IMG/VR virus record: IMGVR_UViG_3300027833_000126
Span: 1-35,085 of that record
Reading direction: 5' to 3' (one strand)
Origin: a virus
DNA length: 35,085 bases
A program made the position numbers and the translations under genes. Positions within the stretch are counted from its first letter, which is position 1. Each line of letters starts with the position of its first letter. Under the pieces are notes generated by a model. The model saw nothing but the letters and a program-made list of their open reading frames with translations, had not been told where the DNA came from and ran no database searches. Below are positions 1 to 35,085 of the stretch, one piece after another.

Positions 1-408
1 GATGTTCCGTTGATTGAAACTAAATATGATTCGGATTATTGGATTGTATTTGATACTCTACAATTTGATACCCCAATGTATAGTTACTTGGGATGGTTTA
101 ATGACCAAACTCTTAATAATCCTATCCCTATTGGGAACTACACATATACTATTAGAGAACTTAATGCTATGGGGAATCTATTTAACCTTGCTGGGTATGA
201 AGTTACTAAACATACGTGTCTTGATTGTCCTTATAGTGAAACATTATTTGGAACCAAATCTAACTATAATTATCACCCTACCCAAAACATTTTTATTGAT
301 GATGAGATGGTAGGTGATACAGCTTCCATATTTATTCAGGTATTATTTAATAGTGATATGGGAATGAGTGAAACTCGTGATATAGAAATGAAAATTATTT
401 TCGAATAG
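1..408 (+). CDS. Unknown protein, C-terminal part (5' end outside window)
   Basis: The frame is open from base 1, so the visible 135 codons are the 3' end of a longer gene. The TTG at 10 is only the first possible start codon in the window and is probably not the real start. The visible part is rich in aromatic and acidic residues, with alternating hydrophobic stretches that suggest a beta-rich domain. It has one Cys-x-x-Cys pair (CLDC, encoded near 217-228) but no second pair to make a zinc site. It ends in TAG and is followed by a 57-nt gap before the next credible start. No family was recognised. A structural or accessory phage protein would fit the setting, but nothing in the sequence decides this. 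Confidence 0.6.
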   Translation, partial: DVPLIETKYDSDYWIVFDTLQFDTPMYSYLGWFNDQTLNNPIPIGNYTYTIRELNAMGNLFNLAGYEVTKHTCLDCPYSETLFGTKSNYNYHPTQNIFIDDEMVGDTASIFIQVLFNSDMGMSETRDIEMKIIFE

Positions 409-433
409 ATTAGGTTGCCCGAAATATCTTTCG

Positions 434-442
434 TATATTCAC
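434..442 (+). promoter_or_regulatory. Candidate promoter -7 element (TATATTCAC)
   Basis: The sequence CGTATATTCAC lies 24 nt upstream of the ATG at 466, between the stop of the preceding gene and this start. The same 11-mer occurs upstream of the primase gene (24380-24390), and a close relative, CGTATATTTATG, precedes the kinase gene at 26125-26136. It is a variant of the window-wide YATATTTATR motif. No TTG-type -33 element sits 19-20 nt upstream, so the call rests on the recurrent motif and its position. Confidence 0.4.
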
Positions 443-465
443 GGCATATTAATAAAATAAAGGTT

Positions 466-663
466 ATGAAGAATTTTAAAAATCTCTTAGAAGAAACAAT
501 CGCGGAAAATCAAATAGAATCGTTGCTACCTTCGCGGGAATACAGCGAGAATGAGCGCATATACATGCGAGGCTACAACGCAGCGCTAAGTGATATGCTC
601 GATGATTTTAACAGCGAATTTAGCGAATTTATGGAAACCACATATACTCAATCTTTAAATTAA
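466..663 (+). CDS. Small acidic protein of unknown function (65 aa)
   Basis: A 65-residue protein starting MKNFKNLLEE. An in-frame TTG at 415 would extend it, but the ATG at 466 is preferred because it carries the context AAAGGTTATG, nearly identical to the AAAAGTTATG at the next two genes and at 3146. The protein is predicted helical and acidic, with a central YMRGYNAALSDML stretch. It has no signal peptide, membrane segment or cysteine motif. It is the first of four short genes before the tRNA cluster. Such small genes in T4-like phages are often early host-takeover factors, but no family was recognised and no function is assigned. Confidence 0.65.
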   Translation: MKNFKNLLEETIAENQIESLLPSREYSENERIYMRGYNAALSDMLDDFNSEFSEFMETTYTQSLN

Positions 664-668
664 AAGTT

Positions 669-836
669 ATGAAACTAGTTAAAAAAATCAAATCAAACCT
701 GCTTACTAAATTATTTGTGGAGTGGGTTCAAGAAGAAGTAGATATTGAATCGCTACAGATGACTAATAAGATGGTTTCTGATAGAATAGATGCAGTTGAT
801 AATAGAACACGAGTTATAGGATTTAAAAAATATTAA
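669..836 (+). CDS. Small protein of unknown function (55 aa)
   Basis: ATG at 669, five bases after the previous stop, with the leader AAAAGTT directly before the start. The product starts MKLVKKIKSN and ends VIGFKKY. The N-terminal ten residues are basic, the middle (FVEWVQEEVDIESLQ) is amphipathic and acidic, and a second helix follows. Spacing and start context match its two neighbours, so the three are probably co-transcribed. No family was recognised. Confidence 0.55.
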   Translation: MKLVKKIKSNLLTKLFVEWVQEEVDIESLQMTNKMVSDRIDAVDNRTRVIGFKKY

Positions 837-846
837 ACTAAAAGTT

Positions 847-1014
847 ATGAATTACCAAGAAATAGAACCAGAATTTACATCTTATGTTGAAATGGCATTT
901 GAATCAGATGAAAGAGTAGGAATTATTTTTGATGCTCTTGCCAATATGAAAAAATACCCAGATGCTTCTCCGTTAGTTTGTTTACAAATTGCGATTGAAG
1001 ATTTGGTTCGATAA
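847..1014 (+). CDS. Small acidic protein of unknown function (55 aa)
   Basis: ATG at 847 in the context AAAAGTTATG, ending with TAA at 1012-1014. The product starts MNYQEIEPEF and is predicted all-helical. The C-terminal half (PLVCLQIAIEDLVR) is amphipathic. A 64-codon open frame on the opposite strand overlaps it but has no start context. The forward gene fits the spacing and start pattern of its neighbours. A candidate promoter for the next gene (1002-1032) overlaps its last codons. No family was recognised. Confidence 0.55.
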   Translation: MNYQEIEPEFTSYVEMAFESDERVGIIFDALANMKKYPDASPLVCLQIAIEDLVR

Positions 1015-1032
1015 AACATTTTTGTACCTTTA
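1002..1032 (+). promoter_or_regulatory. Candidate Bacteroidetes-type promoter TTTG-N19-TACCTTTA
   Basis: TTTG at 1002-1005 and TACCTTTA at 1025-1032 are separated by 19 bases. This matches the known Bacteroidetes housekeeping promoter (TTTG, about 19-21 bases, TAnnTTTG) apart from the last base. The ATG of the next gene is 16 nt downstream of the box. The unit could also carry the tRNA-Gln gene at 1265. The match is read by eye; transcription is inferred. Confidence 0.5.
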
Positions 1033-1047
1033 AATAAATAAAGAATC

Positions 1048-1218
1048 ATGATAGCAGAAAAAGCAAATCTAATCAACGATTTAGGAAAAATCGAACAGGA
1101 AATACAACTATTATGGGAATATCACCCTGATAACCCAGAGGGAATAGATGTAGTAGAACGTTTTAATAAACTACAACAAGAAGCCTTAGCTTTGGATGCT
1201 CATATTCAAACCCTATGA
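1048..1218 (+). CDS. Small coiled-coil-like protein of unknown function (56 aa)
   Basis: ATG at 1048 and TGA at 1216-1218. The product starts MIAEKANLIN and ends LDAHIQTL. Two helices with heptad-like spacing of Leu/Ile (LINDLGKIEQEIQLL and FNKLQQEALALDAHIQ) flank a short turn containing HPDNPEG, consistent with a small helical hairpin. It has its own candidate promoter (1002-1032) and sits directly before the tRNA cluster. No family was recognised. Confidence 0.55.
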   Translation: MIAEKANLINDLGKIEQEIQLLWEYHPDNPEGIDVVERFNKLQQEALALDAHIQTL

Positions 1219-1264
1219 ACTATTGAATACCCTCAACACCAACACCTGAACTTTTAACTTAGAT

Positions 1265-1335
1265 TGTCCGATGGTGTAATGGCAACACTTCTCGTTTTGG
1301 ACGAGACATTCAAGGTTCGAGTCCTTGTCGGATAA
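1265..1335 (+). tRNA. tRNA-Gln (anticodon TTG)
   Basis: A full cloverleaf can be folded by hand. The acceptor TGTCCGA (1265-1271) pairs with TCGGATA (1328-1334), with one G-T wobble. The D-stem is GTGT/ACAC and the anticodon stem TCTCG/CGAGA (1290-1294, 1302-1306). The loop TTTTGGA has TTG at 1297-1299, and the T-arm is CAAGG-TTCGAGT-CCTTG. The discriminator is A1335 and no CCA is encoded. It reads CAA, a frequent codon in the AT-rich phage genes. The first acceptor pair is T-A, and a weak first pair is typical of tRNA-Gln. Confidence 0.93.
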
Positions 1336-1347
1336 CTAAAAAGTAAG

Positions 1348-1380
1348 TTGGAGTGTAGGTATTTTTATATTATATTTATG
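1348..1380 (+). promoter_or_regulatory. Candidate promoter for the tRNA-Ser/Gly/Thr genes (TTGG-N19-TATATTTATG)
   Basis: TTGG at 1348-1351 and TATATTTATG at 1371-1380 are separated by 19 bases. Exactly the same elements and spacing occur upstream of 18240 and 26151. The tRNA-Ser gene begins at 1387, 16 nt from the first base of the box, so the transcript would start a few bases before the mature tRNA. Finding the motif in front of a tRNA gene favours a promoter over a translation signal. Confidence 0.55.
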
Positions 1381-1386
1381 TTGAAT

Positions 1387-1476
1387 GGAGAGATGGCAGA
1401 GCGGTCGAATGCGCTGGTTTTGAAAACCAGTGAACCTTAACAGGTTCCGTGAGTTCGAATCTCACTCTCTCCACCA
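1387..1476 (+). tRNA. tRNA-Ser (anticodon TGA), CCA encoded
   Basis: The acceptor GGAGAGA (1387-1393) pairs perfectly with TCTCTCC (1466-1472). The anticodon stem CTGGT/ACCAG encloses the loop TTTGAAA, with TGA at 1421-1423. The long variable arm (about 1431-1450) is the class II hallmark of serine tRNAs. The T-arm has TTCGAAT. CCA is encoded at 1474-1476, the only one of the four tRNAs here with it. Odd point: the discriminator is A1473, whereas bacterial tRNA-Ser normally has G73. It reads TCA, a very common Ser codon in the tail genes. Confidence 0.95.
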
Positions 1477-1478
1477 TC

Positions 1479-1551
1479 GCGAAAGTAGCTCAGCTGGTAG
1501 AGCATGACTTTACCAAGGTCAGGGTCGCCGGTTCGAATCCGGTCTTTCGCT
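1479..1551 (+). tRNA. tRNA-Gly with unusual anticodon ACC
   Basis: The acceptor GCGAAAG (1479-1485) pairs with CTTTCGC (1544-1550), D-stem GCTC/GAGC, anticodon stem TGACT/GGTCA with a T-G pair closing the loop, and T-arm GCCGG-TTCGAAT-CCGGT. The loop TTACCAA puts ACC at 1512-1514. The body, including the U73 discriminator (T1551), closely resembles bacterial tRNA-Gly(GCC), so it is very likely a glycine tRNA in which G34 became A34. Bacteria normally read GGU/GGC with GCC. A34 is almost confined to tRNA-Arg(ACG), where it is converted to inosine. No CCA is encoded. Confidence 0.9.
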
Positions 1552-1556
1552 CTGTT

Positions 1557-1629
1557 GCCTTTGTAGCTCAGTTGGTAGAGCCACTGATTTGTAATCAGTA
1601 GGTCGTCGGTTCAAGTCCGGCCAAAGGCT
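1557..1629 (+). tRNA. tRNA-Thr (anticodon TGT)
   Basis: The acceptor GCCTTTG (1557-1563) pairs with CAAAGGC (1622-1628). The anticodon stem ACTGA/TCAGT encloses TTTGTAA, with TGT at 1590-1592. The T-arm is GTCGG-TTCAAGT-CCGGC and the discriminator is T1629. CCA is not encoded. It lies 5 nt after tRNA-Gly, so the Ser-Gly-Thr genes probably form one transcript that needs processing. It reads ACA, a dominant Thr codon in the structural genes. Confidence 0.95.
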
Positions 1630-1665
1630 CAGTTCGCAGTCGAGTATACTCATAGGCGTAAAATT

Positions 1666-1696
1666 AGGAGGATAACTTGGTTATTCTCCTTTTTTT
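1666..1696 (+). terminator. Rho-independent terminator after the tRNA cluster
   Basis: AGGAGGATAAC (1666-1676) pairs with GTTATTCTCCT (1680-1690) over 11 bp, with one G-T pair and a 3-nt loop (TTG), followed by a run of T from 1690 to 1696. This is a textbook intrinsic terminator. It lies 37 nt downstream of tRNA-Thr, so it ends the tRNA transcript before the membrane-protein gene at 1749. Confidence 0.9.
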
Positions 1697-1707
1697 ATGT
1701 ACCTTAC

Positions 1708-1729
1708 CCCCTAATACAAGGGGTTCTTT
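1708..1729 (+). terminator. Possible second, weak terminator hairpin
   Basis: CCCCT (1708-1712) pairs with AGGGG (1719-1723) around the 6-base loop AATACA, followed by TTCTTT. The stem is short and the T-tract is broken by C. It could be a back-up terminator behind the strong one at 1666-1696, or a 5' structure for the gene at 1749. Confidence 0.35.
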
Positions 1730-1748
1730 GACATAATACTATAAAACT

Positions 1749-2054
1749 ATGGAAATTACATCATTTATTTTAGGTGTATGTGCAGTTATCATTTTAATGA
1801 TGGTTGTAGGTACGTTTGTGAATCATATGGCTATAAAAACTCTAAAGTTACAGTTTGATAACTTAGATAAGTATGCTAACCGCATAGAACAAAAAACAAA
1901 CCAAAGGATTAATACCGAAATACAGGATTTATCCCAAAGTGCTAATAATGACGATAAGGAAATTGTTAAGTACATCGATTCCCGAGTTGATAAACTCGAA
2001 GACAAGATCTATACTGATTTTGATGTTAAAAAGAAACAGACGAAAAAATATTAA
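1749..2054 (+). CDS. Small membrane-anchored coiled-coil protein (101 aa)
   Basis: The N-terminal residues from about 4 to 28 (ILGVCAVIILMMVVGTF region) form a single strong hydrophobic helix. From residue 33 to the end the protein is polar and helical with heptad-like spacing (KLQFDNLDKYANRIEQ, VDKLEDKIY), ending in a basic KKKQTKKY tail. The likely topology is one inner-membrane helix with a cytoplasmic coiled coil. It is the first gene after the tRNA terminator. Its start context (ACTATGG) has no Shine-Dalgarno sequence. The 91-aa protein at 3919 has a similar architecture without clear sequence identity. Function unknown; a membrane-associated early phage protein is one possibility. Confidence 0.65.
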   Translation: MEITSFILGVCAVIILMMVVGTFVNHMAIKTLKLQFDNLDKYANRIEQKTNQRINTEIQDLSQSANNDDKEIVKYIDSRVDKLEDKIYTDFDVKKKQTKKY

Positions 2055-2152
2055 TCAAATAACCGTCGAAGAACCCCACTTATTTCCATATATAACGCGA
2101 TATTATGCAATACTATATAACCACCACCACAGATAGCGACGTGGAAATTACA

Positions 2153-2162
2153 TATATTTATA
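2153..2162 (+). promoter_or_regulatory. Candidate promoter box TATATTTATA (near-leaderless class)
   Basis: A perfect copy of the recurrent motif lies in the 111-nt non-coding gap after the gene ending at 2054. The GTG start at 2166 is exactly 13 nt from its first base, the same distance as at 7960/7973 and 29926/29939. No TTG-type -33 element is seen 17-20 nt upstream. The rest of the gap (2055-2152) shows nothing else clear. Confidence 0.5.
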
Positions 2163-2165
2163 CAC

Positions 2166-2390
2166 GTGAAGACAGAAACTAAGATAAAAGAATACGCTAC
2201 TATAGCTCATTTATATTATGTGGAAGGAACTTTTTCTAAGGAAGACGTTCATACCTGGATGGATGAATACGGGCTTGAGGTTGTTAAGCTTCTTAAAGGG
2301 AGAATAGAATTTACTTATACTGATGATTGGTATAAAACCAAGATGACTATTTGGAAAAATGGTAAAGTAGAAGTTGAAGCCAATATCTAA
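2166..2390 (+). CDS. Small protein of unknown function (74 aa)
   Basis: Starts with GTG at 2166. The next in-frame Met is at residue 32, inside what looks like one continuous domain, so GTG is preferred. There is almost no space for a leader: the start is 3 nt after the TATATTTATA box. The N-terminal half is helical (IKEYATIAHLYYVEG). The C-terminal half has alternating aromatic and polar residues (RIEFTYTDDWYKTKMTIW), suggesting a beta-hairpin. The stop overlaps the next start by 1 nt (TAATG), so the two are probably translationally coupled. No family was recognised. Confidence 0.6.
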   Translation: MKTETKIKEYATIAHLYYVEGTFSKEDVHTWMDEYGLEVVKLLKGRIEFTYTDDWYKTKMTIWKNGKVEVEANI

Positions 2391-2815
2391 TGATAGATCC
2401 AGAAAAACTGTTTAGTAATTTTGAACTTCCCAAACATGAGGATGGGGATATCTTTAACGAACTACAAAAAACTCAAACATTTAAATTGGGTATGTTCAAA
2501 AAGATTATTTGGAATCAAAAAAGCATGGAAGATAAAATGGACAAATTCATAGAGATGATGCCCGAGTTAGCCGAAGCCATTGATTTTGATGGTGATGCCG
2601 GTGAATTTGTTACTCATACCAGAGCTTGGACATATCTTAAAGATTTCAATCCAGATTTAGAACAAGCCCAAGATGCTGCTAAAATTTTCTCCGATACTTA
2701 CACTATTACCGCATGTGATTTAGCAATCCACTTTTGGGAGGAAAAAGAATCCTATGAAAAATGTGCACATATCAAAAAAGTTCAAGATTTATTAAAACTA
2801 AACGTGATTCCCTAA
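2390..2815 (+). CDS. Acidic helical protein of unknown function (141 aa)
   Basis: ATG at 2390 overlaps the preceding TAA by one base. The protein is acidic and predicted mostly helical, with no cysteine motif or membrane segment. A Met/Glu-rich stretch (DKFIEMMPELAEAIDFDGDAGEF, about residues 45-67) and an ACDLAIHFWEEKE helix near residue 105 stand out. Co-expression with the 74-aa protein is implied by the overlap. It is followed by a purine-rich gap and a hairpin. The setting (between the tRNAs and the late sigma factor) suggests an early or middle regulatory gene, but no family was recognised. Confidence 0.65.
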   Translation: MIDPEKLFSNFELPKHEDGDIFNELQKTQTFKLGMFKKIIWNQKSMEDKMDKFIEMMPELAEAIDFDGDAGEFVTHTRAWTYLKDFNPDLEQAQDAAKIFSDTYTITACDLAIHFWEEKESYEKCAHIKKVQDLLKLNVIP

Positions 2816-2840
2816 GATACTTATTGTAGATTTGGGGTAC

Positions 2841-2911
2841 AGAGGAAAGGAAGATGAGGAGATAGGGAGAGAGGGAATGGGATGTGATGTTTCGTGACGT
2901 CTCCCGAGACG
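2841..2911 (+). other. Purine-rich tract followed by a short perfect hairpin
   Basis: Between the stop at 2815 and the ATG at 2931, positions 2841-2882 contain 39 purines out of 42 bases. Just after it, CGTCTC (2898-2903) and GAGACG (2906-2911) form perfect inverted arms. In practice this folds as a 5-bp stem with a 4-nt loop. The + strand downstream is A-rich (CAATAAAAAA), not T-rich, so it does not look like a terminator for the genes here. The stem ends 19 nt before the next start and could be a 5' mRNA structure or processing site. Confidence 0.4.
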
Positions 2912-2930
2912 CAATAAAAAAACAAATATT

Positions 2931-3122
2931 ATGAAAAACAGAGAATTATTCAAAGACAAAATTAGACGTATTGATGGGAAACTCAAGACAATTCGTGTAA
3001 TGGCTACTCGCCAAGGAACTACTATTCAAGATCTCGATGCACTCATTGATGATATTACTACTCAATTGGGTGATATGTCTACTATGATTGAGAGAGAAAG
3101 TAAAGACTCTTACGGGAGATAA
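2931..3122 (+). CDS. Small coiled-coil-like protein (63 aa)
   Basis: A 63-residue basic-then-acidic helical protein starting MKNRELFKDK. The segment from residue 12 to 55 has regular hydrophobic spacing (IDGKLKTIRVMA, IQDLDALIDDITTQLGDMSTMIE), consistent with a helical hairpin or coiled coil. The start has an A/T-rich leader (AAACAAATATTATG) and the hairpin at 2898-2911 just upstream. An overlapping reverse-strand frame is ignored because it lacks a start context. No family was recognised. Confidence 0.55.
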   Translation: MKNRELFKDKIRRIDGKLKTIRVMATRQGTTIQDLDALIDDITTQLGDMSTMIERESKDSYGR

Positions 3123-3145
3123 TAAACTAAACTAAAATAAAAGTT

Positions 3146-3922
3146 ATGAATTTAACAGCAGATCAAATCCAAGGAAATTGGGACACCTTTATTTCCAACA
3201 TCGAAACCCACATCACGGGGGATAGAAGACAATCACTTCTTGATTTTTATAATAAATACCAAGAACGTGTCATATTAATGCCTGCCGCTCATAAAAAAGA
3301 ATACCATAACTCCTTTCCTGGAGGGTATGTTGAACATGTAAATCGTGTTGTGAGATGTGCTATTAAACAATCCCAGCTATGGGAGGATGAAGGAGCAGAT
3401 ATGTCTACCTTCACTATGGAAGAACTTGTATTTTCTGCTATTAATCATGATTTAGGAAAAATGGGTGATGAAGATAATGAATCATATATCCCCCAGACAG
3501 ATAAGTGGAGACGTGATAAGTTAGGTGAGGATTATACATTTAACAAAAAAGTACCATTCTCATCTGTTCCAGATCGTGGTTTATTTATGCTTCAGTCACA
3601 TGGTGTAATATATACCTTCAACGAAATGCTCGCGATACAAACGCATGATGGTTTATACGACGCAGCTAATGAGAAATATCTTAAAGCATATATGCCCGAA
3701 CAAAAACCACGTACTTCGCTGCCATTTATACTGCACCAGGCCGACTTAATGGCTGCACGTATTGAGTTCGAAAGAGAGTGGTTACCTAAATTAAATGGTA
3801 GCGTGGAGACGCCAAAGAAGAATTTTACATTGGATGCCAAGCCGAAAAGTCAATCACAACAACAGAAAGCTTTAGGTTCAATAAAAAGTGAAGGTTTAAA
3901 AAATTTATTAGATAACTTATGA
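3146..3922 (+). CDS. HD-domain phosphohydrolase
   Basis: A 258-aa protein with the metal-binding signature of the HD superfamily. H64 is in GGYVEHVNRV, H101-D102 in NHDLGKMG, H167-D168 in AIQTHDGLYD, and a later HQAD motif (H197/D200) is in an arginine-rich helix. HD proteins hydrolyse phosphate ester bonds of nucleotides or cyclic nucleotides. The substrate cannot be read from sequence, though nucleotide-pool or signal-nucleotide hydrolysis would suit a phage. The last 40 residues are Lys/Gln/Ser-rich and probably disordered (PKSQSQQQK). The start has the AAAAGTTATG context. The stop overlaps the next gene (ATGA). Related HD proteins are common near gp55-like genes in marine T4-like phages, from general knowledge. 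Confidence 0.82.
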   Translation: MNLTADQIQGNWDTFISNIETHITGDRRQSLLDFYNKYQERVILMPAAHKKEYHNSFPGGYVEHVNRVVRCAIKQSQLWEDEGADMSTFTMEELVFSAINHDLGKMGDEDNESYIPQTDKWRRDKLGEDYTFNKKVPFSSVPDRGLFMLQSHGVIYTFNEMLAIQTHDGLYDAANEKYLKAYMPEQKPRTSLPFILHQADLMAARIEFEREWLPKLNGSVETPKKNFTLDAKPKSQSQQQKALGSIKSEGLKNLLDNL

Positions 3923-4194
3923 TTATTACTATTATTATATTATCCGTTTTTGTAGTTGCCTTAGGGTTTTCTACATTTAACCTTCTCCGTAAATTCGAAA
4001 AGCAAGAAGATATCCTCGCAGGTTATTTAGAATATTTAGATAAACTATCGCGAGTAATAGAGGTTTCAGATGAAAAGATGAAAAATATTGATGCACGCGG
4101 TACTTTTAGTAGCGATGATGAGGTAGGTTTTTTCTTTCAACAAATAAAAGGGTTACAAGATATCTTAAACGACTTCCAGTTAAAGAAACTTTGA
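3919..4194 (+). CDS. Small membrane-anchored protein of unknown function (91 aa)
   Basis: ATG at 3919 overlaps the HD gene's TGA (ATGA). Residues 2-24 (IITIIILSVFVVALGFSTF) form a hydrophobic helix, followed by basic residues (RKFEKQ) and an acidic helical region to the end. This suggests a single inner-membrane anchor with a cytoplasmic coiled tail. It sits between the HD phosphohydrolase and the sigma factor in one apparent operon. Its size and layout resemble the 101-aa protein at 1749, but no clear residue identity is seen. Function unknown. Confidence 0.65.
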   Translation: MIITIIILSVFVVALGFSTFNLLRKFEKQEDILAGYLEYLDKLSRVIEVSDEKMKNIDARGTFSSDDEVGFFFQQIKGLQDILNDFQLKKL

Positions 4195-4203
4195 TAACCA
4201 ACT

Positions 4204-4911
4204 ATGCCTAGAAAAAGAAATCCTAAGAGTAAAAACTACTTTACCCAAGAAACAGAAGATGCTATTGTATTATACAATGGCACTTCTGATACGGACGTAA
4301 AAAGTAGAATTTATCAAAATGAAATCCATTATCCGTTTTTTAAATTAACGGAAAATATAATCCATACCTTTAAATTTTATTATACGGAGGTAAATGAGAT
4401 TGAACATCTACAACACGAAGTAATCTGTTTCTTATTATCTAAGATTCATTTATTTGATCCTACAAGAGGTGCTAAAGCATATTCTTATTTTGGTACTATA
4501 GCTAAACGTTATTTAATCCTCCAGAATCAAAAGAATTACAAGAAACGTGTCCATAAAGCTCCAATCGATGAGTTATTTAAGGATGATACTCATACCTATA
4601 GTATGGATGAAGTAGGAGTAGCTAATGATCCCTTAAATATGTACATTAACTTATATGTGGACTACTGCTCAGAAAGATTATTTGAATTATTCCCTAAAAA
4701 ACACGATGCTGCTGTTGCAGATGCTATTTTAGAGTTGTTCCGTAAAAGAGAATATATTGACGTTTTTAACAAAAAAGCACTTTATATCTATATTAGAGAA
4801 ATGATAGATGTGAAAACTCCTAAAATCACAAAAATAGCTAACCAATTGTATGTTATATTTAAGGATAACTATATTTTCTATCTTGAAAACGGATATGTAG
4901 AATTCGAATAA
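4204..4911 (+). CDS. Late-transcription sigma factor, T4 gp55-like
   Basis: A 235-aa protein. Residues 69-105 (HEVICFLLSKIHLFDPTRGA then AYSYFGTIAKRYLI) match the sigma region 2.1-2.2 pattern, the core-polymerase-binding helices conserved in T4 gp55. The N-terminus is basic (MPRKRNPKSK). There is no region 4, as expected for gp55, which depends on a coactivator and the sliding clamp. T4 gp55 is 185 aa; this one has an extra C-terminal part (about 160-235) with helices rich in Tyr/Ile/Lys. Its role would be to direct host RNA polymerase to late promoters, and it sits immediately upstream of the baseplate operon and its candidate box at 4915. The family call is by motif and context. Confidence 0.8.
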   Translation: MPRKRNPKSKNYFTQETEDAIVLYNGTSDTDVKSRIYQNEIHYPFFKLTENIIHTFKFYYTEVNEIEHLQHEVICFLLSKIHLFDPTRGAKAYSYFGTIAKRYLILQNQKNYKKRVHKAPIDELFKDDTHTYSMDEVGVANDPLNMYINLYVDYCSERLFELFPKKHDAAVADAILELFRKREYIDVFNKKALYIYIREMIDVKTPKITKIANQLYVIFKDNYIFYLENGYVEFE

Positions 4912-4914
4912 GGT

Positions 4915-4924
4915 TATATTTATA
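4915..4924 (+). promoter_or_regulatory. Candidate late promoter box TATATTTATA for the baseplate operon
   Basis: A perfect TATATTTATA lies 4 nt after the sigma factor stop and 30 nt (first base to ATG) before the next gene. This leaves a roughly 20-nt A-rich leader with no Shine-Dalgarno. An ATG at 4926 is in another frame and closes quickly. No TTG element is present at the usual upstream spacing. Confidence 0.5.
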
Positions 4925-4944
4925 CATGAACAAACACTATAAAT

Positions 4945-5280
4945 ATGAGCCAACAATTCGAAAAAACAGTATTTGGTACTAAAAAATTCTCCGATTTACT
5001 CGAGGAAATTTATAATAACCAAAAGCGCCGCGAAACACAAGTTACCGCGCTTATATCCGAATTAAAACCGATGGTTACTGACATTGGTGACGCCACACTT
5101 ATTGTACCTCTTATTAAAGAATACATGGAAATTGGTGTTAAAAACGATGATGCACTAATCAAGATGGCTACGTTAGTACAACGTGCTTTAAATTCTTCTA
5201 ATGAAGAAGGTGGTTTAGGTATTTCTGATGATGAAAAACAACAGCTACTTGAGGAAATGGAAAAACTCCAAACTAAATAA
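4945..5280 (+). CDS. Helical protein of unknown function between sigma factor and baseplate genes (111 aa)
   Basis: A 111-aa protein with ATG at 4945 and an A-rich leader (ACACTATAAATATG). It is predicted almost entirely helical. The first 45 residues contain an amphipathic helix (FSDLLEEIYNNQKRRETQ), followed by a hydrophobic IVPLIKEYMEIGV segment and an acidic C-terminal coil (DDEKQQLLEEMEKLQTK). Size and position recall small late-transcription or baseplate-assembly proteins of T4, but no residue match to gp33 or another named protein could be seen. It ends 2 nt before the spike gene and is surely co-transcribed with it. Confidence 0.65.
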   Translation: MSQQFEKTVFGTKKFSDLLEEIYNNQKRRETQVTALISELKPMVTDIGDATLIVPLIKEYMEIGVKNDDALIKMATLVQRALNSSNEEGGLGISDDEKQQLLEEMEKLQTK

Positions 5281-5282
5281 CA

Positions 5283-6515
5283 ATGGCTGGAGTTCTAAAA
5301 TCAGGACAAACCCTATATAAAAGTTTAGGGAAAATTGTTAATAATTCTACTCGTGATGATTTAAAGAATCTTACGGGTAAATTATTGTCTGGAAGAATAT
5401 TAGAAATCGATCAAAGTGGTACTCCAACTAATGGGTACGCTCAAGTGCAAGTTTTAGATGAAATACAATTGGGTGGTGCTAATATTTTAGTTAATGTATT
5501 ACCTTTATTTCCTAATTTAAAAAATTATCCGTTAACTAATGAAACTGTATTAGTTATAGCTTTAGCCAATCGGGAATATAAAAATAATTTTAATACTTTA
5601 ACTTTTTATTATCTATCACCATTAAATTTATGGAATAGTAATCAATCTAACCCCATACCTTACCCAACAGAAACTGTTACTCCTGTAAGTCAAAATAAAG
5701 GAATTTTAGAGGTAGAGGCTGTTGGTAATCCAAACAAACCAACCTCATCATCTAATACAACATTTACCCCAGGTACTTATTTTAATGAAGATAATATTCC
5801 AAACCCTACATTTCCATATGAGGGTGATTATATTGTAGATGGTAGATTTGGTAATTCACTTAGATTTGGTAATACTGTTTCTAATAGTAATACATCTATA
5901 GAAAATAATTGGTCTATTACAGGATCAATAGGCGATCCTATTACCATTTTAACTAATAAAAAACATACAGAACAGCCTTTATTTAATTCTATTACAGAAG
6001 ATATTAATTTAGATGGTTCATCTGCTTATTTTACATCAACACAACAAATCCCAATTGAAGTATCATCTCAAAACGATTATTTATCGTATGATACTCCCCC
6101 TACAACACCTACCCAATATAATGGGGAACAAATTATTTTAAATTCCGGTAGATTATTATTTAATTCTACTTCAAATCACATATTACTATCATCAGCTAAA
6201 TCAATTAATTTAAATACAGTAGAATCTGTTAATATAGACGCTCGTACTAAAACAGTAATACAAACACCAGAATTATATTTAGGTGGTGTTGAAACATCTC
6301 AACCTGTAGTTTTAGGTAATGATTTGGTAGATCTATTAACTAAGATATTAAATGATTTAAGTTTTTTAACTGGGGCTCTTCAAAACCAATTAGGTGTTCC
6401 AGTTGGTACACCAATAGGACCTACAAATTTAGTAGCACAAGCTATAAATGATAAAATAGGAGGATATAAAGCAGAATTATCTAATATATTATCTAACACA
6501 ACTAAAACAGTATAA
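5283..6515 (+). CDS. Baseplate central spike / hub protein, gp5-like (no lysozyme domain)
   Basis: A 410-aa protein. Residues about 30-115 have the pattern of an OB-fold domain of spike proteins (GRILEIDQSG, YAQVQVLDE, VNVLPLFP). A flexible Ser/Thr/Asn/Pro region follows, then GDYIVDGRFGNSLRFG (181-196), a motif typical of gp5/VgrG-like spikes of marine T4-like phages. A beta-helix-like repeat region lies at 282-335 (IILNSGRLLF, ILLSSAKSINL, SVNIDARTKTV, PELYLGG). The T4 gp5 lysozyme domain is absent, so cell-wall cutting must come from another protein or not be needed. The C-terminus (345-400) is helical. The stop overlaps the next start by one base. It would form the trimeric membrane-piercing spike under the tail tube. 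Confidence 0.8.
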   Translation: MAGVLKSGQTLYKSLGKIVNNSTRDDLKNLTGKLLSGRILEIDQSGTPTNGYAQVQVLDEIQLGGANILVNVLPLFPNLKNYPLTNETVLVIALANREYKNNFNTLTFYYLSPLNLWNSNQSNPIPYPTETVTPVSQNKGILEVEAVGNPNKPTSSSNTTFTPGTYFNEDNIPNPTFPYEGDYIVDGRFGNSLRFGNTVSNSNTSIENNWSITGSIGDPITILTNKKHTEQPLFNSITEDINLDGSSAYFTSTQQIPIEVSSQNDYLSYDTPPTTPTQYNGEQIILNSGRLLFNSTSNHILLSSAKSINLNTVESVNIDARTKTVIQTPELYLGGVETSQPVVLGNDLVDLLTKILNDLSFLTGALQNQLGVPVGTPIGPTNLVAQAINDKIGGYKAELSNILSNTTKTV

Positions 6516-7954
6516 TGGCTTTAGATTTACTTACATTACAATCTCTTGAACGCACCAATGCTGCTGTAATAAATGATGCTCAGAATACTATCATAAGGGT
6601 TTCGGTTATAGACAGAGAAGAAATTAGATTAGGTAATGAAATTATCTTCGAAACCCTTTATGTAGTAGCAGCAAATAAAAATGGAAAACGTTATTCTTAT
6701 GTAGTTCTTGTAACTGGTCCTAATTTAAGACAAAAAGAAGAATATGGTGCAACTGAAGCTATTAATAGAGTCCAACAATCTGCTTTTTCTTCTTTTGATA
6801 GAGAATATCTACAAATAGCAGAGGATATATATTATGATGAAGAAGATAATGAATTAATAACTTTTGATGTTGAAATATATGATATAGAATCTAAATTTAG
6901 AGCTTCCCTTAATATTCTACCCTCAATTGAAGTTTCAACCCCACCCCCACCACCTCCACCACCTCCCAAGCCTAAGGTTGTAGTAGAACAAAGAAAGCAA
7001 AAAGAACAACTCAAACAGGATAGAATTGAACAAGCTGAACTAACTTCTACTGATATAGAAGGTATTAATAATGCTGTAGCTGAAGACCAAAAACCTACAG
7101 GATTACAAAGATTAGGTTCATTAATCCTAAAACAAAGTCAAAAATTATCTAAATTTGTTATACCACTAGCGTTTAATCTTATTAAAGAATATGGTATAGA
7201 TAAACTAGAGGCAGCTTTAGAAGAGGAAAGTGATAGTATAGATGAATTAAGAGAACAACTTAAAGAAGAATTTTGTAATGTTCAATTACCTCAAATTATA
7301 GCAAAACGAAATAATGCTGTAGACTATCTAAACAACACAGGTAGAATATTAGATACATTAACTGTTAGTGTTAATTTTGGAGCTTCATTTGCTGAGATTT
7401 TAGAAACACTAATTAAAATATTAAGGGGAGCTAGCTTTACAATTAATCAAGCTGCAAAAGCAATCCCATTAATCCCAGGTGCTATTGTTGCCTCTGTTAA
7501 CGATTTAAGTACTATCGCAGATACTATAACTTTTAAACAAGATGGTACTCCAAACATTCCACCTCTTAAAATTACAGCAGCTCAAGTATCTCCTGCATTT
7601 GCTACAGTGCAATCAACTATTGTAAGGTGTGTGGACTTGTTAGATAGATTAGATATTTTAATTACATTATGTGACCCAAATGCTAATTTAACAGGTATAT
7701 CAGACTCAATTAACACTGTATATGATAATGAATTAATAGCTGCAGCAACAGAAAATGATGGTACGTATAAAGGATTTATATTAGAAATAGAATCCATTCC
7801 ATTTACAGATACAGTAAATAAAAATAGAGCAGTAGGTAAAAATAGATCGGGTATTATATTAATATCAACAGAATCTTCATTTACCTCCAACCCTCAAGTA
7901 TTAATCGACGAACTTAAATTTATTATTGACAGGGATGATTTGAAGTCCTACTAA
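6515..7954 (+). CDS. Tail/baseplate structural protein with a nine-proline linker (479 aa)
   Basis: It has two parts joined by nine consecutive prolines (P143-P151). The N-terminal ~140 residues are beta-rich with a YSYVVLVTGP core. The C-terminal ~320 residues are mainly helical: a charged coil just after the linker (VVVEQRKQKEQLKQDRIEQ), an acidic coil (EAALEEESDSIDELREQLKEE) and hydrophobic helices such as AAKAIPLIPGAIVAS. The TAATG overlap with the spike gene indicates coupled translation and a shared assembly. It could be a hub or hub-connecting protein, or carry a short tape-measure-like function; neither is shown. No family name was recognised with confidence. Nine prolines would probably need EF-P for efficient translation. 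Confidence 0.7.
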   Translation: MALDLLTLQSLERTNAAVINDAQNTIIRVSVIDREEIRLGNEIIFETLYVVAANKNGKRYSYVVLVTGPNLRQKEEYGATEAINRVQQSAFSSFDREYLQIAEDIYYDEEDNELITFDVEIYDIESKFRASLNILPSIEVSTPPPPPPPPPKPKVVVEQRKQKEQLKQDRIEQAELTSTDIEGINNAVAEDQKPTGLQRLGSLILKQSQKLSKFVIPLAFNLIKEYGIDKLEAALEEESDSIDELREQLKEEFCNVQLPQIIAKRNNAVDYLNNTGRILDTLTVSVNFGASFAEILETLIKILRGASFTINQAAKAIPLIPGAIVASVNDLSTIADTITFKQDGTPNIPPLKITAAQVSPAFATVQSTIVRCVDLLDRLDILITLCDPNANLTGISDSINTVYDNELIAAATENDGTYKGFILEIESIPFTDTVNKNRAVGKNRSGIILISTESSFTSNPQVLIDELKFIIDRDDLKSY

Positions 7955-7969
7955 ATTTACATATTTATA
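7939..7969 (+). promoter_or_regulatory. Candidate promoter TTTG-N17-CATATTTATA (near-leaderless class)
   Basis: CATATTTATA at 7960-7969 is followed by ATC and the ATG at 7973. The 17-mer CATATTTATAATCATGA is repeated exactly at 29926-29942, upstream of and into another gene. TTTG at 7939-7942 lies 17 nt upstream, a little short of the usual 19-20. The -33 part overlaps the last codons of the preceding gene. The start codon is 13 nt from the first base of the box. Confidence 0.5.
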
Positions 7970-7972
7970 ATC

Positions 7973-8335
7973 ATGAAAGCGACAGAATTTAAAAAACTCA
8001 TTAAAGAATCAGTACGAGAAGTTATCCAAGAGGAATTAAAAGAAATTCTTCTAGAAGCTGTCCGTTCACCTAAAACTGTAGTAACAGGAACAACCCCAGT
8101 TCCATCAACCTCTCATGCTTTACCTGACGATGATAAAGTAAAATTAAGAGAAAATATGATGGGAGTTTTAGATGGAATGAAGCGTGGTGAAGATACCATG
8201 TCCTTTACTTCAGCTAATGCTCAAGGTATAGGAAATTCTTTACAAGTACAACCAGGAATGGATACAACAAACGGCCCACTTCCAGCAGGTAATGTTGGTT
8301 TAGATCAAATCATGGGTTTAATGAAAGGTAAATAA
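7973..8335 (+). CDS. Small virion-associated protein with (L/I)xE-rich N-terminal helix (120 aa)
   Basis: The N-terminal 30 residues form a charged amphipathic helix starting MKATEFKKLIKESV and continuing to EILLEAV. They contain several (L/I)xE-type triplets such as IKE, IQE and LLE, the kind of site cut by T4-type prohead proteases. The middle is Thr/Pro/Ser-rich (VVTGTTPVPSTSHALP) and the C-terminus is Gly/Met-rich (LDQIMGLMKGK), giving a low-complexity, probably extended protein. It lies between the poly-proline protein and gp25 and shares a TAATG junction with gp25. The internal M325 segment of the protein at 32385 starts similarly (MKKSELKEMIKAAM). A small structural or assembly role is likely, but no family was recognised. 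Confidence 0.65.
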   Translation: MKATEFKKLIKESVREVIQEELKEILLEAVRSPKTVVTGTTPVPSTSHALPDDDKVKLRENMMGVLDGMKRGEDTMSFTSANAQGIGNSLQVQPGMDTTNGPLPAGNVGLDQIMGLMKGK

Positions 8336-8742
8336 TGGCATTTAATCCACTCGTAATACCAACTACTGATTTTCAACCCAATATTGGTGTTGGAGTGAAT
8401 TTACCATTTTCAACACCCCAATGTTTTGTAAGTAATTATACAAGTAAAGATGCTATTAAAAACAACTTAATTAATTATTTCTTAACAGAACCTGGGGAAA
8501 GATTAGATAATCCCGAATTTGGGGGTGGTTTAAGAAGTTTTATTTTTGAACAAATTACAAATGGTACTTTATCTGGCATTGAAGACGATATAAGCTCTAA
8601 AATATCAACTAATTTTCCTTCAGTATCTATAAGTGCTATTAACGTTGGTGCTGTTGAAGATACTAATACTATTAATGTAGTTATAAAATATACAATACCT
8701 CAACAAGGGGTATCTGACGAAATCGAAATTAACTTTGGATAA
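8335..8742 (+). CDS. 25: Baseplate wedge protein gp25 (gpW/gp25 family)
   Basis: A 135-aa protein of the size expected for gp25. Residues 36-72 carry the family core: a helix (SKDAIKNNLINYFLTEPGER) ending in the conserved EPGER, then LDNPEFGGGLRSFIFE. The C-terminal half alternates beta strands (INVGAVEDTNTINVVIKYTI). gp25 forms part of the wedge core that clamps the first sheath layer in contractile tails. It lies directly before gp6 with a 1-base overlap, the same order as in many T4-like and other contractile phages. Recognition by motif, length and neighbours is strong. Confidence 0.93.
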   Translation: MAFNPLVIPTTDFQPNIGVGVNLPFSTPQCFVSNYTSKDAIKNNLINYFLTEPGERLDNPEFGGGLRSFIFEQITNGTLSGIEDDISSKISTNFPSVSISAINVGAVEDTNTINVVIKYTIPQQGVSDEIEINFG

Positions 8743-10595
8743 TGGCACAAGCGAGAGACATAAAATACTTAAATAGAGACTTTGCTGATCTAAGATCATC
8801 ATTAATTAATTACTCTAAAACATACTTCCCAACAACATATACGGACTTCACAGAAGCTTCTCCGGGTATGATGTTTATGGAAATGTCATCTTATATTGGT
8901 GATGTTCTTTCATTTTACCAAGATAACCAAATACAAGAAACATATACTCAGTTTGCTCGTAAATTTGAAAATTTATTTGATTTAGCATATGTAATGGGAT
9001 ATAAACCCCAAGTTACAGGAGTTGCTACTGTTGGTGTAGATTTTTACCAAACAGTCCCATCTATAATATCAGGACCTTCCATTTACCAACCAGATTATAA
9101 TTATGCCTTATTAATAGGAGAAAATGCACAAGTTGGTTCTTCAGCAAATGCACAGATTAATTTCTTAACAGAAGATCCTATTGACTTTACGGATTCTAGC
9201 TCTTTAAACCCTACAGAAGTAACAGTTTATACTGTAGATGCTAGTAATAATCCAACAACATACTTACTTAAAAAGACAAGAAACGCTATTTCATCAACAA
9301 TCAACACTACAATTATTAGTGCTGGTTCCACTCCACAAGAGTTTTTTACAACTACTATAAATGCTCCTAATATTGTAGGTATTTTAGACATAGTAGATTC
9401 TGATGGTAATGTATGGTATGAAGTACCTTATTTAGCTGAGGAAATGGTATATGACTCGATTCGTAATACCAATCCAAACGATCCTAATAATTATACTAAT
9501 GAAGGTTTATCACCTTATTTACTACAATTAAAGCAAACACAACGTAGATTTGCTGCTCGTTTCATTAATAGTGGTTCTTTAGAAATCCAATTTGGTGCTG
9601 GTACGTCTCAAGATGTAGAAGAAGAAATTACACCTAATAGTGATAATGTAGGTTTAGGTTTACCATTTGAAAAAAATAAACTTACAACAGCATATTCACC
9701 TACAAACTTTATATTTACTCCTACCTATGGTATAGCACCAACAGGGAACTTAACTGTAAGATATTTAACTGGAGGTGGGGTTGCTGCTAACGTTAATGCT
9801 AATACGTTAACTAATATAAAACAAATAAACAAAACATTTGTTAATTTTTCTTCAACTGATAGTAGTGGTTTATACCAACAATCATTTAATTCATTGATAA
9901 CAAACAATCCTGATGCTGCTTCCGGAGGTAGAGGTGGAGATTCTATAGAAGAACTAAGACAGAATATTATTTCTAACTTTAGTACTCAGTATAGAACAGT
10001 AACACCTGATGATTATACTGTAAGAGCGTTATCTATGACTCCTAAATATGGAAGGATAGCTAAAGTTTATACTGAAAAATCCAAAGCATCATCTAATACA
10101 GGTACTAATATTGATTTATATACTTTAGCTTTTAATAACAATAATAACTTAACAACAGCATCATCAACATTAAAACAGAATCTATCAACGTACCTATCTC
10201 AATTTAGAGTTATTGGTGATTCGGTAGCTATTAAAGATGCTTTTGTTATTAACATAGGAATAACTTTTGAGATTATTACTTTACCTAACTTTAATAATAA
10301 TGAAGTTTTAAGGAAATGTATTATATCACTTCAAAATTTCTTCAATATTACAAATTGGCAAATTAACGAACCTATAATTTTAAGAGATATTACAAATCTT
10401 TTAGATAATATTGAAGGTGTCCAAACTGTTAAAAACGTATTAGTTAGCAACAAAACTAGCGGAGATTATTCCACATATTCATATGATGTAGAGGGTGCAA
10501 CAATTAATCAAGTAGTTTACCCATCAATTGATCCAATGATATTTGAAGTTAAATTCCCAAATAGTGATATTAAGGGTAAAATTGTAAACATATAA
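8742..10595 (+). CDS. 6: Baseplate wedge protein gp6 (baseplate J-like)
   Basis: 617 aa, close to T4 gp6 (660 aa). The N-terminus has the typical wedge helix and TDFTEASPGMMFMEM (35-48), then SYIGDVLSFYQDNQIQE and MGYKP (85-89). The later part carries a GGDSIEELRQ motif (about residues 397-406), followed by TPDDY, as in baseplate-J proteins. gp6 dimers form the ring connecting baseplate wedges around the hub. It starts one base inside the gp25 stop (TAATG). No truncation or frameshift is seen. Assignment rests on motif, length and position next to gp25. Confidence 0.9.
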   Translation: MAQARDIKYLNRDFADLRSSLINYSKTYFPTTYTDFTEASPGMMFMEMSSYIGDVLSFYQDNQIQETYTQFARKFENLFDLAYVMGYKPQVTGVATVGVDFYQTVPSIISGPSIYQPDYNYALLIGENAQVGSSANAQINFLTEDPIDFTDSSSLNPTEVTVYTVDASNNPTTYLLKKTRNAISSTINTTIISAGSTPQEFFTTTINAPNIVGILDIVDSDGNVWYEVPYLAEEMVYDSIRNTNPNDPNNYTNEGLSPYLLQLKQTQRRFAARFINSGSLEIQFGAGTSQDVEEEITPNSDNVGLGLPFEKNKLTTAYSPTNFIFTPTYGIAPTGNLTVRYLTGGGVAANVNANTLTNIKQINKTFVNFSSTDSSGLYQQSFNSLITNNPDAASGGRGGDSIEELRQNIISNFSTQYRTVTPDDYTVRALSMTPKYGRIAKVYTEKSKASSNTGTNIDLYTLAFNNNNNLTTASSTLKQNLSTYLSQFRVIGDSVAIKDAFVINIGITFEIITLPNFNNNEVLRKCIISLQNFFNITNWQINEPIILRDITNLLDNIEGVQTVKNVLVSNKTSGDYSTYSYDVEGATINQVVYPSIDPMIFEVKFPNSDIKGKIVNI

Positions 10596-10597
10596 TT

Positions 10598-10903
10598 ATG
10601 GGACTAAAACAAAGATATAATAAGGATGTTGCAAATCGTGTTTCTCCTATTATTAGAAACCCTAATACCCCTATTGAAGCACCAACTTCAAACCCTACAT
10701 TAATTAATACTTTTAATTCAACTAGCCTGGATTTAGAAGCCCCATCCCCATTAGGAGGTGCTATTAATGTTGCTTATAATTCCCAAGTAGGTAGCGAATA
10801 CAAAAGTTTTACAACAACTCAACCTTTCACTCCTAAAAATACTTATATAGATAACCTCCAGAATGGTGATTTAATAAGAAGGGCCAGCAAGCCCCTTAAA
10901 TAA
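10598..10903 (+). CDS. Small baseplate-operon protein of unknown function (101 aa)
   Basis: ATG at 10598, two bases after the gp6 stop. The protein starts MGLKQRYNKDVANRV. It is rich in Asn, Pro, Ser and Thr (NPNTPIEAPTSNPTLIN), lacks long helices or hydrophobic segments, and ends in a basic tail (LIRRASKPLK). This looks like an extended linker or capping peptide in the baseplate. It precedes the DNRLRE-like protein by 6 nt. No family was recognised. Its conserved-looking position between gp6 and the next structural gene supports it as real. Confidence 0.65.
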   Translation: MGLKQRYNKDVANRVSPIIRNPNTPIEAPTSNPTLINTFNSTSLDLEAPSPLGGAINVAYNSQVGSEYKSFTTTQPFTPKNTYIDNLQNGDLIRRASKPLK

Positions 10904-10909
10904 AATATT

Positions 10910-12043
10910 ATGGCAATATATAAACTTTTTCCCTATAAAGACACATCCCTATATTCAATGTACCCTACAATGAATACAGGTATTGATCCAATAAATCAAG
11001 TCTCAAATTTAAATTTTGCAGTTAACACTTCACCTTCAGTTGCACGTTCACTTATAAATTTTGATACTACTGAATTAAGAGATGTATTAAATAATAAAGT
11101 AACAGGAATCTGGGATGCTGATTTAAAATCTTTTATTGCAACCGCTCAAGGTATAGTAGAAGATTCTGTTTTAGAAATATTTCCTATATATAATTCTTGG
11201 AACCAAGGTACAGGTACATATTTAGACCAACCAATAACTACAGATGGTTCTTGTTGGGATTCACCTCAATTTGGAGATGGGAATGCTTGGGATATAGGAG
11301 GTTCTTTATTAGGATATACTAGTTCTTATGATGCTACTTACGCCCCACAAGGTGGGGGTTCATGGTATATTAGTTCATCAGATGGTTCTACTACATACCC
11401 TACAACACAATCATTTGGTCCAAGAACAGATAAAGACTTAAATGTTACTATTACATCTATGGTTGAAGATTGGTTTAGTGGTTCTTTACCTAATAATGGT
11501 GTTATCATTAAGTGGGAAAATAATGCTGAATTCAATACTAATAGACAAGTACAACCAGTAATGCAATATTACACAGTTGATACAAATACTATTTACCCTC
11601 CAGAATTAGATATTAAATGGGATGATTCTACGTGGGATACGGGTTCGTCAGCAATAACAATCTTAAATCAACCTAACGCATTTATAGATTTAGCAGAGAA
11701 CCCAGGAGTATTTTTCTCAGAAAGTATAAATAGATTTAGAGTAAATTGTAGACCTAAATATCCTGCCCGTGTTTGGGCAACTTCTTCTTTGTATACTAAA
11801 CAATATTACCTCCCATCTGGTTCAGCTTGGTATGCTATTAAAGATTTAGATACAGATGAGTACGTAGTGGATTTTGATTCAAATTATACTAGAATTAGTG
11901 CTGATGCATCTTCAAGTTATTTTGATATCTATATGAATGGTTTAGAACCTGAAAGGTATTATAAAGTACTTATTCAAGTAAATAATGGAAGCAGTACAAC
12001 AGTATATGATAATGATTACTATTTTAAAGTAGTTAACGGATAA
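10910..12043 (+). CDS. Baseplate/tail structural protein with DNRLRE-like domain (377 aa)
   Basis: The first ~230 residues fit the DNRLRE-type beta-sandwich pattern: DTSLYSMYP near the start, ARSLINFDTTEL (about 46-57), a central VLEIFPIYNSWNQGTGTYLD, and VTSMVEDWFSG-like and NNGVIIKWEN motifs. Domains of this kind are carbohydrate-associated folds in secreted proteins and also occur in phage structural proteins. The C-terminal part (about 250-377) has Tyr/Asp-rich strands (FDIYMNGLEPERYYKVLIQV) resembling a fibronectin-like domain. It sits in the baseplate operon and shares a TAATG overlap with the following gene. A wedge or short-fibre-attachment role is inferred from position. Confidence 0.65.
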   Translation: MAIYKLFPYKDTSLYSMYPTMNTGIDPINQVSNLNFAVNTSPSVARSLINFDTTELRDVLNNKVTGIWDADLKSFIATAQGIVEDSVLEIFPIYNSWNQGTGTYLDQPITTDGSCWDSPQFGDGNAWDIGGSLLGYTSSYDATYAPQGGGSWYISSSDGSTTYPTTQSFGPRTDKDLNVTITSMVEDWFSGSLPNNGVIIKWENNAEFNTNRQVQPVMQYYTVDTNTIYPPELDIKWDDSTWDTGSSAITILNQPNAFIDLAENPGVFFSESINRFRVNCRPKYPARVWATSSLYTKQYYLPSGSAWYAIKDLDTDEYVVDFDSNYTRISADASSSYFDIYMNGLEPERYYKVLIQVNNGSSTTVYDNDYYFKVVNG

Positions 12044-12564
12044 TGGGAGAACAAGTAAATTTAACAAGAAATTCATTCAGTAAAACTCAATACCCTAAGG
12101 TTATTGATACTGAATTCTCTCAGTTAACACCACAGAATACTGAGCCTGTTGCGGTACAAAATGTATCCGTTGACGAATTTTTTGTTTTATATAATAAATT
12201 GTTTTTTGATATTCCTCAAAGAGGTAATAACTCACATGAAACTTTAATTACAACTAGTACAGAATATATTGGGTATAACCCACTAACAACAGAATTAGAG
12301 GCTCTTCAACAAGAAATTACTCAATTAAGAAGACAATTACTTGATGAAAGAGGTGGAGCATTAAATACTATTGCTGATGTTTTAGATACAGCAGGTTTGG
12401 ATTTACCAGAACTCCCAACACTACCAGATTTAGAAATTCCATCAGAATTTAGTGTAAATGTAAATGTAGGCGTTGACCAAGGGGAAGAACAAACACGTAG
12501 AGAAAAAAGAAAAGAACGTAGAGCAAAACGTAAGGAAGAACGACAAGAAAGAAGAAATAATTAA
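12043..12564 (+). CDS. Coiled-coil baseplate-operon protein with highly charged tail (173 aa)
   Basis: The N-terminal 80 residues are polar (NLTRNSFSKTQYPKVIDTEF). A coiled coil follows at about residues 82-104 (TTELEALQQEITQLRRQLLDE), then a Pro/Leu/Asp segment (LPELPTLPDLEIPSEF). The last 22 residues are almost purely Arg/Lys/Glu (RREKRKERRAKRKEERQERR). The charged tail may form a long single helix or bind nucleic acid; neither can be decided. It begins with a TAATG overlap and ends 2 nt before the giant structural gene, so it probably assembles with it. No family was recognised. Confidence 0.65.
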   Translation: MGEQVNLTRNSFSKTQYPKVIDTEFSQLTPQNTEPVAVQNVSVDEFFVLYNKLFFDIPQRGNNSHETLITTSTEYIGYNPLTTELEALQQEITQLRRQLLDERGGALNTIADVLDTAGLDLPELPTLPDLEIPSEFSVNVNVGVDQGEEQTRREKRKERRAKRKEERQERRNN

Positions 12565-12566
12565 TT

Positions 12567-15500
12567 ATGGCTGAAGCTAAAATTACACAAGTAAATCCTA
12601 CTTCATTTGAACTAGAAGAATATTCAGTTGCAGATGAAAATCTTATTTCTTCCATAGAAATAGAGACTTTATTTGCTCCTCAAACAGATTATATAGAATA
12701 CTTTGTATATAACCCTAATAATGGGGGCCAAGTATATCCACCATTTGATTCACCTGCTAATTCTAATGATTATACTTTAGAAGATAACATATTAGTTATT
12801 AATCCTGAGAATGATTTATTTGTAAATGGGTTCGAAGAAGGAACATATAATACATTTTACAATTTCTTATCAGTTAGGTTATCATCTAATTTTTCTCAAA
12901 GATATTTTATATCAGAAATTTCACCTGATAGAACTGAGGTTAGATTAACTTCTAACGATATATCTACAGAAGAAATTATTGCTTCTACTACAGAATATAT
13001 CCAAGAAAGAAACTCTGATGAATTCTTCCCAGACTTTTATTTAAATTTTGGTAACAATCAACTAGTAATTGCTAATAATATTTTACTAGATGTAGATAGT
13101 GTTCTTATAAAACTATATGAGCCTTTACCTCCACAATATCAATTAAAATCAACATTGTGGGTAGTAGAACAGATAGCGGATCCTATAGCTTATTTAGTTG
13201 AATTACCTTTTGAGCCAATAATAGTAGATAATACCATTAGACTTAAAGGTCCTAACACTAATCTTCCAATTAAAGGCCAAGTTAATAATTCTACAGAGGA
13301 AGTAGATTTTACTAGTCTAATATCAACTTCAGTAACATCTTCACTACAGCAAATTAATAGTTTTTATGCTGATCCTAGTGTAAAAATAAATGTTGATTAT
13401 ACAGAATACTCAAATTTCATTAAATTTTCTTCAGCAGAAAAACGTACTAGCAACTTTTTCTACAAAATAGGACAAATAGAAAATTGGACTGACATAGCTT
13501 CATCAGGTTCAAATTCCACAGTTACTTCAGTTTCAGGCTCAACAGCATTTTATGAAAATAAAATTAATGAAACTATTGATGGGTTTGACAATTTTGAATA
13601 CTTCTTATATTACACTTCAGGTTCTAGTTCTTACCCAAAAACAAATACAGGAGAACCTTACAACCAGGCATCATCAACTAGTGTATTAGCCCAAAATTGG
13701 ATTACATCTAGTTTAACGAGTGCTGAATCATACGATGACAATAACAAAGATTGGATATATAATTCAATCCCAGAGTATATAAGGGAAGACTCCGCTAATC
13801 AATCATATGTAGATTTTTCTAATATGGTAGGTCATTTTTATGACGAAAATCTGTGGATATACATCAAAGATATCACGAACAAATGGGATAACGATAATCG
13901 CATTGATTCAGGAATCTCACGCGATTTAATCGCACAACAATTACGGGATTTAGGATTTAACTTATACGAAAACCAATTTAGTTCATTTAATCTATTTTCA
14001 GCGACATTGGGTCTAACACCATCAGGTAGTTATTTCCCTTTCCCTGATATGACAGGTTCATTACCTACACCAAGCGGGTTTGAATATGTAAATGCTTCTA
14101 TAACTGGTTCAAATGAAATTTTACCTCAAGATGATGTAAAAAAACGTTTATACAAACGTATTTACAATAACTTATCTTATTTATATAAGAAAAAAGGTAC
14201 AGTTGATGGTATTAGAACATTAGCTACAATATATGGTATCCCAAATACATTACTTAGAATTGATGAATTTGGTGGTAAAGATAAAGATAATACTAACGAT
14301 TGGGATTACTGGTTTGAACAATTCAATTATGCTTATTCTACAGGAGATACGGGTATTATTAGTTCAGATTGGGGTGTAAATACAGATTGGAATGCTCCTG
14401 ATGATGTACCTGAATCTTTACAATTTAGATTTCAACTACCTCCTTCATCCTCTAACTCACCTGCTTCACAGTCTTTATGGACTTTAGATGCGGGTAGAGA
14501 TGTAAGATTAGTTTTAGAATATGATACTACACTTTTAGATTCTGGATCATTTAGTGGTTCAATTGCTGATCCTAATAACCAATATGCCAATTTAAAGTTT
14601 TATCCTAACTTTACTGGAGATGCTACAGAATTTGCTAACGTATCTTTACCATTTTTAAATGGTGGATGGTGGTCTGTTATGGTTAATCGTGATGCAGGAG
14701 ATTTTGAATTAATAGCAGCTAATAAAATATATTCTGGGAGTAATGGTTCCTCTTTAGGATTTATAGCTTCTTCCTCTATAAATTCAGATGATAGTGCCTG
14801 GTTTAGTTCAACTAATTCCCATTTCCCAACAGTAGGTGGTATTACAGGATATACTGATTTTAGTGGTTCATATCAAGAAATTAAATATTATAATACACAA
14901 ATTTCACATAGTGTATTTAAAGATTACGTAATGAATCCTCAATCTATTGAGGGTAATACTATTAATAGTGCTCCTGATGAATTAATATTTAGAGCAGCAT
15001 TAGGGGGTGAGCTCTATACAGGCTCAGTTTCAATACATCCTAAAGTAACAGGTTCTTGGGATACAGTAAATTCATTCGCTGCTAATTCAAACTTTACAAT
15101 TACTGACGGTAATTTTGCTGTAAATAGAGAATATGTGTTTATGGACCAACCAGCAGTTGGTATTAAAAATCGCATTACAGATAAAATAAGACAAGTAGCT
15201 TTAAATCTACCTGAAGGCGCTCAGCAATTATCCAACATCAGATCTATACAACAAGATACTGAAATAGATGATGCTTACACTAATACAGTAAATCAAGTAG
15301 AAGTAGTATTATCCCCAACAAACCAGATTAATGATGATATTATTAACTCAATTGGTTATTTAAATATTGGGGAATACATAGGTGATCCTAGACAAGCAAT
15401 ATCAGGATCTACTACTTACCCAGATTTAGATGCTTTGAGAGATGATTATTTCCTCAAATATACAGGTAATTACGATTGGAACGATTTTATTAGATTAATT

Positions 15501-18179
15501 AAATTCTTTGATAATTCACTTTGGAAAACAATCAAAGATTTTATCCCATCTAAAGTATCAGCAGCTACAGGTATTTCTATTAAACAACACTTATTAGAAA
15601 GACAAAAATACCCTGAACCACAAACCTCATATTCTGAACCTTACTACACAGGTAGTATAGGTCAAATTGCTGGGTTATTAGATGGTCAGAGAATATTCAC
15701 AGCTTCAAGTGATTTTGAATCATTCCCAATTGTTGTTCCATCTGGTTCAGATGGTGGTACTTTACCTAATTTTGTATTAGGTACTAACTATACAGAATTT
15801 ATATACCCAGGAGCTATTAATGTAACTCAAAGTTGGAATGGTGCTAATGTTACACCATTTGGATTTGAAACATTTACTCAAGATGATGCTCGTGAATTTG
15901 TAGATGGTGAATTTAGTGGTTCAGAATTTATTGTTACCAATGGAGAGTTAAACCCAGGCTGTGATGATATTAAAGTAGCAGATTCTACAAATATTACTTT
16001 TGATATAGTTCACTCTACGTTTAATGGTGATGGTCAAACCCAATCCCCAGCTATAATTCAAACCCCATTTTCAGGTCCTGCTCCTAGTTTCATAGCCGGA
16101 GCCAAAATTTTATCTACAGGAGATTTAAATATGTGGTGGAGTTCTACAAGAGCTATAGTAAATAATGGAGCATCTGGAAAAATCTACACTGATACTTATA
16201 AAGCAGAATACATAGCTATTAGTAAAACCTCTAAAAATGGGTTAGATTTAACTACTATTATTCCTAATGTTAAAGAATTTACAATATTAACATCAGCACT
16301 AGCCCCAACTCAAACCGGTGCTACTAGTGTATCAACTTCAACAACAACTCTAACTCTTACAGCTCTACTTACAAATGAGTATCCCGATAGTTATTTATTT
16401 AAAGTATCATCAGATGCTAGTATTGCTTTAGTTAGTAATATCCCACCAGGAGATCCAGCACCCGTACCTAATCCCGTAGTAATACCTACACAAAATGATA
16501 TTTTATCTGTATTAGATCCATATTTTAATGGTGATTTTAGTAATAGTGATTGTAATGCTATTATCAATAATGTTTTAATTCCAAGACAAAGTGAAATTTT
16601 CTGGGAGTTAGATTATTCTACTAATGCTATACAAGCGGTAAACCAACAAGCAATAATTACTGCATCGCAACAAGGTGGTGATTTACCAAAAGCATTTATT
16701 CAAGATTATAATTACTATTCAACACCAATTCTAAGACGTAATTATTTAGGAGCTAAATCAACATCTCCTGATTTTAATGAACTGTCAACAGCAGGTGGAT
16801 TCGGTCAGTTACCTGTAGTACAAAGTGAAGGATACTATTTTGCATTCTTTAACTGGGTAGGAGGTACTTCTCCTGAATGGGGTAATAATTTAGAAGATAG
16901 AAGTGCTGTAAACGTTAGATATTATATAGGTGAAGATGGAAACGTAATTGAACCTATTAATGATTCTGATGGTATTAATCTTAGTATTGTACAACAAAAT
17001 TTTGAACAAGATTCAAATGCTATTTTAAGTTTTAACGATAAAGAAGGTGCAACATCTAAATTTACAAACCTAGAAGGTACCAGTAAGATATTTAAAAGTG
17101 GTCAGATACCACAACCTATCATATATACCCAAACTTCTAGTATAGGTAGTGATTCTGCATTATCTAATCTAGGGGGTGGATCTACAGGTTCAATAGAATT
17201 TGTTCAAGGTGATCAAGCAGGACAAGTTATTAATGATTATACTATAAAAGCTTATGCTGATAATCCTGCTGCTTGGAGTAATGCTATCCAACCCAATTTT
17301 CCAAGTATAGTAAATAATGGAAGTTCTATTACATTCCCAAGTGATAATTTATATACTATAGGTGTTAATAACCCAACATCTGATGGAGTTACCTTAAATT
17401 TTGAAGTTGAGGTACATAGAGAGTTTCTCCAAAATAAAGGTGTAGAATTTCAATGGTATAAAGATGGTAACCCAATTGTAGGTACAATAAATGTATGGGA
17501 TGTAGCAAACACTCCGATATTTACTATAAAACTTTCTAATGTTAGTGATGCTATAAATGGTAAGACTTACCAACTTAAAATAAATAGTATAGGAGCCTCA
17601 CCAAGTACAGGAATAACAGACCCTGGACCCCTTCAAGTAACAGCAGATTCATTCTTTTGGGTATATCAAGTACCTAGCCCAAATGTAGGACCAGCACAAA
17701 GACATTGGACAACCAATTCTTCTTTAGTAACAGGTACTTTAGCTGCTAACCAAATTGCAGCAATGCCAAGTGATCTTACTCAAGTTGGTTTACGAGATGT
17801 ATATGGTCAACGCCAAACAGACATCTCAGGTAGTGGATTTAATCCTATAACTAATGCATTTATAGTTCAAATAGGAGATGAGATTAGATTTGGAGGAACC
17901 GAATCACAAACCTTTTATATAAAAAATGTATCTACTGCAAATGGGGATGTTATATTAACTTTAGATAGAAATTTACCATCTAATTTAACTAGCAATGGTG
18001 CATTAAGCTATTATTTACTTAGAAGGTATGTAACAGATCCTTCATACTTAATATTAGAGGTAGATAAACCAGCTGGTGGTACTTCAACTGGGGTTATTAC
18101 ACCAGAATATTTTTATGGAGAAACCGAGGAAAAAGTAGATAGCATCCTCCAATTACTTACAAGAGACAATTTAATTTAA
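12567..18179 (+). CDS. Giant baseplate wedge / tail structural protein (1870 aa)
   Basis: The largest gene in the window. The N-terminal ~500 residues are beta-rich and acidic. Around residues 520-575 is the segment DVKKRLYKRIYNNLSYLYKK followed by KGTVDGIRTLATIYGIP and LLRIDEFGGKDK. The KGT plus following helix is reminiscent of phage tail protein I (P2 gpI), itself related to the wedge role of T4 gp7. A LamG/concanavalin-like stretch follows (about 615-790: VRLVLEYD, GGWWSVMVNRD, YQEIKYYNTQISH). The last 400 residues include an Ig-like segment (VEFQWYKDGNPIVG, about 1629-1642). It probably combines a wedge function with surface domains. At 1870 aa it is much longer than T4 gp7 (1032 aa). 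gp7 equivalence is inference. Confidence 0.75.
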   Translation: MAEAKITQVNPTSFELEEYSVADENLISSIEIETLFAPQTDYIEYFVYNPNNGGQVYPPFDSPANSNDYTLEDNILVINPENDLFVNGFEEGTYNTFYNFLSVRLSSNFSQRYFISEISPDRTEVRLTSNDISTEEIIASTTEYIQERNSDEFFPDFYLNFGNNQLVIANNILLDVDSVLIKLYEPLPPQYQLKSTLWVVEQIADPIAYLVELPFEPIIVDNTIRLKGPNTNLPIKGQVNNSTEEVDFTSLISTSVTSSLQQINSFYADPSVKINVDYTEYSNFIKFSSAEKRTSNFFYKIGQIENWTDIASSGSNSTVTSVSGSTAFYENKINETIDGFDNFEYFLYYTSGSSSYPKTNTGEPYNQASSTSVLAQNWITSSLTSAESYDDNNKDWIYNSIPEYIREDSANQSYVDFSNMVGHFYDENLWIYIKDITNKWDNDNRIDSGISRDLIAQQLRDLGFNLYENQFSSFNLFSATLGLTPSGSYFPFPDMTGSLPTPSGFEYVNASITGSNEILPQDDVKKRLYKRIYNNLSYLYKKKGTVDGIRTLATIYGIPNTLLRIDEFGGKDKDNTNDWDYWFEQFNYAYSTGDTGIISSDWGVNTDWNAPDDVPESLQFRFQLPPSSSNSPASQSLWTLDAGRDVRLVLEYDTTLLDSGSFSGSIADPNNQYANLKFYPNFTGDATEFANVSLPFLNGGWWSVMVNRDAGDFELIAANKIYSGSNGSSLGFIASSSINSDDSAWFSSTNSHFPTVGGITGYTDFSGSYQEIKYYNTQISHSVFKDYVMNPQSIEGNTINSAPDELIFRAALGGELYTGSVSIHPKVTGSWDTVNSFAANSNFTITDGNFAVNREYVFMDQPAVGIKNRITDKIRQVALNLPEGAQQLSNIRSIQQDTEIDDAYTNTVNQVEVVLSPTNQINDDIINSIGYLNIGEYIGDPRQAISGSTTYPDLDALRDDYFLKYTGNYDWNDFIRLIKFFDNSLWKTIKDFIPSKVSAATGISIKQHLLERQKYPEPQTSYSEPYYTGSIGQIAGLLDGQRIFTASSDFESFPIVVPSGSDGGTLPNFVLGTNYTEFIYPGAINVTQSWNGANVTPFGFETFTQDDAREFVDGEFSGSEFIVTNGELNPGCDDIKVADSTNITFDIVHSTFNGDGQTQSPAIIQTPFSGPAPSFIAGAKILSTGDLNMWWSSTRAIVNNGASGKIYTDTYKAEYIAISKTSKNGLDLTTIIPNVKEFTILTSALAPTQTGATSVSTSTTTLTLTALLTNEYPDSYLFKVSSDASIALVSNIPPGDPAPVPNPVVIPTQNDILSVLDPYFNGDFSNSDCNAIINNVLIPRQSEIFWELDYSTNAIQAVNQQAIITASQQGGDLPKAFIQDYNYYSTPILRRNYLGAKSTSPDFNELSTAGGFGQLPVVQSEGYYFAFFNWVGGTSPEWGNNLEDRSAVNVRYYIGEDGNVIEPINDSDGINLSIVQQNFEQDSNAILSFNDKEGATSKFTNLEGTSKIFKSGQIPQPIIYTQTSSIGSDSALSNLGGGSTGSIEFVQGDQAGQVINDYTIKAYADNPAAWSNAIQPNFPSIVNNGSSITFPSDNLYTIGVNNPTSDGVTLNFEVEVHREFLQNKGVEFQWYKDGNPIVGTINVWDVANTPIFTIKLSNVSDAINGKTYQLKINSIGASPSTGITDPGPLQVTADSFFWVYQVPSPNVGPAQRHWTTNSSLVTGTLAANQIAAMPSDLTQVGLRDVYGQRQTDISGSGFNPITNAFIVQIGDEIRFGGTESQTFYIKNVSTANGDVILTLDRNLPSNLTSNGALSYYLLRRYVTDPSYLILEVDKPAGGTSTGVITPEYFYGETEEKVDSILQLLTRDNLI

Positions 18180-18186
18180 AATATAA

Positions 18187-18220
18187 CTTGGCATAAAGCT
18201 AAAACAATCATATATTTATA
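18187..18220 (+). promoter_or_regulatory. Candidate promoter CTTGG-N19-TATATTTATA
   Basis: TTGG at 18188-18191 and TATATTTATA at 18211-18220 are 19 bases apart, the same as at 1348 and 26104. They lie in the 60-nt gap after the giant structural gene. The ATG at 18240 is 29 nt from the first base of the box, leaving an A-rich leader. This would start a new transcript for the tail-fibre region. Confidence 0.55.
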
Positions 18221-18239
18221 ACAAAATACGTATTAAACA

Positions 18240-18899
18240 ATGGGATATTTAAATAATTCAGTAGTAACAGTAGATGCTATCCTTACAACAAAGGGTAGAG
18301 AATTACTTGCTAAAAACGATGGTACATTCCGTATCACACAGTTTGCATTAGCAGATGATGAAATAGATTATACACTTTATAATCCAACTCACCCTTCAGG
18401 TTCAGCTTACTACGGTCAAGCTATTGAAAACATGCCTCTTTTAGAAGCATTCCCTGATGAAACTCAAATCATGAAATATAAACTTACTACTTTACCACGT
18501 GGTACTGCTAAGATGCCAATCTTGGATGTAGGTTATACTTCAATTGTAATCAGACAAGGCGCTTCATTAGCAATTACTCCTCAAACACTAAATTATTTAG
18601 GTGGTAACCAGAACGAAGCTTCAGGTTATACTGCTACCATTTCAGATGTTAGATTATTATCTACTTTTGAAGGTGTTGGTATTGATACACCCTCAACAGA
18701 TGCATTAAATGTTAATTCAACTACTACATTAGGTACTAACGTATCAGCAACAGTAGTAGGTACAACAATTAACCTTAGAGCAACTACAGTTAATACATTA
18801 TTTGGTACTAACACTGCGTTATATGCTACAATGACAGTTGTAGGTAGAGATAGTGGTGCAAGATTACAAGTACCAATCACCATAACTAAAGTATCCTAA
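18240..18899 (+). CDS. Virion structural protein, conserved in marine phages (219 aa)
   Basis: The first ~115 residues look globular and conserved: MGYLNNSVVTVDAILTTKGR, ELLAKNDGTFRITQFALADD, then EIDYTLYNP. This opening is familiar from structural proteins of marine T4-like phages and often precedes tail-fibre genes. The C-terminal ~100 residues are Thr/Val/Asn-rich beta sequence (STTTLGTNVSATVVGTTINL) and may be an Ig-like or fibre-shaft domain. It has its own promoter-like site and leads a group of three genes before the large fibre. The precise role (tail-end, fibre connector) is not known. Confidence 0.65.
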   Translation: MGYLNNSVVTVDAILTTKGRELLAKNDGTFRITQFALADDEIDYTLYNPTHPSGSAYYGQAIENMPLLEAFPDETQIMKYKLTTLPRGTAKMPILDVGYTSIVIRQGASLAITPQTLNYLGGNQNEASGYTATISDVRLLSTFEGVGIDTPSTDALNVNSTTTLGTNVSATVVGTTINLRATTVNTLFGTNTALYATMTVVGRDSGARLQVPITITKVS

Positions 18900-18901
18900 T
18901 T

Positions 18902-19918
18902 ATGTCATTTAATAGATTAGAAGCAGACGATTTTGTAGTATCCGCTGACAGCATTACAGCTGGTTTGTGGACTAATAGTCAAGTCCCTGCTATTACAACA
19001 TTTTTCTCCTCATCTACCCAAGCTGCTGGTAACTCAGGTGATTACTATTTAAACGTATTTTCAAACGCTGCAACTTCATCTTTAGAATTTGCTGTTAACT
19101 ATGGTAATGAATTAGGAAGTGGTAGTATGGCTTATAATTTGGATGTAGATGGTAAATCACCATCTTCAACAATTTATGGACAATATCGTACTTTAGTATT
19201 AGGTGATGAAAATGCATCATTTACTTTTGGTAGTGTCACATCTTCAGATTTCTGGTCTATATCAGTTGAAAGAAGTAGATATAAAGAATCAATAATGCCT
19301 GGTTCAACTGCATTAGAAATTACAGGTCCTAATGGTGTTATTCAATTAACAGATAATAGCCAAGTAGCATCCTCAGTAGTATTTAACGATGCAGGTAGAG
19401 TATTTCAGTTAGTATCAGGTTCAGCAGGAGTTCCATTCACTACTTTACAAGCAGATGGTTATAGTATTGATTCAGGTTCATATGGTTTATTCCTACCTGA
19501 TATTGCTACTTATATTTTAAACCCAAGAGCATTAAGTAATGATCAAGCAGATGGTGGTATTGGATTAGATGCTACAACAACTTCTGCATTAACTATTGCT
19601 TCAAACCCAAATCCTAATATTATATACGCTGCTATTACATCTAGTTTTACAGCAAACTCAGAAGAAACAATTACTTCAGATTTTGTATTTGTAAGACCAA
19701 GAAGTTCACAGTTTAACTATTCTGAAAACCCATCATTTATCTCGGGTTCAACGGGTGAGGTATTATTCCCATTATTTATTAACTCACCTACAACATATAT
19801 TACAACTGTAGGTTTGTATAATGATACTAATGAGTTATTAGCAGTAGCTAAATTATCTAAACCACTAGAAAAAGATTTCACAAAAGAATCTCTTGTTAGA
19901 GTTAAGCTGGACTTTTAA
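18902..19918 (+). CDS. Virion structural protein with shared C-terminal module (338 aa)
   Basis: A 338-aa, Ser/Gly/Thr-rich beta-structured protein starting MSFNRLEADDFVVSADSI. Its last ~75 residues contain FNYSENPSFISGSTGEVLFP, then TYITTVGLYNDTNELLAVAK and LSKPLEK. The same module closes the next protein (residues ~255-327), so the two are paralogous at the C-terminus while their N-terminal domains differ. Proteins with this ending are structural components in many large phages, from general knowledge. The middle has a GLWTNSQVP N-terminal strand pair and a LVLGDENASFTFGSV stretch. It lies 2 nt after the previous gene. An attachment collar or fibre-network role is plausible. Confidence 0.7.
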   Translation: MSFNRLEADDFVVSADSITAGLWTNSQVPAITTFFSSSTQAAGNSGDYYLNVFSNAATSSLEFAVNYGNELGSGSMAYNLDVDGKSPSSTIYGQYRTLVLGDENASFTFGSVTSSDFWSISVERSRYKESIMPGSTALEITGPNGVIQLTDNSQVASSVVFNDAGRVFQLVSGSAGVPFTTLQADGYSIDSGSYGLFLPDIATYILNPRALSNDQADGGIGLDATTTSALTIASNPNPNIIYAAITSSFTANSEETITSDFVFVRPRSSQFNYSENPSFISGSTGEVLFPLFINSPTTYITTVGLYNDTNELLAVAKLSKPLEKDFTKESLVRVKLDF

Positions 19919-19927
19919 AATAAATGA

Positions 19928-20911
19928 ATGAGTGCATTCAAACAATTTTTATCACAGGATTTAATAGTAGAACCCTTTCAAGTAAATAAGGGGTTCTCCT
20001 TCCCTGCTTCTGAATTTACAGATTTCAATGTTCAAATAGGTAAATTCCTAGGTAAAAACATTCAATCAACAGTATTTATCTCAGGGTCTAATACTCCTAC
20101 TGGTAATTCATCTGTAGGTACTCAAGATCCTGAGTTAATATATAATTCTATTAAGGAACTATATTATTCTAACTTTGTAACTTCATCTTATGGTTCTCCA
20201 GTTCAAACACAAAGTTTGTTTCCTGGAGAAAATGAGATGGGTGATGTATTTGTAGGTAGCCCAGATTCTTCTGGTAGATATGAAAACTACTTACAATCTA
20301 CAGTCCCACATCGTTTTATTCCTACAGGTTCAGGTGCGGAAATTGCAGTTTTATCTATCCCATCACGTTTATATGGAGATAATCTTCAACCAAACTCAAT
20401 CAATCTAATATTTAGTGGAAGTGCTTACAATATAACCGATGATGGTAATGGTAATCTAATATCAGGAAGTACAGTAGTGGGTAATGTTATTTACTCACAT
20501 GGTATTATAACATTTACCTCACCAGCCTTGGAAGGTTATTATTACGGTAGTTCTTATTACGGTAGTTCTTATTATGGGGGTGAGGGAGTTGCTACTGGGA
20601 TTGTAGATGATTTTTTAACAACAACTGACATAACATGTTCGTTCTCCAGCTCATTTGATATTTACGAGACACAATACAAAGCTACTATAAACGAATTTGA
20701 ATTTAATTTCTCCCAAAATCCATCAATAATCTCAGGATCTACAGATGGTACAGTTTATGATTTTGCAACCGGTTCTTTTTTCTCTCCTTACGTTAGTACC
20801 GTAGGATTATATGATGATAATCAAAATCTACTTGCGGTAGGAAAGTTATCTCAACCACTACCAACATCAAGAACAACAGATACTACTATATTTATAAACA
20901 TAGATAGATAA
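19928..20911 (+). CDS. Virion structural protein, C-terminal paralogue of the preceding one (327 aa)
   Basis: Starts MSAFKQFLSQDLIVEPFQVN. An overlapping ATG at 19924 is in another frame and closes quickly, so 19928 is used. The C-terminal module (FEFNFSQNPSIISGSTDG, then STVGLYDDNQNLLAVGKLSQ) matches the end of the previous protein. In the middle (residues ~205-218) there is a short tandem repeat, YYGSS twice then YYGG, encoded by an exact 15-bp DNA repeat. The N-terminal part contains FTDFNVQIGKFLGKN and Ser/Thr-rich strands. Both paralogues likely occupy neighbouring positions in the tail or fibre assembly. It ends 28 nt before the large fibre gene. Confidence 0.7.
   Translation: MSAFKQFLSQDLIVEPFQVNKGFSFPASEFTDFNVQIGKFLGKNIQSTVFISGSNTPTGNSSVGTQDPELIYNSIKELYYSNFVTSSYGSPVQTQSLFPGENEMGDVFVGSPDSSGRYENYLQSTVPHRFIPTGSGAEIAVLSIPSRLYGDNLQPNSINLIFSGSAYNITDDGNGNLISGSTVVGNVIYSHGIITFTSPALEGYYYGSSYYGSSYYGGEGVATGIVDDFLTTTDITCSFSSSFDIYETQYKATINEFEFNFSQNPSIISGSTDGTVYDFATGSFFSPYVSTVGLYDDNQNLLAVGKLSQPLPTSRTTDTTIFINIDR
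20540..20578 (+). repeat. Short 15-bp tandem repeat coding for YYGSS
   Basis: The unit TATTACGGTAGTTCT is present twice in a row (20540-20569) and followed by a partial copy TATTATGGG. The reading frame is kept because the unit is 15 bp. It encodes a Tyr/Gly/Ser loop inside the structural protein at 19928. Such repeats can expand or contract by slippage and change a surface loop. Confidence 0.85.
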
Positions 20912-20939
20912 TACCAAAACTAAAAAAAAACAATATACA

Positions 20940-23903
20940 GTGGCAGTAACGTTAAATCAAATAGATCAAGTATTAGATGGCCAAGTCATCAAAGCGGGTC
21001 ACATTTCTCAATCACTTGTAGCATTCTCAGGAAGAGCTGCCTATAATATAAACCTTAGTGGTAGTTTTGCTGTAACGGGTTCTATGTATCATAGTGAAGT
21101 TAGCGATGCCGCTGGTGTTGCATCTAGCGTTTTAGTTAGAGATAATACCACAGGTGAATATTATACTACTGGTTCCTATGGAGATGGTGGTGGTGAAGGA
21201 GCTGCAGGATCATCAGGTTCATCAGGAACTTCAGGCGCAGACGGCTCAAGTGGTTCATCTGGTACTTCAGGTTCAAGCGGTTCATCTGGTACTTCAGGTG
21301 CAGATGGTAGCTCAGGTAGTTCAGGTACATCAGGTGTAGGAGGTGTTACAACAGCAGGTTCAAATGTAGCAGTAACGGGTACTGGTACTGCAATAGATCC
21401 TTACGTAATATCATCAAACATATCAGGAAGTGGTACTTTAATCTTTAGTCAAACTGATGTTATAGACGCTCAGAGAGATGCTACTGACACTACTGTACTG
21501 TTTAGCAATGGTGACATTTTTGCTGTTAATTCACTACATGCTTCTGCAATGGCGAATGGTACTATTAAAATATCCACTGTTCGTGGGGGTAAAGATATAT
21601 ATACTCATATAAGATACTACAACGTAAGTGTTCTTAATGGAGGGGTTACCGGATTCAACACTATAGAGGCAGCGGTAGATAGACTTAACGAAGTGTTAGG
21701 TGGAACTACAGTTGGTTCGGACACAGGTTCCCCATCACCTACCATAACAACTACATCTAACTCTTCTGATTTTACCGTATACGGAGAAAGAATAACAGAG
21801 ACAGGTTCAGGAACTACCTTAGGATATACCTCTACTGCAGATGCAGATAACTTTGATACTAGTAATGGGATATACTCTAATCAGACTATATCCAAGAATG
21901 GTGAATATTTTGAGTTCGAGCAAGCATTAGGTGATTGGACTAACTCTAGCGATGTTTATATTGGTTTATTTGACGAGACTACTTATAATGTAGAAGATTT
22001 AAATGTCAATAGTGCAGGTGATGCTGTTAAGGGTTTATTATACCTTAAATTATACCCAACTCCAGTTACTTATGCTGACGCTACAAACGGAGCGGGTAAG
22101 ATTAACGAGATAGGTTTTTCAAATAGTCCCCAAACCAAAGCCAAGTTTAGACTAGGTAGAGATAATGATGGTAGAGTATACATTGCTCACGAGACTTCCC
22201 CGAATGTGTTTGAAGTAATCTGTCGTAGCGAAAGTGTTATTGCTATCGATACAGAATTAAGATTCTTCTCTATTATGCCTTTGGCTAACGAGCTAAACGG
22301 TGTTCGCAATATGACAGTTAATGAAGTTGTCTTAGGCGCTTCTTTGACTTGGTACTATGTTGAGTCTCCTGATACTGAGTTCTATTACCCGTTGTTTAAC
22401 AACGAGGCAGATGCTATTTTAATTGACGAACTTTACGGTACTGCCGCTTCAGGAGCAGGTACGGCTCACACTCACACATTTATTGATGAGCAGCCTACCT
22501 CTCAGACTTGGTATATGCCTGACACTTATATGACTCACTCAGGTGCTGCAGCTCCAACTACACCTGCAGGAATTTCTTGGAACGAAATACGAACAGGAGA
22601 CGATGTTAACTACGTACCTTCTCCGTTCAATCAAAGCATAACTGTAGTAGAGGGCGATAACATTAACCTTCAGATTAAACCTGCGGGTGACGCTAACACT
22701 TACGCAATAAGTAACATACCTGTTGGATTGGCTTACAATTCTATTTCAGGGCACTTACAAGGTACAGCTCCTGAAGTAACAGGAGACAATGTAGCTAACC
22801 CTAGCGACTTATACAGTATTACTGTAACTATAGCAAACTCTTATGGTAGTAGTGTAGGTTCATTAGAGCTTACGATAACGAATGAAGATGCACCAGTTAA
22901 TACAATTGTCACACCTTGGACTAAGGCTGTAGACTTCAGTAGTGGTGGTAACGAACACTTAAGACATAATTCAGGATATGCTGCTGTTAATTCCAATAAT
23001 GGGAATCCTTTAGCGATTAGCTCAGGTACTTATATTACAAAGAACGCAAATCATTTGTATACAGCTACTTCTCCTGATTCTAGACCTTGGGCAAGTACGG
23101 TAGTATTTAAAGCTGATGGTCATAATTCACTTCAAACTATATGGAATAATGGTGAAGGCTTTTTTAGTGGAGGAGATAACTTTGGACTAGAGATAGACGG
23201 TAACAACACATTGTGGTTTTATTGGGGTCATGGTTCTTTAACATATTCTTCTTATAATAGATGTTCTGTAGCTATCAATATTGATACTTCTAAATGGCAT
23301 GGAGTTTATATCGCTCATAAAGGTGGTAGACAATCAAGTGCTAATGCTACTCCAGATAAACTAGGAGCATGTTTTGATATTAGAGTTATGAGTAGTGCAG
23401 ATAACTTTACTACTCTATCTCCAAATATGTCAGGTATAAGCGGCGGTGGGAATTGGCAGGGACATGGTAGACGTATGGATAAGATAGTAAACGGATACTA
23501 TACAATAGGAGCTAGTGCTACAGGTACTAAACCATTTTATGGTAAGGTTGCTTCTAGTGTTATAACAACTCTTAAGAATAATAGTTTAGCTCCAGTAGCT
23601 GCAGAGATTAAGCTAATGATAACAGATCCTAAAAAATGGGAGACTGATTATAAGCAGGGAACTACATATAGATTATCAGATTCTTCAACTACAGCTTCTG
23701 TGCCTGTTAATCCTTCTACTAACTATAACTATGCTACTCAGATTCACTTAATGGGAGATTCAGTAGGTATATATCCTTATGGTGCTTATGATGCTTATCC
23801 TGATATCTTCAATAATCTAAGATGGTATTCAACTACGAAGATGGTAATGCAGAATATGCAAGCAAACGACATAGAAACAGTAAACATCCCAGGATTGACA
23901 TAA
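20940..23903 (+). CDS. Large tail fibre with collagen-like, Ig-like and LamG-like regions (987 aa)
   Basis: Starts with GTG at 20940 in an A-rich leader; no nearby in-frame ATG. Residues 1-80 form the probable attachment domain (MAVTLNQIDQVLDGQVIKAG), 87-135 a collagen-like Gly-X-Y run (GSSGTSGADGSSGSSGTSG), and ~160-270 a domain with VLFSNGDIFAVN and IRYYNVSVLNG. A region with YFEFEQALGDWTNSSDVYIG follows (SPRY/LamG-like). Around 565-655 is an Ig-like/cadherin-like putative domain (SITVVEGDNINLQIKPAG to LELTITNEDAP). The C-terminal third resembles a LamG/concanavalin fold (DSRPWASTVVFKADG, NTLWFYWGHG). It is very likely the receptor-binding long fibre. Codon usage is like its neighbours in the first 160 residues; the rest contains more G/C-ending codons, possibly a swapped tip module. 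Confidence 0.8.
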   Translation: MAVTLNQIDQVLDGQVIKAGHISQSLVAFSGRAAYNINLSGSFAVTGSMYHSEVSDAAGVASSVLVRDNTTGEYYTTGSYGDGGGEGAAGSSGSSGTSGADGSSGSSGTSGSSGSSGTSGADGSSGSSGTSGVGGVTTAGSNVAVTGTGTAIDPYVISSNISGSGTLIFSQTDVIDAQRDATDTTVLFSNGDIFAVNSLHASAMANGTIKISTVRGGKDIYTHIRYYNVSVLNGGVTGFNTIEAAVDRLNEVLGGTTVGSDTGSPSPTITTTSNSSDFTVYGERITETGSGTTLGYTSTADADNFDTSNGIYSNQTISKNGEYFEFEQALGDWTNSSDVYIGLFDETTYNVEDLNVNSAGDAVKGLLYLKLYPTPVTYADATNGAGKINEIGFSNSPQTKAKFRLGRDNDGRVYIAHETSPNVFEVICRSESVIAIDTELRFFSIMPLANELNGVRNMTVNEVVLGASLTWYYVESPDTEFYYPLFNNEADAILIDELYGTAASGAGTAHTHTFIDEQPTSQTWYMPDTYMTHSGAAAPTTPAGISWNEIRTGDDVNYVPSPFNQSITVVEGDNINLQIKPAGDANTYAISNIPVGLAYNSISGHLQGTAPEVTGDNVANPSDLYSITVTIANSYGSSVGSLELTITNEDAPVNTIVTPWTKAVDFSSGGNEHLRHNSGYAAVNSNNGNPLAISSGTYITKNANHLYTATSPDSRPWASTVVFKADGHNSLQTIWNNGEGFFSGGDNFGLEIDGNNTLWFYWGHGSLTYSSYNRCSVAINIDTSKWHGVYIAHKGGRQSSANATPDKLGACFDIRVMSSADNFTTLSPNMSGISGGGNWQGHGRRMDKIVNGYYTIGASATGTKPFYGKVASSVITTLKNNSLAPVAAEIKLMITDPKKWETDYKQGTTYRLSDSSTTASVPVNPSTNYNYATQIHLMGDSVGIYPYGAYDAYPDIFNNLRWYSTTKMVMQNMQANDIETVNIPGLT
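21198..21341 (+). repeat. Collagen-like GSS/GTS/GAD repeat region
   Basis: About 48 codons encode uninterrupted Gly-X-Y triplets made only of Gly, Ser, Thr, Ala, Asp and Val, in units like GSSGSSGTSGAD. At DNA level the copies are imperfect and use TCA and GGT heavily. The repeat probably forms a trimeric collagen-like rod between the attachment domain and the tip of the fibre. GSSGTSG-type linkers are common in phages of marine Bacteroidetes, which agrees with the host guess. Confidence 0.9.
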
Positions 23904-23917
23904 TAAACTAGAATAAT

Positions 23918-24376
23918 ATGAACAATTGGTTATATAAAGGGGAAGAAATGATTTCTTTGGAGTCATTTCCCCCATCAACATTCGGTTTTATATATAGAGT
24001 AATCCACATTCCAAGTGGTAAAGCCTATATAGGTAAAAAATACGTTAAATTTACTCGTAAAGCTAAACTAACTAAAAAAGATTTAGCACTATATGAGGGT
24101 ACTAAAGGTAGAAAACCATCATACAAACAAGTAGTTAAAGAAAGCGATTGGCAAACATATTGGGGTTCAAACAAAACTCTATCTAACTTATTAGAGAACG
24201 AACCAATAGAGAACTTTAAACGTGAAATTTTAACTTTGGCTACCTCAAAGAAATTATTAACTTACGAGGAAACAAAAGCACAGTTTATCTACGAGGTACT
24301 AGAAAATCCAAACGATTTCTTCAACGATAACATTCTCGGCAAGTTCTACACAAAAGACTTTGAGTCCCAAAAATAG
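23918..24376 (+). CDS. GIY-YIG-like endonuclease (putative)
   Basis: A 152-aa protein. Residues 23-28 (GFIYRV) and 37-41 (YIGKK) match the two strands of the GIY-YIG nuclease core, with the usual spacing and a Lys-rich stretch after (KYVKFTRKAKLTKKDL). Further on, VVKESDWQTYWGSNKTL and NFKREILTLA fit the rest of the fold, including an Arg/Glu-bearing helix. The first tyrosine position carries FIY rather than GIY. It is a short stand-alone protein without the DNA-binding repeats of homing endonucleases, so it might be a repair or host-DNA nuclease or a solitary homing-like gene. It lies between the fibre and primase genes. The function is from family resemblance only. Confidence 0.7.
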   Translation: MNNWLYKGEEMISLESFPPSTFGFIYRVIHIPSGKAYIGKKYVKFTRKAKLTKKDLALYEGTKGRKPSYKQVVKESDWQTYWGSNKTLSNLLENEPIENFKREILTLATSKKLLTYEETKAQFIYEVLENPNDFFNDNILGKFYTKDFESQK

Positions 24377-24390
24377 GGTCGTATATTCAC
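24359..24390 (+). promoter_or_regulatory. Candidate promoter TTTG-N19-TATATTCAC for the primase operon
   Basis: TTTG at 24359-24362 and TATATTCAC at 24382-24390 are separated by 19 bases, overlapping the end of the nuclease gene. The box has the same CGTATATTCAC sequence as at 432-442. The ATG at 24397 is 15 nt from the first base of the box, giving a very short leader. Confidence 0.55.
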
Positions 24391-24396
24391 CCCTAT

Positions 24397-25323
24397 ATGG
24401 TAAATCATTTATTAGTAAACATAGTTAACTCCGTTTTAGGAGCAGGTAAATCTACAGCTAGAGGCAATCAAGCCTACCACTGTCCGTTTTGCCACCACTC
24501 TAAACCAAAATTAGAGGTTAACTTTACTGATGGACAGAAAAATCCTTGGCACTGTTGGGTATGTAATAAAAAAGGTACAAATCTAGTTACCTTACTCAAA
24601 CAAGCTAAAGCCCCTGACGATAAGATTGCTGAAATCAAAAAGCATGTCTCCTATAAAGATTATAGAGACAATATCAAACCAGCTGAGGCAGTTAAATTAC
24701 CTAAAGAATTTAAACCATTTGTAGACATATCTAAAGGCGATATGACTGGTAGACAAGCACTAGCTTATCTAAAACGTCGTAACGTAAGTAAAGCGGATAT
24801 ACTGCGCTACAATATTGGTTATTGCGATGGCGGTGTCTATGATAAGATGATTATAATACCGTCGTATTCCCACGAGGGAACGCTAAATTACTTCGTGGCT
24901 CGTAACTTCAATGAGCACAGCCCTGTCAAATATAAAAACCCACCAATGAGTAAGGATACAGTTCCATTTGAATTGTTTATAAATTGGTCTTCTCCACTAG
25001 TTTTAGTTGAGGGTATGTTTGATGCATTGGCTATAAAACGGAATGCTATACCATTATTAGGTAAGCATATTCAGAGAGAATTAATGAAAAAGATTGTTAC
25101 CTCACAGGTGCAAAAAATATATATAGCTTTAGATAAGGACGCGCAACAGGATGCCGTTAAGTTTTGTGAACAGTTGATGGATGAAGGTAAAGAAATATAT
25201 TTAGTAAATTTAGAAGATAAAGACCCATCAGAAATGGGATTCAAAGCTATTACTACCCTAATCCAGAAAACAACCCCATTAAGTCAATATGATTTAATGG
25301 CTAAAAAATTACAATTTGTATGA
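24397..25323 (+). CDS. 61: DNA primase, T4 gp61-like (zinc finger + Toprim)
   Basis: 308 aa. The N-terminal zinc-binding domain is HCPFC (C29, C32) with WHCWVCNKKG (C53, C56), as in DnaG/gp61-type primases. The Toprim catalytic core follows: LVLVEGMFDALAIK (E205, with G206 and D209) and IYIALDKDAQQDA (D246, D248). T4 gp61 is 342 aa, so length fits. It makes RNA primers for lagging-strand synthesis and works with the gp41 helicase, which is not in this window. A GIYRYNIGYC-like linker (RYNIGYCDGGVYDKMIIIPS) joins the domains, typical for the family. Its TGA overlaps the ATG of the nuclease gene that follows (ATGA), implying coupled translation. Confidence 0.9.
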   Translation: MVNHLLVNIVNSVLGAGKSTARGNQAYHCPFCHHSKPKLEVNFTDGQKNPWHCWVCNKKGTNLVTLLKQAKAPDDKIAEIKKHVSYKDYRDNIKPAEAVKLPKEFKPFVDISKGDMTGRQALAYLKRRNVSKADILRYNIGYCDGGVYDKMIIIPSYSHEGTLNYFVARNFNEHSPVKYKNPPMSKDTVPFELFINWSSPLVLVEGMFDALAIKRNAIPLLGKHIQRELMKKIVTSQVQKIYIALDKDAQQDAVKFCEQLMDEGKEIYLVNLEDKDPSEMGFKAITTLIQKTTPLSQYDLMAKKLQFV

Positions 25324-26114
25324 GTAAGAAAATTGTTTTAAAGAGTTCTTACAAGCGTATTTTGGAAGTATCAGATGATGCTAAACAAATTACCATGCCT
25401 GATTCTCGTTACTATCAACGTAATGGGGAGTATTATCCATCTATCACCTATGTTTTAGGTACTTACCCAAAAGGTAAATACTTTGAAGATTGGTTGAAAA
25501 AAACAGGATATGCTTCGGAACATATTGCTCGTAAAGCAGCCGAACAGGGTACCCAAACACACGAAATGATTGAAGATTACCTAAATGGTAAAGCAATGAA
25601 TTTCCTAAACCCAGCAGGTTACCCACAATACGAACCTCTAGTTTGGCAAATGTTCTTACGTTTTGTTGAGTTTTGGGAGGAGTATAATCCTAAATTAATT
25701 GAAGCTGAAGTACATTTATTTTCAGATGAATTAAGAGTAGCAGGTACCTGTGATATGGTGTGTGAAATTGAAATCGACGGTAAAACTGAACTTTGGATTA
25801 TTGATTTTAAAACATCTAATAACCTTCAGACAACTTACGACTTACAAACAGCTATTTACGCTAAATGTTACGAAGAGTGTTTTGGTATTAAAGCCGATCG
25901 TTATGGGGTTTTATGGTTAAAGTCAAAAAGGCATAAAGCTGCTGAAGGTAAGATTCAAGGTAAAGGATGGGAAATGTATGAATCAAAACGTACCCAAGAA
26001 GAAAATCTTGAAATCTTTAAAACAGTTAAAACTTTGTTTGATTTAGAGAACCCAAACCACAAACCCGGTTTCACAACTTTTAGAACAACAGCGCAGCGAG
26101 TACTTGGAAATTAA
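25320..26114 (+). CDS. PD-(D/E)XK exonuclease-like protein (RecB/Cas4-type)
   Basis: 264 aa. The catalytic pattern is clear: H81-E82 in GTQTHEMIEDYL, E130 in IEAEVHL, D145 in RVAGTCDMVCEI, D162-x-K164 in LWIIDFKTSNN, and Q176xxxY180 (LQTAIYAKCYEE). The QxxxY motif is characteristic of the RecB/AddB/lambda-exonuclease branch. There are no clustered cysteines, so it is not an iron-sulfur Cas4 type. It probably degrades or processes DNA ends in recombination-dependent replication or host DNA breakdown. It is translationally coupled to the primase gene, supporting a role in phage DNA metabolism. The exact substrate is unknown. Confidence 0.85.
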   Translation: MSKKIVLKSSYKRILEVSDDAKQITMPDSRYYQRNGEYYPSITYVLGTYPKGKYFEDWLKKTGYASEHIARKAAEQGTQTHEMIEDYLNGKAMNFLNPAGYPQYEPLVWQMFLRFVEFWEEYNPKLIEAEVHLFSDELRVAGTCDMVCEIEIDGKTELWIIDFKTSNNLQTTYDLQTAIYAKCYEECFGIKADRYGVLWLKSKRHKAAEGKIQGKGWEMYESKRTQEENLEIFKTVKTLFDLENPNHKPGFTTFRTTAQRVLGN

Positions 26115-26136
26115 AAGGAGTTTTCGTATATTTATG
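26104..26136 (+). promoter_or_regulatory. Candidate promoter TTGG-N19-TATATTTATG
   Basis: TTGG at 26104-26107 and TATATTTATG at 26127-26136 are 19 bases apart, identical in design to the site before tRNA-Ser (1348-1380) and at 18188-18220. It lies at the end of the nuclease gene and starts the transcript for the kinase/fusion-enzyme block. Two bases before the ATG at 26151 are within a tiny ORF (26134-26154, MVNARL) that ends in ATGA overlapping the real start. Confidence 0.55.
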
Positions 26137-26150
26137 GTAAACGCGCGTTT

Positions 26151-26951
26151 ATGATATCATTAGTAAGACTTTTAAATGAAGTAGAGGGAAAACCTAAGGC
26201 TATTATATTAGCTGGTGCTCCTGGTGCTGGTAAAGGAACTATTTTAAAAGGTTTAGACTTAGGTGGTTTAAAGATAATGAATATCGATAACACGTTTGTT
26301 GATAAACTTAAACAAGCTAACGTATCTCTGGATTTAAAGAATGCTACTCCTGAAGAAAGGAGTGAGCAAGCTAAATCAATGGCTGCAGCTAACAAGGAAT
26401 TTAAAGGTGAAGTACAAGCTACTATTGAAGGTAGAGAATCATTTATATTAGATGGTACAGCAGCTTCTTATAAACAAACAGCTTTACTTAAAGAGCAGTT
26501 AGAGGAAGCAGGGTATAGTGTACTGATGCTTTACGTTTATACTGATTTAGAACGTTCATTAAAACAAAACCAAGATAGATTTGAAAAATCAGGTGGTGAA
26601 GATAGAAGTTTAGCACCTGCTATTGTATTACGTACTTGGAAAGGCGTAACAGATAATCTAAAACCATATGCTGATTTATTTGGTAATAATTTTACAGCAG
26701 TAGCTAATACGTTAGAAGGTAATAAAATAAAAGATATTGAAGGGATTCTTCAAACATATCTAGAACCATTTGCTCCTAAAAACACCAAACCAAAAACACC
26801 AGCCCAACAGGAAAAATCTGATAAACAAAAAGCAGAATTAAATACTGAAATTCAAGCTATGTTAAATGATGAATTTTTAGAGGATATACTTTCTTACACG
26901 GTATCTAAAGATGAAGCTCAAAGTAAATTACAGAATTTTCTACGTTCATGA
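26151..26951 (+). CDS. P-loop kinase, zeta-toxin-like (266 aa)
   Basis: A Walker A motif GAPGAGKGT is at residues 22-30, followed by IMNIDNTFVDKL (D46) and a FILDGTAASYKQT stretch (98-110, D101). A LMLYVYTDLERSLKQNQDR region contains the lid-like arginines. This is the pattern of small kinases of the zeta-toxin/AAA_33/chloramphenicol-phosphotransferase type. The natural substrate cannot be read. The first ~10 residues (MISLVRLLNE) precede the kinase core and end in LNE, like the tags of nearby proteins. The C-terminal 60 residues are charged and helical (KTPAQQEKSDKQKAEL). The stop overlaps the next start (ATGA). It may be a packaged effector or a metabolic kinase. Confidence 0.75.
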   Translation: MISLVRLLNEVEGKPKAIILAGAPGAGKGTILKGLDLGGLKIMNIDNTFVDKLKQANVSLDLKNATPEERSEQAKSMAAANKEFKGEVQATIEGRESFILDGTAASYKQTALLKEQLEEAGYSVLMLYVYTDLERSLKQNQDRFEKSGGEDRSLAPAIVLRTWKGVTDNLKPYADLFGNNFTAVANTLEGNKIKDIEGILQTYLEPFAPKNTKPKTPAQQEKSDKQKAELNTEIQAMLNDEFLEDILSYTVSKDEAQSKLQNFLRS

Positions 26952-29344
26952 ATCAACTAACAAAACATTTAGTAGACGGTATCCTTAATGAGGATAAAAA
27001 TGAAGTAATAGCTTTATATGCTGGTGGTTTCAAACCACCTACATCAGGACACTTTTCAGTTATAGAAGAAGCATTAAAACAATACCCAGAAATAGATAAA
27101 CTAATAGTACTAGTAGGCAGTGGTGTTAGAGATGGTATTGAACAAGCTGAATCAATTATAACTTGGGAAATCTATCAAAACTATCTACCTATGAAGGTAG
27201 AAATACAAGCAGCAACTAAACCCCCAATCGGAGCAGTTTATAGTTATGCTAAAGATAATCCTGAAGATACAATATATTGGATTTTAGGTGCTAGAGATGG
27301 TAAAGATGAAGACTTAGCAGATATAGCTTCACGTACTAAAACTCTTGATACAGCAGTAGATAAGTATAATAACGTTGAAGTTAAAGTAATTACAACTTCT
27401 AATGCTGGTATGAGCGGTACTAATGCTCGTAAAGCATTACTATCAGGAGATAAAGAAGCATTTTTTAAATTCTTACCATCTCAAGTAGAGGAAAAAGAAG
27501 AAATATTTAATATCTTAAGACCAGCCGTCAAAGAAACAGAAGACCCAGATGATGGAAAAGCTGCTCCTTATGGTTCAGGCTATGGTGAAGTAAACGAAAA
27601 CGCTTCGTATTCTAAAGATATAGATATTCAAGGTAAAATCGATCAGTTAACCCAACATATGATCGATAAAGGATATAATATTGAACCACTACCCGGACTT
27701 GAATTTGTAGATGGCGATACTGAAAACGCTCGGGATTTCTTCGGAAAGACGGCGTACTATGATCCAATCAACAAGGTTATTGTCCTATATACTGAAGGGC
27801 GTCATCCCAAGGATATAGCGCGTAGTTATGCGCATGAAATGATTCACCATATCCAAAATCTAGAAGGTAGATTAGAAGGTATTGCAACTACAAATACTCA
27901 GGAAGATGATTATCTAAACGATATTGAAGCCGAAGCAAACCTAAAAGGTACAATGACGTTTAGAAATTGGACTGATAGCTTAAATGAAATACAAACCCCC
28001 GCTAAAGAAGAAGATGTCAATCCTAAAGAATTAAAAATAGGTATTGAAGTTGAAATGGAGCATACCGACTCACAAGCTAAAGCAAAGGTCATTGCGTTAC
28101 AACATTTAGCAGAAGATCCTAAATACTATACTAAATTGAAATCACTAGGGTTAGAAGAAAAGAAAGAAAAAGATCCATTTGGTTTAAATCAATTCGCTCG
28201 CGAGTTAATGACTGAAGGAGCTTATGATGCTTTAACTACTAAACTAACTAAAGCTACAATCAATAAATGGGTTGAGGATTCTAAAAAGAAACCGATGCCT
28301 AAAAAATCATTTGTTGATATTGATGTTGACGATGTAGATGGTAAAGGTAGAGAAATTGAATTCAATTACGTTGGTATGATTGAATTTGATAAAAAAGTAG
28401 ACGGATATGAAGTAGATGGAACCTCCAATTCAGGCGAAGATGAAGGTAAAATGACATTCATAGCTACATTATTCAAAGTAAATCCTAAAGTATTACCACA
28501 AGCGTGGTCTAAAATCTCAGCTGATGTTTCCGATGTTATACGACACGAAATTGAGCACCAAACACAAGCCGGAGACAATACACGTTCTTCTAAACAAATG
28601 GAAGACGATATTGATATTCGTGATTTAATTAATAAAGCAAAAATACTCCCTCAGAAAAACTATTATATGTTAGAGAAGGAGATAGATGCTATGCTCCAAG
28701 GTTTATATTTAAAAGCTAAGAAAACTAAAAAACCATTTAAGGATGTGATTAGTAATTATTTAGATATAGCCCCAGGTCTTGAAAAAAAAGAAGATAAAGA
28801 ACTTGTGCTAAACCTTTGGAGAAGCAGAAGAGGGGCATTATCTTTACCGGTATTTGAAAATAAAAATGAGGTTATGGACTATAAAATTTACCTAGATATG
28901 GATGGGGTGTTGGTTGATTTTGATCAACAATTTAAAGATTTAACAGGTATGGCACCTAGAGATTTTGAAGCTAAACATGGCTCTAAAGGTTTTTGGGAAG
29001 CAATTGAAACAGCAGGTGTTGGTTTCTGGCGAGGTATGAAATGGATGCCTGGTGGTGAAGCACTTTATAATCGTGTTGCTAAATACGATCATGCTTTATT
29101 ATCATCCCCTTCACGTAGTGAAACATCTAAAATAGGAAAACGTTTATGGAGACGAGATAAAACTCCAAGCACTAAACTAATCTTATCCAGATCATATTTA
29201 AAGAAAAATTACGCTTCCCCTCTTAGTATATTAATCGATGATAGAGAAAGTAATATTAAACAGTGGGAAGATGCTGGTGGTATAGGTATTTTATACATAT
29301 CACCTAATCAAGTTAACAAAGCATTAGAAAAATTAGGTTTATAG
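26948..29344 (+). CDS. Five-part fusion: nucleotidyltransferase, two HExxH metalloprotease-like domains, DUF5661-like, HAD phosphatase (798 aa)
   Basis: Residues 1-15 (MNQLTKHLVDGILNE) look like a tag. Residues 20-190 form a cytidylyl/nicotinamide-nucleotide adenylyltransferase-like domain: YAGGFKPPTSGH (24-35, TxGH) and MSGTNAR (155-161). Residues ~220-340 hold a zincin motif HEMIH (296-300), with a downstream NDIEAEA (324-330) that can give the third ligand. Residues ~360-405 resemble DUF5661 (IGIEVEMEHTD, HLAEDPKYYTKLK). Residues ~425-625 hold a second HEIEH (533-537), with EKEIDAM (576-582). The C-terminus from 643 is a HAD fold (LDMDGVLVDF, D650/D652; ILIDDRESN, D764/D765). It overlaps the kinase gene (ATGA). 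All expected catalytic residues named are present. Such a fusion is unusual; the combined role is unknown. Confidence 0.8.
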   Translation: MNQLTKHLVDGILNEDKNEVIALYAGGFKPPTSGHFSVIEEALKQYPEIDKLIVLVGSGVRDGIEQAESIITWEIYQNYLPMKVEIQAATKPPIGAVYSYAKDNPEDTIYWILGARDGKDEDLADIASRTKTLDTAVDKYNNVEVKVITTSNAGMSGTNARKALLSGDKEAFFKFLPSQVEEKEEIFNILRPAVKETEDPDDGKAAPYGSGYGEVNENASYSKDIDIQGKIDQLTQHMIDKGYNIEPLPGLEFVDGDTENARDFFGKTAYYDPINKVIVLYTEGRHPKDIARSYAHEMIHHIQNLEGRLEGIATTNTQEDDYLNDIEAEANLKGTMTFRNWTDSLNEIQTPAKEEDVNPKELKIGIEVEMEHTDSQAKAKVIALQHLAEDPKYYTKLKSLGLEEKKEKDPFGLNQFARELMTEGAYDALTTKLTKATINKWVEDSKKKPMPKKSFVDIDVDDVDGKGREIEFNYVGMIEFDKKVDGYEVDGTSNSGEDEGKMTFIATLFKVNPKVLPQAWSKISADVSDVIRHEIEHQTQAGDNTRSSKQMEDDIDIRDLINKAKILPQKNYYMLEKEIDAMLQGLYLKAKKTKKPFKDVISNYLDIAPGLEKKEDKELVLNLWRSRRGALSLPVFENKNEVMDYKIYLDMDGVLVDFDQQFKDLTGMAPRDFEAKHGSKGFWEAIETAGVGFWRGMKWMPGGEALYNRVAKYDHALLSSPSRSETSKIGKRLWRRDKTPSTKLILSRSYLKKNYASPLSILIDDRESNIKQWEDAGGIGILYISPNQVNKALEKLGL

Positions 29345-29346
29345 TT

Positions 29347-29919
29347 ATGAAAGACAACATTCTAAAAAAAGAATTTGGCAAAAAAGATGTTCAACGTTTA
29401 CGTAACGTTCTAGGAGGTAAATCCAGCGAACGTTCTACCGATGGCATTGGTTATACTAAAGCAAAAGAATTTTATGAGGAAGGTGATGTTTGGACTGAAC
29501 ATGGTCGTGAATGGACTATTAAAGATGGTTTAAGACAAAATATTACAAAAATGGGAAAAGCTAAAGAGTTAGCTATGCCTATGTTTTGCCCTTCTTGTAA
29601 AAAAATCATGAAAGGTAAAAATGACAAAAGTTTTTGGTCTAATTATAGACGTTGCTTTAATTGTCAAGTTGATTTCGAACATGAATTAAAAATGAATGGT
29701 TTGTGGGAAGAATATAAAGAGCAAATCCGCGTTGATGGTATAGATAATTTTATTAATAGTTATAAAGATTGGGCTCAAGAAATGCTCGACACATCAAACC
29801 AAGGATTTGTTTCCGAAGCAGGTGATGTGGAAAATTGGAAAGGTGGGATTAATACAGAATTAGCCCAAAAATCTATTAACGATACTATTGAATATTTAAC
29901 ATCTTTGAAAGAACAATAA
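29347..29919 (+). CDS. Zinc-ribbon protein of unknown function, common in marine phages (190 aa)
   Basis: Residues 81-106 have two Cys pairs (CPSC at 81-84 and CFNC at 103-106), spaced as in a zinc ribbon. The N-terminus (MKDNILKKEFGKKDVQRLRN) is basic and helical. A YEEGDVWTEHGREWTIKDG stretch (43-61) looks like a small beta domain. After the zinc site comes an acidic helical C-terminus (NSYKDWAQEMLDTSNQGF). The sequence closely resembles a protein often seen in marine T4-like phage genomes, from general memory, without a known function. Zinc-ribbon folds suggest nucleic-acid or protein binding. The start context is TATAGTTATG, 2 nt after the fusion enzyme. Confidence 0.75.
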   Translation: MKDNILKKEFGKKDVQRLRNVLGGKSSERSTDGIGYTKAKEFYEEGDVWTEHGREWTIKDGLRQNITKMGKAKELAMPMFCPSCKKIMKGKNDKSFWSNYRRCFNCQVDFEHELKMNGLWEEYKEQIRVDGIDNFINSYKDWAQEMLDTSNQGFVSEAGDVENWKGGINTELAQKSINDTIEYLTSLKEQ

Positions 29920-29935
29920 TTCTTCCATATTTATA
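29904..29935 (+). promoter_or_regulatory. Candidate promoter TTTG-N18-CATATTTATA (near-leaderless class)
   Basis: TTTG at 29904-29907 and CATATTTATA at 29926-29935, 18 bases apart. The start codon at 29939 is 13 nt from the first base of the box. The 17-mer CATATTTATAATCATGA is identical to that at 7960-7976. Confidence 0.5.
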
Positions 29936-29938
29936 ATC

Positions 29939-30178
29939 ATGAGATTTAACCCGGGACAAAATAGGAAAGTAGTAAAAGGTAAAACTTATATTAAAGATTT
30001 ACCACAAATCCAATTAACACCGGTTAAAGAGATTAAAGAAGAAATTAAAGAAAAATCTAATGAGTCAATTCAACACGAGCAAGTGGTTCAAAACCCAATA
30101 CCTAAAGGAAGCCAACCTGTACGAAGAAAAGTCAGATCTAGCAGCAAAAGCAATAGATCAGGCAATAGCGGGAGTTGA
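29939..30178 (+). CDS. Small basic protein overlapping the next gene (79 aa)
   Basis: ATG at 29939 directly after a promoter-like box. The first ~40 residues are MRFNPGQNRKVVKGKTYIKD and LPQIQLTPVKEIKEEIKEK; the remainder, which overlaps the next gene in another frame, is low-complexity and basic (RRKVRSSSKSNRSGNSG). The overlap is 119 nt (30060-30178), unusual in a genome where overlaps are 1-4 nt. Either the first half is the true conserved domain and the overprinted tail has little constraint, or the gene is a broken or frameshifted N-terminus of the following one. The promoter-like box supports expression. No family was recognised. Confidence 0.5.
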   Translation: MRFNPGQNRKVVKGKTYIKDLPQIQLTPVKEIKEEIKEKSNESIQHEQVVQNPIPKGSQPVRRKVRSSSKSNRSGNSGS

Positions 30179-30500
30179 CGAATCTCTTAGTTATTCTGAT
30201 TTTGCTAAAGCTGTAGCTACTATACTTAAAGATGAGTATGGTGCTCATAATTTTAACCCATTTATGGAGGTATTACATGCTGAATTAGGTATAAATGAAG
30301 AAATCTCTGATTACGAGATGGTAGTATATAAAGTAGAAGGTATTACAGCCGATACAGATGAAGGTGGCCCAGACGAGCCATTTGAAATGGAAGTTAAATT
30401 AGAGGCTTCACTCTCGGATGCTGAAGTAAAAAGTGCTATTAGAGATGCTGCTCGTAGAGAACAAGGTAAGTTGTATAAACTTGATTACAAGAAAGCATAA
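30060..30500 (+). CDS. Unknown protein with tag-like N-terminus (146 aa)
   Basis: Starts MSQFNTSKWFKTQYLKEANLYEEKSDLAAK when read in two pieces: MSQFNTSKWFKTQYLKEANL and YEEKSDLAAK. The opening resembles the tags at 32108 and 32385 (short, aromatic, then LxE sites LKE and LYE). Residues ~30-75 are helical (LSYSDFAKAVATILKDEYGA). From ~80 on, YEMVVYKVEGITADTDEGG and MEVKLEASLSDAEVKSAIRD suggest a compact alpha/beta domain. It ends with a 1-base overlap with the next gene. VYKV followed by acidic residues also occurs in the middle unit of the protein at 32385 (MVYKVGNVDG). Possible internal virion protein; function unknown. Confidence 0.6.
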   Translation: MSQFNTSKWFKTQYLKEANLYEEKSDLAAKAIDQAIAGVDESLSYSDFAKAVATILKDEYGAHNFNPFMEVLHAELGINEEISDYEMVVYKVEGITADTDEGGPDEPFEMEVKLEASLSDAEVKSAIRDAARREQGKLYKLDYKKA

Positions 30501-32071
30501 TGGAAGATATTAAACAAATACAAGAATTCTTTTCTAAACCAGTAAAAGAAAATTCAAGACGCTCTCCTGATTTTATTCTAACAGAACCAGCAGAGATAAA
30601 GTTCACAGAATCATATGGCTCCGGTATTAAAGCACCCGGTGTTTTACACCACGCAAATGAGGGGGCATTTTTGGGAGCAGAAGGTGCTTATATTTTCGAT
30701 TTTCCTGGAGGTACTTTTTATGTAGATGAAGATAAAGAGGAAGCTATTCGAATTTATCCTCTTAAAGACCAATCTGAAGAACTTCAATTAGCACTTGATT
30801 ATACTCCATTTGCTCCAAAATACGAGACATGGAAAAGTTGGGTTAAAGAGCCTAAAACATTAGAAGAAGCAAATGTTTCATGGTCTACAATACACTCATC
30901 ACCCCCAGAATCTGATTTAATAGCTTCAGATATTCAAAAAGCAATGAATCAAAATAAAGGAGATGAAGCTATAATTCACCAACTTAAGATTGCTAGAAGA
31001 AAGATGAATGTTGGTGATTTAAAGAAAGCCAAAGAAATCGTTAGTAGATATTTAGCTGTTGGTTTAGAAGAACTAAAAGAAGCTGACCTAAACGACCCAG
31101 TTGCTATGAAAATGAGAGCAGCTAAAGATAAGCTAGCTAAAATGAGAAAAACAAATGCTGGTGATGATGGTAATGATAAATTCTTTAAAAATTCAACTAA
31201 ACTTGCTACATTAAATAAAGCACGTAAACAATTAATGCGTGATATGGAGCAAGAAGCTGAACCAGAAGGTGGCTCAATTGCTGATGAATATGGAAGAAAA
31301 CTAAATAAAATTGATGCTGCAATCGCTAAACTATCAGGTAGAAAAGAGATGGACTATGATACCGCTGTCGGTAAAGTAAACGAATACGATGTATACATGC
31401 CTTCACAAGAAGAGGTAGATAATTTCTTTAATAGCCATGATAGTTTAGGTTCACATTACTTAAATAACAAACCTGTTATGGGTCAAGAAGCTACATTTAA
31501 TTTAATGCCTATTGAACCCTGGGATGAATATGATTACTCTAACTGGAAGGCTCTACAAGCAGATACATTAGAAGAAGTTACTCGTTATAGTGGTTTCACT
31601 AGAAACCCAGAAGATCCAGATTCCGAACCATTTAAACCAACAAAATCAGTATCGGAATTTACAGAAGATTTAAGAGCATTATTTGGTAAATTTAAAGGTG
31701 ATTTAAAAAATCCTGAATTTATAAAAGGAGTAGCTCAAGTAATGGTTAATTGGAAACCACTTTTAAGAAGTCAATTAGACGAAGTTCAAAAAGGACACAA
31801 CGAAAAAGTATCTAAATCATTAAAAGAAGAAGAGGGCTACTCTAAATTCTTAAAAACAGACGACAACCCAGAAGGTAAAACTAAAGGTTTAACTACAAAA
31901 GCCATGAATAAAATCCTTATGAATGTAATTAAGGATCTTAAAGAAGGAGAACCTGGTTTGTGGGACAATATTCGTGCTAAAAGAGCAAGAGGAGAAAAAC
32001 CATCTAGTAAAAACTCAAAAGCTTACAAATCAGCTGTAGCTGCTGGAAAGCGCATCAATAAGGAAAAATAA
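30500..32071 (+). CDS. Multi-segment protein of unknown function with C-terminal GLWDNI motif (523 aa)
   Basis: Starts one base inside the previous stop (TAATG). It has distinct segments. Residues ~1-110 are beta-rich (GAYIFDFPGGTFYVDEDKEE). From ~125 to 195 a helical block (ANVSWSTIHSSPPESDLIAS) is followed by a Lys/Glu coil, then a charged helical region (KMRAAKDKLAKMRKTNAG). A Tyr/Asp-rich block (VDNFFNSHDSLGSHYLNN) and further helices lead to the basic C-terminal end GLWDNIRAKRARGEKP (486-501). The last motif is familiar from marine-phage virion proteins, where it is often near the C-terminus. LEEA, LKEA and VNEY sites separate several segments. No catalytic motif was recognised. An internal or structural role is guessed. 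Confidence 0.65.
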   Translation: MEDIKQIQEFFSKPVKENSRRSPDFILTEPAEIKFTESYGSGIKAPGVLHHANEGAFLGAEGAYIFDFPGGTFYVDEDKEEAIRIYPLKDQSEELQLALDYTPFAPKYETWKSWVKEPKTLEEANVSWSTIHSSPPESDLIASDIQKAMNQNKGDEAIIHQLKIARRKMNVGDLKKAKEIVSRYLAVGLEELKEADLNDPVAMKMRAAKDKLAKMRKTNAGDDGNDKFFKNSTKLATLNKARKQLMRDMEQEAEPEGGSIADEYGRKLNKIDAAIAKLSGRKEMDYDTAVGKVNEYDVYMPSQEEVDNFFNSHDSLGSHYLNNKPVMGQEATFNLMPIEPWDEYDYSNWKALQADTLEEVTRYSGFTRNPEDPDSEPFKPTKSVSEFTEDLRALFGKFKGDLKNPEFIKGVAQVMVNWKPLLRSQLDEVQKGHNEKVSKSLKEEEGYSKFLKTDDNPEGKTKGLTTKAMNKILMNVIKDLKEGEPGLWDNIRAKRARGEKPSSKNSKAYKSAVAAGKRINKEK

Positions 32072-32081
32072 CATATTTATC
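32072..32081 (+). promoter_or_regulatory. Candidate promoter box CATATTTATC
   Basis: CATATTTATC begins the base after the preceding stop codon, and 36 nt lie between its first base and the ATG at 32108. It differs from the consensus at the last base. No TTTG/TTG element is found at 17-20 nt upstream; CTGG at 32043-32046 is too far. A weaker candidate than the others. Confidence 0.4.
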
Positions 32082-32107
32082 ACATATAAACATAATTAAA
32101 TCCTATA

Positions 32108-32158
32108 ATGAATAATTTCGACTTAACAAAATATTTAGCTGAAGGTAAGCTATACGAG
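32108..32158 (+). repeat. Direct repeat, copy 1 (N-terminal tag coding region)
   Basis: These 51 bases encode MNNFDLTKYLAEGKLYE. By hand alignment they match 32385-32435 at 46 of 51 positions. Three of the differences are silent and two change residues (Y9/F9, Y16/H16), so the protein sequence is under constraint or the duplication is recent. Copy 2 begins the next gene, 277 bp downstream. Confidence 0.85.
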
Positions 32159-32365
32159 AATGTATTAGCCCAAAAACTTAGAGACGAAGCAACCCAACCA
32201 GATTCAAAAGTAGGTGCTGCTATATTTAACAAATATGCTAAAAAAGTAGAAAAAGCTGACAAAGAAGATTATGTAAAACTTCTAAAAGCTATGGAAAATG
32301 AATTAATATCCAAACACCCTGATACATTTAGTGGTGAAGATGATATCCCAGGAAGTTTCCTATAA
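32108..32365 (+). CDS. Small tag-bearing protein of unknown function (85 aa)
   Basis: Starts MNNFDLTKYLAEGKLYENVL, followed by a helical, lysine-rich body (KKVEKADKEDYVKLLKAMEN) and an acidic end (DTFSGEDDIPGSFL). The first 17 residues match those of the next protein except for two positions. They contain LAE and LYE, matching the (L/I)xE cut-site pattern of T4 prohead protease, so the mature protein could be the part after LYE. The length after such cutting would be 68 residues, comparable to small internal head proteins. No enzyme motif is seen. It has a candidate promoter at 32072. Confidence 0.65.
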   Translation: MNNFDLTKYLAEGKLYENVLAQKLRDEATQPDSKVGAAIFNKYAKKVEKADKEDYVKLLKAMENELISKHPDTFSGEDDIPGSFL

Positions 32366-32384
32366 AACTAAAAATTAAAATAAA

Positions 32385-32435
32385 ATGAATAATTTCGATT
32401 TAACAAAATTTTTAGCTGAAGGTAAATTACACGAG
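32385..32435 (+). repeat. Direct repeat, copy 2 (N-terminal tag coding region)
   Basis: These 51 bases encode MNNFDLTKFLAEGKLHE, 46/51 identical to copy 1 at 32108-32158. A third, more diverged in-frame copy of the second half (MAAEGKLHE) is encoded at 32895-32921 inside the same gene. Confidence 0.85.
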
Positions 32436-33965
32436 GGAACAATGGCTGAAGCCTTAAATAAGCCCCTAGTCCAATTAGGTCCTGCTCTAGAAAAAAGAAT
32501 GAAATCTTCAAACTTTGAGGTTAAAATCATCCCAAACCAAATCTCAGTCCCAAGCGACGCAAAAGATGCTATTTCACAAAATTCCAAACTAGCAGCAATT
32601 GCTTTCGGTGAATCCGGAGGTCGGGAATTTATGGAAGTAGTAGTTAACAAAGACAGATTAAAAGATTTAACCAAAGTTAGAGACTATTTTAACATACCTT
32701 CAGGAGCATATGGTCCTGATAAGGATATGGGTTGGGTAGTAAAGAATGTCCGTAATGTTAATGCTGGCGATATTACAGCAAGCAAGGCAGAATCCGTAGG
32801 TAATGTAGGTATACTAACTTTCTTTAGAGCTGAAAAAGCTAATGATGATAGTACAGGGGTGTTCGGTACTCAAAGTATTAAAAGTACTAATAAGATGGCT
32901 GCTGAAGGTAAACTACACGAATTTACAGATGCAATCTCCCCAGAAGAAGTTAGGGATATGGCTCAAATGGTAGCTGATGCTTTTACTGCAGAAGATGCTG
33001 AAGGTGATAGATTCTCAACTTACATGGTTTACAAAGTAGGTAATGTAGATGGAATGTCATTCGAACTAGATACAGAAGCAACAGAACAAACACCAGAAGA
33101 CGATGCTAAATATGGTACTGGTGAAGGCTGGGGTGGTATGTTTAGAGTTAAACCAACAGATAACGGGTATGAAATTAGAAACAGCGAAAAAGGTGGCTTA
33201 GTAGCTACTATGGATGGTTCAGGTTTTACAATGTTAGATGCTGAACAATCAAAAGCTGAAATGGGTGGAGATACCGACTACATGGAACGTAGAAGAGAAA
33301 CAGACGATTACATAGAAGAAGGTGAAGAAGAAGTTAAAGAAATTAAATCAAATAAAATGAAAAAATCAGAACTTAAAGAAATGATCAAAGCCGCAATGAT
33401 GGCTGACACAGCAGTTTACGAGGCAGAAGACGTTGAAGTAACAGATGATGAAGATATTGATGTTGATATCGAAAAAGATGTTAAAGTTGATGACGAAGAG
33501 TCAGAAGTAGACATCGATATAAATGCTGAACTTCCAGGCGAAGATGGTGATGTAACTGAAGTTTTAGCTTTACTTATGAAATCACAACAAGCTGCTGAGG
33601 ACATAGGAGATGAAAAACTTATGGATCAAATAGGTAATACAATTACTTACTTTACTCGTTCTCACGTTGCTAATGTAAACGAAGCTGATTTAGATATGGA
33701 CTTAGATAGCGCTGCTGGTAGAGCTAAAGAAGCTACAATCGGATTGGACGAAACAGAAGAACTAGACGAAAAGAAACAAGGATATAACGACGAGTTAGAT
33801 GATTCTGAAGGTGCTAAGCATGGTAAGAAGAAACAAGACATGGCTCAACGTCGTGCTGATTCTGAAAACATGGAAAAAGCAGATGGTAAGAGAAAATATT
33901 CAGGAGATAAGTCAAAAGATCTAAATGAATCAGTAACTTTCCCAATGTGGAATAAAATTAAATAA
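32385..33965 (+). CDS. Three-unit tag-bearing protein, possible polyprotein (526 aa)
   Basis: Unit 1 (1-170) starts with MNNFDLTKFLAEGKLHE, then an unknown alpha/beta domain (FEVKIIPNQISVPS, EFMEVVVNKDRL, VGILTFFRAEKAN). Unit 2 (171-324) starts with M171-A-A-E-G-K-L-H-E, a repeat of the tag core, and has TYMVYKVGNVDGMSFEL. Unit 3 (325-526) starts MKKSELKEMIKAAMM after an A-rich stretch (AAATAAAATG at 33350-33359) that looks like a gene leader. It holds an acidic Asp/Glu/Val tract (345-393), a conserved-looking helix LALLMKSQQAAEDIGDEKLM and a charged basic tail. This looks like the fusion of three once separate small proteins, or a polyprotein cut after LHE sites. No enzyme motif is seen. Confidence 0.7.
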   Translation: MNNFDLTKFLAEGKLHEGTMAEALNKPLVQLGPALEKRMKSSNFEVKIIPNQISVPSDAKDAISQNSKLAAIAFGESGGREFMEVVVNKDRLKDLTKVRDYFNIPSGAYGPDKDMGWVVKNVRNVNAGDITASKAESVGNVGILTFFRAEKANDDSTGVFGTQSIKSTNKMAAEGKLHEFTDAISPEEVRDMAQMVADAFTAEDAEGDRFSTYMVYKVGNVDGMSFELDTEATEQTPEDDAKYGTGEGWGGMFRVKPTDNGYEIRNSEKGGLVATMDGSGFTMLDAEQSKAEMGGDTDYMERRRETDDYIEEGEEEVKEIKSNKMKKSELKEMIKAAMMADTAVYEAEDVEVTDDEDIDVDIEKDVKVDDEESEVDIDINAELPGEDGDVTEVLALLMKSQQAAEDIGDEKLMDQIGNTITYFTRSHVANVNEADLDMDLDSAAGRAKEATIGLDETEELDEKKQGYNDELDDSEGAKHGKKKQDMAQRRADSENMEKADGKRKYSGDKSKDLNESVTFPMWNKIK

Positions 33966-34008
33966 AAATAAAGGTTAACAAATTAATAAAATTTATAAAA
34001 CAAAAATT

Positions 34009-34179
34009 ATGAACACTCAAGAATTAAAAGAACAACTAGACGCATTGTACGAATCATTTACTATGGAGCACGCAGGTACTTCAAAAGCAGCACACGGACG
34101 TGCTCGTAAAGCATTAGGTGGAATCAAAAGTTTGATTTCTGATTATCGTAAAGCATCTGTTGCTCAAGATAAAAAGTAA
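34009..34179 (+). CDS. Histone H1-like (Hc1-type) small protein, tentative (56 aa)
   Basis: Starts MNTQELKEQLDALYESFTME and continues HAGTSKAAHGRARKALGGIK. It has 13 Lys/Arg residues, concentrated in the second half. The pattern of an N-terminal helix, then xKAAxGRxRKALxxIK and a further helix (LISDYRKASV) is like the histone-H1-like/Hc1 proteins common in Bacteroidetes, which are short, basic and bind DNA. The family link is from residue pattern only. If right, it could compact or coat phage DNA or be a packaged head protein; LYE at 13-15 fits the tag-cutting pattern. The leader is A-rich with no Shine-Dalgarno. It ends 3 nt before the next gene. Confidence 0.55.
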   Translation: MNTQELKEQLDALYESFTMEHAGTSKAAHGRARKALGGIKSLISDYRKASVAQDKK

Positions 34180-34182
34180 AAC

Positions 34183-35085
34183 ATGAACGAACGTAAACTT
34201 ACCAAATCTGAACTAGCTAAACGCGAAGATATCATCATGAAAATGAAGGATAACAAGCGTGCGTTAGTTCAGAAATATGGTAAGGATGCGGAAGCAGTAA
34301 TGTATGGTCGCGCTACCAATTTAGCAAAAACAAAAGCAGAAGCAATGGATCAAGATAAACTAAGAGAAATGATTAAGGATGCTTTACAGAATCCTAAAAA
34401 AGCAGATTTAAATAAAGACGGTAAACTATCTGACTACGAAGAAAAACGTGGTGCTGCTATTGAAAAATCAATGGTTGATGAAATTGATTTAGATCTTAAA
34501 GGTGGAACTCAATCTAATACAGATGATGCTGAAGCCGGTATTTTAGGTGCTGAAGACGTTTTAGGTTTAGAAGAAGGTTCTTCAAGTGAAGAAAAACGCA
34601 TCGCAATGTCTGCTATCAAAAGATTAGCTAAATACAGAGGAGTTAGTGATTCAGAAGCTAGACAAGATTTAATTAGAGCTGCTAAAGAAGTAGGTGATCT
34701 AAAAGAAAATTTTAATCAAGTAGATAGCCAATTCGAAGATTTATCTCAAGTAGTAAAAAATATTGCTCATGTAGGTGAAATGTCTATTGAAGACGCAGCT
34801 ATGGGAGCAATTGATCATATTGGTGAAGAATTTAATGTTGACCTTGATTTTGGTCGTATGAATGAAGACCTAGATTTAGGTCACGAAGACAACGAACCAG
34901 GCATGTTAAAATCTGATCTATATCGTATTGGAAAATATGCTATGGATTTATACCAAATGATGGATGAATTTGAAGCAGGATCTGAAGAAGTAGATTTCCC
35001 ACATTGGTGGCAAGCTAAAATCATCAGAGCTAAAGATTCATTAGTAGGTGCTAAACATTATTTAGACTTTGAAGTTAAAGAACCA
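34183..35085 (+). CDS. EF-hand-containing virion-type protein, N-terminal part (3' end outside window)
   Basis: ATG at 34183 opens a frame that runs to the window end (301 codons, no stop). Residues 1-60 are a basic helix ([20 protein letters not shown]). Residues 75-86 ([12 protein letters not shown]) fit an EF-hand calcium loop at all main positions: D75, N77, D79, G80, L82, S83 and E86. Residues 115-135 are acidic, 140-180 helical. Residues 243-296 ([47 protein letters not shown]) are a region often seen in virion proteins of marine T4-like phages. A structural or head-associated protein is likely. The single EF-hand suggests calcium-stabilised assembly, an inference. Confidence 0.7.

Follow-up and report, generated by a model that had tools for sequence, protein, structure and literature searches.

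The virus record analysed here (the window, the whole stretch of 35,085 bases) carries T4-type baseplate and tail genes, followed by a primase (24397), an exonuclease (25320) and a block of genes for proteins with short N-terminal tags. It is a fragment that stops before the head genes, and its own protease and capsid genes fall outside the record. Among isolates, Flavobacterium phage immuto (NC_055915), which grows on Flavobacterium sp. LMO8, is the nearest; its gene order is primase, exonuclease, NMNAT protein, block, terminase, portal, S77 protease and gp23. The window comes from an uncultured T4-type phage whose host, judging from immuto, is probably one of the marine Bacteroidota. A query with the fusion protein of the block matched 80 IMG/VR loci; the relatives were all collected via this one marker protein and are not mutually independent. 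ORF starts are those of a simple ORF caller, at least one of which (the G002 scaffold) is wrong. The features discussed below are as follows.

7973..8335, plus strand: 120-residue tail-cluster protein with class II tag MKATEFKKLIKESVREVIQEELKEILLE
26151..26951, plus strand: zeta-fold P-loop kinase, 266 residues, with class III tag MISLVRLLNE (codons 1-10, 26151-26180)
26948..29344, plus strand: 798-residue fusion protein with tag MNQLTKHLVDGILNE (26948-26992)
27590..27598, plus strand: candidate cut site VNE before N (residues 215-217) in the disordered linker (disorder 194-222) that joins NMNAT to HExxH domain 1
27980..27988, plus strand: weak candidate cut site LNE before I (residues 345-347) where HExxH domain 1 ends, ahead of disorder 347-423
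28208..28216, plus strand: weak candidate cut site MTE before G (residues 421-423), before HExxH domain 2 and within a predicted helix (413-445)
28850..28858, plus strand: candidate cut site VFE before N (residues 635-637), before the 5'-nucleotidase domain
29347..29919, plus strand: 190-residue conserved protein in the block, without a tag
30060..30500, plus strand: 146-residue protein of no known family with class I-W tag MSQFNTSKWFKTQYLKEANLYE (30060-30125)
30500..32071, plus strand: 523-residue protein of no known family with class VI tag MEDIKQIQEFFSKPVKE (30500-30550)
32108..32365, plus strand: 85-residue protein of no known family with class I tag MNNFDLTKYLAEGKLYE (32108-32158)
32385..33965, plus strand: 526-residue acidic protein of three modules with a class I tag (32385-32435)
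34009..34179, plus strand: 56-residue Hc1 histone-H1-like protein (Pfam Hc1, 28.8 bits, cut-off 23.5, residues 4-56)

A preliminary description of this DNA had quoted six N-termini as tags, all of which exist in the sequence. Five of them hold up (26151, 26948, 30060, 32108 and 32385); a kinase and a multi-enzyme fusion are among the tagged proteins. The sixth, MNTQELKEQLDALYE at 34009, is the start of the Hc1 protein and is rejected as a tag, since the Pfam match takes in this stretch and the orthologs retain its residues as part of the protein. The gene at 30500 had been overlooked, although its class (VI) comprises 13 distinct N-termini. The tags are 10-22 residues long and end in L/I/V-x-E. 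Across related phages they fall into several classes, namely MISLxxLLxE, NFDLKKYLAEGxLxxE, FxxxKWxxxYLxE, IQEFFSKPxxE and, less surely, KKSELKxxIK..LxE; class I-W alone comprises 30 distinct N-termini. In immuto, the tagged proteins include gp069, gp076, gp077, gp082, gp087, gp092 and gp093.

The cut-like ends of these tags are concentrated at the N-termini of block proteins. A single fixed rule was applied, [ILVMFYW][ILVM]xE with its end at residues 6-30. Of the protease substrates of T4, the positive control, it catches ipII, ipIII, alt, 68, 21, 22 and 24 and misses ipI and 23. With the block defined as the genes between the exonuclease and the major capsid protein, the site is found in 6 of the 8 block genes of the window versus 0 of 18 internal control windows; some block genes carry no tag. 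In the window and six relatives together, 82 of 177 block genes (46%) have the site, versus 108 of 629 genes outside the block (17%, P = 1.5×10−14) and 63 of 452 control windows taken from inside block proteins (14%, P = 8×10−17). Under a narrower rule, the counts are 19/223 in immuto (control 2.8%), 15/201 in G001 (2.8%), 16/242 in T4 (2.7%) and 7/37 in the window (1%); in G006 the excess is not significant (P = 0.085). Rates from the window, G002, G005 and G006 cannot be set against those of whole genomes, since these four are partial and block-rich. The excess is marginal in Syn9 and Cr30 and zero in HTVC008M, Melnitz and RM378, and the idea that such tags are common to all T4-type phages is thus rejected. 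Both the rules and the classes were defined after inspection of the data, the outside checks being T4, a permuted DNA pattern and the outgroups. The controls outside the block, in internal windows and with the permuted pattern reject a chance origin of the tags.

The tags are independent of the body that follows, as in T4-type capsid targeting. Of 1,703 proteins, 50 carry the class I pattern (NFDLKKYLAEG) at the N-terminus and 8 carry it internally. As a degenerate N-terminal DNA pattern, class I has exact matches in at least 120 stretches of IMG/VR, whereas its codon-permuted version has 0 matches there. The bodies of the 93 distinct class I proteins that were retrieved fall into 67 families mutually unmatched at blastp E 1e-3. 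In six neighbouring genes of one relative (G003), tag DNA is 80-93% identical, dropping to 24-44% directly after the tag; in the window pair 32108 and 32385, both of which start with MNNFDLTK[YF]LAEGKL[YH]E, identity is 90% in the tag and 35% after it. Codon differences within tags are mostly synonymous (57 versus 18 nonsynonymous), which indicates that the peptide is conserved rather than the RNA. Furthermore, about ten body families, not counting a few low-complexity acidic clusters, bear differing tag classes in different phages. For example, the same body follows a class I tag in one form (MDTFDLKKYLVENTLHE before NEIASLADELADEI) and a class VI tag in another (MKDLKIIQEFFSKPIYE before NEIDSLGDALADEI). 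On the sequences at hand, such swaps would be hard to explain unless the tags are equivalent addresses. Class II is the least certain class, because its tag occurs in the tail cluster too, on the protein at 7973 and its orthologs in immuto, G001 and G003; a head role of this protein is doubtful.

The kinase offers the closest comparison with T4. It matches Pfam Zeta_toxin (3.5×10−17) and has a fold of the zeta-toxin/polynucleotide-kinase type. All 42 distinct kinase tags have L4 and E10; L or I occupies positions 7 and 8, and positions 5, 6, 9 and 11-14 are variable. In T4 IPIII, targeting depends mainly on residues 4 and 7 and processing on residues 8 and 10 (PMC9026906), the very positions that are conserved in the kinase tags; in T4, D at position 10 stops the cut while leaving targeting intact (PMC9026906). 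None of 50 kinase orthologs departs from E10, even where the tag has been swapped. Most phages have MISLxxLLxE at this place, and G006, L007 and L008 have class I tags (MDNFNLKKYLTEGSLLKE, MNDFDFKKYLAEGRLLRE and MKDFDYKKYISEGILLKE) that end in LLxE shortly before PKA. The spacing in class I tags is two residues longer than in kinase tags. In the predicted structure, residues 4-11 are the sole stretch with pLDDT below 50, the rest being at about 93; a glutamate that is invariant and yet, by this model, outside the kinase fold is the pattern predicted for a processing site.

The fusion protein comprises, in order, an NMNAT-type nucleotidyltransferase (NadD/NMNAT-type), HExxH domain 1, DUF5661, HExxH domain 2 and a 5'(3')-deoxyribonucleotidase. 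The HExxH domains are unnamed by Pfam, and no metallopeptidase for them is among the 50 Foldseek matches listed. Its tag is present in some relatives, absent in others and elsewhere substituted by an extra domain; NMNAT lacks a tag in G001, G006, L008, L018, L019 and others. At the junction between NMNAT and the first HExxH domain, 26 of the 27 distinct sequence contexts have [LIVP]xE; mean identity is 14% before the site and 33% after it. In immuto, G005 and L057 the 5'-nucleotidase stands alone with a tag of its own; elsewhere it is part of a fusion that has VFE or RLRE at the joint. Likewise, the acidic protein at 32385 contains a tag remnant, AEGKLHE, at residues 173-179 (32901-32921) and an internal class II tag, MKKSELKEMIKAAM (33357-33398), with MKKSELKEMIK at residue 325; in relatives, separate proteins begin with these internal stretches. 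The sites at domain junctions hint at cargo made as a polyprotein, and together with the internal tags they may mark cargo that can be cut apart or be the mere trace of gene fusion. A broader reading would be a general head-cargo code of interchangeable, unrelated tag classes, one of them copying the scaffold ending KLAGII, that direct dozens of protein families to the prohead, with some polyprotein cargo cut into separate enzymes in the capsid by the prohead protease before injection; we consider this possible but rather unlikely.

The preliminary description had called for a search for a gp21-like protease and its substrate sites, and both are present in relatives. An S77 prohead protease is encoded in immuto (gp070) and in 5 of the 13 relative records searched, most of the other records being shorter fragments. 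In the capsid proteins of six relatives, a VxE followed by A or E aligns with the T4 gp23 cleavage column (LTE before A, at E65), so that the kind of site that ends the tags is also on the major capsid protein. The proteases of the relatives have similar sites close to their own N-termini, e.g., GLLTE before S.

T4 packages only a few such proteins, IPI-IPIII and Alt, by means of the capsid-targeting sequence MKTYQEFIAE and the gp21 (S77) protease, and those of known role counter host defences. The proteins described here resemble T4 internal proteins and Alt in their short N-terminal tag, with hydrophobic residues at 4, 7 and 8, E10 and a hydrophobic-x-E end, and in the varied cargo; T4-type head genes and an S77 protease are found in their relatives. 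Whereas T4 has one tag class, several are found here, swapped between families and with L, I or V at P3, and the cargo comprises many unrelated families, including multi-enzyme fusions with internal sites. No body homology to IPI-IPIII or Alt was found among the PHROGs and Pfam matches of the window proteins, nor among the first 25 families listed for 130 tagged proteins, to few of which Pfam and PHROGs assign a function. Loading of an enzyme through its N-terminal sequence is also known from phage P1, in which the N-terminal 30 residues of DarB suffice to bring this large enzyme into the head for delivery (PMC9024508); DarB, likened here by description, is a single protein of a different head system, and no tag sequence in common was noted. 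In phiKZ and SPN3US, many head proteins are cut after x-E by an S77-related protease and ejected into the host (PMC10052503, PMC9026906). The sites there are S/A-x-E or A-x-E, mostly behind long propeptides (PMC10052503), and the tags of 10-22 residues ending in L/I/V-x-E do not belong to that type.

Taken together, the block probably encodes a modular and apparently enlarged T4-type head-cargo system. By means of an N-terminal tag of one of several classes, each protein would enter the prohead's scaffold core. The S77 prohead protease, whose gene lies close to the capsid genes in relatives, would then cut behind hydrophobic-x-E; the freed proteins would remain in the head and pass into the host with the DNA. 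Strong, if indirect, support for the capsid-targeting reading of the preliminary description comes from the T4-identical residue spacing on the kinase, the swapping of tags, the protease in relatives and the capsid-protein site. Targeting to the prohead by the tags is very probable on this evidence, cleavage of the tags by the protease is quite likely, and injection of the cargo has a somewhat better than even chance. No virion proteomics of immuto or its relatives was found in the published open-access literature.

The tags might target proteins to the prohead and be cut there while the proteins themselves are structural or core parts, like T4 gp67, gp68 and gp22, that are not delivered. Some tagged proteins are acidic and scaffold-like, e.g., that at 32385, and class II proteins in relatives end in KLAGII like the C-terminus of the scaffold; however, the kinase keeps its P-loop and invariant residues and the fusion its nucleotidyltransferase and DxDG motifs, none of which a structural part needs, and the bodies are far too diverse among phages. 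We therefore regard this alternative as improbable. It is considerably less probable still that the tags dock to another assembly, such as a tail, replication or transcription complex. This would accommodate the class II tag on the tail-cluster protein and its orthologs and some tagged genes that in immuto and G001 lie at a distance from the head genes, but the tags are enriched beside head genes, their spacing is identical to that of T4, and the capsid protein and the N-terminal region of the protease have the same hydrophobic-x-E. That the conserved starts are a translation or mRNA element, or ordinary amphipathic fold starts, is true of one listed case (34009) and is otherwise largely refuted by the tag swaps and of negligible probability, given identical peptides on unrelated bodies, a permuted pattern without matches and the synonymous bias, which by itself rejects an mRNA element as the cause. 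With respect to the head-cargo system, three observations fit less well: the tag-less NMNAT in several relatives, the class II tag in the tail cluster and the untagged block genes.

Whether the cargo set exceeds that of T4, as had been proposed, depends in part on how tags are counted. By strict classes there are roughly 9-15 tagged genes in the near-complete immuto, G001 and G003 versus 5 in T4, whereas the looser rule yields similar surpluses over control, about 8-13 genes versus about 9 in T4. The claim is only moderately supported by these counts, and a bigger set appears likely. The principle is known from T4; what seems new is the number of tag types and of cargo families. As to what the cargo does in the host, any assignment is tentative: the NMNAT, kinase and nucleotidase might adjust nucleotide or NAD metabolism, or counter host defences, early in infection. 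Injected IPI and IPIII of T4 are host-specific counter-defence proteins (PMC9391042), and the phage NAD+ reconstitution enzymes of NARP1 act against NAD-depleting defences (PMC12774641). Because phages rebuild NAD+ against such defences, a similar role can plausibly be predicted for an NMNAT-type enzyme delivered early; the likeness lies in phage enzymes of NAD metabolism, those of NARP1 being different enzymes and described, in the portion of the source consulted, without virion packaging.

With a head-cargo tag that can be read from sequence, the proteins that many uncultured Bacteroidota phages may inject could be listed from DNA alone, most of these proteins being of no known family, and what such phages deliver first becomes a directly testable question in a cultured relative. 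The tags would also provide a ready-made means of loading proteins into phage heads.

A general C-terminal version of the site is not significantly enriched (19 of 164 versus 39 of 408 internal windows, P = 0.28). The only C-terminal endings worth noting are KLAGII and MWNKIK. The C-terminus of the acidic protein at 32385, LNESVTFPMWNKIK, is common to proteins of L005, L010 and L048.

The conserved C-terminal end of the scaffold-like protein in Flavobacterium phage immuto, the nearest isolate, and in related phages (G001, G002, G003, G005 and G006) carries the motif RxQKLAGIIK. This motif recurs in proteins bearing capsid-targeting-like tags, N-terminally in class IV and C-terminally in several members of class II (the least certain tag class), where LDE|S or IVE|S precedes the motif. 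Judged from sequence, the KLAGIIK-bearing tagged proteins could possibly be scaffold mimics.

immuto 125626-126867, scaffold-like protein, C-terminal RxQKLAGIIK
immuto 25061, locus other than the scaffold listed with the motif
immuto 111675, likewise
L030 16597 (related phage locus), likewise
L036 16269 (related phage locus), likewise
L076 15211 (related phage locus), likewise

A second C-terminus, LNES..FPMWNKIK, is common to otherwise differently built proteins of the window and the related loci L005, L010 and L048. Among the tagged proteins, immuto gp093 carries GEYLGEGDYGAVFLVG, which resembles the glycine loop of protein kinases, and a Pfam search of gp093 returned no match.

window 33921-33962, LNES..FPMWNKIK C-terminus
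L002 13367-13807, tagged protein immuto gp093, start MISIYNILKE

In T4 itself, the strict class III pattern is matched only by ipII, ipIII, 24, 61.1 and 2. The gene 61.1 product, which is absent from the listed internal proteins, has a T4-spaced, capsid-targeting-like N-terminus.

L116 18966-19130, minus strand, T4 gene 61.1, start MKTFKEFIKE
L117 26061-26885, minus strand, T4 gene 2, gp2 N-terminus MAIFQIINE

The window also contains a 65-aa ORF (466-663; MKNFKNLLEETIAENQ) with a T4-spaced tag, downstream of which lies a tRNA cluster, and a 79-aa ORF (29939-30178) that overlaps the tagged gene starting at 30060 in a different frame. A homing endonuclease gene beside the primase is retained in relatives.

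window 23918-24376, SegE-type GIY-YIG homing endonuclease gene, adjoining primase

Sigma-70 region 2 is weakly matched, under the cut-off, at window 4204-4911, the product of which may be a late sigma factor.

Follow-up and report, generated by a model that had tools for sequence, protein, structure and literature searches.

A 526-residue open reading frame of an uncultured T4-related phage fuses separately encoded head-cluster units and is a candidate precursor of head cargo

Comparison with related phages establishes that the 526-aa open reading frame (ORF) encoded in the window, i.e. the whole stretch of 35,085 bases analysed here, is a fusion in which separate head-cluster units are joined and inner tags are retained; one of its joints, that between units A and B (A|B), rests on one contig. 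With a probability of roughly 60%, this ORF is a precursor of head-core or cargo units that would be carried into the prohead and cut there by the prohead protease.

The record is a virus fragment, and the window's own head genes, including any protease, lie beyond its end. Its source is an uncultured, probably flavobacterial, T4-related phage. By two probes, the nearest cultured relative is Flavobacterium phage vB_FspM_immuto_2-6A (NC_055915; hereafter immuto): the baseplate wedge protein of the window shares 45% identity with that of immuto over its full length, and the major capsid protein of a locus related to the window (L082) shares 62%. The last 11 kb of the window correspond, in the same gene order, to the immuto stretch that lies between the tail genes and the genes for terminase, portal, prohead protease, scaffold, and major capsid protein. 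Since immuto is the nearest cultured relative and the gene order matches, the host is probably a flavobacterium. No match to the 526-aa protein was found in immuto, and a literature search found no immuto proteome. A scan of viral contigs identified 69 loci that encode a relative. Unit B is present in 11 loci, i.e. eight distinct relatives (L001, L004, L005, L006, L007, L009, L010, and L063) and three near-identical copies (L002, L003, and L008). An S77 protease gene (Peptidase_S77, gp21-type) is present in 12 of 27 related records, including all eight of those of at least 59 kb, and gp070 of immuto is annotated as a gp21-type protease (Peptidase_S77).

The original prediction had read the ORF as three fused tag-bearing proteins. 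Both copies of the tag core AEGKLHE that it named, at residues 11-17 and 173-179, were confirmed, and a third unit does begin at Met325 (33357), with MKKSELKEMIKAAM preceded by GAAATTAAATCAAATAAA. A degenerate DNA pattern for the core matched three places in the window, distributed between this ORF and the neighbouring 85-aa gene, and the reversed control matched none. The remark that an A-rich stretch resembles the leaders of genes here also holds, because Met325 and Met171 rank at the 97.8th and 97.2th percentiles of internal ATGs, respectively, by a start-context score that was trained to separate 504 gene starts from 2982 internal ATGs (AUC 0.955, by resubstitution). The likeness between the Met325 start and that of the protein at 7973 seems limited to a short amphipathic helix, and no conclusion here draws on it. 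The parts of the ORF are listed in Table 1.

Table 1. Features of the 526-aa ORF and its neighbour gene (positions in the window)
Feature	Position	Strand	Basis or remark
Fused precursor ORF (candidate), 526 aa	32385..33965	+	Open throughout
N-terminal tag MNNFDLTKFLAEGKLHE, residues 1-17, L/I-x-E ends at 12 and 17	32385..32435	+	Tag also on other cargo
Unit A, residues 18-170	32436..32894	+	Homologous to C-terminal domain of 760-866 aa proteins
Hybrid joint, residues 168-179: K-I/M-AAEGK (A tail) + LAEGK(L)xE (B tag)	32886..32921	+	Alignments
Unit B, residues 180-324	32922..33356	+	Relatives; predicted folded domain
Unit C, residues 325-451: helix MKKSELKEMIKAAM, acidic stretch, helical hairpin	33357..33737	+	Separate gene in 9 relatives
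V-Y-E then AED, residues 344-346, candidate hydrophobic-x-E|A-E site	33414..33422	+	C homologues
Unit D, residues 452-514, module KKQGYNDELDDSEGAKHGKKKQDM...	33738..33926	+	Other head-cluster proteins, many relatives
C-terminal tail LNESVTFPMWNKIK, residues 513-526, L-N-E ends at 515	33921..33962	+	Alignment, motif scan
Neighbour gene, 85 aa, same tag, begins MNNFDLTKYLAEGKLYE	32108..32365	+	Homologue elsewhere relative to C

Every unit looks coding by pairwise dN/dS (Nei-Gojobori): against L001 the ratio is 0.47 in B but 0.11 in C, and for unit A it is 0.30-0.39. PHROGs yielded no family for the ORF or for its last 202 aa. A Pfam search of the ORF gave nothing over the cut-off and no peptidase domain, the matches to DUF2895 (E 0.0057) and Sheath_initiator (E 0.03) both lying below threshold, and tblastn of the protein against 50,697 phage records returned nothing. 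Structure models, which are of low confidence overall (pLDDT 65.8 for the tag plus A and 60.5 for B plus C, from shallow alignments of 5 and 18 sequences, respectively), predict folded parts at about residues 27-150 (an alpha/beta domain in unit A), 182-295, and 388-428, and a helix at about 478-499. Foldseek gave two matches at E 0.001 or better for the tag-plus-A model, yet with a TM of 0.27, and none at that level for B plus C. In a second structural alignment, unit A matched many phage neck and tail-terminator proteins, the best being 3fz2_D (Z 7.3, rmsd 3.4, 94 residues aligned), a Z at the usual background level for such models; the B-plus-C model reached Z 6.2 over a 58-residue helical part. 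No function is assigned to either model on these predicted folds.

Used alone as a query, unit A identified two loci (L081 and L082), and a looser pattern scan, which gave at least 120 stretches, yielded three further loci (L098, L148, and L162) after a tblastn filter. L098 and L162 encode nearly the same protein, and the distinct unit A proteins therefore number four. In all four, unit A is the C-terminal domain of a 760-866 aa protein, the gene of which lies directly upstream of the S77 protease gene; the unit is preceded by I-N-E-A-L-N and ends K-I-A-A-E-G-K-K-Y-K-Y-x-K-K/R-K. When 29 records were searched, matches to unit A occurred only in the two source records, and the unit was not found in the 27 others, several of them protease-bearing. 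The immuto counterpart of the A-bearing protein has 360 aa and is without unit A. Because unit A lies inside another protein in every case, was not found in the 27 other records searched, and is missing from the immuto counterpart, these comparisons mark it as itself a mobile head-cluster unit.

The A|B joint of the window reads ...IKSTNKMAAEGKLHEFTDAIS..., the corresponding stretch of the A homologues ...IKSTDKIAAEGKKYKY..., and that of the B homologues MNNFDLTKFLAEGKLHEAMS...; the joint thus consists of the left half of the former and the right half of the latter, meeting in AEGK, with about 12 bases of DNA (GCTGAAGGTAAA) common to both sides. Split gene forms, sought in related phages, are present for every unit of the ORF, so the proposed fusion of separate genes stands, but the proposed loss of stops does not at A|B: a lost stop codon was rejected as the origin of this joint, the left half being A's tail in all four A homologues and the right half B's tag. 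Met171 was likewise rejected as a relic of B's start, its position belonging to A's tail and reading ATA (Ile) in all four A loci read. Recombination at the common stretch would explain A|B better than the loss of a stop, since a deletion between two AEGK stretches in neighbouring genes would give exactly the observed joint, in frame. The layout predicted as ancestral is found in L004, where two genes, each starting MNNFDLTKFLAEGKL, lie 12 bases apart. Full-length homologues of the same build, which would speak against fusion, are absent for A|B, a joint found only in the window: all eight distinct B-bearing relatives are without A, and all four distinct A-bearing proteins are without B. For B|C, such homologues exist in part, the joint being intact in all eight relatives and C standing alone in nine others.

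In each of these eight relatives, the B gene carries an N-terminal tag (MNNFDLTKYLAEGKLLKE and similar) followed directly by B, and then by MKKSELKE and unit C in one chain. Nine other distinct relatives encode unit C separately, and there its first residue is the Met of MKKSELKE. By this distribution, B|C is an older fusion, common to all B-bearing relatives. In several fused proteins the residues ahead of the joint are KSNK or close to it, and all eight keep the ATG at the start of C, with start-context scores at the 94th-99.8th percentile of internal ATGs. The kept ATG and the high scores fit either a former leader turned coding or an internal start still in use. Unit D occurs together with the tag and C in a 232-aa protein of L013, and otherwise, in the loci read, in proteins of about 400 aa encoded just upstream of the prohead protease or in a scaffold-type protein upstream of the major capsid protein. 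Synonymous divergence between the window and L001 is pS 0.31 in B versus 0.61 in C (permutation p 0.0008); the values are 0.44 versus 0.66 against L004 (p 0.010) and 0.49 versus 0.58 against L007 (p 0.17). Neighbouring genes vary likewise. Because B and C differ in this way from the same relative, the pieces of the ORF seem to have separate histories. The head-cluster neighbours of the ORF (30060-32071 and 34183-35085) are also mosaics of short recurring modules, e.g. AYRKKRMAAGEKSSAYLSGRAVKVCKGQM and DLDLGHQDNEPHMLK, as judged from homologues in L001 and L004-L011.

Searched with a pattern for the tag, the ORFs of the loci yielded 37 tagged proteins in 20 cargo families (38 in 21 before the removal of one spurious reverse-strand ORF), and the cargo that follows the tag is unrelated between families at the threshold used. 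Single-linkage clustering merged 235 of 555 ORFs into one family via common modules, and its family counts were set aside. The search pattern partly prescribes the first L/I-x-E of the tag (E at residue 12) but not the second, whose E lies at residues 15-19 and which was found in 31 of the 34 tagged proteins of the main set versus 128 of 600 others. L009 contains six tagged genes (4652-10836) and L221 three in a row (1132-2714), all with unrelated cargo, and in L016/L066/L209 the 85-aa cargo that neighbours the 526-aa ORF is found again, in a different position with respect to C. A zeta-toxin-like P-loop kinase (PF06414, E 3.5e-17) is encoded in the window (26151-26951) and in L062 (400-1221). 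It starts MISLVRLLNEVEGKPKAIIL in the window, a head that ends L-N-E, versus MDNFNLKKYLTEGSLLKEAQDNPKAIIL, which is the present tag, in L062, and the likeness between the two proteins starts just after the L/I-x-E motif, i.e. the address peptide differs and the enzyme part is kept. This kinase is likely to be an injected head cargo enzyme.

In the immuto head cluster, 17 of 25 proteins have an L/I-x-E with E at residues 8-26, against 5.2 expected from other parts of these proteins (17 was reached in 0 of 500 draws); in the region upstream of the cluster the count is 12 of 52, against 16.0 expected. Among the head genes of the window it is 7 of 12, resting on 11 proper reads because one gene, correctly 34009-34179, was read one base off. 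A C-terminal motif, R-[FMWY]-x-[KQR]-[LI]-A-G-[IL], was found in 44 proteins of three families, 43 of which have an L/I-x-E within the last 24 to 8 residues (105 of 547 among others). This motif may be a C-terminal counterpart of the tag, with few independent cases because 33 of the 44 proteins form one family, the scaffold-type proteins. The 526-aa ORF does not carry it at its C-terminus, the tail being FPMWNKIK. In L085 (13676-14140), RRMQKLAGI, otherwise C-terminal in scaffold-type proteins, is N-terminal and followed by I-T-E.

Eight L/I-x-E motifs are present in the 526-aa ORF, ending at residues 12, 17, 179, 312, 332, 456, 462, and 515. All lie at unit borders, with none in 395 interior residues (mean of 3.3 in shuffles, 2.5% of which had none), an enrichment that is suggestive only because the zones were drawn after the motifs had been seen. 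Seven of the eight, the exception being that at 332, fall in stretches with pLDDT <50, between predicted folded parts. Over whole gene sets, interior depletion of the motif was non-discriminating, with z values of -1.8 for the head genes of the window, -1.2 for the immuto core, and also -1.66 for the immuto tail. Most C homologues have, ahead of the acidic stretch, a hydrophobic-x-E|A-E site that corresponds to V-Y-E|A-E at residue 346. The head site of C itself, LAE in most separate C proteins, reads MMAD in the window and MLED in L001; given the replacement of L-A-E by M-M-A-D, this cut site has probably been lost in the window. The original prediction of a polyprotein with internal maturation sites draws its support solely from the motif positions.

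Three other explanations were weighed against a precursor that is cut. One is that the fusion, though real, stays uncut, giving a multidomain core or scaffold protein in which the inner tags are only relics of its making. The degraded head site of C in the window and L001 fits this explanation, as do the frequent replacement of L by M at P3 in fused forms and the age and stability of B|C in all eight relatives. We nevertheless regard it as unlikely: LHE at 179 is intact although the joint needed AEGK only, the hydrophobic-x-E|A-E site ahead of the acidic stretch is kept in most C homologues, and the units are without interior L/I-x-E. Smaller still is the chance that A|B is a chimera of assembly or amplification, which we consider very improbable. 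Such an artefact would agree with the occurrence of the joint in a single contig and with a crossover at AEGK that is in frame by itself, but the exact common stretch is only about 12 bases, and the usual assembly words are longer. Moreover, the aligned A copies share 44-48% identity with unit A of the window, which therefore does not stem from contamination with one of them and which stands behind its own tag and leader.

Separate products might also arise from internal translation starts, at Met325 for unit C and perhaps at Met171 for unit B, an explanation compatible with a precursor and, in our judgement, somewhat unlikely. Start context is the whole basis of the proposal that translation begins at 32895 and 33357: both ATGs rank high among internal ATGs, and that of C is kept at or above the 94th percentile in every fused relative. 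The annotation of T4 gene 21 includes an internal start, and that gene yields a second product. In C, however, the sequence from the ATG onwards also codes for a conserved helix, a possible reason at the protein level for keeping the ATG, and the counterpart of Met171 is ATA (Ile) in the A loci read.

For the reading that we prefer, a precursor cut in the prohead, the following course is proposed. Each unit descends from a protein encoded apart in related phages, and the tagged ones appear to be addressed to the prohead interior through a short targeting peptide at the N-terminus that ends in L/I-x-E. Tandem tagged genes for A and for B plus C, the latter an earlier fusion, would have been joined in frame via their AEGK-coding stretches (A's tail and B's tag), and C would have gained unit D and another tail. 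The first tag would then take the whole chain into the prohead core, where a gp21-type protease would cut after L/I-x-E at the unit borders and release A, B, and C/D. More tentatively, the tag may belong to a cassette system for head cargo, a bacteriophage counterpart of viral polyproteins, in which its DNA would serve both as an address label and as a recombination joint. Cargo genes would be inserted, lost, swapped, and fused in frame at the tag, with the prohead protease doing the cutting; such fusions would work at once because every joint supplies its own protease site. This idea is possible and rather doubtful.

In T4, IPII and IPIII have in common a capsid targeting sequence of 10 N-terminal residues, which gp21 removes by cutting after L/I-X-E, and Alt is described as cut at both ends (PMC9026906; PMC9958956). 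The present tag is like the targeting sequence of IPI, IPII, and IPIII in being a short N-terminal peptide on unrelated proteins that ends L/I-x-E, and a gp21-type protease is encoded here in the records of relatives. The best of 25 comparisons of the tag with the T4 targeting peptide was reached by 19 of 500 shuffles, which is non-significant over 25; the tag therefore looks like a T4-type capsid targeting sequence in layout, and descent from it is not implied. Unlike the T4 internal proteins, which are single units, the tags recur inside one chain and are found with at least 20 cargo families. The 526-aa protein is not a proven member of the T4 internal proteins, its place in the head and its cleavage being what we infer from sequence. 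Acidic unit C is similar to T4 gp67 in composition (by eye), and units A and D occur in proteins encoded between the portal and the major capsid protein, a further resemblance to the T4 core proteins gp22, gp67, and gp68. No sequence match to these three proteins was found. R-F/M/W-x-K-L-A-G is common to the C-termini of scaffold-type proteins and of C proteins encoded separately, with L/I-x-E before it; the copy in the window ends FPMWNKIK instead. Polyvalent proteins combine many domains in a single virion-delivered chain and have been likened to polyproteins (PMC5512222), a build that the 526-aa chain may share, although Pfam and PHROGs gave it no known enzymatic or effector domain. In the account given there, embedded peptidase domains release the parts, whereas here the phage head protease would cut.

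Loading of the T4 head via a targeting peptide is known and is used in engineering. The cases described in the literature consulted here are single tagged proteins, from which a natural chain with several address and cut joints would differ. A literature search brought up no account of a head precursor in phages that carries more than one inner targeting peptide, a weak negative because subscription journals were mostly outside its coverage. If true, the precursor reading would show how phages gain and combine injected proteins. By a simple N-terminal rule, many marine flavophage genes that lack annotation would be flagged as probable cargo of the head, and the cutting rule of this S77 family would become directly testable in cultured immuto.

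Other fused genes were observed. An 841-aa protein (L085 16007-18532; immuto 114006-116531) joins modules encoded separately in relatives and, like the 526-aa ORF, keeps an inner head, KKVSKSELKE, at the joint with a gene that is separate elsewhere. A second fused gene of the window (26948-29344; related stretches at L085 9132-12456 and L055 3187-3711) encodes a 798-aa chain comprising a NadR-like nucleotidyltransferase, an AHEMIHHIQ stretch (metallopeptidase-like by eye), DUF5661, and a 5'-3' deoxyribonucleotidase, the last of which has its own gene in immuto and L055.
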